A stretch of DNA of 64,000 bases from contig JAJDUG010000074.1 in the NCBI GenBank assembly GCA_022826755.1, forward strand, positions 1 to 64,000, given 5' to 3'. The notes under the pieces are model-generated. The model made no database searches, was not told where the DNA came from, and saw only the letters and a list, made by a program, of their open reading frames with translations. The DNA is from Acidobacteriota bacterium. GTDB taxonomy: Bacteria; Acidobacteriota; Terriglobia; Versatilivoradales; Versatilivoraceae. Both the position numbers and the translations under genes were made by a program. Within the stretch, counting starts at the first letter, position 1. Each line of letters opens with the position of its first letter. This document shows positions 1-64,000 of the stretch, in pieces.

Positions 1-20
1 CCCCCCTTGAGGGGGAGTCG
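1..20. repeat. Family B palindromic repeat, partial at window edge
   Basis: The first 20 bases form the palindrome CCCCCCTTGAGGGGGAG plus a trailing TCG. The same short hairpin recurs at 442-470, 46096-46130 and 52698-52729, always between genes. It looks like a REP-type element. No protein is encoded. Confidence 0.6.
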
Positions 21-27
21 GAGAGTG

Positions 28-320
28 CAAACGGCGCCTTGCCCCATACCTGGGCGTGGTGTAAATCATGTTCCCGGTTAGTTGTGTGGATGATGCCCCC
101 CCGGGAACGCGGGCGTCCCCCCCGCACAATAGCCCGGGTCAGCCATGGCCGACGTCGCCACTGGGATGGAACGGCAACGGGGCCTTGCCCTTCATTCTGA
201 CTGGCCAATGCGGTTCACACCGGCAGGGTGGCTGCCTGCCGGCAACGTTGCGCTGACGCTCCATCTCCTCCAGCGAGGAATAAGGATGCGGGCGGGACGC
301 CCGCGTTCCCGGGTGGGGCG
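28..320. repeat. Family A inverted-repeat element (diverged copy)
   Basis: This intergenic stretch is a diverged copy of the 305-bp unit tandemly repeated at 12546-13190. GC-rich inverted ends lie near 99-130 (CCCGGGAACGCGGGCG) and 285-320 (CGCCCGCGTTCCCGGG) and enclose about 190 bp. The 60-70 bp leader contains the shared CATGTTCCCGGTTAGTTGTG segment. All six frames are open because of base composition, so translations of it are spurious. Together with 321-530 this explains the gene-free start of the window. Confidence 0.7.
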
Positions 321-441
321 AAGCCCGCAGTCGATCCGGAGGGGGGCCAACTCGCCGCCCTGCAAGTGAGATTCAGCGGTGGGCAGGTGGCGCCGGCGCG
401 GTTCCCCCCACCGCATCAGCCTTCGCCATTCGGCTCGGCTT

Positions 442-470
442 CTGCGACTTCCCCTCAAGGGGGGAGTGAT
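442..470. repeat. Family B palindromic repeat
   Basis: An inverted copy of the CTCCCCCCTTGAGGGGGAG hairpin just upstream of the lipoprotein gene at 531. A CCGCATCAGCCTT flank is shared with the copy at 52698. It could act as a terminator-like or REP hairpin, but no U-tract follows. Confidence 0.55.
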
Positions 471-530
471 AGCCGAGTTTTTTGATCGAGGTTTGGCCGG
501 CCAATCGGCCCAACCCTTGGAGCCTTTCCC

Positions 531-2300
531 ATGAACAGACAGACCGAAGTGAGACCCGGAGGTGCCCTGGCCGCGGTCGTTTTGGCGGCCTTTTTCCTGG
601 TGGCGGCAGGGTGTCAAGGCGAAAAGGCCACCGTTGCCGACGGCGAACGATTTGTCCTCTCCCCTCAGCACCTGGACCAGATCGCGCGGCAACGCCGGGT
701 GGTGGTCAACTTCGATGCCATCCACGGGGACCTCAACTTCACTGACATTCCTCCAAGCGACCTGGTGAAGCTCAGCTTGACCTTTGCCGACGATCCGGAG
801 AGCCAGATCGACAGCATCTGGTGGAACTGGGGCGAAGGCCACCAGTCGCCCTATCCCAGCAAGGTGATGCCTCTCTACGACCACGACGGCTACCGCAAGT
901 GGGCGGAGGAGGGCGTCGACATCATGCGAATCTTCCTGGAGGCGACCAGGGAGCGGGGCCTGGAGGCCTTTTACTCCTACCGGGTCAACGGCTCGGACAA
1001 CGACCTGGTGGTCACCCGCGAGATTCCGATGAAAAAACGTCACCCGGAGTGGCTGCTGGCCGGGCCCTGGGCGCCGGACCGCAAGATTTTCTGGGACTTT
1101 CGCAACCGGGAGATCCGCGACTACAAGTTGAGCATTCTTCGCGAGGTGGTCGAAAACTACGATTTCGACGGGATCGAGATCGATTTTGCCCGGGGTCCGA
1201 TTACGCTTCCCTTGGGCCAGCAGTGGAAGTACCGCCGCCACCTGACCGACTTCATGAGCAAGGTCCGGCGCCTGACCCTGGAGGCGGCCGAGCAGCGGGG
1301 CCGCCCCATCCTGCTGGCTGCCCGGCTGCCGGCCAGCATCGAAGGCTGCCGCATCGACGGCATCGACATCGAAGCCTGGACCAGCCGGCAGTTGCTCGAC
1401 ATCATCGTGCTGGGCTGCCGCTCCTTCGAGGGGGACGTGGCGGGCTATCGCCGACTTACGGCCGGAACCCCCATCAAGCTGCTGGGGGGCTCGGACGAGC
1501 ACCATACCTCCGACGGCTACGACTGGCCTCCCATCGAGGTGCTGCGCGGGGTGTTCGCCAACTGGTGGCAGCAGGGGGTGGACGGGATCTACTGCTTCAA
1601 CTGGACCTATGCCATGAAGGAGGACGCGGACCGCATCGGCGCGCTGCTGCACGATTTCAGGATGGCCCCGGTGCACCGGCGCCTCTACCGGGAGATTGGC
1701 GATCCGGAGGGGCTCCGCCGCAAGGACAAGACCTTCGTGGTGCAGCGCCGCGGCGGGGGAGGGAGCGGCGCGCCCGGGACGGTCGGATGGGAGACTCCCC
1801 GCTTCTTTCTCAATACCAACATGTTGGCCCAACTGCCGGCCGCGCTGGACAACCAGGGGAAGGCAGACACCCTCTTGAAGCTCTGGGTGGCCGATCCCTT
1901 GGGACAGGAATCTCGAGACATCCGGGACATCAGTCTGCGCCTCATTCTCCACGACGCCGCGGCCGGGCCCCACATCGAGAAGATGAACACCTCGGTAAAG
2001 CCCGACCCGCCGGGGCCGAACCGGATGCCCAGAGCCTTGATCGCCCTGTTCAAGCGTATCAACCACCTCTACAACAGCTCGCCGCCGGATGACATCGGGA
2101 AACGGATCGAGGTGAGGATCAACAACCTGCTGCTGGGGGAACCGGTGGTGGACGACGGGTGGCTGGTTTTCCCGGGATTGGATCCGCAGGCGTTCGCCCA
2201 GGGAACCAACCTGGTGGGAGTGCGGGTGACCGGACGGTCGCCGCAAGCCGCGGCGCCCCTGTTCGTCGAGAAGCTGGAGCTGCAGGTGGACTATCGCTAG
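531..2300 (+). CDS. Lipoprotein with glycosidase-like TIM-barrel domain
   Basis: A 589-residue predicted outer- or inner-membrane lipoprotein. The N-terminus has a hydrophobic stretch ending in a lipobox-like VAAGC (Cys about residue 28). The body resembles glycoside-hydrolase-like (GHL/GH10-like) barrels. The motif YDFDGIEIDFAR near residue 215 has the acidic pair at a beta-strand end that such families use for catalysis. The substrate is unknown, and a role in binding or cleaving polysaccharide is inferred only from fold family. The ATG has a GGAG ribosome site 8 bases upstream. A paralogue lies at 17991-19553 with the corresponding motif YDLDGLELDFLR and similar ends of the barrel (QGVDGIY.FNW), so the two descend from one gene. 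Confidence 0.7.
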   Translation: MNRQTEVRPGGALAAVVLAAFFLVAAGCQGEKATVADGERFVLSPQHLDQIARQRRVVVNFDAIHGDLNFTDIPPSDLVKLSLTFADDPESQIDSIWWNWGEGHQSPYPSKVMPLYDHDGYRKWAEEGVDIMRIFLEATRERGLEAFYSYRVNGSDNDLVVTREIPMKKRHPEWLLAGPWAPDRKIFWDFRNREIRDYKLSILREVVENYDFDGIEIDFARGPITLPLGQQWKYRRHLTDFMSKVRRLTLEAAEQRGRPILLAARLPASIEGCRIDGIDIEAWTSRQLLDIIVLGCRSFEGDVAGYRRLTAGTPIKLLGGSDEHHTSDGYDWPPIEVLRGVFANWWQQGVDGIYCFNWTYAMKEDADRIGALLHDFRMAPVHRRLYREIGDPEGLRRKDKTFVVQRRGGGGSGAPGTVGWETPRFFLNTNMLAQLPAALDNQGKADTLLKLWVADPLGQESRDIRDISLRLILHDAAAGPHIEKMNTSVKPDPPGPNRMPRALIALFKRINHLYNSSPPDDIGKRIEVRINNLLLGEPVVDDGWLVFPGLDPQAFAQGTNLVGVRVTGRSPQAAAPLFVEKLELQVDYR

Positions 2301-2330
2301 CCGGAGGTACATACCGCAAACATGGTTTAC

Positions 2331-2414
2331 ACATTGAGCTGGAAATTGCCCGTGCAGCGGGCGTAGCGAGGAGATCCCAAATGCACTGGATTCGGCCCAT
2401 GATTGCAATGGTGG
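2331..2414 (+). repeat. Duplicated leader/start segment, copy 1
   Basis: About 85 bp covering the leader, ribosome site (GCGAGGAGATC) and first codons of the TolC-like gene. It closely resembles 8208-8300, which covers the same positions of the lipoprotein gene there. Shared blocks include TTGCCCGTG, AGCGGGCG, AGCGAGGAGATC, TTGATTCGGC-like and GCAATGGTGG. The two proteins are otherwise unrelated. Confidence 0.6.
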
Positions 2415-3745
2415 CGATGAACCCGAAAATGCTGGTGGCAGGCACGCTGCTCGTCTCGGCAGGTCTGACACTCAGCCTGCGGGCTCAGCAACTCCCGAAA
2501 ACTCTAGGCCTCGACCAAGCCATCCAGATCGCATTCTCGCGCCACGGCGACCTGGCCGCCGCCCGGGCGGCGATCGAAGCGCGCGCCGGCTCGACACGCC
2601 AGGCCGGGGAGTATCCAAACCCGGTGTTTTCTTTTCAAACGGAGAACTGGCGTTTCTACGGCAACCCGAGCTTTTCGGCTTCCCGCAACCTGGATGTATT
2701 TGCCTGGGTGGGTATCCCGATCGAAACCGCGGGCAAGCGGAGGCGGCGGGTCGAGCTTGCCGAGGTCGATGAACGCATCGCAGAGCACAGGCGCCAACTG
2801 GTAGCCTGGAGAGTTCGCCAGGGCGTCAAAAGGGCTTATTGGAAAGTCCTGGCCGCCGCGAGCGACGTGGGGATGCTGGCGCGCAGCCGCGACACCCTGC
2901 AACGCCTGGAGAACTATCATGAGGTGCAAGTGCGGCAGGGCGGCATGGCCGAGGTGAACCTGATCAAGGTTCGAGTCGAAACCGGGCGGGCGGCACTGGC
3001 GCTCTCCGGCGCCGAGATGGAAGTGAGCCGCAGCAAGATTGCCCTGCTGGAGGCCATGGGGGTCCCGGAGGTGAACACCGGTTTCGAGGTCAGGCAACCG
3101 GAGCCGCGTCCGGTCAACCTGAGCCGGGGCAGCGGCCAGGCCACTCGGCAGACCCTGGAGGCCGCCTCGGTCCATCGACCGGAGATCCTGATCGCCCGGG
3201 CCCAGGTGGAGCGTGCTCGCGCGGAGCTGGCCTTGCGACGGTCGCTGGCCCGGCCCGACCTGAGGCCCTTTCTTGGCTACAAGCGTACCAACCGGTTCAA
3301 TACTCTCATGGGCGGGTTTTCGATCTCGTTGCCGGTTCGCGACAGGAACAGGGGCAGGATCGAGGAGGCCTTGGCCGAGGTCCGCCGCCGGGAAGCAGCC
3401 CTGCGGGCATTGGAAGCGCGCATCGGCGCGGAGGTGGCGGCGGCGGTGGAGACGGTTCGGCGAAGCCGGGAAATGTTGCGCTCGATGGAGACCGGCATGC
3501 TCGATCGCGCGCGGGAGACCTCCCGGATCGCACAGGCTGCTTACCAGGAAGGCGGGGTCGATCTGCTGGAGGTACTTGACGCCCAGCGCGCCCAGAACGA
3601 GATCGGCCTGTTCCACTCGCGGTCGGCGTTCGACTACCAACTGAGTAGGGTGGACCTGGAGACCGCCTCGGGAACATCCGATCTGCCGCTGTCCTCTGAA
3701 GAGAACCGGGCAGCCGTGGCCCGGTTTGACGCGGCGGTCGAGTAA
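2381..3745 (+). CDS. czcC: CzcC/CusC-like outer-membrane efflux protein (TolC family)
   Basis: A 454-residue outer-membrane channel of a metal RND efflux complex. A signal-like hydrophobic stretch (LVAGTLLVSAGLTLSLRAQ) precedes two repeated long-helix outer-membrane-efflux domains typical of the family (usually 420-480 residues). The periplasmic helices are rich in Arg, Glu and Ala. I place the start at 2381 because GAGGAG sits 6-10 bases upstream; the frame is open further upstream but would overlap the preceding gene. Another ATG at 2420 (MNPKM) would give a shorter signal peptide. It is followed closely by the adaptor (26 bp) and pump genes, so the three form one operon. Substrate is inferred from the neighbouring pump: divalent or monovalent heavy metal ions. 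Confidence 0.88.
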   Translation: MHWIRPMIAMVAMNPKMLVAGTLLVSAGLTLSLRAQQLPKTLGLDQAIQIAFSRHGDLAAARAAIEARAGSTRQAGEYPNPVFSFQTENWRFYGNPSFSASRNLDVFAWVGIPIETAGKRRRRVELAEVDERIAEHRRQLVAWRVRQGVKRAYWKVLAAASDVGMLARSRDTLQRLENYHEVQVRQGGMAEVNLIKVRVETGRAALALSGAEMEVSRSKIALLEAMGVPEVNTGFEVRQPEPRPVNLSRGSGQATRQTLEAASVHRPEILIARAQVERARAELALRRSLARPDLRPFLGYKRTNRFNTLMGGFSISLPVRDRNRGRIEEALAEVRRREAALRALEARIGAEVAAAVETVRRSREMLRSMETGMLDRARETSRIAQAAYQEGGVDLLEVLDAQRAQNEIGLFHSRSAFDYQLSRVDLETASGTSDLPLSSEENRAAVARFDAAVE

Positions 3746-3771
3746 CGATATTTCGGTAGAGGCTTGCAGCC

Positions 3772-5025
3772 ATGCGAACTCTGGAACCTGCAATCCGGCG
3801 AGTGCCCCTGGCGGCAGCGTCGACGATTCTGATGATCACGTTGGGTGGATGCTCCCAGCCGTCGGCCGTAACCGAGCAGGTCGAGGCCCAGGCCGCTTCC
3901 GACCCGGACCTGATACGTCTCGATGAAAGGGCGGTGCGAATCGCCGGGATCACGCTCGGTGAGGGGGAAGTCAGAAAACTCCAGGAGGATCTGCAGGTGT
4001 CGGGGCGGGTCACGGTCAACCAGAACGCCACCGCCCGGGTGGGCTCGTTCACCGAGGGCGTGGTGGTCGGCCGTTGCGAGTCGGTGGGCAGCGACGTCAA
4101 AAAGGGACAGGTGCTGGCGCGCCTCCACAGCCACGAGATTCATGAGGCCGAGGCTTCCTACCGGCAAGCCAGGGCCGAGCTGGAACGACGGCGGACCCAA
4201 CTGCAGTTCGCCGAGAAGTTTTACCAGCGGGCTTCCCGCCTCCATGAGTTGAAGGCCGGCTCGCTGCAGAAGCTGCAGGAAGCCGAAGCCGGGTATCGCA
4301 GTGCCGAGACGATTCTCAAGATCGCCAGGGCCGGAGTGGAGCGGGCCGAAAACCACCTGCGCTACCTCGGACTTGCCCCCGAGCAACTGCCGGGAGCGGC
4401 CGACGAGCACGCCCGCCAGGGCCGGGACGCGCATGAAGAGGCGCACTTGATCGAGGTGCGCTCGCCGGTTTCAGGCACCGTAGTCCAGCGAATGGTCAGT
4501 CCGGGCGCCGTGGTGACGCCGTCGGATTCCCTCTACGTCATCAGTGACTTGCGGAGCCTGTGGGTCATCGCTCAGGTCCCCGAGCAGCATCTCTCGTCGC
4601 TGCGGAAAGGGCTGGCCGCGGACGTGTCGGTGCGGGCCTACCCCGGCAGGACGTTTCCCGCTCGAATCACCTACATCGGCGACGCACTCGAGCCGGAGAC
4701 CCGAACCGTCGAGGTGCGCTGCGAGTTGCGCAACCCCGGCCGGCAGCTCAAGACGGAGATGCTGGCGACGCTCACCATGCGAACCGGCGGCAGCAGGGAA
4801 GTGGTGGGGGCGCCGCATGACGCGCTGCAAAGTGTAGATGGAAAAGAGGTGCTGTTCGTGCCGGATGGGGAACATTCCTTTCGAGCCCGCCGGGTCCGGG
4901 CCGGCCGGCACTTCGACTCCCTGGTCGAGATCGTGAGCGGGCTGCAGGCGGGCGAGAAAGTGGTGGTCACCGGCGCCTTCCACCTCAAGTCCGAGCTGCT
5001 GAAAGCCAGAATGATCGAAGAGTAG
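3772..5025 (+). CDS. czcB: Periplasmic adaptor of metal RND efflux (CzcB/CusB, HlyD family)
   Basis: A 417-residue membrane-fusion protein linking inner-membrane pump to outer-membrane channel. A signal sequence ends in the lipobox-like LGGC (Cys about residue 26), suggesting lipid anchoring. A beta-barrel/lipoyl half begins at the VSGRVTVNQN region, then a helical hairpin rich in Arg/Glu (residues about 120-190), the second lipoyl half (VRSPVSGTVVQRMVSPG) and a C-terminal membrane-proximal domain. No extended His-rich metal-binding N-terminus is seen. It lies between the channel gene and the pump gene, same strand. Confidence 0.88.
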   Translation: MRTLEPAIRRVPLAAASTILMITLGGCSQPSAVTEQVEAQAASDPDLIRLDERAVRIAGITLGEGEVRKLQEDLQVSGRVTVNQNATARVGSFTEGVVVGRCESVGSDVKKGQVLARLHSHEIHEAEASYRQARAELERRRTQLQFAEKFYQRASRLHELKAGSLQKLQEAEAGYRSAETILKIARAGVERAENHLRYLGLAPEQLPGAADEHARQGRDAHEEAHLIEVRSPVSGTVVQRMVSPGAVVTPSDSLYVISDLRSLWVIAQVPEQHLSSLRKGLAADVSVRAYPGRTFPARITYIGDALEPETRTVEVRCELRNPGRQLKTEMLATLTMRTGGSREVVGAPHDALQSVDGKEVLFVPDGEHSFRARRVRAGRHFDSLVEIVSGLQAGEKVVVTGAFHLKSELLKARMIEE

Positions 5026-5068
5026 CCCCCGACCCGGGCGGGCCGCCGAGCCCGCCGTTATCAGCCAC

Positions 5069-8000
5069 ATGCTCAGGCGCATCATCGACTACCACCTCGA
5101 TCACCCCTGGGTCGTCCCGCTCGGCCTGGCGGTGCTCGTCGCAGCCGGCCTCAGCGCGCTTTACCGGATCCCCATCGATGCGTTTCCGGACCTGACCAAC
5201 AACCAGGTCACGGTCATCACCGAAGCGCCGGGCATGGCGCCGGTGGAGGTCGAGCAACGGGTGACCTTCCCGATCGAGTCGTCCATGATGGGCCTTCCCG
5301 ACACCGAGGAAGTACGCTCGATTTCCAAATTGGGTCTTTCGATGGTCACCATTGTTTTCGCCGACGGCGTGGACAACTACTTCGCGCGTCAGCTTGTCAA
5401 CGAACGGCTGGACGAAGCCCGCGGCCGGATTCCGGCCGGCTTGGAGCCGGCCTTGGGGCCCGTGTCCACGGCCTTCGGCGAGGTGTATCAGTACACCCTC
5501 GAGGGAGACGGCTACAGCACCATGGAGCTGAAGGCGCTCCACGACTGGGAGATCAAATACCAACTGCAGGCCGTGACGGGGGTGGCCGATGTCAACACCT
5601 GGGGGGGCCACACCCGGCGGTATGAGATCGAGGTGGATCCCTACCGTCTGCACGCTCACGGGCTGACGCTGCGCGACGTGTTCGAGCGCGTTCGGGAGAA
5701 CAACGAAAACTTCGGGGGCGGATTCATCGAGCACGCCTCCGAGCAGTACACCGTGCGCGGCTTGGGCCGCATAGGGAGCGAGCGGGACTTGAGGGCGATC
5801 GTCCTGGCGGCCCACCAGGGAACCGCGGTCACCCTGAGCGACGTGGCCGAGATCAAGATTGGGCAGGTGCCGCGGCAGGGGGCGGTCACGCGAGACGGCA
5901 AGGGAGAGACGGTCTCAGGCATGGTGATCATGCTCAAGGGCCAGAACAGCAAGACGGTCATCGAGCGAGTCAAGCGGGCCCTCGACGGGATTCACCGTTC
6001 CCTTCCCGAGGGCGTGAGAATCGTTCCCTTCTACGACCAGTCGGTGGTGATCGACGGGACCATCCGCACGGTGCGCTACAACCTGCTCCAGGGCGGAGCA
6101 CTGGTGGTGGCGATTCTGTTCCTGTTTCTGGGCAACCTTCGCGCGGCGCTGATCGTTGCGGCAGTGATTCCGCTGTCGATGCTGGCCGCGTTCCTGGGAA
6201 TGCGTTGGTTCGGCATCACCGCCAATCTGATGAGCCTGGGAGCGATCGACTTCGGGGTGATCGTCAACGGCTCGGTGATCATGGTCGAGAACACCATGCG
6301 GCGCCTGCATGAACGTCCAAACCTCGATGTGCCCATGACCGCAAACGAGAGCCTGGCCCTGGTGCGCTCGGCGGCCCACCAGGTTTCCCGGCCCATCCTG
6401 ATGGGCATCGGCATCATCATCGCCGTTTACGTTCCCATCCTGAGCTTGCAGGGGCTCGAAGGCCGCATGTATCGTCCCATGGCCGTTACCGTGTGCGCGG
6501 CGCTGGTGGGCTCGCTGGTGCTGACCCTGGCGGCGGTGCCGGCTGCTTCCCGTCTGTTGCTGGGACGCACCACCAGGAAAACCAGGCAGCCTTACATGGA
6601 CCGCGCTCAGCGGATCTATGGGCGCATCGTGAACCGCGTGCTGGATCAGCGGGTGCTGGTGGTCGCCGCGGGCTCGCTGCTCATCGCCGCCGCCCTGGGC
6701 TCGCTGCGCTTCATCGGCACCGAATTCATGCCGCGCCTCGACGAAGGGTCGGTGCTGGTTCAGGTGCTTCGGCTTCCCAGCGTCTCGCTGTCAGAGTCGG
6801 TGGACATCGGGCTCGAAATCGAAAGGACGTTGCTGGAGTTCCCCGAGGTGACGGGAGTGGTCGGCAAGTTGGGCCGTCCCGACCTCGCCACCGAGGCCAT
6901 GGGAATCTACGAAAGCGACGTGTACGTGAACCTCAAGCCACATGAGCAATGGAGCACGGCCGATTCCAAGCAAGGATTGACTCGGGCCATGGCGGCGGAG
7001 CTGTCGGAGATTCCCGGAGTCGTCTTCAACTTTACCCAGCCGATGGCCATGCGCCTGGACGAGACCATTTCCGGTGTGCGTGCGGATATCGCGGTCAAGA
7101 TCTTCGGCCCCGACGAGCAGGTGCTTGACCGTTCGGCCGACCGGGTGCTGCGGGCGATGGGGCAGGTGAGCGGCGCCGCCGACGTGCAGAAGCAGGTTTT
7201 TTCCGGCGCGGCCGAATGGCAGGTTGTGGTGGACCGAGAGGAACTGGCCCGTTATGGCCTCAACGTGTCCGACGTGCGTGACCTGGTGCAGGCGGCCGTG
7301 GGCGGCAAGCCGGTGACGGAAGTCATCGATGGCCGGCGGCGGTTTCAGGTCGCCGTACGATTGCCCGAGTCTTATCGCAGGGACCGTGACGAGATCGCCG
7401 GCATTCTACTGGCGGCGCCGGCGGGCGAGCAGGTTTCGCTGGGCCGTGTGGCCGAGATTCGCCGCTCCAGCGGGCCGGAGGTCGTCCATCGCGAAAACAG
7501 CCAGCGCCGAATCGTGGTGCAGTGCAATGTCCGTGGGCGCGACGTGGGCAGTTTCGTCGCCGAAGCCCAAAGTCGCATTCAAGCGGCGGTGGATCTGCCG
7601 GCAGGCTATTACATGACCTGGGGCGGCCAGTTCGAGAATCAACAGCGTGCCATGCAGCGGTTGATGTTTATCCTGCCGGCGGTCCTGCTGGTGATCTTTG
7701 CGCTGTTGTACCTCACCTTCCGATCGGCCAGGCAATCGTTGCTGGTGCTCCTCATCGTTCCATTCGCCTCCGTTGGCGGGATCGCGGCCCTGTGGCTGCG
7801 TGGAATGAACCTGAATGTTTCGGCCTCGATCGGCTTTATAGCGGTGTTCGGGGTAGCCGTGCTGGACGGACTGGTGATGGTCTCGACCAACAACTCCCTG
7901 CTGGAAAGGGGCCGTTCCGTTCGGGAGGCAGTGGTTGAAGGAGCGGTGACCCGGTTGCGTCCGGTTCTTATGACATCGGTGCTGGCCAGTGTCGGGTTCC

Positions 8001-8161
8001 TGCCGATGGCGGTGGCGACCTCGATCGGCGCCGAGGTGCAGCGTCCGCTGGCTACCGTGGTGATCGGCGGGCTGATCAGCTCGACGATCCTGACCCTGTT
8101 GTTGCTGCCGGCCCTGTACAGTTGGTTTCTGCCTGGGAACAGGGTTCCCGGCCGGGAATAG
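5069..8161 (+). CDS. czcA: Heavy-metal efflux RND pump (CzcA/CusA family)
   Basis: A 1030-residue inner-membrane proton/metal antiporter. The N-terminal helix is followed by a porter domain opening with IPIDAFPDLTNNQV, typical of the HME-RND family, and the usual 12 membrane segments are present in two halves (about residues 335-530 and 860-1020). The transmembrane proton-relay motif reads DFGVIVNGSVIMVEN; the first Asp (about residue 394) is kept but the second position, Asp in CzcA itself, is Asn (about 400). Length fits the family (1020-1060). It is the last gene of the channel-adaptor-pump operon. The exact metal cannot be told from sequence. Confidence 0.92.
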   Translation: MLRRIIDYHLDHPWVVPLGLAVLVAAGLSALYRIPIDAFPDLTNNQVTVITEAPGMAPVEVEQRVTFPIESSMMGLPDTEEVRSISKLGLSMVTIVFADGVDNYFARQLVNERLDEARGRIPAGLEPALGPVSTAFGEVYQYTLEGDGYSTMELKALHDWEIKYQLQAVTGVADVNTWGGHTRRYEIEVDPYRLHAHGLTLRDVFERVRENNENFGGGFIEHASEQYTVRGLGRIGSERDLRAIVLAAHQGTAVTLSDVAEIKIGQVPRQGAVTRDGKGETVSGMVIMLKGQNSKTVIERVKRALDGIHRSLPEGVRIVPFYDQSVVIDGTIRTVRYNLLQGGALVVAILFLFLGNLRAALIVAAVIPLSMLAAFLGMRWFGITANLMSLGAIDFGVIVNGSVIMVENTMRRLHERPNLDVPMTANESLALVRSAAHQVSRPILMGIGIIIAVYVPILSLQGLEGRMYRPMAVTVCAALVGSLVLTLAAVPAASRLLLGRTTRKTRQPYMDRAQRIYGRIVNRVLDQRVLVVAAGSLLIAAALGSLRFIGTEFMPRLDEGSVLVQVLRLPSVSLSESVDIGLEIERTLLEFPEVTGVVGKLGRPDLATEAMGIYESDVYVNLKPHEQWSTADSKQGLTRAMAAELSEIPGVVFNFTQPMAMRLDETISGVRADIAVKIFGPDEQVLDRSADRVLRAMGQVSGAADVQKQVFSGAAEWQVVVDREELARYGLNVSDVRDLVQAAVGGKPVTEVIDGRRRFQVAVRLPESYRRDRDEIAGILLAAPAGEQVSLGRVAEIRRSSGPEVVHRENSQRRIVVQCNVRGRDVGSFVAEAQSRIQAAVDLPAGYYMTWGGQFENQQRAMQRLMFILPAVLLVIFALLYLTFRSARQSLLVLLIVPFASVGGIAALWLRGMNLNVSASIGFIAVFGVAVLDGLVMVSTNNSLLERGRSVREAVVEGAVTRLRPVLMTSVLASVGFLPMAVATSIGAEVQRPLATVVIGGLISSTILTLLLLPALYSWFLPGNRVPGRE

Positions 8162-8207
8162 ATGCAAGCAGGGATGAGTCGTGTCGGCCTTGCCTTGGAG
8201 CGGCGAG

Positions 8208-8300
8208 ACATTGGAACTGCGAATTTGGATGTTGCCCGTGGAGCGGGCGGAGCGAGGAGATCGGGAATGCGCTTGATTCGGCAATTGATCGCAATGGTGG
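8208..8300 (+). repeat. Duplicated leader/start segment, copy 2
   Basis: The leader and first codons of the following lipoprotein gene repeat the segment found at 2331-2414. The conserved part contains a short palindrome (GCCCGTGGAGCGGGC) just before the ribosome-binding site. Confidence 0.6.
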
Positions 8301-10495
8301 GGCTCGCCGTTCTGGTGGCTGCTGTGGCGGCCTGCCGCATCCCGAACCCGAGGGGCGCCCCCGATTCGGAGCAAGGGGCCGTCCACCAGGCCGGCAATCT
8401 GCTGCCCAACGCCAGCTTCGAGCTGCCCCTGGGCGAGGAGCCCCGCCAGCCGGGCAACTGGGGAGACATCCTCAATCCCCTCACCATCAACCTGGCCGCC
8501 AGCAACCAGCAGCCCGGCAACTGGCCGCCGCGTAGAGTGGCGGTCGAGGCGGTGGAGGGCGATCACGCGGCCCGGGTGACTCTGGATCCGACCGGAGATG
8601 CGTTCGTGGGACACCTGACCTCCCCGGTGGTCCCGGTCCGGGGGGGCCAGGTCTACACCCTCTCGGCCTATGTGCGGAGCGAGGTTCCGGCGGCCTGGGT
8701 GAGACTGTGCTTGTGGACCCGACCTCTGGACTGGAGGCAGCCGGATGGGGCACTTTCCGCCGGGCAGTATCTGTCCTTTTCGGGTCCTGACGCCGAGAGC
8801 GAAGTCATGGAGGTTTCGGCTGGTTGGAAACGGTACGAGTTCACCTTCGTGGTGGAGCACCTGGTCTCCCACGGAGTGGTCGACCTGGTGGTTGGCGGCC
8901 AGGGTCCGGGCAGGGCCTGGGTGGATGCGATTCAGCTCGAGGAGGGACCGCGAGCTTCCGCGTTTGGGACGCGCTACCCGGTGGAAGTCGTGCTGGCGGG
9001 ACGCCGCAAGCCGCCCATGGTCCATCCGGTGGATGAGCCGCTGGAACTGGTTCTGGCCAGCTACAACAGCAGCGGTTCCGCCCGGAGCCAGGAGATGAGG
9101 CTGAAAATCGAAACCCTGGAAGGGGCCGGGGTCCTGGAAAAGCGCCTGCAGGAACCGGTGCCGGCCGGGTATCGGGAACGGAAGCTGAGCTACCCCTTCC
9201 AGCGGGTGGGAGAGTTTCGAGCTCGAGTCGGCTCGGGCACGGGAATGCCGATCGGGCTGGAGGACTACCTGTTCGTGGTCCATCCGGTCATGCACCGCGA
9301 TCTTCAGGCCGTGACCTATTCCCGCCGGGGCCGCCTCCACCAGCTTCCCGCGGAGCGGGTCTGGATCCCCTGGAAGGACAATGAGGACTTCTTTGCCGAC
9401 CCTCAAGCCAACCTGACGGTCACCCGGAAAGGGGCCATCTATGCCGGTCTCAAGGCCGGGGCGGTGGCCGTCACCCGGGACGGCGGGAGGAGTTGGGATC
9501 TCATCCAGGCCAGCAAGACATTGCTGTCGGTGCTTCCCGACGGCGCCTTCCTCAACGCCACCCGCGAGCCTGGCGGACTGCGGGTGTACCGCTCCGAGGA
9601 CGAGGGGAGCACCTGGACGGCCCTGGGATTCATCCCGGTGACCGGCCCCCAAGGGGGTCCGGTGACGCAACTGAAGGACGGGACGCTGGTCTGGCCCATC
9701 GGCCAGCCCCGCCCGGGAATTCCGCACACGGTCTACGCCTACCGGTCCGAGGACGGCGGCCGCACCTGGTCGGAGGGCACCCCCATCGTGCCGGGGGGCG
9801 AACCGGCTCTCCTTCAGCTCGATTCGGGAAGACTGCTGGCGGTGGCCCGCCACAATCCCTCCCGGGCTCCGGGCGAGTGGGAGAAGTTCTACAGAAACGA
9901 GCCCTCCTGGCGGCTCTGGCAGTGGGCCACCAGCTACTACGATCACCACCGCAACCGCCTGAGCTCCTACGAGAAGAACCTGCTGATGGCCGACTCCGAC
10001 GACGGCGGCATCACCTGGAAGAACCCCCGGGCGGTGACCCACCTGCTGGACGAGATGCACGGTTCGGCCGTGCAGCTTCCCGACGGACGCATTGTCCTGA
10101 TGTACGTTCACCGCCTGCCGGCCCTGCATGGGGGAGAGCGGGCCAAGGTCAGCCGGGACGGCGGCTACACCTGGGAAGAGGAACTGTACTACCTGAACAC
10201 CGTGGACGCGCCCAACTGGGTGGAGGTGTTGACCGCCCTGGAGAACGCCGACGGCGGGGTGTTCACCTTCGAGGAGAGCCGGCGGCGCAGCTTCCCGAGG
10301 GAGGGACAGTCCCTGAAGGGCATGTGGTACATCAACGACCACGTGACCAAGCCCGGATACTCCGCAAGCTGCGTTCTCCCGCCCGAGTTGGCCGACGGAA
10401 AGCCGGGCATGATCCTGACCATCGTGGGAGAGCGGAAAGGGAAGGACCTCCCGGCCCGGATGCAGGCAATCCGCTGGCGGCCGCTGCCGAGGTAG
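8267..10495 (+). CDS. Lipoprotein with carbohydrate-binding-like and sialidase/BNR domains
   Basis: A 742-residue exported lipoprotein (signal ends LVAAVAAC, Cys about residue 23). The first 230 residues look like a CBM4/9-type jelly-roll (NLLPNASFELPLG is the usual opening). The C-terminal 350 residues form a sialidase-like beta-propeller with at least five Asp boxes: TRDGGRSW, SEDEGSTW, SEDGGRTW, SDDGGITW and SRDGGYTW. This is the fold of neuraminidases and related exo-glycosidases, but catalytic assignment to sialic acid is not secure. The start at 8267 is chosen for its GAGGAG site and signal peptide; an ATG at 8162 directly after the pump stop is in frame but lacks both. Confidence 0.75.
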   Translation: MRLIRQLIAMVGLAVLVAAVAACRIPNPRGAPDSEQGAVHQAGNLLPNASFELPLGEEPRQPGNWGDILNPLTINLAASNQQPGNWPPRRVAVEAVEGDHAARVTLDPTGDAFVGHLTSPVVPVRGGQVYTLSAYVRSEVPAAWVRLCLWTRPLDWRQPDGALSAGQYLSFSGPDAESEVMEVSAGWKRYEFTFVVEHLVSHGVVDLVVGGQGPGRAWVDAIQLEEGPRASAFGTRYPVEVVLAGRRKPPMVHPVDEPLELVLASYNSSGSARSQEMRLKIETLEGAGVLEKRLQEPVPAGYRERKLSYPFQRVGEFRARVGSGTGMPIGLEDYLFVVHPVMHRDLQAVTYSRRGRLHQLPAERVWIPWKDNEDFFADPQANLTVTRKGAIYAGLKAGAVAVTRDGGRSWDLIQASKTLLSVLPDGAFLNATREPGGLRVYRSEDEGSTWTALGFIPVTGPQGGPVTQLKDGTLVWPIGQPRPGIPHTVYAYRSEDGGRTWSEGTPIVPGGEPALLQLDSGRLLAVARHNPSRAPGEWEKFYRNEPSWRLWQWATSYYDHHRNRLSSYEKNLLMADSDDGGITWKNPRAVTHLLDEMHGSAVQLPDGRIVLMYVHRLPALHGGERAKVSRDGGYTWEEELYYLNTVDAPNWVEVLTALENADGGVFTFEESRRRSFPREGQSLKGMWYINDHVTKPGYSASCVLPPELADGKPGMILTIVGERKGKDLPARMQAIRWRPLPR

Positions 10496-10570
10496 GTCGT
10501 GACAACTGTGTCCGCCGGTGTGTCGTTTTTGCCTCCATGCTTTTTCCGTTCTTTGGCTGCGCCACGCGGT

Positions 10571-10972
10571 TCACTCTCTCCGCAGCCACTGCCAGCACTC
10601 GCGGGGATTCAGTATCGGTATCGGGGACGACTCCGCCACGTCGAGCAGATCCCTGTCGCCTGTAACCAGGACGTCAGCCTGGCCGTGCACCGCCGAGGCG
10701 AGCACCCATGCATCGTCGGGGTCCCGAATATCCAGGCCAAGTGAAGCCGCTGGATTCGGAATGATCGTGTGCTCGCGAAGCTCCCGTTCAGCCTGTGCTA
10801 CCTCGGATTCCGGAACCTTGAACCGCTGCCCAAGGACCCGTCTGAACTCCAGCAGGTTGACCTCTCCAGTCAACAGTTCATGCCCGGTCAGGACCAATCG
10901 AAACAGATCAGCGCTCAGGCCGTGCGCCGTGTAGGCGCTGACCAGGACATTCGTGTCGAAAAAGACTTTCAC
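10571..10972 (-). CDS. PIN-domain toxin (VapC-like ribonuclease)
   Basis: A 133-residue PIN-domain protein, probably the RNase toxin of a type II toxin-antitoxin pair. The acidic metal-binding residues are visible: Asp in VFFDTNVLVSA near the N-terminus, Glu in NLLEFRRV, and the Asp cluster in IRDPDDAWVLASAV and VTGDRDLL. Length is usual for the family of single-domain PIN toxins. The ATG overlaps the stop of the upstream antitoxin gene by four bases, so the two are translationally coupled. Confidence 0.85.
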   Translation of the reverse strand: MKVFFDTNVLVSAYTAHGLSADLFRLVLTGHELLTGEVNLLEFRRVLGQRFKVPESEVAQAERELREHTIIPNPAASLGLDIRDPDDAWVLASAVHGQADVLVTGDRDLLDVAESSPIPILNPRECWQWLRRE

Positions 10973-11187
10973 GAGACGTCCCGAAAAACGTCCTCATCCG
11001 TCAGATACCCTCGGGCTTCGGCAAATGGGGCGATGCGGCGCCGGGTGCGTTCGAAACGCATCAAATTGAGCTGCCTCCGCAGTGCGTCTCGCACAACCTC
11101 GCTCCGTGTCCTCCCAAGCTGTTCGCATACCTCGTCGAGCTCTTTCTGCAATTCGGTTCCGAGACGAATTGTGACTACTTCTTTCAT
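10969..11187 (-). CDS. Ribbon-helix-helix antitoxin (CopG/VapB-like)
   Basis: A 72-residue protein with an N-terminal ribbon-helix-helix DNA-binding fold (VTIRLGTELQKELDEV, then the RTRSEVVRDALR helix). The C-terminal tail (FAEARGYLTDEDVF) would wrap the PIN toxin encoded immediately downstream. I prefer the ATG at 11187 over a TTG at 11196. No clear Shine-Dalgarno is seen; a TATGAT box at 11206-11201 puts the transcript start very near the ATG, so the mRNA may be nearly leaderless. Confidence 0.82.
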   Translation of the reverse strand: MKEVVTIRLGTELQKELDEVCEQLGRTRSEVVRDALRRQLNLMRFERTRRRIAPFAEARGYLTDEDVFRDVS

Positions 11188-11190
11188 GTA

Positions 11191-11201
11191 ATACAATGTA
11201 T
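11191..11201 (-). promoter_or_regulatory. Candidate autoregulatory operator of the RHH/PIN module
   Basis: The 11-bp palindrome ATACA-A-TGTAT lies between the probable -10 box (TATGAT) and the antitoxin start codon. RHH antitoxins normally repress their own promoter through short palindromes. The assignment is inferred from position and symmetry only. Confidence 0.4.
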
Positions 11202-11338
11202 CATAACCGGCAGAGACCGATCAATCCGCAAGTGTCCGGTCCGAGAAATGCGATACCCATCTCCGGGGGAGGTTCCACGGGGAATTTGAAACTTTGTTTT
11301 TGGTGAACGGCGAAAATCGATAGCAGGAGGCCAGACCC

Positions 11339-12502
11339 ATGGGAGTCTTGTCTGGATACAGGATCGTGGAATTCGCGGGCATCGGTCCTGCGCCCATGGC
11401 GGCCATGCTGCTGTCGGACATGGGGGCCGAGGTGCTGCGCATCGACCGGGTGGAGGAGTCCCACCTGGGGATACTCATGGAGCACCGCTACAACCTGCTG
11501 TGCCGCGGCAGGCGATCGGTGGCCATCGACCTGAAACATGTGGACGGCCGGGAGGCGGCGCTCAGGCTCATCGCTCGCAGCCACGGCCTGATCGAGGGAT
11601 TCCGCCCCGGGGTCATGGAGCGTTTGGGGCTGGGACCGGAAGTCTGCCTGGCCCGCAATCCCCGGCTCGTCTACGGGCGGGTGACCGGTTGGGGGCAGGA
11701 CGGGCCTCTGGCGCAAGCCGCCGGCCACGACATCAACTACATTGCCCTGACCGGGGCTCTGCACGGCATCGGAGAGCGGAACGGACCGCCCCTACCGCCT
11801 CTCAACCTGGTAGGCGACTTCGGCGGCGGCGGGGTCTACCTGGCCCTGGGCCTGGTGGCCGGGATGCTGGAGGCGCGAACATCCGGGAAGGGGCAGGTGA
11901 TCGACGCGGCCATGGTGGACGGGGCGGCCTCCCAGATGACCTTCGTCTACGGCCTGCGGGCGGCCGGGCAGTGGACCGACGGTCGAGCCGAGAACACCCT
12001 GGACGGCGGGGCTCCCAATTACCGGACGTACCAGACCAAGGACGGAGAGCACATCGCCATCGGCCCGGTGGAACCCAAGTTCTGGGCCGATCTGCTGCAC
12101 CGGATCGGCGCCGAAGAGGAAGACCTGCTCGAATTGGAGGATCAATCGGAGTGGCCGCGGAAGTGCGAGCGCCTGGCCGAAATCTTTCGTACCCGGACCC
12201 GGGAAGAGTGGCGCGGCCTGCTGGAGGGAAACGACGTCTGCTTCGCCCCGGTTCTCGACATGGGCGAGGCTCCGATGCATCCTCACAACCGGGAGAGGCA
12301 GACCTTCGTGGAGGTGGAGGGAGTGATGCAGCCGGCGCCGGCCCCGCGCTTCAGCCGCACTCCCAGCCGGATCCAACGGACCCCGGCCAGGCCCGGCGAG
12401 CACACCCTGGATGCCCTCAAGGATTGGGGCTTCAGCGAGACGGAATTGAGCCGGCTACAGGAAGAAGGGGTGATCGGACGGCGGGGGGTGGAGCGGGAGT
12501 GA
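11339..12502 (+). CDS. Alpha-methylacyl-CoA racemase (CaiB/BaiF, family III CoA-transferase fold)
   Basis: A 387-residue enzyme that interconverts (R)- and (S)-2-methylacyl-CoA thioesters. The paired acid/base residues known from mycobacterial racemase are both present: His130 in GHDINYIALTG and Asp160 in LVGDFGGGG. This argues for a racemase rather than a formyl-CoA-type transferase. The N-terminal VEFAGIGPAPMAAMLLSDMG matches the family. It has an AGGAGG site 8 bases before the ATG. It stands alone between a toxin-antitoxin pair and a repeat array; a role in breakdown of branched or isoprenoid acids is inferred. Confidence 0.88.
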   Translation: MGVLSGYRIVEFAGIGPAPMAAMLLSDMGAEVLRIDRVEESHLGILMEHRYNLLCRGRRSVAIDLKHVDGREAALRLIARSHGLIEGFRPGVMERLGLGPEVCLARNPRLVYGRVTGWGQDGPLAQAAGHDINYIALTGALHGIGERNGPPLPPLNLVGDFGGGGVYLALGLVAGMLEARTSGKGQVIDAAMVDGAASQMTFVYGLRAAGQWTDGRAENTLDGGAPNYRTYQTKDGEHIAIGPVEPKFWADLLHRIGAEEEDLLELEDQSEWPRKCERLAEIFRTRTREEWRGLLEGNDVCFAPVLDMGEAPMHPHNRERQTFVEVEGVMQPAPAPRFSRTPSRIQRTPARPGEHTLDALKDWGFSETELSRLQEEGVIGRRGVERE

Positions 12503-12545
12503 GATTTCTGCTCGCTTGCTAGCCGGTCCGGCGTCTACCCCCCGA

Positions 12546-13190
12546 ATAAGGATGCGGGCGAGACGCCCGCGTTCCCGGGGGTGATACGTGAGGCTTGCAA
12601 ACGGCCTCTTGCCCGATTCCTGGGCGTGGTGTAAATCATGTTCCCGGTTTGTTGTGTGGATGATGCCCCCCCGGGAACGCGGGCGTCCCGCCCGCACATT
12701 TGCCCGGCACAGCCTTGGCCGACGCCGCCGCTGGGATCGACCCGGCAACGGGGCCTTGCCCTTCATTCGGACTGGCCCATGCCGTACACGCCGGCAGGGT
12801 GGCTGCCTGCCTGCAACGTTGCACTGTCGCTCCGCCTCCTCCAGCCAGAAATAAGGTTGCGGGCGAGACGCCCGCGTTCCCGGGGGTGATACGTGAGGCT
12901 TGCAAACGGCCTCTTGCCCGATTCCTGGGCGTGGTGTAAATCATGTTCCCGGTTTGTTGTGTGGATGATGGCCCACCCGGGAACGCGGGCGTCCCGCCCG
13001 CACATTAGCCCGGCGCAGCCTTGGCCGACTGCGCCGCTGGGATGGAACGGCAACGGGACCTTGCCTTTCATTCTGACTGGCCGATGCCGTACACGCGGGC
13101 AGGGTGGCTGCCTGCCTGCAACGTTGCACTGTCGCTCCGCCTCCTCCAGCCAGAAATAAGGTTGCGGGCGAGACGCCCGCGTTCCCGGGG
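12546..13190. repeat. 305-bp tandem repeat array (two full units plus start of a third), family A
   Basis: Two near-identical 305-bp units (12546-12850 and 12851-13155) are followed by the first 35 bp of a third. The ATAAGG landmark recurs at 12546, 12851 and 13156, exactly 305 bases apart. Each unit has a spacer of about 85 bp (with GTGTAAATCATGTTCCCGG) and a 220-bp core bounded by GC-rich inverted ends. Unit 2 differs mostly in the middle (ATCGACCC versus ATGGAACG). The array fills most of the 820-bp gap between the racemase and enolase genes. Apparent small proteins in it are composition artefacts. Confidence 0.9.
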
Positions 13191-13324
13191 GGGGGCAGAC
13201 GCGGCGTCCCGTCGAGACTACCGGCAGCGAAACTCTGGCGGTTGCGTTCGAGCGGCTCAAGTCCAGGCGGCAGGTCTGACGGCATGCCCTTCGCCGAAAG
13301 CATTGGACCTGCAATCCGCAGGAT

Positions 13325-14665
<1,341 letters not shown>

Positions 14666-14859
14666 CTAACCCAGGCGGCCGCGTCCATGAAACCTTCGGA
14701 TAGGCGATCCTCCTCTGCAATTCATTCAGGCAAGCCGCGCTCCCGCCCTGCCCGGCGGATCGTTGAAGGAAGAAACTGACGATTGTTGTTGAGGACAAAC
14801 CACGAATAAACCCGAAGACCGATGAATCTCCTTTGCTGCGACGACGTCATGGGATGAAG

Positions 14860-15075
14860 CCCACCCGGGAACGCGGGCGTCCCGCCCCCACCAGTCTTGG
14901 CACAGCCGTGGCCGGCTGCTCCACCCGGGTCGACCGGCAACGGGGCCAGGACTCTGCTTCGGCCGAGCCCATGGTGTTCCCGCCGGCAGGGTGGCCGGGT
15001 GCCGCATCGCAGGGAAACTGAGCGGCACGCAACGGGATAGCATGCGGGCGGGACGCCCGCGTTCCCGGGTGGGGC
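14860..15075. repeat. Family A inverted-repeat element
   Basis: A 216-bp element with ends near 14860-14892 (CACCCGGGAACGCGGGCG) and 15041-15075 (CGCCCGCGTTCCCGGGTG), near-perfect inverted copies of each other. It occupies most of the gap between enolase and the next gene. The interior shares the GGCAACGGGGCC and GCCGGCAGGGTGGC blocks with the 12.5-kb array. Confidence 0.8.
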
Positions 15076-15205
15076 CTCCTGCCGGCGGTTCCGAGCCGCG
15101 GCACTCGCCCGGGTTTGCGCGGGTTCCGGGGGATGGGATAAGATCCAGCCCTCGCAGGTCCCAATAGTCACGCCCTGAAGCGAATTCCTTTTGCAGGAGT
15201 CAGAC

Positions 15206-15946
15206 ATGGCTATTCCCATGGATCAGATCACCAGCATGCCGGCGTTTTCTCCCTACTATCCCCCGCCGCCGGTGCGCTATCGCAACGCGCGCTTTCAGTT
15301 CGTCTTCTTCCGGGCGGATGTCGCCGCCGTGGACCGCGTGCTCCCCGCCTGCCTGGAGCCGGCCGAGGACGGCTACTGCGTGGCTATCGGCATCACGATC
15401 CCCTGGGCCTCCAGCTACGGGGCTTTCGATGAAAGCGTACTGACGGTCAAGTGCACCTTCCAGGGACAAACCGGGTATTTCGCCCCGGTGGCCTTTCTGA
15501 ATTCCCGGTCCAGCATCCCGGCCGGACGCGAGATCTACGGCACGCCCAAGGTGTTCGCCGAGTTCGACTGCGGCATGGATGAACGGGTAGCTTACACCGA
15601 TACCCGACTGGCGGGGGCCTCGGTACTGGCCATCCGTTCCACCTTCCACCGGGAGGCCCGGGTGGAGGAACTGCCCAATCTCACTCCCTCCTGGCGCCTC
15701 AAGGCGATTCCCCGGGTGGACGGCAGCGGCGCCGATGTGCTCCAGTTGATCGACGGCGCCAAGGTCACCTCCGACGTCGACGTGCACATCTGCAGGGCCG
15801 GGGACGGGGTGATCCAGTGCGACCCCTCCCCCATTTACGACCTGTCCGACTTCACGCCGCGGGAGTACTACGGCGCCTACTACCTGGAGCAGGACTACAC
15901 CGAGGGGTACGGCGAGGTGGTCCACGACTTCCTGAATCCCGCCTGA
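15206..15946 (+). CDS. Acetoacetate decarboxylase-family protein
   Basis: A 246-residue member of the acetoacetate decarboxylase (ADC) superfamily. In the model enzyme a Schiff-base Lys in a REIYGxPK context is catalytic, and here GREIYGTPKVFAEF retains that Lys (about residue 118). Related proteins also act as lyases or aldolases on other beta-keto acids, so the substrate is open. The ATG at 15206 has GGAG seven bases upstream; an in-frame upstream start at 15191 lacks one. It is followed after 70 bp by an oxidoreductase gene on the same strand. Confidence 0.82.
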   Translation: MAIPMDQITSMPAFSPYYPPPPVRYRNARFQFVFFRADVAAVDRVLPACLEPAEDGYCVAIGITIPWASSYGAFDESVLTVKCTFQGQTGYFAPVAFLNSRSSIPAGREIYGTPKVFAEFDCGMDERVAYTDTRLAGASVLAIRSTFHREARVEELPNLTPSWRLKAIPRVDGSGADVLQLIDGAKVTSDVDVHICRAGDGVIQCDPSPIYDLSDFTPREYYGAYYLEQDYTEGYGEVVHDFLNPA

Positions 15947-16016
15947 AGCCGAAACGGGGCGGTCATGCCCCCGCGGGACGAGAACCGGCCTCGCCAGGCA
16001 GGCTGAGCAACCGAAT

Positions 16017-17090
16017 ATGGAACCAGTGAAGTTGGCGGTGGTGGGCGCCGGGCTGATCGGCAGCAAACACGCCCGCCTGATCCACGGGCATCCGGAGTGC
16101 TCCCTGGTCGGGATCTGCGATCCGGATTCCGGTCGCCGGCCGGTGGCCGAGGAGTATGACGTCCCCTTTTACGGCGAACTGTCCGCTCTGCTGGAAGAGC
16201 AGCATCCCGAGGGGGCCGTGGTGGCCACGCCCAACGGAACCCACCTGGCCGTGGCCGAGGTCTGTGTCGGAAAGGGCGTCGACCTGCTGATCGAGAAGCC
16301 CATCGCCGACACCCTTCCCGCCGCCCGCCGGATCGTGGAGCTGGCCGATGCCCCGGGGAGCCGGATCCTGGTGGGTCACCACCGGCGTCACAATCCGTTG
16401 ATTGGGGAAGCGCGCTCCCTGGTTCAAGGCGGCGCGTTGGGTCGTCTGATTGCGGGGTCGATGATGTGGACCCTGCTGAAGCCGGCGGAATACTTCCAGG
16501 TGGGCTGGCGCAGCCGTCGGCCGCAAGGCGGACCCATCCTGATCAATCTCATTCACGAGCTGGACATCCTGCGCTACGTCTGCGGCGAGATCCGCCAGGT
16601 GTATGCCCAATCGGCCTCTCAGGCGCGTAGCCTGGAGGTCGAAGACAGCCTGAGCATCACGCTTTCCTTTGCCAATGGCGCCCTGGGCTCCATCATTGCC
16701 TCCGACGCCACCCCCTCGCCCTGGTCCTACGAAATCACCAGCGGAGAGAACCCCTACTATTTTCACACCAGTCAAAACTGCTATTATTTTCTGGGCTCCG
16801 AGGGGGCCTTGGCCTTTCCCCGAATGGAGCTGTGGCGCTACGGGGGCCCGGACCGATCCGGCTGGCAATATCCGCTGACCAAGGCTTGCCGCACGGTGGA
16901 ACCAGCCGACCCTCTCGTCCTGCAGTTGAATCACTTTTGCCGGGTGGTGCGGGGCGAGGAATCCCCGCTGGTGGAAGCAGCCGACGGCGCCCGTACCCTG
17001 GCGGTGGCGCTGGCGGTGCAGGAGTCGGTGGACCGGCAGGCACCGGTTGCGGTGCCCGCGCAGGCCGGCGCCGGCAACGGATTTCCCTAA
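16017..17090 (+). CDS. Gfo/Idh/MocA-family NAD(P)-dependent oxidoreductase
   Basis: A 357-residue dehydrogenase with an N-terminal Rossmann fold (VVGAGLIGSKHARLI) and the family signature EKPIADT near residue 95. The C-terminal alpha/beta substrate domain carries the usual His/Asp-type catalytic region (LINLIHELDILRYVCGE). Family members oxidise sugars, inositols or biliverdin-like compounds; the substrate here is unknown. A PhyH dioxygenase gene follows after about 40 bp, suggesting co-transcription in a small-molecule catabolic cluster. Confidence 0.87.
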   Translation: MEPVKLAVVGAGLIGSKHARLIHGHPECSLVGICDPDSGRRPVAEEYDVPFYGELSALLEEQHPEGAVVATPNGTHLAVAEVCVGKGVDLLIEKPIADTLPAARRIVELADAPGSRILVGHHRRHNPLIGEARSLVQGGALGRLIAGSMMWTLLKPAEYFQVGWRSRRPQGGPILINLIHELDILRYVCGEIRQVYAQSASQARSLEVEDSLSITLSFANGALGSIIASDATPSPWSYEITSGENPYYFHTSQNCYYFLGSEGALAFPRMELWRYGGPDRSGWQYPLTKACRTVEPADPLVLQLNHFCRVVRGEESPLVEAADGARTLAVALAVQESVDRQAPVAVPAQAGAGNGFP

Positions 17091-17131
17091 ACGGCCCAAG
17101 GGCCGGAAGCCGGCCCTCCCGAAACGGAGTC

Positions 17132-17920
17132 ATGCAACTGAGTCCAAGCCAGATCGAAGAGTTCAACGACCGCGGCTACCTGTTGTTTCCGGGCTTGCTG
17201 GACGACAATGAGGTCGCCGCGCTGCAGCAGGCGATGCCCGAGATCCTCAGCCGCCCGGGACCGGAGGTCATCCCCGAAAAGGACAACCCCCAGGCCGCCC
17301 GGCTGGTCTTCGGGGCACACCTCTACTCCGAGCCCTTCCGGCGGTTGTCGCAGTTGCCGCGGTTGCTGGGTCCCGCGCGGCAGTTGCTGAAGGAAGAGGT
17401 CTACCTGCATCAGAGCCGCATCAACCCCAAGCCGGGCCTGGCGGGAGGGGCCTCCTGGGACTGGCATCAGGATTACGGCGCCTGGCACGTGGTGGACGGC
17501 ATGCCCGAACCGCGGTGCCTGATGGTGGCCGTGTTCATCGACGACTGCACCCCGGTCAACTCCCCCCTGCTGGTGGTGCCGGGTTCCCATCGGGACGGGT
17601 TTCTGGACTCGATCCAGCTCCACCGGGACGCCAAGGGATATTCCCTCTACCATATCGACGAGGCCACCTTTCGCCGGCTGGCGGAGGAGAACGGGATCGA
17701 GGCCCTGATCGGTCCGGCAGGATCGGTCTGCTTCTGCCACAGCATCGTGGTCCATGGCTCGGCCAACAACGTCTCCCCCTGGCGGCGGGCCATCATGTAC
17801 CTGATCTACAACGCCGTCAGCAACGCCTGCACCGGCACCGAACGGCCCTGGTTCCAGAACCAGCGGGACTTCACTCCCTTGCGGCCCATCGAGGATGACG
17901 GCCTCAGAAAGTGGGACTGA
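17132..17920 (+). CDS. Phytanoyl-CoA dioxygenase (PhyH) family protein
   Basis: A 262-residue Fe(II)/2-oxoglutarate-dependent hydroxylase. The iron-binding H-x-D lies in WDWHQDYGAWH (about residue 110) and the distal His in VVHGSANNVSPW (about 206), followed by the Arg that would bind 2-oxoglutarate. The WHQDYG form resembles the ectoine-hydroxylase branch, but no ectoine genes are nearby. ATG 17132 follows CGGAGTC. It is 41 bp downstream of the oxidoreductase stop. Confidence 0.87.
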   Translation: MQLSPSQIEEFNDRGYLLFPGLLDDNEVAALQQAMPEILSRPGPEVIPEKDNPQAARLVFGAHLYSEPFRRLSQLPRLLGPARQLLKEEVYLHQSRINPKPGLAGGASWDWHQDYGAWHVVDGMPEPRCLMVAVFIDDCTPVNSPLLVVPGSHRDGFLDSIQLHRDAKGYSLYHIDEATFRRLAEENGIEALIGPAGSVCFCHSIVVHGSANNVSPWRRAIMYLIYNAVSNACTGTERPWFQNQRDFTPLRPIEDDGLRKWD

Positions 17921-17990
17921 CCGGCCGTTTCCGCCTCGGCCGACTCGATCACGCCCGATCCGGCGGCGGGTCAACCTCCCGGAGGAGAGC

Positions 17991-19553
17991 ATGAATCGAA
18001 GGAAATTCCTTTCCCATTCAGCGGTAGCCCTGTCAGCCGGATCCTCGGTCCTGGGCGCTGCCCGCTCCTCGACAAACCGCCCTGCCTGCAACTACCGCAT
18101 CGTCTACAACGACGACGGCCATACCCTGCAACGCGTGTCGGGAATCCAGGAGCTGCTGGTGAAAGGGGTCGACCGCTTTATCGGGACCCAGGTGGATGCC
18201 CTGTTCTGGAGTATTGGGGAAGCCGATGTCTACTACTTCAGTACCAGGACTGCCGAGAGGTACGGGGAGAATGTGAAGCGGTTCCGGAGTGCCGGAAGCC
18301 TTCGGTTCATACGCGGACTCGAGAGCGTCCTCAAGGAGCGCGAGGACTACTTTCAGGCGATGGCCGATCGTTGCCGCCAGATCGGCATCCAGTTTTTCGT
18401 GACCGTGCGGATGAACGACGCCCACGACAGTCCCAAGGGCTGGAACGCCGTCGATCTCTACAGTCAATTCAAAAAGGCTCACCCGGAACTGCTGCTGGGA
18501 GAGGCCGTCCATCCCAGTTTCGCCACTGGGTTCGATTTCGCCTACGAGCAGGTACGGCAGAACAAGTTCAAGGTCATCGAAGAGATCGTCCAGGACTACG
18601 ACCTGGATGGACTCGAGCTGGATTTCCTGCGGCATCCGGCCTTTTTCAAGCCGGAGGAGGCCTATCGCAACCGCCACCTGATCACCCAACTGGTTCGCAG
18701 AGTGCGAGCCCTGGTGGACCGGACCTCGAAACGTCGCGGCAAACCGTTTCGGCTGGCCGCAAGAGTTCCCTTCTCCTTCAACCTTGCCTTCAAGCTGGGA
18801 TTCGACGTCCCCACCTGGATCAAGGAGGACCTGCTGGACGTGGTGACGGCGGGCACCCCGCGAGGCCATGAATCCGACCTGTCCATGCAGGAAATGGTGG
18901 AATTCGTCGGCGGCCGCGACCTCACCCTGCTGGGCCAGATCGGCTTGTATCATCCCGCGGAGCAGACGCGGGCCACGGCCTTGAACTACTGGAAGCAGGG
19001 CGTGGACGGGATCTATCTTTTCAACTGGTACGCCCCCCTGTGGGACATGGAGCTCTGGCGCAAGTCACTGGTGGAGATCGGAGACCCGAGTCTGTTGAAG
19101 CACCGGGACAAGCGCTATCTCATCGATGAGCAGGTCGCCTCCCTGTGGCGGCGGTCCCACCCCAAGGCCCAGCTTCCGCTGAAGGTCCAGCAGGAAAGCG
19201 TGGGAGGACCCGCCCGGATCCGGTTTTTCGTTGGAGACGACGTGCCGGCGGCCACCGCAGCGGGCAAGTCGGTCCAGGCCAAGCTGGTCTTGCGCCTGGA
19301 ACAGCAAATGGACGACGACGACCTGCAGTTCCGCTTGAACGGCGAGGACCTTTCAAGAGAAGAGGAGGAGGTTCGGCGGGAGCCCACGCTCTTCGGTAGT
19401 CGAGACTTTCTCCACCTGCCGTTCCGGGCCCACATCCTCAAGACCGGATTCAACCGGTTGGAGCTGGTTCTGAAAAAGCGCAACCCGCGCCTGGGGGTCC
19501 CCCTGGTCCTGGCGCAGATGAGCGTGGAGATCGACTACGGCAGCAAGGGGTAA
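17991..19553 (+). CDS. Tat-exported glycosidase-like TIM-barrel protein (paralogue of 531-2300)
   Basis: A 520-residue protein with a twin-arginine-like leader (MNRRKFLSHSAVALSAG) and a strong GGAGGAG site before ATG 17991. The barrel contains YDLDGLELDFLRHP near residue 200 and LNYWKQGVDGIYLFNW near 335, both shared with the lipoprotein at 531-2300. It is therefore a GHL-type glycoside-hydrolase-like protein delivered folded to the periplasm. Catalytic activity is inferred from the conserved Asp/Glu at strand ends. It lies between two PhyH genes, consistent with a compound-degradation cluster. Confidence 0.72.
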   Translation: MNRRKFLSHSAVALSAGSSVLGAARSSTNRPACNYRIVYNDDGHTLQRVSGIQELLVKGVDRFIGTQVDALFWSIGEADVYYFSTRTAERYGENVKRFRSAGSLRFIRGLESVLKEREDYFQAMADRCRQIGIQFFVTVRMNDAHDSPKGWNAVDLYSQFKKAHPELLLGEAVHPSFATGFDFAYEQVRQNKFKVIEEIVQDYDLDGLELDFLRHPAFFKPEEAYRNRHLITQLVRRVRALVDRTSKRRGKPFRLAARVPFSFNLAFKLGFDVPTWIKEDLLDVVTAGTPRGHESDLSMQEMVEFVGGRDLTLLGQIGLYHPAEQTRATALNYWKQGVDGIYLFNWYAPLWDMELWRKSLVEIGDPSLLKHRDKRYLIDEQVASLWRRSHPKAQLPLKVQQESVGGPARIRFFVGDDVPAATAAGKSVQAKLVLRLEQQMDDDDLQFRLNGEDLSREEEEVRREPTLFGSRDFLHLPFRAHILKTGFNRLELVLKKRNPRLGVPLVLAQMSVEIDYGSKG

Positions 19554-19578
19554 GTCACCGGGAATCGAGGGAAAGGAA

Positions 19579-20343
19579 ATGGTCAAGGACAACGGAAGCT
19601 ACGCCGAACAGTATCGGGAGCAGGGCTACCTGGTGGTGGAGGATCTGGTTTCAGCCGAAGAAGTGCAGCAGGTGCGGCAACGGACCGAGGACCTGATTTC
19701 CGGCGTCGTTCCCGGATATCCGCTGGAGGATATCGAGCTGGAGCCGGGCGCCGAGCGCGTGGAGCTGGCCACGGTGCGCAAGCTGAACCGCCCCGCGGCC
19801 AACGATCCGGTGTTCCTGGCTCATGCCGGCCACCCCCGGATTCTGGCCATCGTGGAGTCCATCATCGGTCCCGACATCAAGCTCTACAACAGCCAGTGCT
19901 TCATGAAGCCGCCCGGGGGCGTCGAGAAGCCCTACCACCAGGACTCGGCCTACTTCGCCATCGAGCCCATGGACCTGGTGACCTGCTGGACGGCGCTGGA
20001 CGACGTCACCCTGGATAAGGGACCGATGCATGTGATTCCCGGAAGCCACCGGCAGGGCGTTCTGGACCACAGCCAGCCCTGGGTGGTGCGCGACCGGCGA
20101 GACAAGCAGGTGCCGGACGAGGCCCTGGACCGTGGCCGGGAAACGCCCCTGCTCATGCCGGCGGGCGGTTGCTCCTTTCACCACAGCCTGCTGCTGCATC
20201 GATCCACGCCCAACCGATCCACCACCTCGCGGCGCGGCCTGGCCGTCCACTACATGTCGGCCCGCTCCCGCTGGACCGACGACAGCCGGCCCCAGCCAAG
20301 CTATGTCCTCCTGCAGGGAAGGGAATACCCCGGCTGCGTGTAA
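19579..20343 (+). CDS. Phytanoyl-CoA dioxygenase (PhyH) family protein
   Basis: A 254-residue Fe(II)/2-oxoglutarate hydroxylase. The metal triad is visible as H-x-D in KPYHQDSAYF (about residue 118) and distal His in HHSLLLHRSTPNRS (about 205). Sequence similarity to the PhyH protein at 17132 is modest, so it is a different subfamily, not a recent duplicate. AAAGGAA precedes the ATG. Substrate unknown; probably a hydrophobic or amine-bearing small molecule. Confidence 0.87.
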   Translation: MVKDNGSYAEQYREQGYLVVEDLVSAEEVQQVRQRTEDLISGVVPGYPLEDIELEPGAERVELATVRKLNRPAANDPVFLAHAGHPRILAIVESIIGPDIKLYNSQCFMKPPGGVEKPYHQDSAYFAIEPMDLVTCWTALDDVTLDKGPMHVIPGSHRQGVLDHSQPWVVRDRRDKQVPDEALDRGRETPLLMPAGGCSFHHSLLLHRSTPNRSTTSRRGLAVHYMSARSRWTDDSRPQPSYVLLQGREYPGCV

Positions 20344-20352
20344 TCCTCAGTT

Positions 20353-21897
20353 TCACCGGGCGGCCCGCAGCCCCTTCCAGATGCTGTAGCACATCCCCAA
20401 CAGCACCAGCGCGAACGGGAAACCGGTCACCAGCGAAGCCGTCTGCAGCGCCACCAGTCCGCCGCTGACCAGCAGGGTGATGGCCACGAGTCCTTCGAAT
20501 GCGCACCAGAAGACGCGCTGAACGACCGGCGCGTCCAGTTTGCCTCCGGCGGTGATGGTGTCGACCACGAGCGAACCGGAATCGGAGGAGGTGACGAAGA
20601 AGATGATGACCAGCACGATGCCGATAATCGAGGTGACGCCGGCGAGCGGCAGCGTCTCCAGCATCCTGAACAGGGCCAGTTCCGGCTGCTGGGCCTGCAC
20701 CGCCTCGACCACCGCGGTATGGCCGCCATAAAGATAGTTCGACAGCGCGGTTACCCCGAAAGTGTTCATCCAGAGCGCCGAGACCAGCGTGGGGACGACC
20801 AGCATGCAGCCGACCAGTTGGCGCACCGTGCGGCCGCGCGAGACCCGGGCGATGAACATGCCGACGAAGGGCGACCAGGAGAGCCACCAGGCCCAGTAGA
20901 AGGTGGTCCATCCATGCATGAAGTCCAGGTCGCTACGACCCACCCAGTTGCTGAGCGGTCCGATCGCCGCCAGGTAGTGGCCGATGCCGGCGACGAACCC
21001 GGCCAACAGGTCCGGAGTCGGCCCCACCGCCAGCACGAACGCCAGCAGCAGCAGGGCCAGCAGCAGGTTGGCCTGACTCAGGCGCTTGACTCCTCTGTCC
21101 ATCCCGGCGACCACCGATGCGATCGCGATGAAGGTGATGGTCGCGATGATCAGCACCTTGGTCGTGCCGGTGTTCGGCACGCCGAATACATGGGCAAGCC
21201 CGGCCGCCGTCTGCTCGGCGCCCAGGCCGAGCGAGGTGGCCAGTCCGAAGAGGGCGGCAAACACCGTGAGGACGTCGATCAGGTGGCCGAACCGGCCCCA
21301 GACCGCCTTGCCCAGGACAGGGTAGAACGCCGACCGCAGCGTCAGCGGCAAGCCGAGATTGTAGGCGGCGAAGGCGAGCGCCAGTGCGACGATCGCGTAC
21401 ATGGCCCAGGGGTGCAAGCCCCAGTGAAAGATGGCGGCGGCGATTGCCATCTCTTGGGCGGCGGCGGTGTCGGCCGGGTCGACCCCGAGCGGCGGGTTCC
21501 GGAAATGGGTGATCGGCTCCGCCACTCCGAAAAACATCAGGCCGATGCCGATCCCGGCCGCAAACAGCATGGCGAACCACGACCAGACGGAGTAGTCGGG
21601 CCTGGCGTTGGGACCGCCCAGGCGAATGCGGCCGAGCGGAGTCATCACCAGCAGCAGACAGAACAGGATAAAGAGGTTGCCCGCGCCCAGGAAGACCCAG
21701 TCGAACGTCGAAATGATCCAGGCGTGCATTGCGTCGAAAGCGGCCCCCGCGGCCTCCCGAAACGCCAGCACGCCGACGACGAATGCGATAATGGTGAGAC
21801 TGGATACGGCGAAGACCGGGTTGTGAATGTCGAGCCCCAGAAACCGAACGTTGTCCTGGCCAATCCGGTAGTCGGTTCGTGTGTCGTTAGTGGCCAT
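20353..21897 (-). CDS. BCCT-family betaine/choline/carnitine transporter
   Basis: A 514-residue inner-membrane transporter with about 12 hydrophobic segments. Family marks are the glycine-rich stretch AAGIGIGLMFFGVAEP (helix 3), the signature FYWAWWLSWSPFVGMFIAR, and FVTSSDSGSLV. The Gly-rich helix form, as in BetP, points to ion-coupled uptake rather than CaiT-like antiport. It has no long regulatory C-terminal tail, so osmosensing as in BetP is unlikely. The start is the ATG at 21897; upstream sequence in the same frame runs into a repeat element and is spurious. It converges with the PhyH gene, ten bases apart. Confidence 0.92.
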   Translation of the reverse strand: MATNDTRTDYRIGQDNVRFLGLDIHNPVFAVSSLTIIAFVVGVLAFREAAGAAFDAMHAWIISTFDWVFLGAGNLFILFCLLLVMTPLGRIRLGGPNARPDYSVWSWFAMLFAAGIGIGLMFFGVAEPITHFRNPPLGVDPADTAAAQEMAIAAAIFHWGLHPWAMYAIVALALAFAAYNLGLPLTLRSAFYPVLGKAVWGRFGHLIDVLTVFAALFGLATSLGLGAEQTAAGLAHVFGVPNTGTTKVLIIATITFIAIASVVAGMDRGVKRLSQANLLLALLLLAFVLAVGPTPDLLAGFVAGIGHYLAAIGPLSNWVGRSDLDFMHGWTTFYWAWWLSWSPFVGMFIARVSRGRTVRQLVGCMLVVPTLVSALWMNTFGVTALSNYLYGGHTAVVEAVQAQQPELALFRMLETLPLAGVTSIIGIVLVIIFFVTSSDSGSLVVDTITAGGKLDAPVVQRVFWCAFEGLVAITLLVSGGLVALQTASLVTGFPFALVLLGMCYSIWKGLRAAR

Positions 21898-22116
21898 GAG
21901 GGATCGGAACCTTGTCGGGCTTCCCGGGGACCTTTTGGTTGAAGCCGGCCGCCGGAACTGGAGTGTCCGTAGGGAATGATACCGCGACGCGCAATCGATC
22001 CCTAACCGAGGGACAGGGCATCCGGCGCTGCGCCCCCCAAACCAGGGCAACCCTTGTGGTTGCGCGGTTGTTCCCGTTTGCCCGGTCAACACCACGTCGG
22101 GGCCGCCCAAAGGGCC

Positions 22117-22336
22117 CACCCGGGAGCGCGGGCGTCCCGCCCGCATCCTTGTGCCTGATTCCTTTGGCTGCCGCTGAGCTTTGGTCCGGTGCTGAAGGTA
22201 GCCAACCTATCGGCGGCAACCTCGACAGCCAAACCGAAGCAGACCCAGGGCGCAGTTCCGGGTCGATCCGAGTGGCGGAGAGGGCCAAGGCTGTTCCGGA
22301 ATTGGTGCGGGCGGGACGCCCGCGCTCCCGGGTGGG
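22117..22336. repeat. Family A inverted-repeat element
   Basis: A 220-bp element with ends at 22117-22150 and 22305-22336 (CACCCGGGAGCGCGGGCG and its inverse). The flank to about 22380 holds the inverted form of the CATGTTCCCGGTTTG spacer seen at 12.5 kb. Here the ends read GGGAGCGC instead of GGGAACGC, as in the partial copy at 51150. It lies in the 560-bp gap between the transporter and a small gene; nothing else is visible there. Confidence 0.78.
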
Positions 22337-22459
22337 CATCCTCCACACCATAAACCGGGAACACTGAAGAATTTTGCAAGAGGCTTGAGCGATTGTAGGC
22401 TTGCTCCCGGACTGATAGAGTACGTCTTCCGGTTCACTCGGCAATGGAGAACACCTCAG

Positions 22460-22696
22460 GTGCTGATTACCATCGCCAACTTTCCCTACCCCATCGACGC
22501 CAACCTGGCCAAGTCGCGGTTGGAAGCGGAGGGAATCGACTGCGTTCTGACCAACGAGCATATCGCCGGCATGAATTGGTACTGGCCCCTAGCCATTGGC
22601 GGCGTGGGTCTCCAGGTGAGGGAATCGGATGCCGAGAGAGCCGTGGAGATTCTTGAGAGCGAGCCCCACGACGAAGATGTTGTGGATGAGGACTAG
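22460..22696 (+). CDS. DUF2007-domain small protein
   Basis: A 78-residue protein matching the DUF2007 (putative signal-transducing) pattern. It opens VLITIANFPYPIDANLAK, continues SRLEAEGIDC with an exposed Cys, and ends in a DAERAVEIL helix plus an acidic tail. The start is probably GTG 22460 (GGAGA 11 bases upstream), since family members begin at this point. An ATG at 22385 would add 25 atypical residues. Function of the family is unknown; the ferredoxin-like fold suggests regulation by small ligands or PII-like behaviour. Confidence 0.68.
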   Translation: MLITIANFPYPIDANLAKSRLEAEGIDCVLTNEHIAGMNWYWPLAIGGVGLQVRESDAERAVEILESEPHDEDVVDED

Positions 22697-22851
22697 CCGC
22701 CATTTTTTCCCGGGGGCGCGCTTTTCTTGAGCAGGCTGGCGGCAGCGACATCAGGAGTCCCCGGCGAAGAGTGCAGGCAGGTTTGAAAGAACGGACAGAG
22801 GACGTCGGGACTCGCAGGGTTCGACAAACCCCAAGCAAGGACGGGAAAAAC

Positions 22852-23856
22852 ATGGAAATCGCACTGATGGCGGCAAGCATGCTGGAGAGATCCTGGGAGG
22901 AGATGCTGGACTCCTGCAGGAAGCACGGCATCCGATTGGTGGAGGCCTGCGCCGGGGGGCATATTCCCAAGGTCCACTACGACCCGATCAAGCTGGAAGC
23001 CTCCCCGGCCGCGTTCGAGGCCTTCAAGCGCAGCCTGGATGAGCGGGAGATGCAGATCTGTTCCTTCGGCTGCCATGGAAACCCGATCCACCCCAACCCG
23101 GCCATTGCCGAGAGCGCCCATGCCGACCTGGTGGCTACCTGCAAGCTGGCCGGCCGCCTGGACGTTCACCACATCAGCCTGCTGGCCGGCACGCCCGCCG
23201 GCGGTCCCGAGGACAAGACGCCCAACTGGATCATCAACTCCGCCTTCGTCATGTGGAAGGACGCCTACCGCTGGCAGTGGGAGGAGAGAATCATCCCCTA
23301 CTGGAAGAAGGCCGCCGCCATCGCCGACGACTACGGGGTCAAGCTTTGCATCGAGCCCCACACCGGCGATTGCGTCTACAACACCCAGACCTTCCTGCGC
23401 CTTCGCCGGGAAGTCGGACCCACCATCGGCATGAACCTGGATCCCTCCCACCTGTGGTGGCAGGGCATCGATCCCATCGTTTTCGTGGAGACCATCGGCG
23501 AGGCCATCTACACCTGCCACGTGAAGGATGTGGCCCTGGACCCGCGGTTGGCCGCCCGCGACGGCCTGGTTTCCAGCGCCTACTACGACGAGTGGGACCT
23601 GCGGTCCTGGAGCTATCGCACCCTGGGCTACGGCCACGACGAGTTCTTCTGGCGCAACTTCATCGTCAGCCTACGCCGTGCCGGCTATGACGGACCCCTC
23701 AGCATCGAGTGCGAGGAGCCCTACCTCACCGTGGACGACTCGCTGGCCAAGGCCGTGGAGCTGCTGAAATACGTCCTGCCCAACGAACCGATGCCGTCTG
23801 GCAACTGGATGGACGCCTACCAGTTGGACGACTACGAGAAGAATCTGGGGGGATAG
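22852..23856 (+). CDS. Sugar phosphate isomerase/epimerase (xylose-isomerase-like TIM barrel)
   Basis: A 334-residue AP-endonuclease-2 superfamily barrel of the IolE/hydroxypyruvate-isomerase type. Metal ligands expected in the family are visible in CIEPHTGD (Glu), MNLDPSHLWW (Asp, His), CHVKDVALD (His, Asp) and LSIECEEPY (Glu). No signal peptide is seen, so it is cytosolic, unlike the relative at 43207. The start at 22852 follows GGGAAAAAC; further upstream codons in frame look non-coding. Confidence 0.85.
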   Translation: MEIALMAASMLERSWEEMLDSCRKHGIRLVEACAGGHIPKVHYDPIKLEASPAAFEAFKRSLDEREMQICSFGCHGNPIHPNPAIAESAHADLVATCKLAGRLDVHHISLLAGTPAGGPEDKTPNWIINSAFVMWKDAYRWQWEERIIPYWKKAAAIADDYGVKLCIEPHTGDCVYNTQTFLRLRREVGPTIGMNLDPSHLWWQGIDPIVFVETIGEAIYTCHVKDVALDPRLAARDGLVSSAYYDEWDLRSWSYRTLGYGHDEFFWRNFIVSLRRAGYDGPLSIECEEPYLTVDDSLAKAVELLKYVLPNEPMPSGNWMDAYQLDDYEKNLGG

Positions 23857-23897
23857 GGGAAGGGGAACGGACCACCGAAGGTCTCTGAAGTTCGTCC

Positions 23898-24782
23898 TCA
23901 GAAAACGAGCTCTACGGAAATGGGACAGTGGTCGGACAAGCGCTTGCGCCAACGGTGATAGTTCGTCTCTGCGTAGGTTAATTCTTCGAACGAATGGGGC
24001 TTCACGGCTTTCTCGGCGATCGGTCCGACAATGATGTGATCGATGAATTCCGCGAACCTGCTGTTCCAGCACTGGGGCTTGCGGCCGGCGTTGACCCTGT
24101 AAATCGGCTTTGGATCGCCATCGGCGATGAGATGCCAGAGATCATCGCCCGGCTTATCCATGCGACGATTGAAGTCACCCAGCAGGACAAAGGCCCGCCC
24201 CCGTTCCAAGCGCCGGTCGATCCATGATTCGAGCGGCCTCACCTGCGACTTGAGTTCGCGGCAACTCCTGGTTCCCGGAGGGTCCAGGTCCCGGTCATGG
24301 CAGCCGGACTTCAGGTGCACCGACATCAGGTCGATCTTCCTGCCGTCCACCTCCAACTCGATCACGGTGCCGTAGCGCAGTCCCCATTTTGTGCTCAGCT
24401 CTCGATAATCGGGCAGGCGCCGGTATCGGATACCCTTGCGGATGGCGAAGCCGGTGCGCTGCCGGGTGTCGTGACGGCGCGACAGTTCAATACGGTACTG
24501 CTGCAGAGGAAATACCTTGCGGACAAAGCCCGCATCGACTTCCTGCAAGGCGATGACGTCCGCGTCCAGGTCGTTGGCGTATCGGGCCAACTTGAGGTAA
24601 TCACCAGCCTTGCGCCTGTGATGATCCGGATCCTCCGATGCGAGCCAGTAGATGTTCCAGGACGCAATCCTGATCTCTGCCGCGTCGGCGCCGGCCGAAA
24701 ACGCCTGGACCAGGAACACCAGCAGGACCGATGCCGCCAGGTATCTCGCGGTTCTGGTGTCGAGCATGGCGTCTGAGGACAT
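23898..24782 (-). CDS. Secreted endonuclease/exonuclease/phosphatase-family protein
   Basis: A 294-residue protein with a signal peptide (YLAASVLLVFLVQAFSAGADA) and a complete EEP fold. Marks are SWNIYWLAS (Asn), ALQEVDAG (metal Glu), SVHLKSGC (His), LLGDFNRRMD (Asp, Asn) and the terminal SDHCPI (Asp-His pair). Such enzymes hydrolyse phosphodiesters: nucleic acids, inositol phosphates or sphingomyelin. Export suggests nutrient scavenging. I place the start at ATG 24782; the frame is open to a TTG at 24842 but that would bury the signal peptide. It is divergent from the enolase-superfamily gene. Confidence 0.82.
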   Translation of the reverse strand: MSSDAMLDTRTARYLAASVLLVFLVQAFSAGADAAEIRIASWNIYWLASEDPDHHRRKAGDYLKLARYANDLDADVIALQEVDAGFVRKVFPLQQYRIELSRRHDTRQRTGFAIRKGIRYRRLPDYRELSTKWGLRYGTVIELEVDGRKIDLMSVHLKSGCHDRDLDPPGTRSCRELKSQVRPLESWIDRRLERGRAFVLLGDFNRRMDKPGDDLWHLIADGDPKPIYRVNAGRKPQCWNSRFAEFIDHIIVGPIAEKAVKPHSFEELTYAETNYHRWRKRLSDHCPISVELVF

Positions 24783-24896
24783 GGCGTTCTGGACGTGATC
24801 CGTGATCGGCCGAAGTTCAGCCACGGTGTCATCTTGGCGCAAACCTGCCTATAATGAGTCTTCTCTTCAGCCTTCGTCAAAAAATTGGAGTCGGCC

Positions 24897-26294
24897 ATGC
24901 GCTTTCCCAACTCATCCGGAAGAAATTCTGAAGCCGAAACCGGTGTTCTCACCCGCCGCGGCTTTTTTACGGCGGCCTTGGCAAGCGGCTGTCTGCTGAA
25001 CGGGTGGAAGCCGGTGTGGGCGGCCCGGAAGAAAGCCGAGTCCCGGCATGGAACCATCCGGGTCACCGACATCGAGGTCCACAACATCACCGAAGAGTTC
25101 GTGGACTGGATCGCCTACGAGCTCAACCACTTCTACGGTCCCTGGAAACGGACCGTCTACGTGGTGCGCACCGACGCCGGGCTGATCGGACTGGGCGAGA
25201 GCGGAAGTCCGGAGCCGCAGGAGACCATTGAGAAGTACATCGGCACCAGCCCCTTCGATTGGGTGGGGGACGAGACCTCCCTGGGATTGGGGACGGCCAT
25301 GTACGACCTGATGGGCAAGGCGGCCGGAGTCCCCGTCTACAAGCTCTTCGGCCAGCGCTACCGCCGCTGGGTGCCGGTGGCTTCCTGGACGGTCTCGACC
25401 CACCCGGATCGCATGGCGCAAGCCGTCAAGAAGTTCTCGGCCATGGGCTACACCTGGATGAAGTACCACCTCTCGCCCTTCGAGAACGTGATGGACCAGA
25501 TGGACGCCATGCAGGAAGTGGCCCCCAAGGGGTTCCGCATCCACCACGACATCACCATGCACGGCACCAACGACCACATGTTCGAGCTGCTGGAGAAGAT
25601 CTCGAAATACCGCATCGCCGGCTGTTTCGAGGACCCTCTGCAGGAGCGGGACATCGAAGGCTACGCCGAGCTGACCAGGCGCTGCCGGCTGCCGATCGTC
25701 TATCACCACACCCCGCTGGGAGCCACCTTCGAGATACTGAGGCGGGCGGCCGATGCCTACATGCTGGGACACCAGAAGATCGGCGTGGCGCGGCGGCGGG
25801 CCGGCCTGTTCGCGGCCGCCAACATTCCCTTCATGCTGCAGAACGTGGGCGGCAACATCACCCGGGCCATGACGGCCCACATGCAGTCGGCCTTCAAGAC
25901 GGCCAGTTTCCACTTCGTCAACACCTCGGAGAGCAAGAAGTCGGATGTGGTCAAGGAGCGGCTCGATCCGGTCAATGGATTTGTCAAGGTTCCGGAACGG
26001 CCCGGACTGGGCGTGACCCTGGACCGGGCGGAGCTGGAACGGCTGGAAAAGCTGCAACTGCCCGAGCAGGACAAATGGATCATCAAGACCCGCTTCGCCG
26101 ACGGCACCCGCATGTACAACATCGCCGATCCCGAGCGCTCCCTCTTCATGGTGCGCCCCGACCGCTGGCGCCTGATCCCCATGAGCTACGACTCCCCCCT
26201 CACCACCGAATACTGGGACAACGACGGCTCCGAAGAGTACCGCCAGATGTTCGCCCGAATCGAAAAGGAAGGCATCGTGCTGGTGAAGCCGTGA
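24897..26294 (+). CDS. Tat-exported enolase-superfamily (mandelate racemase/muconate lactonizing-like) protein
   Basis: A 465-residue enzyme with a twin-arginine leader (LTRRGFFTAALASG). The N-terminal capping domain precedes a barrel with Lys in WMKYHLSPF, the first metal ligand Asp in IHHDITMHG and the second Glu in GCFEDPLQE. At the third ligand position, where the family has Glu or Asp, the sequence reads PIVYHHTPLG. The usual base near the end is also not obvious. It may thus be an atypical sugar-acid dehydratase or a non-catalytic relative. GGAG lies eight bases before ATG 24897. Confidence 0.8.
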   Translation: MRFPNSSGRNSEAETGVLTRRGFFTAALASGCLLNGWKPVWAARKKAESRHGTIRVTDIEVHNITEEFVDWIAYELNHFYGPWKRTVYVVRTDAGLIGLGESGSPEPQETIEKYIGTSPFDWVGDETSLGLGTAMYDLMGKAAGVPVYKLFGQRYRRWVPVASWTVSTHPDRMAQAVKKFSAMGYTWMKYHLSPFENVMDQMDAMQEVAPKGFRIHHDITMHGTNDHMFELLEKISKYRIAGCFEDPLQERDIEGYAELTRRCRLPIVYHHTPLGATFEILRRAADAYMLGHQKIGVARRRAGLFAAANIPFMLQNVGGNITRAMTAHMQSAFKTASFHFVNTSESKKSDVVKERLDPVNGFVKVPERPGLGVTLDRAELERLEKLQLPEQDKWIIKTRFADGTRMYNIADPERSLFMVRPDRWRLIPMSYDSPLTTEYWDNDGSEEYRQMFARIEKEGIVLVKP

Positions 26295-26804
26295 GGGGGT
26301 ATAGACGAACCCGGGCGCCAGCCAGGGTTTTCGAGTTGAGCCGCGAATGCGGCGCCAGCACTAAGCCGTGGGCGTAAGCCCATGGAAAAGGATGCCTAAA
26401 AAACCCGAGCTGCGTAGGCGGCGGCAGCACGGTACTCCGTCCCCAATATACAAAGGGCTAAGCATGTACCCTCCCGGTGGAGTACGTCTCCCGTAAGGAC
26501 TCCCGCCCCGTAAACCTGAAGGAACCGCGGTTCAGTGCGGCGTGCGTCGGATTTAGAGCGGCACTCCCCTTCGACGCGAAGCGTAGGGGCATCCCGATGG
26601 TTGAAGGGAACAAGTGAGGGAGCCGTGAAAAGCGCTTCTACCGCAGGCCGGTTCGCAAGGCCGATGAGAGTTTCACGGCCCATCTGGCCCGTCTGAAATT
26701 GAAGGGGAAATAGTTATTGGTGTAAGCGTTGTCCGCAGGGGAAAAACTGTCATGGGTATGCTCTGTTGACGTATCAGGCTCAACTTCTTGGGAGGTAGAC
26801 TTTC
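26295..26804. other. 510-bp intergenic stretch of unknown nature
   Basis: No gene is supported. The stretch has several short hairpins (GGAACCGCGGTTC near 26530; CCCCTTCGACGCGAAGCGTAGGGG near 26566) and short open runs in more than one frame that stop repeatedly. It reads like a decayed element or a structured RNA; a group II intron fragment was considered but not proven. The last 20 bases hold the ribosome site (GGGAGG) of the next gene. Confidence 0.4.
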
Positions 26805-29800
26805 GTGTACAAGTTGAATGGTACCTACATTTACTCCCCTTCCGACCTCATCACGTTTATGGAGTCGGACTATGTCTCCTGGATGGACAGGTTTTACCTC
26901 GAATGCCCTGAGGCCGTGCATCCGGATCAAGACGAAGAGACGGATCGCATAATCCAAGCAAAGGGGGAGGAGCACGAGCACACGTTTCTCGCTGAGTTGG
27001 TCGCCGACGGTCACGATGTCGTCGATCTCCGAGGCGACAGAAATATGGCGGCAACCATCCGCGCCATGAAGGATGGTCGCCAAATCATCTACCAGGGAAT
27101 GCTGGAGTCAGGTAGTTTTGCTGGGGTCGCCGATTTCCTAGTGCGTGTGGACGGGCGTTCCACCTTGGGTGGCTACCATTACGAGGTTTGGGACACCAAG
27201 CTCGCGCGGAAGCCGAAGCCCTATTTCATCGTTCAGTTGTGCTGCTACGCAGAGATGCTGGCGGCCATTCAAGAGCGGCTTTCGGTCGAAGTCCAACTCG
27301 TTCTCGGCACGAAAGAGCGACGGCGGTTTCGCACGGAGGACTACCTCTACTACTACCGCCACCTGAAGCTGGCGTTCCTGGAGCAGCAGCACAAGTATAG
27401 CCCTGAGGAGCCTCCGGACATCCCCGGTCTCAAGAATCTTGGCCGCTGGTCGGGGCACGCCGCAAAGATCCTCGAAGAGCACGACGACCTGAGCCTGATC
27501 GCCAACATCCGCTCCACGCAAATTCGTCGGCTGCGAGAGGGAGGTATTGACACGGTCCGATCCCTCTCGGAGACTGAGTTAGAAGGATTGCCCCGCGTTG
27601 CGCCCGAGGCGTTTGCTCGACTCCGTGGGCAGGCTTGCCTCCAGGTTCAATCCAGAGGCCTAGACAGACCGAAGTATGAACTCATGGAGCCTAATTCGCT
27701 CAGGCCGAGGCTCGGCTTGGCCAGCTTGCCTCCGGTCTCGCCCTATGAAATCTTTTTCGATATGGAAGGCTACCCGCTACTCGAAAACGGCCTGGAGTAC
27801 CTCTTTGGCGCGACGTACTTGGACAACGGCCAGCCGGCCTATATTGATTGGTGGGCCCACAACAGCGAACAGGAGAAGGCCGCCTTCGAGAATTTCGTTA
27901 AGTGGGCTTACGATCGTTGGCAGCGGAACCGGTCGATGCATATTTTCCACTACGGCGCCTACGAGGTCACCGCACTGCGACGGCTCATGGGGCGCTACGC
28001 GATCTGCGAGGAGGAAGTGGACCAACTGCTTAGGAATGAGGTCTTCGTAGACCTCTACGGGATTGTGCGCCAGGCACTCCTCGTTGGCGAACCCTCCTAT
28101 TCTTTGAAGAACATCGAAAAGCTCTACCAGGAACCTAGAAGCGGAGACGTCGTGACGGCGGGCGAGTCGATGGTGTTCTACCAGCGCTGGATCGAGAACC
28201 AGGATGGTCTGGATTATTCGAGCTCGCCAACGCTTCGCACCATCCGGGAGTACAACCGCGAAGACTGCGAGTCCACCTGGAAGCTCGCCTGCTGGCTCCG
28301 TGGGGTGCAGTCGCAGGCGGGGATCTCTTTCGTGCCAAAAGCAACCGTCGAAGAATCGAAGACTGTGAAAGGGTTCTCGGAGCGGGCTCGGTACGCGGAG
28401 GCGATGCGCGCTGAGATTCCCGCGGATCGGTCGCAGGACCTCGATCGCTGGCGGGTTCATGAGTTGCTCTCCTGGTTACTGGAATTCCACCGGCGCGAAA
28501 ATAAACCGGTCTGGTGGTTCATGTATGAGCGCAACGCGATGACCGACCAGGAGCTGATCGACGACCCCGATTGCCTCGGCGGTCTCCTACGCACGGACCG
28601 CCCTCCCCAAAAAGTCAAACGGTCCTACGCTTACGATTATCGTTTCGATCCCGAGCAGGAAACGAAGCTTCGGAAGGGCAGCAAGTGTATTTTCGCCCAC
28701 GACCTGATGCGCAAGACAACCATAGAGAGTTTCAAGCCTGCGGAAGGCCGGTTGGCGATCAAGCTTACCGGCCCGACGCCCCCGGATCGACTCTCACTGA
28801 TCCCGGATGAATGGGTCTCACCGAAGGTCATCGAGCAATCGATTGAGCGCATTGTTATGACGTACCGACAGACGAACAGCCTACCCCGGGCGATCGAGGA
28901 CTTTCTATATCGCCGGAAGCCTCAACTTACGGGGCGTACCGGAGAACCGGTCATCCCGCAAGGAGCCGATCTCCTTGAGGGCTCGATTCGCGCTGCGGTG
29001 GACCTCGATTGCAGCAGTCTCTGTATTCAAGGTCCGCCGGGTTCCGGAAAGACATATACCGGAGCGCACATGATCGTCGAGCTCATGCGGAATGGCAACC
29101 GAGTTGGCGTCACGTCAAACAGCCATCGGGCCATCTGTCTCCTGCTGAATGAGGCTGCCCGCGTAGCACAAAAGGAGGGCGATAATTTCAATGCCGTTAA
29201 GATCGGTGGTGAGGAAAAAGACCACAGGGAACTGCTTGAGGGTATTCAATGGGTCAAGTCCGCTTCTGACGTTCTCAAGCATGGGATGCTCCCACTGCTT
29301 ATCGGGGGCACCGCTTGGGTGTTCAGTCGGCCGGAGGCGGAGGGCAAGCTGGACTACCTATTCGTCGACGAGGCAGGCCAAGTTTCAGTCGCGAATCTCC
29401 TAGGTATGTCTCCGAGTACTCGAAACATAGTTCTAATAGGCGACCAGATGCAACTGAGCCAGCCGACCAAGGGCTCACATCCTGGCGAGAGCGGATGTTC
29501 AACCCTCGAGTACCTGCTCCAGGGGCGCGCGACCATCTCGGAAGACTTCGGGATCTTCCTTGGTGAGACGTGGCGTATGCATCCCAATGTGTGCCAATTT
29601 ATTTCCAGCGCCGTTTATGAGGATCGGCTGAAACCGAGGCCGATAACTTCGAATCGTACTATCAGATATGGCTCCAAACCGCGGCGCTATGTCCAGAAGA
29701 CTTCGGGCATCCTATTCATCCCGGTTGAACATGAAGGAAACGCATATGAGAGCGAAGAGGAAGCCGCAACTATTGTTGATATCGTGGAAGAACTCATTGG

Positions 29801-30197
29801 GCAGTGTGTGACTGACGTGGGCAAGACTGATCGTCCTCTCACAGCTGACGATATCCTTGTTGTCACACCATACAATCTGCAGGTTCGAAAGTTGAGCGAA
29901 CAGTTTCCTGGAATGAGGGTCGGGACAGTGGACAAGTTCCAGGGGCAGCAAGCCCCAGTTGTCATCTATTCGATGTGTGCGAGCTCGGGTGACGCGTCGC
30001 CACGTGGAATCGAGTTTCTGTTCAGCAAGAACCGGCTCAACGTAGCGATCTCTCGCGCGCAAACCCTCGCCGTGGTTGTTGGAAATCCAGCCCTCGCGAG
30101 GACTCGATGCTCCAGTCTCGCACAGATGCAGCTTGTGAACGTATTCTGCCGCGCGGTTGACGCGGGCGCGTTCCCCTTAGCCTCTACGACCGTTTGA
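26805..30197 (+). CDS. RecB-like nuclease / RNase H-like / SF1 helicase fusion (TM0106 type)
   Basis: A 1130-residue multidomain nucleic-acid enzyme. Residues about 50-150 form a RecB/Cas4-like nuclease (GVADFLVRVDG, YEVWDTKLARK, QLCCYAEML). Residues about 310-470 resemble an RNase H-like exonuclease (EIFFDMEGYPLL, FHYGAYEVTAL, EYNREDCESTW). The C-terminal half is a superfamily-1 DNA2/Upf1-type helicase with Walker A QGPPGSGKTYT (about 742), Walker B FVDEAGQ (about 852), GDQMQLSQP, VDKFQGQQAP and LNVAISRAQ. Start is GTG with GGGAGG nine bases upstream. Such fusions occur in accessory and defence-rich regions; a role in phage or plasmid restriction, or repair, is inferred. Base composition looks lower in GC than neighbours. 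Confidence 0.88.
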   Translation: MYKLNGTYIYSPSDLITFMESDYVSWMDRFYLECPEAVHPDQDEETDRIIQAKGEEHEHTFLAELVADGHDVVDLRGDRNMAATIRAMKDGRQIIYQGMLESGSFAGVADFLVRVDGRSTLGGYHYEVWDTKLARKPKPYFIVQLCCYAEMLAAIQERLSVEVQLVLGTKERRRFRTEDYLYYYRHLKLAFLEQQHKYSPEEPPDIPGLKNLGRWSGHAAKILEEHDDLSLIANIRSTQIRRLREGGIDTVRSLSETELEGLPRVAPEAFARLRGQACLQVQSRGLDRPKYELMEPNSLRPRLGLASLPPVSPYEIFFDMEGYPLLENGLEYLFGATYLDNGQPAYIDWWAHNSEQEKAAFENFVKWAYDRWQRNRSMHIFHYGAYEVTALRRLMGRYAICEEEVDQLLRNEVFVDLYGIVRQALLVGEPSYSLKNIEKLYQEPRSGDVVTAGESMVFYQRWIENQDGLDYSSSPTLRTIREYNREDCESTWKLACWLRGVQSQAGISFVPKATVEESKTVKGFSERARYAEAMRAEIPADRSQDLDRWRVHELLSWLLEFHRRENKPVWWFMYERNAMTDQELIDDPDCLGGLLRTDRPPQKVKRSYAYDYRFDPEQETKLRKGSKCIFAHDLMRKTTIESFKPAEGRLAIKLTGPTPPDRLSLIPDEWVSPKVIEQSIERIVMTYRQTNSLPRAIEDFLYRRKPQLTGRTGEPVIPQGADLLEGSIRAAVDLDCSSLCIQGPPGSGKTYTGAHMIVELMRNGNRVGVTSNSHRAICLLLNEAARVAQKEGDNFNAVKIGGEEKDHRELLEGIQWVKSASDVLKHGMLPLLIGGTAWVFSRPEAEGKLDYLFVDEAGQVSVANLLGMSPSTRNIVLIGDQMQLSQPTKGSHPGESGCSTLEYLLQGRATISEDFGIFLGETWRMHPNVCQFISSAVYEDRLKPRPITSNRTIRYGSKPRRYVQKTSGILFIPVEHEGNAYESEEEAATIVDIVEELIGQCVTDVGKTDRPLTADDILVVTPYNLQVRKLSEQFPGMRVGTVDKFQGQQAPVVIYSMCASSGDASPRGIEFLFSKNRLNVAISRAQTLAVVVGNPALARTRCSSLAQMQLVNVFCRAVDAGAFPLASTTV

Positions 30198-30515
30198 AGC
30201 CATGGTTGACCATTCAATTTTCCAGCGGGGGTTCTTCTGCCAGTCGTTCTCGGGATCGAGCTGGCAGCCAGGATTGGCCTTCCTGACTACAAGTTCGCAA
30301 CAGGAATTTCTCGCGCCGTTGCTGGGGGCAGCGGTGCCTTGAGTCGAAGTTCTGGAAATTCATTGAGGATATTTTCTTGGTAGCCCGTGTCGCTTGGTCT
30401 TCACTGAGCGAACGCGTTCCGTCACAATTGAAAACTAGCCTTGATCGACCACTCCGCTTGATGCCAATCAGCTTCTTGGAACGACGTTCAAGCTTCGCCT
30501 GAATTGTTCTGGACC
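30198..30515. other. Non-coding stretch after the helicase gene
   Basis: No reading frame, repeat or RNA is recognisable. It probably marks the junction between the helicase gene and the decayed duplicated segment that begins at 30516. Confidence 0.4.
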
Positions 30516-30931
30516 ATGAGCATCAAGGCCGAGTACAGAAACGAAGGCATCAGGCCCCTGGTGGAAGTGAGCAACGCCGTTCCGGGGAAGATGTGGCAAG
30601 TCTTCTCAGTGGATGAGTTGAGGCGGCTAGGAGCCTGCGCCACGGAACACTCTTGAGGCCTTCAAGTGGACTATGGTCCCTATAATGGGTGAATAACTCG
30701 CAGATAAATGAATAGTTTTCCCTGTTCCATGTAAAATATCAACCGTTTTAGGGGAGGCTGTCCCTGTAAAATTTTCTGCGGCGCAGACTCCTAGCTGAGG
30801 ACATGCCATGGCTGAGGGGCTTGGCGAAGACCAACTGCGGTGATCTCTACCTCCGCAGCGGTCCAGCGTCGGTGCGGCTCGGCGGGGAGGACGCTCGGAA
30901 GTACGTCGCCACCCGATTCGGCTCGAAGTGA
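30516..30931 (+). pseudogene. DUF104 antitoxin-like gene interrupted by a MITE
   Basis: The first 115 bases (MSIKAEYRNEGIRPLVEV onward to DELRRLA) are a close copy of the intact antitoxin at 31445. At 30631 the frame is broken by a 160-bp insertion. It resumes after 30795 in the correct phase as AEDMPWLRGL and ends at TGA 30929-30931. Removing the insertion and one CTAG copy gives an uninterrupted 83-codon frame. The C-terminal half differs from the intact copy, so the ancestor was a diverged paralogue rather than an exact duplicate. No toxin gene follows it. Confidence 0.8.
30631..30790. mobile_element. 160-bp MITE with CTAG target-site duplication
   Basis: The insertion is flanked by CTAG at 30627-30630 and 30791-30794. 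Its ends are inverted repeats of about 17 bp, consensus GAGYCTGCGCCRCRGAA, with three mismatches. The interior is AT-rich for this window and encodes nothing. A YTAR-type 4-bp duplication is typical of IS5-family transposition, so a non-autonomous IS5-like element is the best guess. No transposase is present in the window. Confidence 0.8.
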
Positions 30932-30989
30932 TTGTCGCCTCCAAACGGGAACTCCAACTGTCAGGGAATTGCTGTCACGGTACCGGAAT

Positions 30990-31283
30990 ATGAATTCCCT
31001 CAACTTTATCGATCATCCTCTCGTAGGCACTCCATACGGTGTCGCACTGGATTTGTGCATTGTCCAGGCCATAGTCTGCTGGGTGCTCTCGATTTTGACA
31101 AGGGAGTATTCCTGGACGGACTGACTGTGGTCGATCGCCCCGGCGGTTTACTGCCTGATCGTTGCTGTGGACCTGGAGTTTCAGTCGGCGCGCGTCAACG
31201 TCATGACCCTGTTGGCCACTATGTGGGCGATTCGATTGACCTTCAACTACGCCCTGATTTGCCTGATCTTGTCTGCGAGATGA
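30990..31283 (+). pseudogene. Truncated copy of the DUF1295 steroid-reductase-like gene
   Basis: From ATG 30990 the translation (MNSLNFIDHPLVGTPYGV onward) matches the N-terminal 90 residues of the intact protein at 32622. The frame is cut by TGA at 31122-31124, where the intact copy has CGG (Arg) after EYSWVD. It continues in the same frame to TFNYA at about 31253 and then diverges, so the 3' two-thirds are missing. It is a decayed partial duplicate. Confidence 0.82.
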
Positions 31284-31431
31284 ATTCACGTTGCGCATGG
31301 CTTGGTATTGGATTGATGAGGTCGAAAATCTGATCTTCTGGTTTGTGCGCGCTGTACTGCCGCGATTGGTTTCAATCGACAGCTTCGCTTGACCCTAGTG
31401 GAATTCTAGAAAATCGGTTGGGCGTGCCTGA

Positions 31432-31437
31432 TATAAT
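31432..31437 (+). promoter_or_regulatory. Consensus -10 box of the DUF104/MazF module
   Basis: A perfect TATAAT lies eight bases before the antitoxin ATG at 31445. No good -35 is seen at 17-bp spacing. The short distance implies a leaderless or very short 5' end for the antitoxin message. Confidence 0.4.
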
Positions 31438-31444
31438 CCAGACC

Positions 31445-31645
31445 ATGAGTATCAAGGCCGAGTACAGAAACGGCGTATTCATGCCCGTGGTGGAAGTGAG
31501 CAACGCCGTTCCGGGAAAGATGTACCAAGTCTTCTCAGAGGATGAGCTGAGACGGCTCGCCGAAGACCTGCCTTGGCTGAAGGGTTCGGAGCGGAGCTTC
31601 GAGTTCTGGGAGAACGAGGAGGATGCTGTCTACGACAGGCTATAG
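31445..31645 (+). CDS. DUF104 (AF2212-like) antitoxin
   Basis: A 66-residue protein with the DUF104 pattern IKAEYRNGVFMPVVEV at its N-terminus, an SpoVT/beta-strand-rich antitoxin-type start, followed by an acidic tail (FEFWENEEDAVYDRL) suited to neutralising a toxin. It overlaps the downstream MazF-type toxin gene by 23 bases, as coupled antitoxin-toxin pairs do. A broken relative lies at 30516. Confidence 0.78.
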   Translation: MSIKAEYRNGVFMPVVEVSNAVPGKMYQVFSEDELRRLAEDLPWLKGSERSFEFWENEEDAVYDRL

Positions 31646-31973
31646 ACAGGGCGACATCGTTCTGGTTTCCTTCCCCTTCACCGACCTCACCTCCTCCAAG
31701 AGACGGCCTGCGTTGATCATTTCTCCTGATTCTTTCAATGCTGCCGGGGAAGATTTGGTGCTGGCGGCGATAACCTCGCACATCACGGATGATCCCAATA
31801 CGGTCCAACTCTCCGGCGCTGATTTTTCAGAAGGCCGGCTTCCCAAGAAATCGATCGTCAAGACGACCAAGCTGTTCACGATTCACTCGTCACTCATCGT
31901 AAAGAAGATCTGCGCGCTCACCAGAGAGAAAACGGAAGAAACCCTTGGGTCCGTGCGTGAATTCTTTTCATGA
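31623..31973 (+). CDS. MazF/PemK-family mRNA interferase toxin
   Basis: A 116-residue toxin with the family opening YRQGDIVLVSFPFTDL, KRRPALIIS and the conserved Ser/Thr strand LVLAAITSHIT. These enzymes cleave mRNA at short motifs; the Arg in KRRP and the Thr/Ser of the AITS strand are the usual active-site residues and are present. Its start lies inside the antitoxin gene. The length is normal and no disruption is seen. Confidence 0.85.
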   Translation: MLSTTGYRQGDIVLVSFPFTDLTSSKRRPALIISPDSFNAAGEDLVLAAITSHITDDPNTVQLSGADFSEGRLPKKSIVKTTKLFTIHSSLIVKKICALTREKTEETLGSVREFFS

Positions 31974-32098
31974 GCCAATAGAAGTGCACCTCCGATCCGG
32001 AGAAGTCAGGCCAAGTCCGCAAGTTTCTCCCGGTCGCTCCATGCGTGACAAGGGTTAAGACTTGTCCGACCCGCCGTGAAAGGGAAGAGAACGAAACC

Positions 32099-32412
32099 AT
32101 GGCTGTGAACGTAGAAGACAAAATCAGAAAGCTGGGCCCTGCTCAGCGCAAGAAGGTGGAAATGCGCGCGGCGAAGTTGATTGCCGAGGAAATGACGCTA
32201 CGGGAGTCTCGCAAGGCCCGCAGGCTCACGTAGGTACGCTTGGCGAGGCGGCTTGGAATCACTCAGGGCGGCGTCTCGCGGCTTGAGAAGCGTAGCGATC
32301 TCCTACTGTCCACGCTGCGGGAGACGGTAGAGGCTATGGGCGGGATCCTTTCCCTGGTCGCCCAATTCCGGACCGTGCGCCAGTCGTTCTGTCGGGTATC
32401 ACCGAGGACTAG
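32099..32412 (+). pseudogene. XRE-type (HTH) antitoxin gene, broken by a stop and a frameshift
   Basis: ATG 32099 with GGAAGAG upstream starts a HigA-like XRE repressor (LIAEEMTLRESRKARRLT). An in-frame TAG at 32231-32233 stands where CAG (Gln of RLTQVRLARRLG) is expected, then the helix-turn-helix continues as LGITQGGVSRLEKRSDLL. Near 32368 one base appears to be missing (AQF-PDR), after which the other frame reads PVVLSGITED and stops at TAG 32410. Two independent lesions indicate an inactive gene. No intact partner toxin is seen upstream. Confidence 0.75.
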
Positions 32413-32621
32413 ACGCAGTCTTGAGGCTCGCCTTCACGCCATTGTCGGTTGCCTGCATACCTCCCTTTGCGTTGAGTCGGCAACTCCTGGGGACCCGTTG
32501 GACCAGGACGGTTCAGGCCAGTTTCGCCGTGGTATTGGCAGGGGGAATAAGCCAAAAGACCTCTTAACCAACCATCCCTGGCACAAGAAATTCCAGGTGA
32601 CTATTGTCACTGCACAGGAGT

Positions 32622-33476
32622 ATGAGCTTCCTCAACTTCATCGATAACCCCCTCGTAGGCACGCCATACGGTGTGGCGCTGGATCTGTGCATTGTCCTGG
32701 CCATAGCCTGCTGGGTGCTTTCGATCCTGACGAGAGAGTATTCCTGGGTGGACCGGCTGTGGTCGGTTGTTCCGGCGGTTTACTGCCTGATCGTTGCTGT
32801 CGACCTGGAGTTTCAATCGGCTCGCGTCAATGTCATGACCGTATTGGCGACAATGTGGGCGACACGATTGACCTTCAACTACGCCCGGAAGGGAGGGTAT
32901 TGGATCGGCGGGGAAGACTATCGGTGGATCTATCTCCGAAAACAGATGAGCGAGCTGGAGTTTCAACTGGTCAACGTGGTTGTGGTCGCGGTCGGTCAGA
33001 TGGCGGTTGTGTGGTTGTTCACCTCGCCCGTTCATCAGGCGTGGGTGCATTCCACGCAACCCATGGGATGGCTGGATTTCGTCGCCGCCGGGGTATTTCT
33101 GGTCTTGCTGGTTTTTGAGACTATTGCCGATGCACAGATGTGGCGGTTTCAGCAGAACAAGAAGCGTCTGATTAAGGAGGGTGTCGAAGTCAAACAGCCG
33201 TTTATCGACAGCGGCCTGTTTCGATTCAGCCGCCATCCCAGCTATTTCTGTGAGATGGGAATGTGGGTGACGTTCTACGCTTTCGCCATCGCCGCATCAG
33301 GCCAGTTCTGGCACTGGACGGGGCTGGGCTGCCTTCTGTTGATACTGGTTTTTCAAGGCTCCACACGCCTGGCAGAGAAGATTTCCGGCGACAAATACCC
33401 CACCTACAGCAAGTACCAGGCCACGGTGCCAAAGCTCATTCCATTTACGAGCCTGGGTTGTATTCCAGACAAATAG
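32622..33476 (+). CDS. DUF1295 / steroid 5-alpha-reductase-like membrane protein
   Basis: A 284-residue integral membrane protein with about six hydrophobic segments. The C-terminal LFRFSRHPSYFCEMGMWV and DKYPTYSKYQ are the hallmark of the DUF1295 / steroid dehydrogenase branch, which uses NADPH to reduce an alkene next to a carbonyl. AGGAG lies five bases before ATG 32622. It is followed after 37 bp by an ERG4/ERG24-type reductase gene, suggesting a two-step sterol or isoprenoid reduction. A decayed partial copy lies at 30990. No squalene epoxidase or oxidosqualene cyclase gene is in the window. Confidence 0.8.
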   Translation: MSFLNFIDNPLVGTPYGVALDLCIVLAIACWVLSILTREYSWVDRLWSVVPAVYCLIVAVDLEFQSARVNVMTVLATMWATRLTFNYARKGGYWIGGEDYRWIYLRKQMSELEFQLVNVVVVAVGQMAVVWLFTSPVHQAWVHSTQPMGWLDFVAAGVFLVLLVFETIADAQMWRFQQNKKRLIKEGVEVKQPFIDSGLFRFSRHPSYFCEMGMWVTFYAFAIAASGQFWHWTGLGCLLLILVFQGSTRLAEKISGDKYPTYSKYQATVPKLIPFTSLGCIPDK

Positions 33477-33513
33477 CCTTGTTCCTCATCACTGGAGGAA
33501 GGGGTGTTCGGTC

Positions 33514-34653
33514 ATGATTGAATGGCTTGGAATCGGCCACCTTTTCGAGCTTTCCCGGACGGAAGCGATTGCGGGGTTCTTCAACCCGCTGGCGATCTTT
33601 GCCGTGTTCTTGCTGGCGCAGCTCATTCTGCCGGGGAAGCGGGTTCCCGGCTATGTCATCAACCCGGAGGCCGGTGAACCCCGCAACTATCGGCTGAACG
33701 GCATTCTGGTGTTTGCCATCGCACTGGTCGTGTGGGCTCTCGAGTTGACCGGGATGTCGCGTGAATGGTTCTACCGATCCTCGATCTATGCGGTGGCGGG
33801 CGGAACGGTCTTTACCACACTCTTTACCATCCTGGCGGTGTTCAGCCAGCCGCAAGGCAAGGTAAAGAACCCACTCCTGGCCCTGTGGTTTGGGCGCGTC
33901 CAGGAGCTGTCGTTCTTCAACGAACGCTTCGACGTAAAGATGTACTTCTATGTCGTCGGTGGAACGATGTTGTCGCTCAACGCCCTGTCGGGGGCTGCCT
34001 ACCACTACGCTCTCTTTGGCGAGGATTCCAATCCGGGCGTTTTCCTGTTCGCGGCGTTTTTTACGTTCTACGTGCTCGACTACTTCATCTTTGAGCGAGT
34101 CCAGCTATATACCTACGATCTGATCCATGAGAATCTCGGCTTCAAGATGTTCTGGGGCGGCCTCATCGTTTACGGGTGGCTGTTCATCCTCCCCTTGTGG
34201 GGCATGGCCGCTTACCCGGACCCCGAATTCTCCCCGGCATGGACCCGTGTATGGCTCATCGGAACGGTTGCGCTGTTCCTGCTCGGGTGGGCCATCTCGC
34301 GCGGCGCAAATCTGCAGAAATACACCTTCAAGCGATGGCCCGAGCGCAAGTTTCTCGGGCTCATCGAGCCTGAAACCATCGAGGCCGGTGACCGCAAGAT
34401 CCTGTGCAGTGGTCTATGGGGTGTCGCCCGCCACTTCAACTACATGGGCGAGGGCTTCATTGCCCTGTCAATCGGCCTGTCATTCGGCTACTTCACCAAT
34501 CCCTGGGCCTGGACCTACTTGCTCTTTATCATCGCGCAGTTCATTTTCCGCCAGCGTGATGACGACCGGTTCTGTGCCGAGAAATACGGCGCCGACAAGT
34601 GGGCCGAGTATCAGGCTCGGGTGAAGTACCGGATCATTCCCGGTGTTTACTGA
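33514..34653 (+). CDS. ERG4/ERG24-family sterol C-14/C-24 reductase-like protein
   Basis: A 379-residue multi-pass membrane enzyme. The sterol-reductase signature appears as LCSGLWGVARHFNYMGEG (about residue 293), and the C-terminal motif RQRDDDRFCAEKYG with YRIIPGVY at the extreme end matches eukaryotic ERG4/ERG24 proteins. The expected activity is NADPH-dependent reduction of a sterol double bond. It is slightly shorter than fungal enzymes (about 430). The adjacent DUF1295 gene makes an operon. Bacterial homologues are scattered, so horizontal acquisition is plausible. Confidence 0.85.
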   Translation: MIEWLGIGHLFELSRTEAIAGFFNPLAIFAVFLLAQLILPGKRVPGYVINPEAGEPRNYRLNGILVFAIALVVWALELTGMSREWFYRSSIYAVAGGTVFTTLFTILAVFSQPQGKVKNPLLALWFGRVQELSFFNERFDVKMYFYVVGGTMLSLNALSGAAYHYALFGEDSNPGVFLFAAFFTFYVLDYFIFERVQLYTYDLIHENLGFKMFWGGLIVYGWLFILPLWGMAAYPDPEFSPAWTRVWLIGTVALFLLGWAISRGANLQKYTFKRWPERKFLGLIEPETIEAGDRKILCSGLWGVARHFNYMGEGFIALSIGLSFGYFTNPWAWTYLLFIIAQFIFRQRDDDRFCAEKYGADKWAEYQARVKYRIIPGVY

Positions 34654-34713
34654 CGGGAGGACTCCCTGCGGAGCGCCTGCAAGGCAGGATGGCCTCTGCG
34701 GACAGAGCCGCTA

Positions 34714-35256
34714 TCAGCCATTCCACCCTTCCCGACGGATCGCCTCGATAATGTGTGCCAGGTGGTGCCGCCCGTGCCAGGCATAGGATCCAATGGTTTC
34801 GGGCAGGTTTACCCGGCCGGATTCGGGGTGAATGAACGTTCGTTCGAGATCCTGCCGGGTCAGGGAACGCAAGAGTGCCACCCAGCGCCGATGGAGCCCG
34901 TCCAACAGATCGAGCGATGCCGCGACCGGAGCCGTCGAGTAGTCCGGCAGTTCCGCCCAGCGGTCCTCGAAATAGGGCTTGATCGTGGGACGGTCCTCGG
35001 TCAGCGCCCACTTGAACCGCATGAAACTGTTCATGTGACTGTCCGGCAAGTGGTGAACCACCTGGCGGATGGTCCAGCCCCTGGGACGATAGGGCGTGTC
35101 CAACTGGGTGCCCGTCAATCCCTCGACGGTTCTCCTGAGGTCGGCAGGAAGCGCTTCGATCTCTCCAATCCACCTCTCGATCTGATCCTGATCTATCCGG
35201 GATGGCGGCTCAAAACGGCCAATCGGATACCGCAGCTTCTCCAGTTCTTCAGTCAT
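34714..35256 (-). CDS. YfiT/BstA-like DinB-superfamily protein
   Basis: A 180-residue four-helix-bundle protein. The opening LRYPIGRFEPP and the three metal His (VVHHLPDSH near residue 68; WHGRHHLAHI near 160) match the YfiT/bacillithiol-transferase branch of the DinB superfamily. These metal enzymes conjugate thiols to electrophiles or act as hydrolases. The thiol cofactor of this organism is unknown. It stands alone in the accessory island. Confidence 0.83.
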   Translation of the reverse strand: MTEELEKLRYPIGRFEPPSRIDQDQIERWIGEIEALPADLRRTVEGLTGTQLDTPYRPRGWTIRQVVHHLPDSHMNSFMRFKWALTEDRPTIKPYFEDRWAELPDYSTAPVAASLDLLDGLHRRWVALLRSLTRQDLERTFIHPESGRVNLPETIGSYAWHGRHHLAHIIEAIRREGWNG

Positions 35257-35376
35257 CTCGCCTCCTCGTAATCCTCCAATAGTAGTGCTCTATTTGTGCG
35301 TCCGTATCTCCGTATCTCCGTTTCTGTCTCCTCGTCTGAATGATTTCCTCCACCCAGGCCATCGCCAAACCCCAGT

Positions 35377-35501
35377 TCACCCGGTCAGTCGTTCGATAAG
35401 TTGGGAGCAGACCATGTCAGTTGCTTCTTCGTAGTTCCAAGTGTATCCGGTGGCCAGTAGCGGGCCGATATCGGCATTGAATTGTGGATCGCGTGGAATC
35501 A
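35377..35501 (-). pseudogene. Possible remnant of the AbiEii toxin gene
   Basis: Directly after the AbiEi stop, one frame on the same strand reads IPRDPQFNADIGPLLATGY, then TWNYEEATDMVCSQLIERL, ending in a stop at 35377. It looks like the tail of a nucleotidyltransferase toxin whose N-terminal part was deleted. The peptide is short and the assignment rests on position and general resemblance, so it is tentative. Confidence 0.3.
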
Positions 35502-36302
35502 CAGATCTGGCTCGATATCGACGTTGACAAGGATCTTCCAGTTGGCATCGCGTGGAGCTTTCTTGCGGGTTGTCCCCGGGAGAAGCGGAACCGTTTGTCG
35601 GGCTTTGGCTTTGACATGGGTCCTCAGGTGGCGGGTCAGTTCACGAGCGCCGGCAACGTCAAGAAGGTATCCAAGCCTTTGTGCCCAGGTGATCGGAGCG
35701 CTCCGCGCGGCCGTCAGCAATTTCTGGGGATCAATCTGCTCCGCGAGTTCCAGGAGGACGTTCGCTACCTGATCGAGCCCTCCAACGCGGTTGTAATAGC
35801 CTACGAGATCGACAGCCGTCGCCTCCGGCGTCGAAGCGCGGATCGGACCGCGGGGCGTCTTGAAGCTCTGAACCGGAACCTGCCGAAGGCGCTTGCGGAC
35901 GATGAACTTCGCGCGCACCTGGCCACAGGAGAGGGGCCGGCGCGGCCTTTCGAGAAGTACCTGGAATTCCTGTGGCCGGTGATGGGCCGCGCCGTGAAAT
36001 TGCGCTGCCGAAAGCAGCCCGGCATAGTAGGGTTGGTTTAGTCGCTCCATCAGCCCCGGGATAAATTGATCTGCCGGCAAGCACCCCAGAGCACGGTATT
36101 CCGGCGGGACGATCACGTAGAAGCCCCGTGCAGGCTGTGCGATCAACTTTTGCCGGGCGAGCCGGTTCAGGGCGAGCTTGGCCGCATCGGCGGACACGCC
36201 AAGCGCCTTACGTGCGTCACTTGACAAAAAGTGATAGCGCCCGGAAGCGGCAAGGGAACTGATATAGTCCTTGGCACGTAGCTGGCGTGAGATCGTATTC
36301 AT
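35499..36302 (-). CDS. AbiEi-family antitoxin/repressor (type IV TA)
   Basis: A 267-residue protein with the AbiEi layout: an N-terminal winged helix (SSDARKALGVSADAAKLAL, NRLARQKLI, ARGFYVIVPPEYR), then the central domain (YYAGLLSAAQFHGAAHH) and a C-terminal domain. AbiEi represses its own promoter and counters the AbiEii GTP-binding nucleotidyltransferase. Here no intact AbiEii follows, so it is an orphan. ATG 36302 lies inside one arm of an inverted repeat that should be its operator. Confidence 0.82.
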   Translation of the reverse strand: MNTISRQLRAKDYISSLAASGRYHFLSSDARKALGVSADAAKLALNRLARQKLIAQPARGFYVIVPPEYRALGCLPADQFIPGLMERLNQPYYAGLLSAAQFHGAAHHRPQEFQVLLERPRRPLSCGQVRAKFIVRKRLRQVPVQSFKTPRGPIRASTPEATAVDLVGYYNRVGGLDQVANVLLELAEQIDPQKLLTAARSAPITWAQRLGYLLDVAGARELTRHLRTHVKAKARQTVPLLPGTTRKKAPRDANWKILVNVDIEPDL

Positions 36303-36339
36303 TTGCACAAAGTATTATAGTATGATCCTTTGTGCAAAT
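36301..36339 (-). promoter_or_regulatory. abiEi promoter-operator with 12-bp inverted repeat
   Basis: A perfect inverted repeat ATTTGCACAAAG (36301-36312) and CTTTGTGCAAAT (36328-36339) with a 15-bp spacer surrounds a consensus TATAAT (36319-36314, minus strand). The first arm overlaps the abiEi start codon. AbiEi proteins bind inverted repeats in their own promoter, so negative autoregulation is the natural reading. Confidence 0.75.
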
Positions 36340-36706
36340 TTATACCGCCTTCTCCGCCCCGCGCAACAACTCCAACACTACCCCTATTTGCGACGGGCCG
36401 ACCACCGGCCCGTCCCACCGAGTACGCCAACCGGGCCTGTTACGGTCGCCCTTCGCGACCCCAACTGCTCCATTCCTGTCTCTGGACATAGCCTGGTCCT
36501 CCGCTACTGTAGCTTCGCACAGAGTTCCTCAAATCACTGTCCAAAGAAATCGTGGGGCAGGGGAAAGATGAGGTATACGATTCTGTTGTCAACAATTTCG
36601 TTGACAAAAACAGTGCCGGAAGGTGTGAAGATGGATGTTGTTGAAACTACGGATCACAGTGGTTGGTCTCTGCGTACTGATTTCTCGGATTGGCCGAAAA
36701 GAACGG
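36340..36706. other. Gene-free stretch between abiEi and the helicase gene
   Basis: A 151-codon open run on the plus strand crosses this stretch but has no ribosome site, no recognisable domain and unusual composition, so I do not call it. Nothing else is seen apart from a TTGTCAACAATTTCGTTGACAA palindrome-like pair near 36585-36606 (TTGTCAAC / GTTGACAA). Confidence 0.4.
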
Positions 36707-39700
36707 TCAACCACAATAGTCCATAGATCTGGCACCAGCTTCTTCGAGCAATCGTTCCCGTGTTTTCCTGACTTCGTCTATGACCGCATCAATGTCCTCG
36801 TGGCATCGCCATGCTGGGATCCGAAGAACAGTCCAACCAAGCCTAGCCAGAACCCGGTCTCGTGTAATGTCTTGGCGCCTTTGTAGGCCTCGGACGTCAA
36901 GGTGCTGGTCGCCGTCTACCTCAATGTTCAGCCTGATGCCTTGTTCCAGCAAAGCAAAGTCTAGTTCGTACCCCTCCAAATCGAGCTTGGCATAGGGCAG
37001 GAGGTTCCGGAGCTGCAAGGCGTCGAGAAGGAGTTGCTCAGACATACTGTCCGTGCGGAACTCGGCGGATGGCGAACCACTTTCCCCATTCCATGTGACC
37101 TCATCGCGCAGGTAGGCGCGTAGGGAAGCTAAGGTCCCGCTCCCCAAATCGCCGATCAAGGGGTGGCCTAGAACAATCAACGCTCGGCGGGCACGGCTGA
37201 CAGCTACGTTCAGGAGATTTCTCTCCTTTTCAATCCAGCGAGCGCTGCTCTTGGACATGCCGGGAGAGAGCACGGAAGATAGAAGGACGGCATCACGCTC
37301 GTCTCCCTGCAAGCGGTGGGCAGTTCCACTCACAAAACGAATGTCCTCCAGGAAATCCTGCCGGAACTGCATTTTAGCAATCTGATCGATGAGCCTTGCC
37401 TGGGCGGTGAACGGAGTCACCACACCAACGGTCTTGTAACCGGATTTAGTGACGCGATGAAGTTGTCTCACTGTTTGTTCTGCCTCCGCCCGGTTTAGCC
37501 AGCTGCCAGCGGCGGGCCGTTCTGCCGCGCCGTCGACATCAACCCAGCAGATGGCGCGTTCCCGCTCGGACGTATCGGAGACATCCGTCAGCACGGTGAG
37601 TTCGCCATCGTAGAACTTCCTGTTGAACCAACGTGCTATGTGGGGATGGCAACGGTAGTGCTCGTTGAGAAGGACCGGTGTACGAGGTCTCGCGGCGAAC
37701 TCGAACGCCGAGTAGGCCGACCCGTGTTTGTGGTGGATGCCGCGTTTGCGCAGATCGTCATTGTCGAACCCCGCTTGTGTGGCAATGTCCTGCAGGAGTC
37801 CATCGCTGAGGGAAACGATCGGATTCAATTGGCAGGGATCTCCCACAACCGCCAAGCGTTTGGCGCGATAGGCCAACGGCAGCACGGCCGCGAGGCTGCA
37901 CTGGCTGGCCTCGTCGACGATCACCAGATCAAATAGCCCGGATTCCAAGGGGAAGTTGGAATCCGCGGTAAGTGCCGTGCAGGCCCAGCCCCGCAAGTAG
38001 TGAAACGAGTTGACGACTGCTCGTTTGAAACTGTCGCTGTGGGCGGGGGTTTTGCCGAATGCCACTAGGCGGTCTGCACTAGAGGAGATTCGTGCTGCCG
38101 TGTCTGTGCGAATTGCGCATAAGCTTGCACTCGACCATTTCTGGTCTACGTCCTGTGTGCTTGTTGCCGGGTCGCCGACTGCGGACTCCAGTCTTCGACG
38201 TTCCGCTCGTCCAATCGCCAATTCGGAGGCGAGCCTTTCAATGCGCTGATCAATTCGGGCCCATGCGGCGAGTTGCTCCAATGAAGCGGCTTCCAGACAA
38301 CGGAGTCGCCTGAGTAAGCGCCGCGCGCGGAAGCGACGGAACCACCACGTCCGCGACAACCGTCTGGCTCGCCGCGCGATCTCACGGGAACTGATGGGCA
38401 GTGCAGGAGGGTTGGCGTCGTTCCAGAGTATTCGCGCTGCCTCATTCAGGGCGGGCGCAAGTTCCTCCCGTTCTTCGACAACCCGTAACAATTCCGCGTC
38501 CAATTCTTCCAGTCGCGCCAGTGTCTTCATCAGTTCCACGCGCTCGGAGGTAGCCCGTTTCAACCCGGCACGCGCGGCGGCCTGATTGCCGCGGTACGCT
38601 GTTGCCTGATCCAACGCCGCAGTGATACGGGCCGGTACTTCCAAGCGCTGATCACGATTCCCCGTACGGACCAACAAGCCGCGACTCACATCCTTTGCTG
38701 CGCGGTGGACGGCGACGTCAACCGCTCCATTGTTGGTCGAGGTCACCAGCACCTTGTCACCGTCCAGCCAGGCATTCGCAACCGCGTTTACAACGAGTTG
38801 CGTTTTACCAGTACCAGGCGGGCCCGTTACGACCGTGAGAGGTTCTCTGCGGAGACGTTCGAGTGTTTCCTCCTGTGATTGGTTGCAAACGAGTGGAGCT
38901 GCAAGAGCCCCGGACGGATGTCCAGCGTTTTCCTTCTGCGCGAAACCTTGGAGGAGGAGATTTGCTGCGGCCGTCGTCGACCAATCTTTCCGGGTCTGTA
39001 GCTGTCGCAGTTCTTCGCGAAGTCTACTGGTGTATCCCGACCATTCAGCAACGACCGAAATCGCGACGTTGTAGACGCCTCGGTTGCGACCTATTTTCGA
39101 TTCGAGCCTACGGGCGTTGAGACGTGACACAATCCGAAGCCCGAGCAGTTTGGCTGTTTGTCCAGCCAGTGCTTCGAATGCGTCGGCATCTCCGAACGGC
39201 AATTTGTCACCCAACAGCTCGCTGATTTCATTGCTGATCGAGAAGTCAAAGATACCGCTGGCTGTGATGGCCAGATTGAACTCTGGTTCCGAATTGCCGT
39301 GAAGCGTCCATTGATTGTTTGGGTCTCGTTCCGGTTCGACCCGGACGATAAAAAGGGGTGCCACCTTGGGCATGTGATCGCGGTCGATGACGACGACTGT
39401 TGGCCAGCCGTAGATGATCGACCCTGTACGCGACCCTAGTTTTTTGGGTAGTTCTCCGGGAGCTGGCGCCGAATCGCTATTCCCGACTACCAATTTTTCG
39501 TACCCAGAGTGTGTGAACCACAGTGAGTTCCTTTTGGCGTAGGGGACCAGCGACTTTGCAGCTTCCGCTTCAACGCACCGTTGAGCATAAGTGCAAAGTT
39601 GCTGCCAGGGAGTCGGCGAACTGTTGGTGCTCGTCTTTGGCTTGCGTAGACCGCTGCGACTTGCCTTGGTTGCCGTATTTCGTGAACCGCCCACTCCGGT

Positions 39701-39874
39701 TTGCGATGCGATTTGGACCGATGAACCTCCACCAGTGGCGCAGTCAACACACCAAACGCTTTTCGACGACGGAGACCAGTGGGCATCCTCGCCCGCTTCT
39801 AGTCTCGTCGTGCAAGATCGGCAACGTCCAGCGTACTTCAGTGGGATGAAGAGTAGATCTTTGGGAAGCTTCAT
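36707..39874 (-). CDS. SF1 helicase with N-terminal Zn-finger-like and C-terminal DUF559 nuclease domain
   Basis: A 1055-residue protein. The N-terminus has CRSC and CVDC pairs 20 residues apart (residues about 18-45), a likely zinc finger. Then comes an Upf1/DNA2-type helicase: Walker A TGPPGTGKTQ (about 350), Walker B VIVDEASQCS (about 650), GDPCQLNPI, NEHYRCHPHIA, the TAHRLQGDERD motif and LLNVAVSRARRA. The last 110 residues are a DUF559/Vsr-like endonuclease (YELDFALLEQG, NIEVDGDQHLD, LGWTVLRIP). The combination of helicase and PD-(D/E)xK-like nuclease in one chain is common in anti-phage systems; function here is inferred. Start ATG 39874. It lies convergent to abiEi side genes and divergent from the esterase gene. 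Confidence 0.85.
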   Translation of the reverse strand: MKLPKDLLFIPLKYAGRCRSCTTRLEAGEDAHWSPSSKSVWCVDCATGGGSSVQIASQTGVGGSRNTATKASRSGLRKPKTSTNSSPTPWQQLCTYAQRCVEAEAAKSLVPYAKRNSLWFTHSGYEKLVVGNSDSAPAPGELPKKLGSRTGSIIYGWPTVVVIDRDHMPKVAPLFIVRVEPERDPNNQWTLHGNSEPEFNLAITASGIFDFSISNEISELLGDKLPFGDADAFEALAGQTAKLLGLRIVSRLNARRLESKIGRNRGVYNVAISVVAEWSGYTSRLREELRQLQTRKDWSTTAAANLLLQGFAQKENAGHPSGALAAPLVCNQSQEETLERLRREPLTVVTGPPGTGKTQLVVNAVANAWLDGDKVLVTSTNNGAVDVAVHRAAKDVSRGLLVRTGNRDQRLEVPARITAALDQATAYRGNQAAARAGLKRATSERVELMKTLARLEELDAELLRVVEEREELAPALNEAARILWNDANPPALPISSREIARRARRLSRTWWFRRFRARRLLRRLRCLEAASLEQLAAWARIDQRIERLASELAIGRAERRRLESAVGDPATSTQDVDQKWSSASLCAIRTDTAARISSSADRLVAFGKTPAHSDSFKRAVVNSFHYLRGWACTALTADSNFPLESGLFDLVIVDEASQCSLAAVLPLAYRAKRLAVVGDPCQLNPIVSLSDGLLQDIATQAGFDNDDLRKRGIHHKHGSAYSAFEFAARPRTPVLLNEHYRCHPHIARWFNRKFYDGELTVLTDVSDTSERERAICWVDVDGAAERPAAGSWLNRAEAEQTVRQLHRVTKSGYKTVGVVTPFTAQARLIDQIAKMQFRQDFLEDIRFVSGTAHRLQGDERDAVLLSSVLSPGMSKSSARWIEKERNLLNVAVSRARRALIVLGHPLIGDLGSGTLASLRAYLRDEVTWNGESGSPSAEFRTDSMSEQLLLDALQLRNLLPYAKLDLEGYELDFALLEQGIRLNIEVDGDQHLDVRGLQRRQDITRDRVLARLGWTVLRIPAWRCHEDIDAVIDEVRKTRERLLEEAGARSMDYCG

Positions 39875-40045
39875 GAACGCTGCTCAAAGGATGCCGTCGG
39901 CGACCACTGAAAGTTGGAACTCATCCCAAAACTCCTTCCGTCCCTGCAAAAATACTTTCACGAACGAGCGGAATTGATTTGCCGTTCGAGAGTAGTCTCC
40001 CTAAGCATCGCAAAAGTTCCTCTCCTGGGATAGAATTTTCCGGAC

Positions 40046-42106
40046 TTGTGCTCACGACTCAGCGAAGGTGAGGCACCCACGATTTCTGGCAAGAATATAC
40101 TGCTGACCGGTGTGGGCCTGTTGTTGCTGAACGGTTCTGTCGGGGCCCAGCAGCCGCCCGGGCTGCCGGGGATCGACCGGCGGGCCACTCGGATACGCCA
40201 CCTGCATCTGCCTTATTCCTTCCAGCCGTTTCTCATCGAAGATGGCTGGTTGGGGCGGGCCCGCCATCTGCGGCGGCAGATAGAGGTCAGCGCCGGGCTG
40301 TGGCCGCCGGTGGAGAAGAGTCCCCTCGAGGCGCGGGTTTTCGGGAAGGTCTCCAAGGGGGACTATTCCATCGAAAAGGTTTTCTTTGAGAGCTATCCGG
40401 GTTTTTACGTCACCGGGAATCTCTACCGTCCGCTGGGGAAGAAGGGTCCCTTCCCGGGGGTCCTCACCCCCCATGGCCATTGGGCCTACGGGCGGCTGGA
40501 GAATCAGTCCCTCGCCTCGATGCCGGGCCTCGCGATCAACCTGGCCCGGCAGGGCCACGTGGTCTTTGCCTACGACATGCTGGCCTACAACGACAGCCGC
40601 CAGGTCAAGGACCACCGACGCCCCCTGGACAGGAGCTTCAGCCTGTGGGGCATCGACCGGCTGGGGATTCAGCTCTGGAACAGCATTCGCTCGGTGGATT
40701 TCCTGCAGTCCCTGCCGGACGTGGACCCCGACCGGATTGGTTGCACCGGGGCTTCGGGCGGGGGGACCCAGACTTTCCTGCTGACGGCGGTCGACGATCG
40801 GGTCAAGGTGTCGGCGCCGGTCAACATGATTTCCCACTACATGCAGGGCGGCTGTATCTGCGAGAACCAGGCCAACCTCCGTCTCGACACCAACAACATG
40901 GAGATCGCGGCCCTGATGGCTCCCCGGCCGCAGTTGATGGTCTCGGCCTCGGGAGACTGGACCCGGGAGACCCCCCGGGTGGAATTTCCGGCGGTCCAGA
41001 GCGTCTATCGCCTGCTGGGCGCCGCCCACAAGGTGCAGACCATGCAGGCCATGGCCGACCACAACTTCAACCGGGAGAGCCGGGAGGCCGTCTATGCCTG
41101 GTTCGGTCGCTGGTTGCTGGGAGAGAGCGACGCCAGCGAGTTTGCCGAGAAGCGCTTTCGCCTGGGGAGCCCCTCGGAGTTGCTGGTCTTCTTTGGTCGA
41201 GAGCTTCCCGAATCCGCGGTCACCGAGGAGGAGATGCTCGCCTCTCTGAAGGACAGCCATCGGCGGCAGATCGACCGGCTCCGGCCTCGGGACTCCGAGA
41301 GCCTGTCGCGGTTCCGGGAGCTTATGCGCCCCGCGCTACGGCACGCCCTGGCCGCCGACTCTCCTTCTCCCGAGCAATTGCTGGCGGTTCCCCTTTCCAC
41401 TCCCAAGCCGGGTGTGAGCGAGATCCTTTATATCGGACGGCGGGGGCGAGAGGATCGGGTTCCGGCGGAACTATGGTACCCCAAGGGGAAGCGCAGGAAT
41501 CTGACGGCCACGCTGCTGGTCCATCCCGAGGGCAGGGAGGCGCTGGACGCTCCGGACGCATCCTGGGTCAGGCCGCTGCTGGCCCGGGGGCACCTGGTAA
41601 TGTCCATCGATGCCTTCAACACGGGCAAGGCTCAAGCCAAGCGGGACATGAGCGACCCTTTCTTCACCACCTACAATCGAACCGATGTTTCGAATCGGGT
41701 TCAGGACATCCTGACGGCGATGGTCTACCTGGAGAGCCGTCCGGAGGTTGCCCGGGTGAACCTGGCGGGGGTGGGAAAGGCGGGGCTGTGGTGCCTGCTG
41801 GCCCGGTCGCTTGCGCCGGAGCTCCACCGCACGCTGGTGGACGTGTCCCGTTTCTCGAGCGAGGAGGACCGGGCCTACCTGGAGCAACTCTACGTTCCGG
41901 TGCTGAGGCGGGCGGGGGACTTCAAGACCGCCGCCATGCTGGGGCCGGCAACCCGGCTGCTGATCCACAACACGGGCGAGTCCTTCGAAACCGATTGGTT
42001 TCGGCAGGCCTATAAGCTGGTTGGCAAAACCGACCTGCTGGAGATTGAGTCGGCCAGGCTTTCTCGGGAGCAAGCCCTTGCCTGGCTGAGCCAAGCGGGT
42101 CCTTGA
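40046..42106 (+). CDS. Exported alpha/beta-hydrolase (acetyl-xylan-esterase-like)
   Basis: A 686-residue protein with a signal-like segment (KNILLTGVGLLLLNGSVGAQ). The nucleophile elbow is GASGGGTQ (about residue 235), followed by an Asp-containing strand (LMVSASGDWT) and His in ADHNFNRESREA, giving a complete Ser-Asp-His triad. Family relatives cleave acetyl or glucuronoyl esters of plant or algal polysaccharides. A second, poorer hydrolase-like half follows (VNLAGVGKAG lacks Ser). The start is uncertain: TTG 40046 is the first in frame, with no ATG before the signal sequence. Confidence 0.75.
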   Translation: MCSRLSEGEAPTISGKNILLTGVGLLLLNGSVGAQQPPGLPGIDRRATRIRHLHLPYSFQPFLIEDGWLGRARHLRRQIEVSAGLWPPVEKSPLEARVFGKVSKGDYSIEKVFFESYPGFYVTGNLYRPLGKKGPFPGVLTPHGHWAYGRLENQSLASMPGLAINLARQGHVVFAYDMLAYNDSRQVKDHRRPLDRSFSLWGIDRLGIQLWNSIRSVDFLQSLPDVDPDRIGCTGASGGGTQTFLLTAVDDRVKVSAPVNMISHYMQGGCICENQANLRLDTNNMEIAALMAPRPQLMVSASGDWTRETPRVEFPAVQSVYRLLGAAHKVQTMQAMADHNFNRESREAVYAWFGRWLLGESDASEFAEKRFRLGSPSELLVFFGRELPESAVTEEEMLASLKDSHRRQIDRLRPRDSESLSRFRELMRPALRHALAADSPSPEQLLAVPLSTPKPGVSEILYIGRRGREDRVPAELWYPKGKRRNLTATLLVHPEGREALDAPDASWVRPLLARGHLVMSIDAFNTGKAQAKRDMSDPFFTTYNRTDVSNRVQDILTAMVYLESRPEVARVNLAGVGKAGLWCLLARSLAPELHRTLVDVSRFSSEEDRAYLEQLYVPVLRRAGDFKTAAMLGPATRLLIHNTGESFETDWFRQAYKLVGKTDLLEIESARLSREQALAWLSQAGP

Positions 42107-42222
42107 GGCCGGCCGGGTCTTGGTTGCGGGCCGGGCATGCGGAGGAAGCGGTCTGCTTGCGATGAGGCCACCGGCGTTATGCCCCGGAGCCCCAGGACCA
42201 CCCTGAACCGGAGTCCCAAGCC

Positions 42223-43131
42223 ATGGAGCATCACTTCACTCCCACCCGATACTACACCACCCTGGGGCCGCATCCGCCGGTATTGCGGGTAGGCGACGGC
42301 GATACCCTGGTGACCACCACGGTGGATGCCTGGGGAGTCGATCACCGGCGCGAGCAGGTGACGCCCAGAAGCAACCCTCAGACCGGGCCCTTCTACGTGG
42401 AGGGGGCCGAGCCCGGTGACACCCTGGCGGTGGACCTGGAGGAGATCCGGCCCAACCGCGCCTACGGGTTCTGCTATTCGGCGGTTGCGCCCAACGTGGT
42501 GGACCCCGATTACGTGCGCCAGTTGCCCCCGGCTCTGGTGGCCGAGTGGAAGGTGGATGCCGGGAAGGGAACCGCCACCCTGGTCGGCCCGGAATCCAAG
42601 CTGGGGCAGCTTGTGATCCCGTTGGAGCCCATGCTGGGTTGCTTCGGGGTGGCGGCCAAGGGTGGGCAGGCCATCTCGACGGCAACCTCCGCCGAGCACG
42701 GCGGCAACATGGACTACCGGGGGTTTGTGGCGGGCACCAGGGTCTATTTCCCGGTGTTCGAGCCGGGAGCCCTGTTTTTTCTGGGGGACGGACACGCCGT
42801 GCAGGGAGACGGCGAGATCGTGGGCACCGGAATCGAGATCTCCATGGACGTCCGCGTCACCCTGCGGGTTCTGAAGGGCAAGACCATCGGTTGGCCGCGG
42901 GGGGAAAACAGCGACTGGATCTTTACCGCGGGCAACGCCCGGCCGCTGGACCAGGCCACCCAGCACGCCACCACCGAGATGCTGCGCTGGCTGCAGCAGG
43001 ACTACGGGCTGGATGGGTTGGGGGCAAATCTGCTCTTGTCCCAGTGCGTTCGCTACGAGCTGGGAAACATCTTCGATCCGGCCTACACGATGGTCTGCAA
43101 GGTGAACAAGGGACTGCTGAGCGGACGGTGA
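42223..43131 (+). CDS. Acetamidase/formamidase-family protein
   Basis: A 302-residue cytosolic hydrolase of the FmdA/AmdA family. The N-terminal half contains TTTVDAWGVDHR; the centre has PLEPMLGCFGVA and the metal-site region STATSAEHGGNMDYRG with a His and Asp; the end has ATTEMLRWLQQDYGLD. The family hydrolyses small amides to ammonia and an acid. Length (about 300) is usual for the short bacterial subgroup. It lies in a plus-strand run after an esterase and before a sugar isomerase. Confidence 0.87.
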   Translation: MEHHFTPTRYYTTLGPHPPVLRVGDGDTLVTTTVDAWGVDHRREQVTPRSNPQTGPFYVEGAEPGDTLAVDLEEIRPNRAYGFCYSAVAPNVVDPDYVRQLPPALVAEWKVDAGKGTATLVGPESKLGQLVIPLEPMLGCFGVAAKGGQAISTATSAEHGGNMDYRGFVAGTRVYFPVFEPGALFFLGDGHAVQGDGEIVGTGIEISMDVRVTLRVLKGKTIGWPRGENSDWIFTAGNARPLDQATQHATTEMLRWLQQDYGLDGLGANLLLSQCVRYELGNIFDPAYTMVCKVNKGLLSGR

Positions 43132-43206
43132 GCGGCTCGACTGTCTCCTTTTGCCTGTTGCCGTATGGGGATTTGGGGATCAATCTTTTCAATGGGAGGC
43201 ATGCCC

Positions 43207-44094
43207 ATGAAACTGATTTCAAGGCGCACTTTTACCAGGAACGTGGCTCTGCTGGCCGGGGCGGGGCTGTTGCCGGTCCAGTCGGGCTGTCGGAGGAAAG
43301 CAGCCAGCTCCCTGATCGAAGGCGTTCAGATCGGGGTTCAGAGCTACAGCTTTCGGGACCGCTCCTTCGAGGAGGCCATCGATGCCATGGTGGAGGTGGG
43401 GATCGACAGTTGCGAGCTCTGGCAGGGACACATCGAGCCCAGGGGCCTGGAGCCCGCCGAGCTCCGCCGCTGGCGGCTGAAGACCCCGCTCGGTTTCTTC
43501 GAGGATAAGAGCAGCAAGCTGGAGCAGGCCGGCATCCGGCTCAACTCTTACAACTACAGCTTTCAGAAGACCATGAGCCCCGAGGAAGTGGATCGGGGCT
43601 TCCTCATGGCCCGGGCCCTGGGCACCGATGTGATCACGGCTTCGGCGACGCCCAGCCTGGCGCCCCTGATCGATTCCTTCGCCCGCAAGCACCGGATCAG
43701 GGTGGGCATGCACAACCATGCCCACGGCGACAAGGAGGACGTATTCGACGGGCCGCAGGATTTTGCGGCGGCCATGGAAGGGAACTCGCCCTACATCTGC
43801 GTCAATCTGGACATCGGCCACTTCGTGGCTGCCGGGTTCGATCCGGTGGACTACATCGCCCGCCACCACCAGCGGATCGTTGCGCTACACCTCAAGGACC
43901 GCAAGAAAGGTATGGGCCCCCGGTCGCCGGTGGTGAAATTCGGGACCGGGGATACGCCCATCAGGGAAGTGCTGCAGCAACTGAAGGCGGGGAAGTACCC
44001 GATTCCGGCCAACATCGAGCACGAGATCAAGGGCCAGCCCGCCATGGAGGGAGTCAGGGAGTCGCTGGAGTACTGCAGGCAGGCCCTGGCGTGA
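43207..44094 (+). CDS. Tat-exported sugar phosphate isomerase/epimerase-like protein
   Basis: A 295-residue AP-endonuclease-2 superfamily TIM barrel with a leader holding SRRTFTRNVALLAGAG, a twin-arginine signal, ending LLPVQSGC. Metal-ligand regions seen are VGMHNHAHGDKED (His), VNLDIGHFVAAG (Asp, His), ALHLKDRKKG (His, Asp) and NIEHEI (Glu). GGGAGG lies seven bases before ATG 43207, preferred over 43201. The exported location suggests isomerisation or lyase action on sugars outside the cytoplasm, as is common in Acidobacteriota and Planctomycetota relatives. Confidence 0.83.
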   Translation: MKLISRRTFTRNVALLAGAGLLPVQSGCRRKAASSLIEGVQIGVQSYSFRDRSFEEAIDAMVEVGIDSCELWQGHIEPRGLEPAELRRWRLKTPLGFFEDKSSKLEQAGIRLNSYNYSFQKTMSPEEVDRGFLMARALGTDVITASATPSLAPLIDSFARKHRIRVGMHNHAHGDKEDVFDGPQDFAAAMEGNSPYICVNLDIGHFVAAGFDPVDYIARHHQRIVALHLKDRKKGMGPRSPVVKFGTGDTPIREVLQQLKAGKYPIPANIEHEIKGQPAMEGVRESLEYCRQALA

Positions 44095-44137
44095 ACAGGG
44101 GAGTGTAAACTGCCGGATCCTCTCCCTTTCTTCGCCC

Positions 44138-44560
44138 TCAACTCCCGGACTTGGGGAATATCCTCTTTCCCTTGTAGCTTCTCAGCCCGCAGGAGCCGGC
44201 AGTCCAGAATCCGTTCTTCTTGAGTAGGGCCGCGGCACGCGCGGCTCGGCCGCCGCCGTTTCAGGCGGTGACGATCAGCCTGTCCTTGGGCAGCTCGTCC
44301 AGGCGCTGCTCCAGTTGGCCGATGGGAATGTTGATGTAGCCTTCCAGGGTTCCCAGTTTTTCCAGCTCCGAGGGCTCACGGACGTCCAGCAGCAGGGCGT
44401 CCTTCTGCATGAGCCCGTCCAGGTCGGCGGCGGCGATGCGCGGGGGCTTGTCCTCCGCGGGCACGGCGCCGGCTCCGCCCGCGGGCCCCTCCTGCTGGCA
44501 GCCGGCGGCCGCAAAGGCCAGGAAGGGCAGGGCCACCCAGCTTGAAATCTGTTTTTTCAT
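44138..44560 (-). CDS. Rhodanese-domain lipoprotein, candidate selenoprotein (in-frame UGA at active site)
   Basis: GGAGG precedes ATG 44560. The signal peptide ends in a lipobox (AFAAAGC, Cys 21). A rhodanese domain follows: ALLLDVREPSELEKL, YINIPIGQLEQRLDELP. A TGA at 44263-44261 stands at codon 100, exactly where the catalytic Cys belongs (LIVTA-x-NGGGRAARAA). The frame continues with a normal rhodanese C-terminus (ALLKKNGF, CGLRSYKGKR) to TGA 44140-44138, giving 140 residues. A GC-rich hairpin (GGCCG/CGGCC) starts ten bases after the UGA, a plausible SECIS. Rhodanese-related selenoproteins are known in bacteria. Alternatives are a Cys-to-stop mutation (TGC to TGA) or a sequencing error. 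Ordinary gene calling would end the protein at 44261. Confidence 0.72.
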
Positions 44561-44607
44561 GTGACCTCCAGGTTGGTAGCGGTTTGCAGAAGCTCCATTG
44601 GGTTGGT

Positions 44608-45948
44608 TCAGGGTTTGACGATGGTCCCGTCCTTGCGCCGCAGGTTGCCCCAGTGCAGGTCGAAGCTGGGATCGTCCTTGACGGGGAAGCGGGCCGCCAG
44701 CTTCTCGTCCAGGTCCACCCCAATGCCCGGCGCTTCGTTGATGTAGACGTAGCCGTTCCTTTCCTGCGGGCTTCCGGGGAAGACGTCCCGTTCCGACTGG
44801 GTGAGGCCGTGAAACTCCTGGATGCCGAAGTTGTTGACGACCAGGCTCAGGTGAATATTGGCGGCGTGCCCCACCGGCGAGGTGTCGCCGGGGCCGTGCC
44901 AGGCGGTCCGTACCCGGAAGAACTCGCACAAATGGGAGAGCTTGAAGGCCATGCTGATGCCGCCGATCTGGGAGATGTGGACCCGGATGAAGTCGATCAG
45001 CCGCTGGCTGATGATGTCCAGCCATTCATTGGGGTTGTTGAACAGCTCGCCCATGGCGATGGGGGTGCTGCTCTGCTGGCGCAGATGCTTGAAGTATCCG
45101 ACGTCTTCCGGGGAGAGCGGATCTTCCAGGAAGAACATCCGGACGGGTTCCAGCTCCTTGGCCAACTGGATGGCCAGAATGGGCGGCAGCAGCTCGTGGA
45201 CGTCGGTCAGCAGCTCGACCTGTTCGCCGAAGCGCTCGCGCAGCTTCCCGAAGAACCGGGGCAGCGCCCGGGCGAAGGGAGCCGCCTCCCAGATGCGCGT
45301 GCGCTGGTTGGCGGGTCGAGCCGCGTTTTCCGGACCGAGGGGAGGAGAGGCTTCCGGCACCACCGGCTCGCAGCGGATGTGCCGATAGCCCTGCTCCCGC
45401 AACTGCTGGAACGAATCGACCAGCTCTTCGAAGGTCCGGCCGCCGGCCGACCTGTAGGTGTCCACCGCTCGGCGGCTCTTGCCTCCCAGCAACTGGTAGA
45501 CGGGCAGGCCGGTCCATTTCCCCAGGATGTCCCACAGGGCCGAGTCGACCCCGCTGAGGGCGTTGTTCAGGACCGGTCCGTTGCGCCAGTAGGAACTGAA
45601 GAAGGAGGACTGCCAGATGTCCTCGATATCCCAGGGACTCTTGCCCACCAGAAACTGCTTCAGATAGACATCCACGGCTGTCTGCACGGTGCGAATCCGC
45701 TGAGTGAAAGTGGCGCAGCCCAGGCCGTACAGTTCGGGTTCGCTGGTCGAGACCTTGACCACGGCCAGCCGGCGTCCGGCGGGCGCCGTGAGGATGCACT
45801 TGACATCGGTGATCTTGATAGGCGGCAGTCCGGAACGCTGCTGTTGAGCCGCCAGCAGGGAGGCTCCGGTGGAAGATGGCGAAAGAGAACCCAGTCCGGC
45901 GGCCAGGGCCCCCAGTGGGCCGGCTTGCAGCAGATCGCGGCGTTTCAT
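44608..45948 (-). CDS. Tat-exported D-mannonate dehydratase-like enolase-superfamily protein (ManD/RspA type)
   Basis: A 446-residue protein with a Tat-like leader (MKRRDLLQAGPLGALAAG). The ManD subgroup pattern is clear: GLGCATFTQR, metal ligands Asp in LLTDVHELL, Glu in FFLEDPLSPED and Glu in PIAMGELFNN, then TAWHGPGDTSPVGHA with the catalytic His. ManD enzymes dehydrate D-mannonate or D-gluconate to 2-keto-3-deoxy sugars; many RspA relatives have low activity. GGAGG precedes the ATG. The rhodanese lipoprotein gene lies 47 bp downstream on the same strand. Confidence 0.85.
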   Translation of the reverse strand: MKRRDLLQAGPLGALAAGLGSLSPSSTGASLLAAQQQRSGLPPIKITDVKCILTAPAGRRLAVVKVSTSEPELYGLGCATFTQRIRTVQTAVDVYLKQFLVGKSPWDIEDIWQSSFFSSYWRNGPVLNNALSGVDSALWDILGKWTGLPVYQLLGGKSRRAVDTYRSAGGRTFEELVDSFQQLREQGYRHIRCEPVVPEASPPLGPENAARPANQRTRIWEAAPFARALPRFFGKLRERFGEQVELLTDVHELLPPILAIQLAKELEPVRMFFLEDPLSPEDVGYFKHLRQQSSTPIAMGELFNNPNEWLDIISQRLIDFIRVHISQIGGISMAFKLSHLCEFFRVRTAWHGPGDTSPVGHAANIHLSLVVNNFGIQEFHGLTQSERDVFPGSPQERNGYVYINEAPGIGVDLDEKLAARFPVKDDPSFDLHWGNLRRKDGTIVKP

Positions 45949-46095
45949 GATTCGATTCCTCCAGGAGGGATGGGGGCGGCCTCTGCGGCAGCAACCCGAG
46001 AGCCGACCCTGTTCGAGTTGATAATCAAGAGATCGACCCTATCCTATCACGGCCGTCCGGGAATAATTCCGGCTGGGTTGTTGCGAGCCTCAAGT

Positions 46096-46130
46096 ATCAC
46101 TCCCCCCTTGAGGGGGAGTCGCAGGGCGGA
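46096..46130. repeat. Family B palindromic repeat
   Basis: A further copy of the CTCCCCCCTTGAGGGGGAG hairpin with the TCGCA tail, directly abutting the family A element that follows. The same adjacency occurs at the start of the window. Confidence 0.6.
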
Positions 46131-46345
46131 GCCCCCCGGGAACGCGGGCGTCTCGCCCGCAACCTTATTTCTGGCTGGAGGAGATGGAGCGACAGCGCGA
46201 GGTTGCAGGCAGGCAGCCAGCCAGCCGGCGTGAACTGCGATGGCCAGTCCGAATGAACGGCAAGGCCCCGCTACCGTTCGATCCCAGCGGTGGCGATGGC
46301 CAAGGCTGCGCCAGGCCAACTGCGGGCGTCTCGCGCGCACACGGC
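46131..46345. repeat. Family A inverted-repeat element, inverted copy
   Basis: The interior (GGCTGGAGGAGATGGAGCG, GGTTGCAGGCAGGCAGCC) is the reverse complement of the 12.5-kb array core. The left end is intact (CCCGGGAACGCGGGCGTC); the right end is degraded (TGCGGGCGTCTCGCGCGC). It fills much of the gap between the ManD-like gene and the mutase operon. Confidence 0.75.
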
Positions 46346-46435
46346 CTGGCATCATCGTGGCTGTTGTTTTGACCGGCGGGCCGCCCCAAGTCCGGGAGCG
46401 AGGGATCACCCTGGGACGGCGCCCGGGGACGGTAA

Positions 46436-46464
46436 TTGACCCCGACAGGCGTATCGTTTAGGAT
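46436..46464 (+). promoter_or_regulatory. Sigma-70-like promoter of the acyl-CoA mutase operon
   Basis: TTGACC (46436-46441) and TAGGAT (46459-46464) are spaced by 17 bp, about 77 bp before the first gene. This is the best promoter match upstream of the operon. No cobalamin riboswitch is recognisable in the leader. Confidence 0.5.
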
Positions 46465-46540
46465 GCGCTACGTTAACGGGTCGGCCGGGTTCCACCAAGT
46501 GGCCGCGCGCCGGCTCGGTTCAGGATGAGAGAAGCACAGG

Positions 46541-46960
46541 ATGGAAGTACCGAATACCCAACCAATCCGCGTCATGATCGCCAAGGTCGGGTTGGACGGC
46601 CATGACCGCGGGGTCAAGATCGTGGCCCGCTGCCTGCGCGATGCCGGCATGGACGTCATCTACACCGGGCTCCACCGCACTCCCGAGGAAGTGGCTCTGG
46701 CAGCCGTCCAGGAGGACGTCGACATCCTGGGCATCAGCATCCTTTCCGGGGCTCAGATGACGGTGTTTCCGAGGGTGCTGGATCTGCTTCGCGACCGGCA
46801 CGGCAGCGACATCGCCGTGGTGGGCGGCGGGGTGATGCCCGACGAAGACGTGTCGGAGCTCAAACGCATGGGCGTGAGCGAGATCCTTCTCCAGGACACG
46901 CCGCCGCAGGCGATCGTCGAGTCCATGCGGCGCCTGGTCCGGGAGCGGGGCCCGCGGTGA
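46541..46960 (+). CDS. hcmB: Small B12-binding subunit of 2-hydroxyisobutyryl-CoA mutase-type enzyme
   Basis: A 139-residue cobalamin-binding domain. The DxHxxG motif is present as GLDGHDRG (His binds cobalt), with SILSGAQM and the VVGGGVMP loop completing the Rossmann-like B12 fold. As a free-standing small subunit it must pair with the large subunit at 49381, which lacks its own B12 domain. This split arrangement is that of isobutyryl-CoA and 2-hydroxyisobutyryl-CoA mutases. First gene of a four-gene operon. Confidence 0.85.
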   Translation: MEVPNTQPIRVMIAKVGLDGHDRGVKIVARCLRDAGMDVIYTGLHRTPEEVALAAVQEDVDILGISILSGAQMTVFPRVLDLLRDRHGSDIAVVGGGVMPDEDVSELKRMGVSEILLQDTPPQAIVESMRRLVRERGPR

Positions 46961-47062
46961 CGGAGGAGGTTCCCCATCGAGGACTGGTCGTTCCCACCGG
47001 ACTACAACCCGGATTACCTGCCTGATCCCGCCAGCAAGTACTGGTTTCCCCGGCGCGAGACC

Positions 47063-48406
47063 ATGCCTCCGGGGGAGCGCGACGCACTGATCCTGGAACG
47101 CCTCAAGCAGGTCACGCGATATGCCTATGATCACGCCCCCTTCTATCGGAGGCATTGGGACAGGGCCGGCTTCCACCCCGATCACCTGAACAGCCTGGAG
47201 GACTTCGAGGACAAGGTTCCGGTCATCACCAAGCAGGACTTGAGAGAATCCCAGGCCCGGGTTCCCAGTTTCGGCGACTACCTCTGCATTCCCGAGGAGG
47301 AGATCCACCACATCCACGGCACCTCCGGGACCACCGGCCAGCCCACGGCCTTTGCCGTCGGCCGGAGGGATTGGGAGGCTATCGGCAACGCCCACGCCCG
47401 CATCATGTGGGGCATGGGCTTGCGGCCGGGAGACACCATCTTCATCGCCTCCCTCTTCAGCCTCTACTGGGGATCCTGGGGAACCCTGATCGGCTCGGAG
47501 CGGCTGCGGGCCAGGTCCTTCCCCTTTGGAGCCGGCGCTCCCGGGATGACGGCGCGGGCGGTGGGGTGGCTGGGGCAGATCAAGCCCACGGCCTTCTATT
47601 CCACGCCCTCCTATGCGCTGCACCTGGCGGAGACGGCCAGGAGCCAGGGGATCGACCCCGTTGAGTTCGGGCTCAAGATCCTGTTTTTCTCGGGGGAGCC
47701 GGGCGGGTCGGTGCCGGGCGTCCGGGACAGGATTCAACAGGCCTTCGGCGCACGGGTGGTCGACTCCGGATCCATGGCTGAAATGACCCCCTGGATGAAC
47801 TGCGCAGGCACCGCCGAAACCGAAGGCATGTTGCTTTGGCAGGACCTGGTCTACACTGAAGTGTGCGATCCGGCCAGCTTCCGGCGGGTCCCCTTCGGTC
47901 AACGCGGCACGCCCGTCTACACCCATCTGGAGAGGACCTCGCAGCCCATGATTCGCCTGCTCTCGGGGGACCTGGCCCTGTGGGAGGAGGGGCCCAGCCC
48001 CTGCGGGCGCACCTATCCGCGCCTGCCCAACGGCATCTTTGGCCGCATCGACGACGCTTTCACCATTCGAGGCGAGAACGTCTATCCCAACGAAATCGAT
48101 GCGGCTCTCAATACCATGGGCGACTATGGGGGAGAGCACCGCATCGTGATCTCCCGGGAGCGGACCATGGACGAGCTGCTGGTCCAGGTGGAGCCCACCC
48201 GGGCTGTCTTCGGGGCCGGTCAAGAGGCCTTGAGGGCGTTCCGGGACGAGACGGCCGGTCTGCTGCAGCGGATCATGGGAATTCGGGTCCGGGTGGAGGC
48301 GCTGGCGCCCGACTCCCTGCCCAGGACCGATTTCAAGGCGCGGCGGGTGGTCGACGACCGCGACGTGTTTCGGGAGCTCAATCGCAAACTGGAGAAGGAG
48401 CGTTAA
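47063..48406 (+). CDS. Acyl-CoA ligase of the phenylacetate-CoA ligase (PaaK) type, probable 2-hydroxyisobutyrate-CoA ligase
   Basis: At least 447 residues of an AMP-forming acyl-CoA ligase: the P-loop HGTSGTTGQPT, YSTPSYALHLAE, DSGSMAEMTPW and C-terminal GRIDDAFTIRGENVYP are all PaaK-like. It sits between the two mutase subunit genes, so it probably activates the acid that the mutase rearranges. ATG 47063 has no ribosome site. Upstream the frame is open back to the TGA ending hcmB and encodes protein-like sequence (EDWSFPPDYNPDYLPDP, KYWFPRRE). A GGAGGAGG at 46962-46969 points to a start at the ATC codon 46976, giving 476 residues. Confidence 0.85.
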   Translation: MPPGERDALILERLKQVTRYAYDHAPFYRRHWDRAGFHPDHLNSLEDFEDKVPVITKQDLRESQARVPSFGDYLCIPEEEIHHIHGTSGTTGQPTAFAVGRRDWEAIGNAHARIMWGMGLRPGDTIFIASLFSLYWGSWGTLIGSERLRARSFPFGAGAPGMTARAVGWLGQIKPTAFYSTPSYALHLAETARSQGIDPVEFGLKILFFSGEPGGSVPGVRDRIQQAFGARVVDSGSMAEMTPWMNCAGTAETEGMLLWQDLVYTEVCDPASFRRVPFGQRGTPVYTHLERTSQPMIRLLSGDLALWEEGPSPCGRTYPRLPNGIFGRIDDAFTIRGENVYPNEIDAALNTMGDYGGEHRIVISRERTMDELLVQVEPTRAVFGAGQEALRAFRDETAGLLQRIMGIRVRVEALAPDSLPRTDFKARRVVDDRDVFRELNRKLEKER

Positions 48407-48409
48407 GGC

Positions 48410-49384
48410 ATGGGAAGGGCGATTCCGCCGTTGGCACTGGTGCAACCGGTTCTGGAAGGACGGCTGTCCGCCGTTGCCAGGATGATCACCCACGCGGAAT
48501 CGGGGGAGGAGGACTGCCAGGAGGCCCTGGCCGAGATCTATCGCCATACCGGCAAGGCGCACGTGGTTGGGATCACCGGCGTTCCCGGAAGCGGCAAATC
48601 GGCGCTGGTCACCCGGCTCTGCAAGGCCCTTCGAGCCGGCGAGCGCAGCGTGGGCGTGATCGCCATCGATCCCTCCAGCCCCTTTTCAGGGGGTTCCATC
48701 CTGGGGGATCGGATTCGCATGAACGAGCTGGTGACCGATCCCGGAGTCTTCATTCGCAGCATGGCCACTCGGGGAGCCCTGGGCGGGCTGGCCCGGGCCT
48801 CGCTCAGCGGAGTCGACATCCTGGATGCCGCCGGATACGATGTGGTCCTGATCGAGACGGTCGGCGTCGGCCAGGACGAGATCGACGTGGTCCAGGCCGT
48901 CCATACCACCCTGGTGGTATCGGCCCCGGGTCTGGGCGACGACATTCAGGCCATCAAGGCCGGAGTGCTGGAGATTGCCGACATTCACGTGGTGGGCAAG
49001 TGCGATCGGTCGGATGCCCACCGAACCGTCACCGACCTCAAGAACATGCTGGCGATGGGGCACGGGAACTCGCAGGGATACGGCTGGCAGGTGCCTCTGA
49101 TTCCCACCAGCTCCGTCAGCGGGGAAGGCATCCCGGAGCTGCTGGCCGCCATCGACGGCCACCTGGATGCGCTCACCTCCTCGGGAGAGCTGGAGCAGCG
49201 CCGCCGCCGCATCGCCCAGACCCGCCTGTTGAAATCGGCCGAGAACATCCTGCGAGACCAGTTCCAACGCCACCACGATCGCCAGATCGCCGAGCTGACC
49301 GACCGGATGATGGCCGGAAGGACCCATCCCCATGCGGCGGCTCAGATCCTGCTGAATCAATTCCGTAGCGAGAGGAAGCCATGA
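48410..49384 (+). CDS. MeaB/ArgK-family G-protein chaperone of the acyl-CoA mutase
   Basis: A 324-residue P-loop GTPase that guards and reloads adenosylcobalamin in acyl-CoA mutases. Walker A is GVPGSGKSALVTRL, switch and Mg regions VIAIDPSSPFSGGSILGDRIR, the Walker B-like IETVGVGQDEIDV, and the base-recognition NKxD variant VVGKCDRSDA (Lys-Cys-Asp in place of Asn-Lys-Ala/Asp). AAGGAG overlaps the ligase gene end, three bases before this start. Its stop overlaps the large-subunit start by four bases. In the mutase-specific nomenclature it would be MeaH. Confidence 0.9.
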   Translation: MGRAIPPLALVQPVLEGRLSAVARMITHAESGEEDCQEALAEIYRHTGKAHVVGITGVPGSGKSALVTRLCKALRAGERSVGVIAIDPSSPFSGGSILGDRIRMNELVTDPGVFIRSMATRGALGGLARASLSGVDILDAAGYDVVLIETVGVGQDEIDVVQAVHTTLVVSAPGLGDDIQAIKAGVLEIADIHVVGKCDRSDAHRTVTDLKNMLAMGHGNSQGYGWQVPLIPTSSVSGEGIPELLAAIDGHLDALTSSGELEQRRRRIAQTRLLKSAENILRDQFQRHHDRQIAELTDRMMAGRTHPHAAAQILLNQFRSERKP

Positions 49385-51072
49385 AAGAGACCAATGAGGC
49401 TCAGACCGTCGACAAGCTGGCCGAGCAACTGCAGGCCTGGGAAGGCCGGGAGGTTGCCAGCTTTCTGGCCCGCCAGCCGGAGAGGCAGGAGCAATTCTCC
49501 ACCCTGGGAGGTTTTCCGGTCAAGCGCGTCTACACGCCGCTGGATGTTCAGAATATCCCCCTGGAGGACGTGGGGCTGCCCGGCCGGTATCCCTTCACTC
49601 GCGGTCCCTATCCCACCATGTATCGGGGCCGGCGCTGGACCATGCGCCAGATCGCGGGCTTCGGCACCGGCGCCGACACCAACAAGCGGTTCAAGTACCT
49701 GATCCAGCAGGGCCAGACGGGGCTGTCCACCGACTTCGACATGCCGACCCTGATGGGGTACGACTCCGACCATGCCATGAGCCAGGGCGAGGTGGGGCGG
49801 GGAGGAGTGGCCATCGACACCCTGTCCGACATGGAGGACCTCTTTGCCGGCATCGACCTGGAAAAGATCTCGGTTTCGATGACCATCAACCCCTCGGCCT
49901 GGATCCTGCTGGCCATGTACGTGGCCCTGGCCGAGAAGCGCGGGTTCGACCTCGATCGCCTGTCGGGGACGATTCAGGCCGACATGCTGAAGGAGTACAT
50001 GGCCCAGAAGGAATGGATCTTTCCCATCGCTCCCTCGGTTCGGATCGTCAGGGACTGCATCGCCTATTGTGCCGAAAGAATGAAGCGCTACAACCCGGTC
50101 AACATCTGCGGGTACCACATCAATGAAGCCGGTGCCTCTCCGCTGCATGAGCTGGCCTTCACCCTGGCCAACACCATCGTCTACGTGGAAGAGGTGGTCA
50201 AGACCGGCATGCCGGTGGACCGGTTCGCTCCCCGCCTGTCCTTCTTCTTTGCCTGCGGCTCCGACTTCTTCGAGGAGGCGGCCCGCTTTCGGGCGGTGCG
50301 ACGGGTCTTTGCCACCATCATGCGGGAACGCTTCGGGGCCGCCAATCCCGCCTCCATGCGCCTCCGGTTCCACTGCCAGACGGCCGCGGCCACCCTCACC
50401 CGGCCCCAGTACAAGGTCAACATCGTGAGAACCGCCCTGCAGGCCCTGGCGGCCGTGCTGGGCGGGGCCCAGAGCCTGCACACCAACGGCATGGACGAGG
50501 CCTTTTCCATCCCCACCGAGGAGGCCATGAAGATCGCCCTGCGCACCCAGCAGGTCATCGCCGAGGAATCCAACGTGGCCAACGTGGTGGATCCCCTGGG
50601 CGGCTCCTACTACGTGGAGAAGCTCACCGACCAGTATGTCCGGGCCATCCAGGCCATCCTGAAGGAGGTGGATGAGCGGGGAGGAACGGTGAAGCTGATC
50701 GAGGAGGGGTGGTTCCAGAGAAAGATCGCCGAAGACGCTTACGAGACGGCTCTCAGAAAGCAGTCCGGGGAAAAGCCGGTCATCGGGGTCAACCGCTACG
50801 TGGAGGAAGAGGAAACGCTGGACCTGGAGGTGCATCCCTACGATCCCAGGTCGGCCGATCGCCAGATCGACCGGACCCGGCAGGTCCGGGCCAATCGGGA
50901 CGAGGCCAGGGTTGGCGAACTGCTGCAGCGACTGAAGGCGGTGGCGCGGGACGAGTCGCAAAACATCCTGCCGGTGACCGTCGAGCTGGTGAATCAGGGA
51001 GCCACCATGGGCGATATCGTCGAAACCCTGAAGGAAGTGTGGGGAACCTACCGGGAGACTCCGGTTTTCTGA
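49381..51072 (+). CDS. hcmA: Large subunit of 2-hydroxyisobutyryl-CoA mutase-type B12 enzyme
   Basis: A 563-residue TIM-barrel mutase subunit. The residue that separates subfamilies is Tyr in methylmalonyl-CoA mutase (RQYAGF), Phe in isobutyryl-CoA mutase and Ile in 2-hydroxyisobutyryl-CoA mutase; here it is Ile91 in TMRQIAGFGTG. Asp118 in STDFDMPTLMGYDSD fits the second HCM-specific residue. The length and lack of a B12 domain fit HcmA, with HcmB encoded separately. The reaction would be interconversion of 2-hydroxyisobutyryl-CoA and 3-hydroxybutyryl-CoA. No substrate test is possible from sequence, and related pivalyl-type mutases are an alternative. Confidence 0.85.
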   Translation: MKETNEAQTVDKLAEQLQAWEGREVASFLARQPERQEQFSTLGGFPVKRVYTPLDVQNIPLEDVGLPGRYPFTRGPYPTMYRGRRWTMRQIAGFGTGADTNKRFKYLIQQGQTGLSTDFDMPTLMGYDSDHAMSQGEVGRGGVAIDTLSDMEDLFAGIDLEKISVSMTINPSAWILLAMYVALAEKRGFDLDRLSGTIQADMLKEYMAQKEWIFPIAPSVRIVRDCIAYCAERMKRYNPVNICGYHINEAGASPLHELAFTLANTIVYVEEVVKTGMPVDRFAPRLSFFFACGSDFFEEAARFRAVRRVFATIMRERFGAANPASMRLRFHCQTAAATLTRPQYKVNIVRTALQALAAVLGGAQSLHTNGMDEAFSIPTEEAMKIALRTQQVIAEESNVANVVDPLGGSYYVEKLTDQYVRAIQAILKEVDERGGTVKLIEEGWFQRKIAEDAYETALRKQSGEKPVIGVNRYVEEEETLDLEVHPYDPRSADRQIDRTRQVRANRDEARVGELLQRLKAVARDESQNILPVTVELVNQGATMGDIVETLKEVWGTYRETPVF

Positions 51073-51138
51073 GAATTCACACCAATGGACGCGAATAAAG
51101 TCGTTGGAGCCGTTTGCAAATTTCGCATCTGCACAGGC

Positions 51139-51190
51139 CGCCCAAAGGGGTCCCCCCGGGAGCGCGGGCGTCCCGCCCGCATCCTTGTCC
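51139..51190. repeat. Solo left end of a family A element
   Basis: One inverted-repeat arm (CCCGGGAGCGCGGGCGTC) with the GGCCGCCCAAAGGGG flank also seen at 22100. No matching right arm follows; coding sequence of the TPR protein begins immediately after. It is a truncated or fused copy. Confidence 0.65.
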
Positions 51191-51195
51191 ATTCG

Positions 51196-52647
51196 TTGTC
51201 TCAACTCAAGAGATCTCGTGCCCGCACGGCCCTCGCGTATTGTTTCCTGGCGGGAGTCCTTCTGGAGTCGGCGCCCGCCGCCCAGGACCCGAACGCGGTC
51301 TTCTCCAACCCCCGCTACCGGAAGGCGACCGAACTGATGCGCTCCGGCGGGTACGCCCAGGCCGAGGCGGTTCTGGACGCCGCGGTCAAGGCTGAACCCA
51401 CGCCCGACGCTTACGGTCTGCTGGGCTATGCCCGCGAGATGCAGAACAGGTTCGCCGCCTCCGAGAAGGCCTATCGGGATTCGTTGCGCCTCGACACCGG
51501 CTTCCTCTTCTCCCGGATTCGGCTCGGCATCGTCCTGACCAAGCAGAAGCGGAACCGTGAAAGCCTTGAGGTATTGGGGCCGATCGAAACGACCCTGCAT
51601 CGCCATCCCGAGGCACTCTTTCATCTCTGCCTGGCTTATCTGGAAACGGGCGACCCGACCGGAGCGGTGGCGGCAGCCGAAAAAATGGAAGCCTTCGGCC
51701 CCGAAATGACACTGCGTGCGGCCAAGCTGTTCGTCTGGAAGGAGAAGTTTCCGGAATCGCTTCCTCTGCTGAACAGAGTGGCTGCGGCCAGTCCCGGGTC
51801 GGCCGAGGCCAACTACCTGCTGGCAACCGCCCTGTTTCGCACCGGCCAGACCGGACGGATGTGGCCCTACCTGGAGAAGGCCCACCGGCTTGATCCCGGC
51901 TCGGTGCCGACCCTGCTGCTTTACGGCAGCGGGCTGCTGGCGGAGGGCAAGTTCGTCCAGGCCAGGGACCGCCTGCTGGAGGCTCAGAGGCTTCGGCCGC
52001 GGGATTCCCGTCTTCGCTTTCTTCTGGGCAAGGCCCTGATCGGAGAGGGCGACCATGCGGGGGCCATCGCCCAGTTGGAGGCTCTGGTGAAGCAGGATCC
52101 CGGCAAGCCGGAGGTCCATCTGCTGTTGCTGAGCGCCTACCGTTCCAAGGGAGACATCCCGGCCACTACCCGCCAGGCCCGCCAGGCGGTGGAGAAGTTT
52201 CCGCGTCACCTGCAGTCCCAACTCGAGGCCGGGATGGATCTGCAGACGGTGGGTGAGTTCGAGCTGGCGGAACAGGCGCTGCGGCGGGCGGTGGATCTAT
52301 CCGAAGGCAAGCCTGCGGACCGGCGCAAGGCCCGAGTCAACCTGGCGACGGTCCTGGTGAAGCTGGGCCGGGACGACCAGGCCGTGCCGCTCTTGAAGGA
52401 AGTGGCGGATGCCGATCCCGGGGAAGTGGACGCCCGGGTGGAGTTGGGAGACAGCTACCTGCGGACGGGAGATTACGACCAGGCCGTCCGGGCGCTGCAG
52501 GAAGCTGTCGCTCTGGATGCCGAAAACAAGCGGGCCCACCTGCTGCTGGGCAAGGCCTTCACTCGCCTGGGCCGCCATGAGGAAGCCGGCAAACACTTCC
52601 AGGCCTTTCAGGAACTGGAGACCGCGGGAACGGCGTCGGGAAAGTAG
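51196..52647 (+). CDS. Exported TPR-repeat protein
   Basis: About 483 residues of tandem tetratricopeptide repeats following a signal peptide (ALAYCFLAGVLLESAPAAQ). Roughly ten helix-turn-helix repeats are seen, such as ALFHLCLAYLETGDPTGAVA and VELGDSYLRTGDYDQAVRAL. It probably acts as a periplasmic scaffold; no catalytic domain is seen. The frame is open upstream to ATG 51085, but that part is read through a family A repeat, so I place the start at TTG 51196. A start at 51085 with repeat-encoded residues cannot be excluded. Confidence 0.8.
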   Translation: MSQLKRSRARTALAYCFLAGVLLESAPAAQDPNAVFSNPRYRKATELMRSGGYAQAEAVLDAAVKAEPTPDAYGLLGYAREMQNRFAASEKAYRDSLRLDTGFLFSRIRLGIVLTKQKRNRESLEVLGPIETTLHRHPEALFHLCLAYLETGDPTGAVAAAEKMEAFGPEMTLRAAKLFVWKEKFPESLPLLNRVAAASPGSAEANYLLATALFRTGQTGRMWPYLEKAHRLDPGSVPTLLLYGSGLLAEGKFVQARDRLLEAQRLRPRDSRLRFLLGKALIGEGDHAGAIAQLEALVKQDPGKPEVHLLLLSAYRSKGDIPATTRQARQAVEKFPRHLQSQLEAGMDLQTVGEFELAEQALRRAVDLSEGKPADRRKARVNLATVLVKLGRDDQAVPLLKEVADADPGEVDARVELGDSYLRTGDYDQAVRALQEAVALDAENKRAHLLLGKAFTRLGRHEEAGKHFQAFQELETAGTASGK

Positions 52648-52697
52648 GGGACGTCCGGCGTCACCCCCCCACCGCATCAGCCTTCGGCTGCGGCTGA

Positions 52698-52729
52698 TCA
52701 CTCCCCCCTTGAGGGGGAGTCGCAAGGGG
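52698..52729. repeat. Family B palindromic repeat
   Basis: Another CTCCCCCCTTGAGGGGGAG hairpin with CGCATCAGCCTTCGGC upstream and TCGCAAGGGGGG downstream. It sits between convergent genes and could double as a transcription terminator, though no T-tract follows. Confidence 0.6.
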
Positions 52730-52821
52730 GGTACAGCCCGCCGTCGATCCGGAGGGGGAGAGATTCGGCGTCTCGAGAGGGTGCAGCACTGGGGATCCCT
52801 ATTGGATCCTCCGGTGCAGGA

Positions 52822-53076
52822 TCAGCTCCCTGAGGATTGGTGAGGAGTGCTGTCGCCTGACTTTCTGCCTCCAAACCAGAAGGAGATGACGGCTGTACTC
52901 ACAGGAAGGATGGACAGAAACAAACTCTTCGCCTCATCGATCTTCCCGCAAACCAACAAGTACACAACCATTCCATAACCTCCGAAAAACAGGAAGCCCG
53001 CCGCCACATAAGTAATCACGATTCGCACATGGCTGCGGCGCAGTTGACGTTTCGCTTCAATCTCTTCAGGTGTCAT
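52822..53076 (-). CDS. Small two-helix membrane protein of unknown function
   Basis: An 84-residue protein with a charged N-terminus (EEIEAKRQLRRSHVR), two hydrophobic helices (IVITYVAAGFLFFGGYGMVV and LFLSILPVSTAVISFWFGGR) and a polar tail. I recognise no family; size and layout recall phage holin-like or uncharacterised small inner-membrane proteins. ATG 53076 has AAGGA nine bases upstream; longer starts upstream overlap the propeller gene. Confidence 0.6.
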   Translation of the reverse strand: MTPEEIEAKRQLRRSHVRIVITYVAAGFLFFGGYGMVVYLLVCGKIDEAKSLFLSILPVSTAVISFWFGGRKSGDSTPHQSSGS

Positions 53077-53107
53077 CGTTGTATCCTTATGGACTTTGTC
53101 CCCCGAT

Positions 53108-54406
53108 TCAGTTCCCAATCGCCAACAAGTGGCGGTCGGTTCTGAAATACCAGCGGCCGTCCACCAGGGCGGGCGAAGCCAGCACGGCAGCCTCCAGGCG
53201 ATTCACCCGGAGCAGTTCGAACTGGTTTCCCGCCTTGAGCACAAAGGTCTCGCCGGCATCGTTGGTGAAGAACACCTTGCCGTCCACTCCCACGGGCGAG
53301 GCCGAGAAGCCCTCGGACTTGGGCTCGCCCAGGAGTCCCTGCCACAGGACCTTCCCGGTGGCGGCCTCATAGCAGGTGGCCACGCTCACCATGTCGTTCA
53401 CCTGGTACAGCAGGTCCCCGTAGAGCAGCGGCGAGGGGACGAAGGAGGCTCCCTTGGACTGCTTCCAGGCCAGGTGGGTCCCGCTGACATCCCCCGATCC
53501 GCCCGGGCGGATGGCCAGCGTCGGCCCGGCCCGGCCCGACACGCAGAAAACCAGGCCGTGACCCACCACTGGCGTGGGAATGACCTCGGCCAGGTTCCCC
53601 CCGCAGTGCCAGAGTTCCTTGCCGCTGTCCGGATTGTAGGCCGTAACCCGCGCCTGGCTGCTGACGATCAGCTCGTCGCGGTCTCCGGCCCGGATGACGA
53701 TGGGCGTACCCCAGCCGACGCTGGCCTTGCGCTCGGTCTTCCAGCGGGACTTGCCGGTCCGCTTGTCGAATGCGGCCACGAACGAGCCCTGGCGCTGGTC
53801 CTCGTAAACAACGATGGTGTCCTTGTACAAGACGGGCGAGCCGGCCGACCCGTGGTAGTTTCGGATCGTTCCCAGGCTGTGGCGCCACACCACCTTGCCT
53901 TGAAAGTCCACCGCCGCCAGCCCCTGATTGCCGAAGGTGGCATAAACCGTTTGCCCGTCGGTGACCGGCGTGCCCGAGGCGTGGGAGTTCTTCCAGTAGA
54001 CCTTGCCGGGCTCGCCCGCCTGGAGGGTGGATTCCCAGAGGAGCTTCCCGTCGGACCTCCGATAGCACAGGACCGAGGGGCGTTTCCCGCCATCGCGGGC
54101 GGTGGTCAGAAAGATGCGATCCCCCCACACGATCGGAGAGGAATTGCCTCGACCCGGAACCTCGACCTTCCACCGGACGTTTTGGGTGGCCGACCAGGTA
54201 TCGGGATAGCCGCCTCCGCTGGCCAGGCCCTGCCCGGAGGGGCCCCGCCAGCGGGGCCAGTATCGATTGGCCTCTCCGTCGGGAAGGATCATCTGAATGC
54301 CGTTCCGGGGCCGGGTGCCCGGGGTGGGGCCGGCGGTTTCGACCTCGACGGCGAAAACCATGATCAGGACCAGGGCCAGGGAAATTGTCAGGGTTCGACT
54401 GGACAT
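53108..54406 (-). CDS. Exported PQQ-like beta-propeller protein
   Basis: A 432-residue protein with a signal peptide (LTISLALVLIMVFAVEVETA) and PQQ/BamB-type WD-like repeats: YWPRWRGPSGQGLA, GKLLWESTL, GKVVWRHSL, GKSRWKTE, GKELWHCGG and GKVLWQGLLG, each with the blade Trp. The WPRWRGP opening is typical of propellers common in Planctomycetota and Acidobacteriota that are paired with sulfatases or glycosidases. No catalytic residues are evident; probably a structural or binding protein. GGAGG precedes ATG 54406. Confidence 0.83.
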   Translation of the reverse strand: MSSRTLTISLALVLIMVFAVEVETAGPTPGTRPRNGIQMILPDGEANRYWPRWRGPSGQGLASGGGYPDTWSATQNVRWKVEVPGRGNSSPIVWGDRIFLTTARDGGKRPSVLCYRRSDGKLLWESTLQAGEPGKVYWKNSHASGTPVTDGQTVYATFGNQGLAAVDFQGKVVWRHSLGTIRNYHGSAGSPVLYKDTIVVYEDQRQGSFVAAFDKRTGKSRWKTERKASVGWGTPIVIRAGDRDELIVSSQARVTAYNPDSGKELWHCGGNLAEVIPTPVVGHGLVFCVSGRAGPTLAIRPGGSGDVSGTHLAWKQSKGASFVPSPLLYGDLLYQVNDMVSVATCYEAATGKVLWQGLLGEPKSEGFSASPVGVDGKVFFTNDAGETFVLKAGNQFELLRVNRLEAAVLASPALVDGRWYFRTDRHLLAIGN

Positions 54407-55125
54407 GGGGCGACCTCCGTGCTGTGGTGACGAATCGAGGCAACCCCCACTATAGGGACAAAAAGGCTGCTTGCGCCACGGAAATTTCGGGACGGAAGGG
54501 TATCGCCGCGCCTGAAACAACCGAGAAAAGAGTGATCCACTTCAGGCTGTAGGGATGTGCAGGATTTTTTCAGGAAACGGCCGGCTTGCAATCCCGGGCA
54601 TCGGCAAGCTCGCACCGGACCATCGCCGAAGCCGGCTTCCGGTGCAGGAACGTCCCGTTCTGTTTATCCTGTTTATCCTGTGCATCGATGTTCATAAAAA
54701 CGACCGATTCCCCGGAGCTGTTGCCATTCGATCCAAGTGGAACCGTTCCCACGCGCCGCAGGAAACAGGCATAATCTTGAGTTGAAAGGCACGGACGTCT
54801 ATCGGCGTCTTCGTCGTGCACGGGATTAGCGGCGCTTCCAATGCGAGGGGAACACTGCCGGCCAATCCGCGCTCGGCTGCCTCGGCGGCGGCGCATCCCC
54901 AGTCAGGGTAGCGAGTGCCTCCCAACCATAAGGGCCTTGCGGTCTCCCGACAGTAGAGAACTTGCCGGAAGGGCCTGAATCCTATAGATTTCACCCGGCC
55001 GCCGGTGCCGATGGGAACGGTCGACTCCGTCCCGGCGGGTCCCCGCAGGCTCGTTGGGGACGCTCCTTCGGCATCAAGTCGTCGCCGTCCCCCGGCCCGA
55101 TCCTCGTTCCCCTTGGCCCGACCTC
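54407..55125. other. Gene-free stretch holding a family C element
   Basis: 720 bp between divergent genes. Apart from the element at 54552-54694 I see nothing coding; open frames on both strands lack ribosome sites and recognisable domains. The promoters of the two divergent genes must lie here. Confidence 0.5.
54552..54694. repeat. Family C element, copy 1 (about 143 bp)
   Basis: Related to the copy at 57079-57225. Shared blocks are GTGCAGGATTTTTTC at the left, GGCTTGCA in the middle, a CCGGTGCAGGAACGTC-like part, and TATCCTGTGCATCGATGTTCA at the right end. The left arm is shortened compared with copy 2. Confidence 0.7.
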
Positions 55126-56055
55126 ATGGACTCCAGGCTCAAGCCATTCCTTCTCTCTCTGGCCAAGGTGGTATTGGGGATCGCGGTCCTCATTGCCGCG
55201 GGGAACGAGGTGTTGGGAGCGCTGGCCAGGATGGAGTCCTCCCAGGTCCGGTTTTCAGTGCCGATTCTAGGCCTCAGCCTCCTCTGCTACCTGGTGGGAA
55301 TGGCCGTGTTTGCCGAGTTCTGGCGGCGGGCGGTGGGCGCTCTTGCAGGAAACCTGCCCCGATTGGATTGCCATTTCGCCTATTTTGTCAGTCAACTGGG
55401 AAAGTATGTTCCCGGGAAGGCCTGGGTGATCCTGATTCGATACGCACTGGTTGGAAAGAACTGCCTGAGCTTCAGGGCAGCGACCGCCTCCAGCGTCTAT
55501 GAGACCTTCAACGTGATGGGATCCGGGGCGCTGCTCTCGTTTCCGGTGTTGCTGCTCCTGGGTGGCGATCCCACCCTGCCGTGGCTGGCCCTTGGCCTGT
55601 CGGCGGTGCTGCTGGCGGCTTGCCATCCCCCGGTGTCGGGCTGGATTGCCAGGGTGGCGGGTTGGGGATCAGGCAGGGAGGAAAAACTCGTGCCGGTGCC
55701 TTCCTGGAGGGTGTTGGGCAAGGGAGCGCCTCTCCTGATTCTGGGCTGGGTCCTGGCCGGCGCCAGCTTTCCCTTGGCGGGAGCCGGCATCGGAGTGGCC
55801 TACCCGGGGTTGAGTGAAGTCGTGCTGACGGGAGCGGCTTCGGGGCTGTCGGTTGCCGCCGGGTTCGTGGTCCTGGTGGCGCCGGCGGGTTTGGGGGTTC
55901 GCGAATGGCTGCTGGTCGAGACCCTGGGCCCGTCGGTAGGAGAAGGACCGGCGGCGCTGGTTGCGGTTGCGGCCAGGGGCTTGCAGGTTTGCGGCGAGTT
56001 GGGGATGGCGGCCGTCCTCTATGGCATGAGAAAGGCAGGGGGACCGCATGCTTAG
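55126..56055 (+). CDS. Lysylphosphatidylglycerol synthase/flippase-like (UPF0104) membrane protein
   Basis: A 309-residue protein with about eight hydrophobic helices. YFVSQLGKYVPGKAWVILIR (about residue 82) is the UPF0104/LPG-synthase transmembrane signature, as is the glycine-rich AAGFVVLVAPAGLGVRE near residue 260. Members with no soluble catalytic domain, as here, are thought to move lipid-linked sugars or lipids across the membrane. Its end overlaps the glycosyltransferase gene by eight bases, so both act together, probably in envelope glycolipid synthesis. Confidence 0.82.
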   Translation: MDSRLKPFLLSLAKVVLGIAVLIAAGNEVLGALARMESSQVRFSVPILGLSLLCYLVGMAVFAEFWRRAVGALAGNLPRLDCHFAYFVSQLGKYVPGKAWVILIRYALVGKNCLSFRAATASSVYETFNVMGSGALLSFPVLLLLGGDPTLPWLALGLSAVLLAACHPPVSGWIARVAGWGSGREEKLVPVPSWRVLGKGAPLLILGWVLAGASFPLAGAGIGVAYPGLSEVVLTGAASGLSVAAGFVVLVAPAGLGVREWLLVETLGPSVGEGPAALVAVAARGLQVCGELGMAAVLYGMRKAGGPHA

Positions 56056-56992
56056 TATCGTGATCCCTGCCCGCAACGAAGTGGACAGCCTGGAAACCCT
56101 GCACCGGGAGATCGACGCGGTGCTGGGCGGGTCGGACCTGCAGGCTGAAATCGTCATTGTGGATGACGGGTCCACCGACGGCACCTGGTCCAGGATCGTG
56201 GCTCTGGCCGAGGCCGACCCGCGAGTGCGGGGAATCCGTTTTCGCCGAAACTTTGGAAAAGCGGCGGCCCTCAGCGCCGCCTTCGCCAGCGTTCGAGGCG
56301 ATCCGGTGGTCACCCTGGACGCCGATCTGCAGGACGATCCCGCCTCGATCCCTCAACTGGTTCACAAGCTCGAGGAGGGCTTCGACCTGGTTTCAGCCTG
56401 GAGAAGGGAACGCTTCGACCCCTGGCACAAGCGTTGGCCAAGCCTCCTCTTCAACTGGCTGGTCGGTATCTTCAGCGGGCTGAGGCTGCATGATCACAAC
56501 TGCGGCCTGAAGTGCTACCGGTTGGAGGTGGTCAAGGAGATCCGATTGTTCGGGGAACTGCACCGATTCATTACGCTGCTGGCTCATCGGAGCGGATTCC
56601 GTGTCACCGAAATCGAAACCCGGCATCGACCCCGGCTCTACGGCCGCTCGAAATATGGAGCGGCCCGACTCCTGACGGGGTTGCTGGACCTCTCGACCCT
56701 GGGCTTCCTGGGAAGCTTGCGGCGGCGGCCCATCCATCTGCTGGGCGGGCTGGGACTGTTGGCTTTTGCCGCCGGGGTCTTGGGATTGGCTTACCTGGCC
56801 GGCGTGTGGTTCTCGGGTGGGGGGCCGATCGGCAACCGCCCCCTGCTGATCTACTCGGTGGCCGCCCTGGTCGTGGGAGGCCAGATGATGACCCTGGGCA
56901 TCCTGGCGGAACTCATTACCTCTCCGGGATCGAGGTTCGGGCAGGGAGATCCGCGTCCCTACAGTATCTCCGAAAGGTCTGGCGAGCCCTGA
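56048..56992 (+). CDS. Family 2 glycosyltransferase (polyprenyl-phosphate sugar transferase type)
   Basis: A 314-residue GT2 enzyme of the DPM1/ArnC/GtrB type. The catalytic domain has IVIPARNE, IVDDGSTDGTW, RNFGKAAALSAAF, LDADLQDDP and a C-terminal pair of membrane helices (LLGGLGLLAFAAGVLGLAYL; LLIYSVAALVVGGQMMTLG). These enzymes attach a sugar to a polyprenyl phosphate. The overlap with the flippase-like gene supports a glycan-lipid export role. Confidence 0.9.
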   Translation: MLSIVIPARNEVDSLETLHREIDAVLGGSDLQAEIVIVDDGSTDGTWSRIVALAEADPRVRGIRFRRNFGKAAALSAAFASVRGDPVVTLDADLQDDPASIPQLVHKLEEGFDLVSAWRRERFDPWHKRWPSLLFNWLVGIFSGLRLHDHNCGLKCYRLEVVKEIRLFGELHRFITLLAHRSGFRVTEIETRHRPRLYGRSKYGAARLLTGLLDLSTLGFLGSLRRRPIHLLGGLGLLAFAAGVLGLAYLAGVWFSGGGPIGNRPLLIYSVAALVVGGQMMTLGILAELITSPGSRFGQGDPRPYSISERSGEP

Positions 56993-57078
56993 CGAGGCAG
57001 CCCCACACACCTGAGACGAACGCCTGCGCCTGGTGGCTGGAAACCGGTTCAAAGTTGAGCAGGGGCATTGTTTGATTC

Positions 57079-57225
57079 ACATCGATGCACAGGATGCACA
57101 GGATTTTTTTCTGGAGACGGCAGGCTTGCAGTCCTGAACATCCGCAAATGCGCACGCGATCATCGCCGGAGTCAACCTCTTGTGCAGCAGCGTCTCGTCC
57201 TGATTATCCTGTGCATCGATGTTCA
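57079..57225. repeat. Family C element with terminal inverted repeats, copy 2
   Basis: A 147-bp element. The left end ACATCGATGCACAGGAT and the right end ATCCTGTGCATCGATGT are perfect inverted repeats of 17 bp. No protein is encoded. The interior TTGCAGTCCTGAACATCCGC also resembles copy 1. It lies between the glycosyltransferase and membrane-protein genes and accounts for that gap. Confidence 0.78.
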
Positions 57226-57388
57226 ATGATCCGAAAAACCGGTTCGACCGAACTTGGCCCCGGCTACCGACAGGCCACGAATGTTCCTTGTTTCACTCTC
57301 AAATGATCCGTACGACAGGGCGGGTGCCCGGCAAACCGCGACCTCGGATTCAACCTGCAGAACCGTTGGCCGGGCCCAGGGGAAGATC

Positions 57389-58660
57389 ATGAACAACCAA
57401 GGCAGCTTCACCACCCTGATCGTAGTAGTGGCCATCGGGTTGAGTTTCGGATCGCTGCTTCGGCTGCAACCGCTTTCCAGTGCCAACGACAGGTCCCGCT
57501 GGAGCACGGTCTGGAGTCTGAACGCCGGGCAGGGTTACGTCATTGACGAGACTCCCTACCCGACCATCGACAAGGTCAAGCGCGGGGGCCACTTCTATTC
57601 CAGCAAGCCGGCCCTGCTGCCGACGCTGATCGCGGGCCTGGTCTGGGCCATCGGCATGGTGACCGGAATGACCCTTCCGGAAAACCAGGACTTCATCGTG
57701 CGGTTCGTGCTGGTCCTGATCAATCTCGTCCCCTTCGCCGGGCTGCTGGTGCTCTACTCCCGCCTGCTTCAAAGGCTGGGCTTTGACACCTCCACCGTCC
57801 TCTATTGCCTTTGCGCCGCCGGCCTGGGCACCTATCTGACCGCCTACAGCGTGACGCTCAACAACCATACCCTGGCGGCCACCGCCGTCTTCTTTGCACT
57901 CTATTGTTTCATTCGCATTGCCTATGAGGAGCAAAGACACTGGAAGTACTTCGCACTCTGCGGCTTGTGCTCCGCCTGGGCCGTGGCCAACGAGATGCTG
58001 GCCTTGCCCTTGGCCCTGGTCCTGATGGGATGGCTGTTTCGGACCTCCCCCAAAGCTACGGCCGCCTGGTTTCTGCCGCCTGCCGCCCTGATGGGTGCCG
58101 GCTTCCTGATTACCCTCTATCTGTCGACCGGCGGGTTGATTCCCTACTACTTGTACTTCGATACGCCGCTCTACCAATATGAAGGCAGCTACTGGAACGA
58201 ACCCGAGGGCATTGACGCCGCTGACGACCCCAAGTGGTTCTACCTCTTCAACCTGGTCCTGGGACACCACGGCGTGCTGAGCTTGACCCCGGTATTCATC
58301 CTTTCCTTTGCGGGATTCTTCGCCAAAGACAGGTTGCAGGGAATCTACCGGTTGGGAGGGGTGCTCACCTTGGGAATGGTGCTCTTCTACACACTGCAGA
58401 CCAACAACTATGGAGGGAACTGCCAGGGTGCGCGCTGGCTATTCTGGCTGATCCCCTTCTGGTTGCTCGCGCTCCCCGCGGTTGTCCGACAGGTGCTGCC
58501 CATCCGCGGATACAGGTGGATTGCCTACCTGTTGCTGATCGTTTCGCTCTCCTCGGTTGCCTTTGCCTGGAGCGGGCACAGGGACGACCGCCGCCCGGGT
58601 CCCTGGAGTTCCTCCTGGCTGCATCTGGCCATGCGCTCGGCGGGATGGATCGACTACTGA
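57389..58660 (+). CDS. Polytopic membrane protein, possible GT-C-like glycosyltransferase
   Basis: A 423-residue membrane protein with about eleven hydrophobic segments. An early periplasmic loop contains the charged motif TPYPTIDKVKRGGHFYSSKP, reminiscent of the Asp/Glu-containing loop of GT-C transferases (ArnT-like). I cannot assign a family firmly. It follows the glycosyltransferase pair and precedes the tRNA cluster. The start is set at ATG 57389 (GGGGAAGATC upstream). Confidence 0.65.
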   Translation: MNNQGSFTTLIVVVAIGLSFGSLLRLQPLSSANDRSRWSTVWSLNAGQGYVIDETPYPTIDKVKRGGHFYSSKPALLPTLIAGLVWAIGMVTGMTLPENQDFIVRFVLVLINLVPFAGLLVLYSRLLQRLGFDTSTVLYCLCAAGLGTYLTAYSVTLNNHTLAATAVFFALYCFIRIAYEEQRHWKYFALCGLCSAWAVANEMLALPLALVLMGWLFRTSPKATAAWFLPPAALMGAGFLITLYLSTGGLIPYYLYFDTPLYQYEGSYWNEPEGIDAADDPKWFYLFNLVLGHHGVLSLTPVFILSFAGFFAKDRLQGIYRLGGVLTLGMVLFYTLQTNNYGGNCQGARWLFWLIPFWLLALPAVVRQVLPIRGYRWIAYLLLIVSLSSVAFAWSGHRDDRRPGPWSSSWLHLAMRSAGWIDY

Positions 58661-58675
58661 AATCGAAAAAACTGG

Positions 58676-58750
58676 CGTCCCGTAGGGGATTTGAACCCCT
58701 GTTGCCGCCGTGAAAGGGCGGTGTCCTAGGCCAGACTAGACGAACGGGAC
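58676..58750 (-). tRNA. tRNA-Glu (TTC)
   Basis: On the minus strand a 75-base cloverleaf with a GTCCCGT/ACGGGAC acceptor stem, anticodon loop CTTTCAC (anticodon TTC), and GTTCAAAT T-loop. No CCA is encoded. Confidence 0.93.
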
Positions 58751-58824
58751 TTGGAGGTGGGTTCGGCAGACAGTTCGTGTGAAGATCGGGTCGGTTGCCG
58801 GGCTCGACCGATGGTTGGAGCTGG

Positions 58825-58897
58825 TGAGCCGTGCTGGGCTCGAACCAGCGACCCTCTCCTTAAAAGGGAGATGCTCTACCAACTGAGCTAACGGCCC
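58825..58897 (-). tRNA. tRNA-Lys (TTT)
   Basis: A 73-base cloverleaf on the minus strand: GGGCCGT acceptor, D-loop AGCTCAGTTGGTAGAGC, anticodon loop CTTTTAA (anticodon TTT), T-loop GGTTCGAGCC. CCA is not encoded. Confidence 0.93.
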
Positions 58898-59090
58898 CCG
58901 CAAAAGCTGAGCTATCTTAGAGGCTACTCGCAGGGCTGTCAAGGTCCGCTTGGGGATCGTCGGAGATGGCCGTGTCCCCCGGTCGCTCCCACACCTTGCC
59001 GTGTCGCGGGGCCCGTTTCGGTTCCTTGACTTCGGGTACCAACCATTGTATATTCCAGTCCGTTTTGAGCCCGGATCGCCGGGCTGTCAG

Positions 59091-59166
59091 GGGCGGTTAG
59101 CTCAGCTGGGAGAGCACATCCCTTACAAGGATGGGGTCACTGGTTCGAGCCCAGTACCGCCCACCA
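59091..59166 (+). tRNA. tRNA-Val (TAC)
   Basis: A 76-base cloverleaf with encoded CCA end: GGGCGGT/ACCGCCC acceptor stem, anticodon loop CTTACAA (anticodon TAC), T-loop GGTTCGAGCC. Confidence 0.94.
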
Positions 59167-59186
59167 TGGCGAACCTTTATTTCCGC

Positions 59187-59263
59187 GGGGTCGTAGTTCA
59201 GTTGGTTAGAACGCTGGCCTGTCACGTCAGAGGTCGCGGGTTCGAGTCCCGTCGGCCCCGCCA
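59187..59263 (+). tRNA. tRNA-Asp (GTC)
   Basis: A 77-base cloverleaf with encoded CCA: GGGGTCG/CGGCCCC acceptor stem, D-arm AGTTCAGTTGGTTAGA, anticodon loop CTGTCAC (anticodon GTC), T-loop GGTTCGAGTCC. Twenty bases after the tRNA-Val; probably one transcript leading into the DUF507 genes. Confidence 0.95.
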
Positions 59264-59275
59264 TCTTCCGTGCCT

Positions 59276-59554
59276 ATGGGGCTGCAAAGGGACTACGTCC
59301 GCTACCTCTCGCGCCGGGTCGTGGATGAGTTGATCAAACGGGAAATGATTGAGATTCCCGTGTTATCCCCTCTGCGGGACCAGGTGCTGGTGGTGATGGA
59401 AGAAGAGTTGAGCGTAGAGGATCGTATCAACGAGGAGGCCAGAAACCTGCTGCAGCAGTACGCGGAACACATGCGGCAAACCGGGGTTTCCTATCACGAG
59501 ATGTTCAAGATGGTGAAGAACCGGTTGGTCAAGGAAAAGAAGGTGATTCTGTAA
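59276..59554 (+). CDS. DUF507-family protein (first copy)
   Basis: A 92-residue cytosolic protein of the DUF507 family: LSRRVVDELIKREMIEI, then an acidic helical middle (MEEELSVEDRINEEARNLL) and KMVKNRLVKEKK at the end. Function is unknown. It starts 13 bases after the tRNA-Asp gene and is followed six bases after its stop by a second DUF507 gene, so the three are likely co-transcribed. ATG 59276 is preferred to a GTG at 59270. Confidence 0.82.
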   Translation: MGLQRDYVRYLSRRVVDELIKREMIEIPVLSPLRDQVLVVMEEELSVEDRINEEARNLLQQYAEHMRQTGVSYHEMFKMVKNRLVKEKKVIL

Positions 59555-59560
59555 CCCGCC

Positions 59561-59830
59561 ATGCGCCTGAGCCGCGACAAGATCAACAAGCTGGCTCACG
59601 TGGTGACGGATGAGCTTGTGGTTCACGACGAGGTGGAATTCGTCGAGGACCGAAATACCATCCGACTGGAAATCGTGAAAATCCTGAACGAGGAGATGAA
59701 GAAGGAGGAGGGCCTGGACCAGGAAGCCAGAAGAAAGATCGAGTCCCAGAAAAAGACGGTTCCCGAAGGCAGCCTGGAGTGGGATATTCTCTATCGCAAG
59801 TACTATGCCGAAGAGTTGAAGAAGCTGTAG
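59561..59830 (+). CDS. DUF507-family protein (second copy)
   Basis: An 89-residue paralogue of the preceding protein with the family pattern RLSRDKINKLAHVVTDEL, IRLEIVKILNEEMKKEE and EWDILYRKYYAEELKKL. The tandem pair is typical of Deltaproteobacteria, Nitrospirota and Acidobacteriota. Likely two halves of a heteromer. A strong terminator follows. Confidence 0.85.
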   Translation: MRLSRDKINKLAHVVTDELVVHDEVEFVEDRNTIRLEIVKILNEEMKKEEGLDQEARRKIESQKKTVPEGSLEWDILYRKYYAEELKKL

Positions 59831-59856
59831 TCCGATTTCATTCCGGTTGAATCCTC

Positions 59857-59901
59857 AAAAAGAAAAGCCAGCGAGCCGAAAGGCCGCTGGCTTTTCTTTT
59901 T
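59857..59901. terminator. Bidirectional intrinsic terminator
   Basis: A long GC-rich hairpin (AGCCAGCG / CGCTGGCT with inner GCC-GAAA-GGC) flanked by AAAAAGAAA on one side and TTTCTTTTT on the other. It can end transcription of both the DUF507 operon (plus) and the M48 protease gene (minus). Confidence 0.93.
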
Positions 59902-59920
59902 GTGCGTTTTCGAAACTGCC

Positions 59921-60931
59921 CTATTTCCTGCGTTTGAGAGTGGGGCGCTCCTCGTCGTCGGCCGGGTCGTCGGAGACTTCCTCCACCTCCCCGCTGGTGC
60001 GCCGCTTCAGGGAGGGGCGGCCCGATTTTTCACCCTTCTTGGGTCGGCTGGCGTTCTCCAGGGCCAGGAGCTTGGACTTGATCCGGTCGAACTCCGAGGT
60101 GTTGATGACGTATTGTTCCCGCTCCGGGAGAATGGTGGCGATGTTCTTCTGGGTCTTGACGATACGATCACCGGTCGGCGGGTGGGTGCGAAAAGCCTTG
60201 GCCAGCTTGCCCGGCTTCTTTTTCTCCAGAGCCTGAATCTTCTCGAAGAAGGAAACCGAGGAGGTCGGATCGTAGCCGGTCTTGTACAGGTACTGCAGCC
60301 CCAGAAAATCGGCTTCGGTTTCGGCTTTCCGGCTGAAATGCAGGAACTGCAGGGGGATCAGAAATCCGGCGGCCTGGTAGAGACCGTAGCCGAGGGCGCC
60401 GCCCATGAAGATCAAGGGCAGCATGGCGTAGTTGGCGATCTGGCCCTTGGTGGCGTTCTCGGTCCCGTGGCGCGCGGTGACGTGGGCTATTTCGTGGGCC
60501 ATCACGCCGGCCAGCTCCGACTCCGACTCCGCCGAGGTGATCAATCCGGAGTTAACGTAAAAGAATCCGCCGGGCAGAGCGAAAGCATTGACCTGGTCGG
60601 AATCCACCACCTTGATGGTGAAGGGCACCTTGGAGTCGGAATTCCGAACCAGGTTCTGGCCGACGCGGTTCACGTATTCGTTGATTTCGGGGTCGGTGAC
60701 CAGCTTGACCTGCTGCTCGATCTGCATGGATAGCCGCTTGCCCAAGGCGATCTCCCGCTCGATCGAGTAGAAATTCAAGCTGCGTTTGTTGATTTCCCGG
60801 TTGCCGACGTTCTCCAAGTCCGCGTTCTTCTTCTTTTTCTTCTTCTTTTCGGCCAGAAGGGGACTGTGGATCCCGAATCCGAGAAATGCCGCCAAGGTCA
60901 TGGCCAATAGCTGCCTGAGCCTACGCTTCAT
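59921..60931 (-). CDS. Secreted M48-family zinc metalloprotease (BepA/LoiP-like)
   Basis: A 336-residue protein with a signal peptide (LLAMTLAAFLGFGIHSPLLA) followed by a Lys-rich stretch. The active site is MAHEIAHVTARHG (HExxH); the third ligand Glu lies in SRKAETEADFLGLQY. The C-terminus is charged (RRTSGEVEEVSDDPADDEE). Relatives act in outer-membrane protein quality control. GAGGAG precedes ATG 60931; the apparent N-terminal extension upstream lies in non-coding repeats. Confidence 0.9.
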   Translation of the reverse strand: MKRRLRQLLAMTLAAFLGFGIHSPLLAEKKKKKKKNADLENVGNREINKRSLNFYSIEREIALGKRLSMQIEQQVKLVTDPEINEYVNRVGQNLVRNSDSKVPFTIKVVDSDQVNAFALPGGFFYVNSGLITSAESESELAGVMAHEIAHVTARHGTENATKGQIANYAMLPLIFMGGALGYGLYQAAGFLIPLQFLHFSRKAETEADFLGLQYLYKTGYDPTSSVSFFEKIQALEKKKPGKLAKAFRTHPPTGDRIVKTQKNIATILPEREQYVINTSEFDRIKSKLLALENASRPKKGEKSGRPSLKRRTSGEVEEVSDDPADDEERPTLKRRK

Positions 60932-61571
60932 CGAACTCGCTCCTCTCTTGGTCATCACACTCGATGACCAATCCGGACAAACTGACTGCCACAAATATTT
61001 TAGCATCGATAGAACCTGTCTGAAACAACAGAAAAAAACAGAAAAAAAGAGTGATCCACGAAGGACCACGAAGAACGACGAAGGGCCGCCAAGGCGCTGA
61101 GGTTAACGGCGACGGGGTCGCAAGATCACGCAGGCAGGAAAGATATCCACGAAGGAAAACGACGAACCACGAATGGACACGAATGAACACCAATGAACGG
61201 CCTGATGAGTCGCTTATTGGGGGACAACCGATATCGAGGAGGTTGTCTACGAAGGACACGAAGGGATACAAATCAACAAGATCGCAGAAACATCTTGGTG
61301 TCGCTTGTCGTTGAAGAAAGTCCCTCCCTATTCGTGTCTATTCGTGTTCATTCGTGGTTCGTCTCGATTGACGGCCCCCTGTTTCACCCTCGAAGGGTCC
61401 GCCCCGTCGTCGGGGGTGGGTGCCGGACTTACTTGAAGGACTGCGCCGAGACCGACAAGATGCTTTACGTGTCGATCAAGTAGCTCTTCACTCTCCACTC
61501 TTCACTCTCCACTTTTCGCCTGGGCGCGTCGCCGTCCCATACGACGGGGCGGGGGCGGTGCTTGCCAGAAT
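60932..61571. other. Gene-free stretch with CACGAA-type repeats
   Basis: 640 bp without a supported gene. It contains several CCACGAAGGACACGAA-type repeats (near 61050, 61150, 61255) and the inverted-repeat pair described separately. Small open frames here are repeat-derived. Confidence 0.5.
61161..61363. repeat. Inverted-repeat element of CACGAAT type
   Basis: CGAACCACGAATGGACAC (61164-61181) and its inverse, GTGTTCATTCGTGGTTCG-type (about 61345-61362), bound a 200-bp segment. This looks like a MITE or a remnant of one; the interior encodes nothing. Confidence 0.6.
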
Positions 61572-62237
61572 TCAGTGGAGGCTCTGGGGCGCGGATTCGT
61601 GGGGCTTCGGCGGCGCGGGATCGGAACTTGGGGAAGGGGCGGCCTGTTCCGCGGGGCTTTTTCGGGGAGCCTGCTTCCAGGTGTAGACAATGCGGTGGAT
61701 GACGGTCAGGTTGCTCATGACAGCCATGACCCACAGGACCGGAGCCATCTTGCCGGACAGAGCGCCGATGATGATCAGGACCAGCCGCTCCGGACGCTCC
61801 ATGAAGCCGACCTTGCAGAGCTTGATCAATGACTCTGCCCGGGCGCGGGTATAACTGGTCATGACGGCGCCCATCATGACGATGCCGGACAGAACCAGGT
61901 AGGTCATCTGTTCTGCTCGGGCATAGTGGATCAGCAGTCCCAGGAAGAGGGCCATGTCGGAGTAGCGATCCAGGACCGAGTCGAAGAAAGCGCCGAACGG
62001 AGTTTCGGTTTGGGTCACCCGGGCAACCCGTCCGTCGAGCATGTCGAAGATGCCCGAGAATATGATGACGATCCCGGCATCGAAAAACCTCCCCTGGGCC
62101 AGAAACCAGGCAGCCAGCAGAGTAATCAGAAATCCGACAAAGGTGAGCAGATTGGGACTGACGCCCAGCAGGGATAGTCCCCTGACCATGAGGTTGAGGA
62201 TGGCTCTGCATATCCTGCCGATGGTTTGGCTCAGCAT
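61572..62237 (-). CDS. CDP-alcohol phosphatidyltransferase
   Basis: A 221-residue integral membrane enzyme. The family signature DG-x2-AR-x8-G-x3-D-x3-D is present as DMLDGRVARVTQTETPFG followed by AFFDSVLDRYSD. These enzymes transfer a phosphatidyl or similar group from CDP-diacylglycerol to an alcohol; subfamily (phosphatidylglycerol-phosphate, inositol-phosphate or other) is unclear. The C-terminal tail is Pro/Ala-rich. Six bases separate it from the greA gene. Confidence 0.9.
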   Translation of the reverse strand: MLSQTIGRICRAILNLMVRGLSLLGVSPNLLTFVGFLITLLAAWFLAQGRFFDAGIVIIFSGIFDMLDGRVARVTQTETPFGAFFDSVLDRYSDMALFLGLLIHYARAEQMTYLVLSGIVMMGAVMTSYTRARAESLIKLCKVGFMERPERLVLIIIGALSGKMAPVLWVMAVMSNLTVIHRIVYTWKQAPRKSPAEQAAPSPSSDPAPPKPHESAPQSLH

Positions 62238-62243
62238 GGCGGA

Positions 62244-62726
62244 CTATTCGGTGGCCCCCGATTGATCGTGAATGGTGGTCAGGCTCAAGATCTCGAATTC
62301 CTTGAGGCCGCCCGGAGTGTGTACCTTGGCCGTATCCCCCTCCCTCTTGTTCAGCAGGCCCCGCCCGATGGGGGAGGTCGTCGAAATCCGGCCGTTTCGA
62401 ATGTCCGACTCTTCGGCCGAAACCAGCTTGTAGGTGATCTCGACATTCTTCTGAAGGTCATAGATGACCACGGTGGATCCATAGGAGGCCCGGTCCCTGG
62501 GTATCCTGTCGAAGTTGATCATGGCCACGTCGGCCAATCTCTTGCGGAGCTGAGCCAGTTTGGCGTTGAGGATCTCTTGCCGCTGCTTGGCCGACTGGTA
62601 TTCGGCATTTTCGCTCAGGTCGCCCAGCGCAATGGCCTTCTTCAACTCCTCGGGCAGCTCCTTGGTCAACTCGTGCTGAATCACACGAATTTCTTCTTCC
62701 AGTTTCTTCTTGATGTCGATGGTCAT
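62244..62726 (-). CDS. greA: Transcription elongation factor GreA
   Basis: A 160-residue protein with the N-terminal coiled coil (LEEEIRVIQHELTKELP, LGDLSENAEYQSAKQRQ; the Asp-Glu tip residues are in GDLSENAEY) and C-terminal FKBP-like domain (STTSPIGRGLLNKREGD). It rescues backtracked RNA polymerase by stimulating transcript cleavage. I take ATG 62726 as start; an ATG at 62759 adds eleven unusual residues. Confidence 0.93.
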   Translation of the reverse strand: MTIDIKKKLEEEIRVIQHELTKELPEELKKAIALGDLSENAEYQSAKQRQEILNAKLAQLRKRLADVAMINFDRIPRDRASYGSTVVIYDLQKNVEITYKLVSAEESDIRNGRISTTSPIGRGLLNKREGDTAKVHTPGGLKEFEILSLTTIHDQSGATE

Positions 62727-62908
62727 GGGAGTCGTATATCGGCCTCGGGAAGCCGCCAATAATAGATTTGATCGACTGAATAGTCAAAACATGCCGCCAT
62801 GGAGCCTCCTCCGCTTCAGACCGCCGCCGGCCGATGAGAAGCATGCGGCGGCTGGCCGAATCCCTTGGCGACCCGAGAAGGGCAGCCTGACAGGATGCGG
62901 CCGGGGCA

Positions 62909-63982
62909 TCACCACAAGCTCAACTTGATGCGCAGATACTTCCTGGGATTTTCCCGAACGTCGTGCATGAACTTCACCATCTCGGCCGATGCCAGGTCGA
63001 GATTGGAGTAGAGGGAGGGATCTTTCAGAAGCCTGGATACGGTCCCGTCCCCATTGCTCATTTTTTCGGCCACCTTGGAGAACTTCCCAAGGCTTTGATT
63101 GAATTCATCGTAGAGAGTATCGTCCTTGGACAGCCGCCCAAGCAATCCTTCTCCGTCCTCGATTCTCTTGACCACCGTTTCGAGCCTGGCCAGCATGATT
63201 TCGGCCCGGTCATAGATTGCGGGATCGTTGACCGCCTTGCCCAGGGTTCCCTCTCCCGATTCCACCTTGGTCACCACCTTCTCTGCCTGTTCAAGCGTCT
63301 GCATCAGTTCCTGGTAGAGCTTGGGATCCGAGACGAGCTGCCCAATGGTTCCTTCTCCGGCTGTGATCCTTTTTACCAAATCCTGCAGCTCCTCTGTAGT
63401 ACCGGTGAGGTTGTTGAAAATCCCGGGGTCGTTGATCAGCTTTCCCAGGGTCCCTTCCTGAACGTTGATCTTGCCGGCAATTCCGGTGACCCTCTCGACC
63501 AGGTCGCCGACGTTGGCCATCAGGTCGTTGGTCCCCTGGATGATCCTCTTGATGTCGGGCGGGGAAGAGCCGTCGATCTCGCCGCCATCCGAGACCACGG
63601 GCTCGGATTGAGATCCGCGCGAGATCTCGATGTACTTGTCCCCCAGAAGGCCGATGGAACCCAGCGTGGCTTGCGAGTCCCGGCGAATGGACTGCTGAAA
63701 GGCCCGATCGATCGTCATGTGGACCTCTACGGCCCGGTTGGGATCGTCCGACCGGGAGACGCGAACCTCACCCACGCTGCCCACCTCGACCCCTGCCAAC
63801 CAGATCAAGGATCCCCTGCGCAGGCCGGACGCGTTTTCCAGGTGGGTCTTGACGGTATACTTGGGCGTGAAAAAGCCCCGTCCGCCGCTGACCAGGACCA
63901 GGGCGGCTGCCAGGATCACAAAGCCCAATACGGCCACAATACCGACACGCAGTTCCTTCCAAGCCATTGATTGTCGAGCCAT
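62909..63982 (-). CDS. MCE/MlaD-family lipid-transport protein
   Basis: A 357-residue protein with one N-terminal membrane helix (GIVAVLGFVILAAALVLVSGG), then an MCE domain (YTVKTHLENASGLRRGSLIWL, AGVEVGSVGEV, LLGDKYIEIS). After it come four copies of a repeat such as EGTLGKLINDPGIFNNL and EGTIGQLVSDPKLYQEL, typical of MlaD/Ttg2C relatives in many phyla. It is the substrate-binding subunit of an ABC phospholipid transporter; permease and ATPase genes should lie just upstream beyond the window edge. GGAGG precedes ATG 63982. Confidence 0.9.
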   Translation of the reverse strand: MARQSMAWKELRVGIVAVLGFVILAAALVLVSGGRGFFTPKYTVKTHLENASGLRRGSLIWLAGVEVGSVGEVRVSRSDDPNRAVEVHMTIDRAFQQSIRRDSQATLGSIGLLGDKYIEISRGSQSEPVVSDGGEIDGSSPPDIKRIIQGTNDLMANVGDLVERVTGIAGKINVQEGTLGKLINDPGIFNNLTGTTEELQDLVKRITAGEGTIGQLVSDPKLYQELMQTLEQAEKVVTKVESGEGTLGKAVNDPAIYDRAEIMLARLETVVKRIEDGEGLLGRLSKDDTLYDEFNQSLGKFSKVAEKMSNGDGTVSRLLKDPSLYSNLDLASAEMVKFMHDVRENPRKYLRIKLSLW

Positions 63983-64000
63983 GGTACCTCCTCTCAAATA

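Follow-up and report, generated by a model that had tools for sequence, protein, structure and literature searches.

A 64,000-nucleotide stretch of acidobacterial DNA, referred to here as the window, carries on its minus strand (44560-44138) a gene for a 140-residue rhodanese in which an in-frame TGA, 44263-44261, occupies the position of the catalytic Cys. Comparison with relatives indicates that this is almost certainly an intact selenoprotein gene, in which the UGA would be read as selenocysteine (Sec100). The gene belongs to a large Acidobacteriota family, most of which is unannotated, and it is the comparative evidence that carries the selenoprotein claim because the hairpin of the window gene alone proves little.

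The frame starts at ATG 44560-44558, four bases after a probable ribosome-binding site (GGAGG, 44569-44565) that is also present in congeners, and comprises 140 codons including Sec100, followed by a terminal TGA at 44140-44138. The internal TGA sits in the context LIVTA-TGA-NGGGRAARAA, and 40 sense codons separate the two TGAs. The coordinates of the frame and of its internal TGA agree with the original prediction, made from the sequence of the window, of a rhodanese frame that is interrupted at the catalytic Cys and continues for 40 codons to a true stop. The N terminus (44560-44498) is a putative signal peptide ending in a lipobox, MKKQ...LAFAAAGC21, which is invariant across six congeners and probably a lipoprotein signal; its lipobox-like AAGC was judged by eye. 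The product is, on this sequence, probably exported and lipid-anchored. Most relatives also have signal peptides or lipoboxes when inspected by eye, and some have a plain signal peptide, or none evident, in place of a lipobox; the predicted lipid anchor, likely here, does not extend to all relatives. The gene 47 nt upstream (45948-44608), which is co-oriented and had been described as ManD-like, encodes an MR_MLE protein of the mandelate racemase/enolase superfamily and is not a conserved partner of the rhodanese.

The UGA codon and its hairpin across the Acidobacteriota

Every congeneric species with the gene, six in number, retains the TGA, and each is represented by a separately made Acidobacteriota metagenome assembly; we did not find the gene in the seventh species of the genus, the assembly of which is incomplete. 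Among these six congeners, residues vary at only 3 of the 40 codons after the TGA and synonymous variation occurs in 6 of the 37 residue-invariant codons, and the sequence diverges beyond the terminal stop. Searches of the phylum, of two other classes and of the window's own class, followed by extraction, brought together Sec-rhodanese sequences that have the TGA at the same codon: 85 distinct ones, found in 77 Acidobacteriota genomes that represent 16 families. Their active-site motifs include UNGGGR, UQGGGR, UNAGGR, UGSGGR and similar. Homologues carry either U or Cys at exactly the TGA column.

Several other candidates were set aside. A rhodanese fragment with a TGA (L039, genome G008) is unrelated, with the TGA 5′ of the active site in a frame that looks decayed; in L090 (G177) the domain ends before the TGA; and L057, from another phylum, is an ordinary Cys rhodanese. 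The plasmids searched gave only weak rhodanese matches.

Downstream of the UGA, the window gene can form a hairpin (44245-44229) in which GCCGCG (44245-44240) pairs with CGCGGC (44234-44229) around the loop CGUGC (44239-44235). The apical loop begins 22 nt 3′ of the UGA, and the element is of the bSECIS type, being a hairpin soon after the UGA whose apical loop opens with a G. In an alignment of 12 sequences, the stem pairs columns 18-24 with columns 30-36, counted from the UGA, and both sides have changed in five of the seven pairs. This alignment contains 13 doubly changed cells, compared with 4.0 in shuffles (0/500 as high), and the signal is lost when the pairing is slid by one to three bases. 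With 26 sequences the count is 20, compared with 5.2 in shuffles (again 0/500 as high), and RNAalifold picks the same stem unaided. In a second group of sequences the stem has 7 bp and the loop 3 bases (GGC, GUC or GGA), starting at UGA+18.

In GC-rich codons the stretch AARAA is able to pair by chance, and for this reason we took Cys orthologues as a control. When the window gene is recoded synonymously, a chance 6-bp hairpin appears in around 10% of cases, and the single-sequence folding energy of this gene alone does not differ significantly from that of the recoded versions. Scoring for either of the two stem registers, with at least 5 of 6 pairs required in one and all 7 pairs in the other, detected the hairpin in 30 of the 31 Sec genes that had been newly fetched and in none of 11 Cys orthologues (p=3e-9, a value that overstates independence because the rows are related). 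Covariation and the orthologue control thus strongly support a hairpin at 44245-44229 that would direct decoding of UGA 44263-44261 as Sec. The pairing initially proposed, of GGCCG (44251-44247) with CGGCC (44232-44228), is present and overlaps this stem, but it covaries weakly and no more than 75% of cells keep it; it is the 44245-44240/44234-44229 stem that is conserved.

A lone TGA in an otherwise normal frame of a draft genome in 81 contigs might suggest a pseudogene or a sequencing or assembly error, with TGC or TGT turned into or misread as TGA, but the chance of this is negligible given that the TGA is common to six separately assembled congeners and to 77 genomes from 16 families, that purifying selection continues 3′ of it and that the covarying hairpin is confined to TGA forms. 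A Cys-to-stop mutation, which the original prediction had left standing, is excluded because the TGA is conserved.

Synonymous sites 3′ of the hairpin are also nearly invariant among the six congeners. Within codons 113-137 (44224-44150), 2 of 24 residue-invariant codons vary, compared with 32 of 77 before the UGA, a constraint that reaches further along the gene than the hairpin accounts for.

Selenocysteine machinery and the Sec, Cys and Ser forms

The window derives from a 4.6 Mb acidobacterial draft genome with an estimated completeness of 100%. The genome encodes a tRNA-Sec with anticodon UCA (69 bits; ARAGORN concurs) together with SelB (341 bits), SelA (525 bits) and SelD (347 bits). 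The SelD (L047, G000:C68:75886-76815) is itself a selenoprotein, with an in-frame TGA at the known Sec site CAGUASK, which makes it probable that the genome recodes UGA at other loci as well. More widely, 22 genomes with an in-frame-UGA rhodanese (three of them of the CxU type) were tested for selB; 20 have it, and the two without a match are no more than 72-75% complete. Among genomes from outside the window's family, selB occurs in 14 of 16 with a UGA rhodanese and in 7 of 17 others (p=0.010).

The frame is open whatever residue the TGA encodes, as would also be expected if TGA had acquired another meaning, such as Trp, or if near-cognate tRNAs read through it with no selenium involved. By contrast, TGA acts as an ordinary stop in both the upstream MR_MLE gene and the rhodanese gene itself, the genome has the full Sec machinery, and the homologous residue is Cys, which makes reassignment or selenium-free read-through highly improbable. 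Mutation, assembly error and a reassigned code are, for practical purposes, excluded. The initial proposal of a selenoprotein, which had pointed to selA, selB, selD and tRNA-Sec, to a U-or-Cys alignment column and to a bSECIS element as places to look, is supported by the machinery, by the homologues and by the covarying hairpin alike.

In a tree of 122 rows, Cys orthologues are interleaved with Sec forms. The well-supported branches force at least three Sec/Cys changes, and the simplest count is around ten, with many forks uncertain on the few columns available. The clearest exchange is L143, a Cys form nested in a Sec clade; a view of the clade as Sec-only proved wrong when the class search turned up Cys orthologues such as this one. 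A small clade with the motif SNHAARAG (L064, L072, L091, L092, L175 and L177 among its members) has Ser, and neither Sec nor Cys at either position. There was no match to selB in the two Ser-clade genomes tested, G370 and G213. This paralogue clade is possibly a former selenoprotein lineage that has been put to another use.

Related bacteria carry natural versions of the protein with Sec, Cys or Ser, which makes the family a good test set for the gain and loss of Sec. It is also suited to studying the decay of the hairpin after the UGA is lost, and bears on why selenium would be worth its cost to an exported enzyme that handles sulfur.

Rhodanese domain and predicted chemistry

The Pfam Rhodanese domain (PF00581; 44428-44204) matches residues 45-119 across the TGA read as a residue (48.3 bits; cut-off 22.2), and both Foldseek and profile searches match rhodanese domains. 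The profile aligns the TGA with the catalytic Cys in the rhodanese domain of a Shewanella persulfide reductase, and a fold search with an AlphaFold model built from five sequences (pLDDT 69, moderate) ranks the same rhodanese domains first.

Of the 63 entries in the first set, duplicates included, 56 have a second Cys exactly 24 residues after the Sec. In the window protein this is Cys124 (codon 44191-44189), which takes the place of one Gly in the usual GG loop and is kept by most Sec members. The Sec members that lack it are those of family f103 genomes (L182, L184 and L190-L192) and most second tandem copies in L115-L123. These tandem loci, from family f89 genomes, contain a pair of neighbouring Sec-rhodanese genes, both of which have a UGA and a hairpin of their own; the second copy has the motif UMVGPR, and Ser replaces Cys124 in most copies. 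No neighbouring gene is conserved across families, so genomic context does not indicate a substrate.

These features suggest the following scheme. SelB and tRNA-Sec would decode UGA 44263-44261 as Sec, guided by the hairpin directly downstream (44245-44229), to give an exported, probably lipid-anchored, single-domain rhodanese. The Sec100 selenolate, in its U-x-x-G-x-R loop, would take sulfane sulfur from a persulfide, polysulfide or thiosulfate to form a Se-S adduct. Cys124, at the usual GG loop, could then free the sulfur through a selenenylsulfide with Sec100, which a periplasmic dithiol partner would re-reduce. The enzyme would serve as a cell-envelope sulfurtransferase or persulfide reductase. 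We favour sulfur-transfer or persulfide-reductase chemistry as the somewhat more probable function; the pairing of Sec100 with Cys124 is a tentative element of the scheme, to which we give a little less than an even chance.

The protein might instead be a selenoprotein that acts as a peroxidase-like or other thiol-disulfide oxidoreductase, or in selenium delivery. According to a 2026 inventory (PMC13188914), most of the selenoproteins predicted in bacteria are presumed to be thiol oxidoreductases, and most members of the present family have a second Cys beside the Sec. However, the domain, the active-site loop and the nearest solved structures are all those of rhodaneses, the best being rhodanese domains of persulfide reductases. 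We consider such a role unlikely, if well short of negligible, and retain sulfur transfer or persulfide reduction as the preferred reading.

Relation to known Sec rhodaneses

Rhodanese-related selenoproteins were recorded in surveys of the Sargasso Sea (PMC1088965) and of the GOS data (PMC2398784), and the 2026 inventory describes five rhodanese-like selenoprotein forms, two of which (forms 2 and 4; PF00581) have a UxxG motif (PMC13188914). Deep-Sep was tested on one acidobacterium, for which no new selenoprotein genes were reported (PMC12013277). No NCBIfam model reaches its cut-off against the window protein, and standard annotation pipelines can thus be expected to shorten such genes or overlook them.

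Form 3, NF041203 (rhodanese_LYCAU), is also a Sec rhodanese but has its Sec in a CxU motif; the window protein lacks this motif and scores 19 bits against this model (cut-off 115). Three exported rhodaneses with CSU or CTU motifs (L087, L088 and L089, from genomes G208, G078 and G302) lie near NF041203, and have a post-UGA hairpin that matches that of the UxxG family both in its distance from the UGA and in its GUGC loop.

The closest matches in both sequence and fold are the rhodanese domains of the NADH-dependent persulfide reductase of Shewanella loihica (3ntd/3nt6) and of a CoA-disulfide reductase (RHD; 3icr). Sec100 aligns with their catalytic Cys. These domains differ from the window protein in having Cys rather than Sec, in being fused to a flavoprotein and in having no Cys at the position aligned with residue 124.

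The window protein resembles forms 2 and 4 in having a rhodanese domain, Sec in place of the catalytic Cys and Gly three residues on. In the window protein this UxxG arrangement is U-N-G-G-G-R, with UNGG as its first four residues. The likeness to these forms (references MBM9537886.1 and MCY3690685.1) is one of described features. An exported or lipoprotein form, a Cys 24 residues after the Sec and a spread across the Acidobacteriota do not feature in the accessible part of the account of forms 2 and 4 (PMC13188914). It is conceivable, and in our view rather doubtful, that the proteins studied here constitute a separate, unmodelled subfamily of exported Sec rhodaneses, in which Sec and the Cys 24 residues on would make a one-domain envelope persulfide or polysulfide reductase rather than a classical sulfurtransferase, with repeated Sec/Cys exchange across the Acidobacteriota. 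Sec rhodaneses as such are a kind already known, to which the window protein adds a member.
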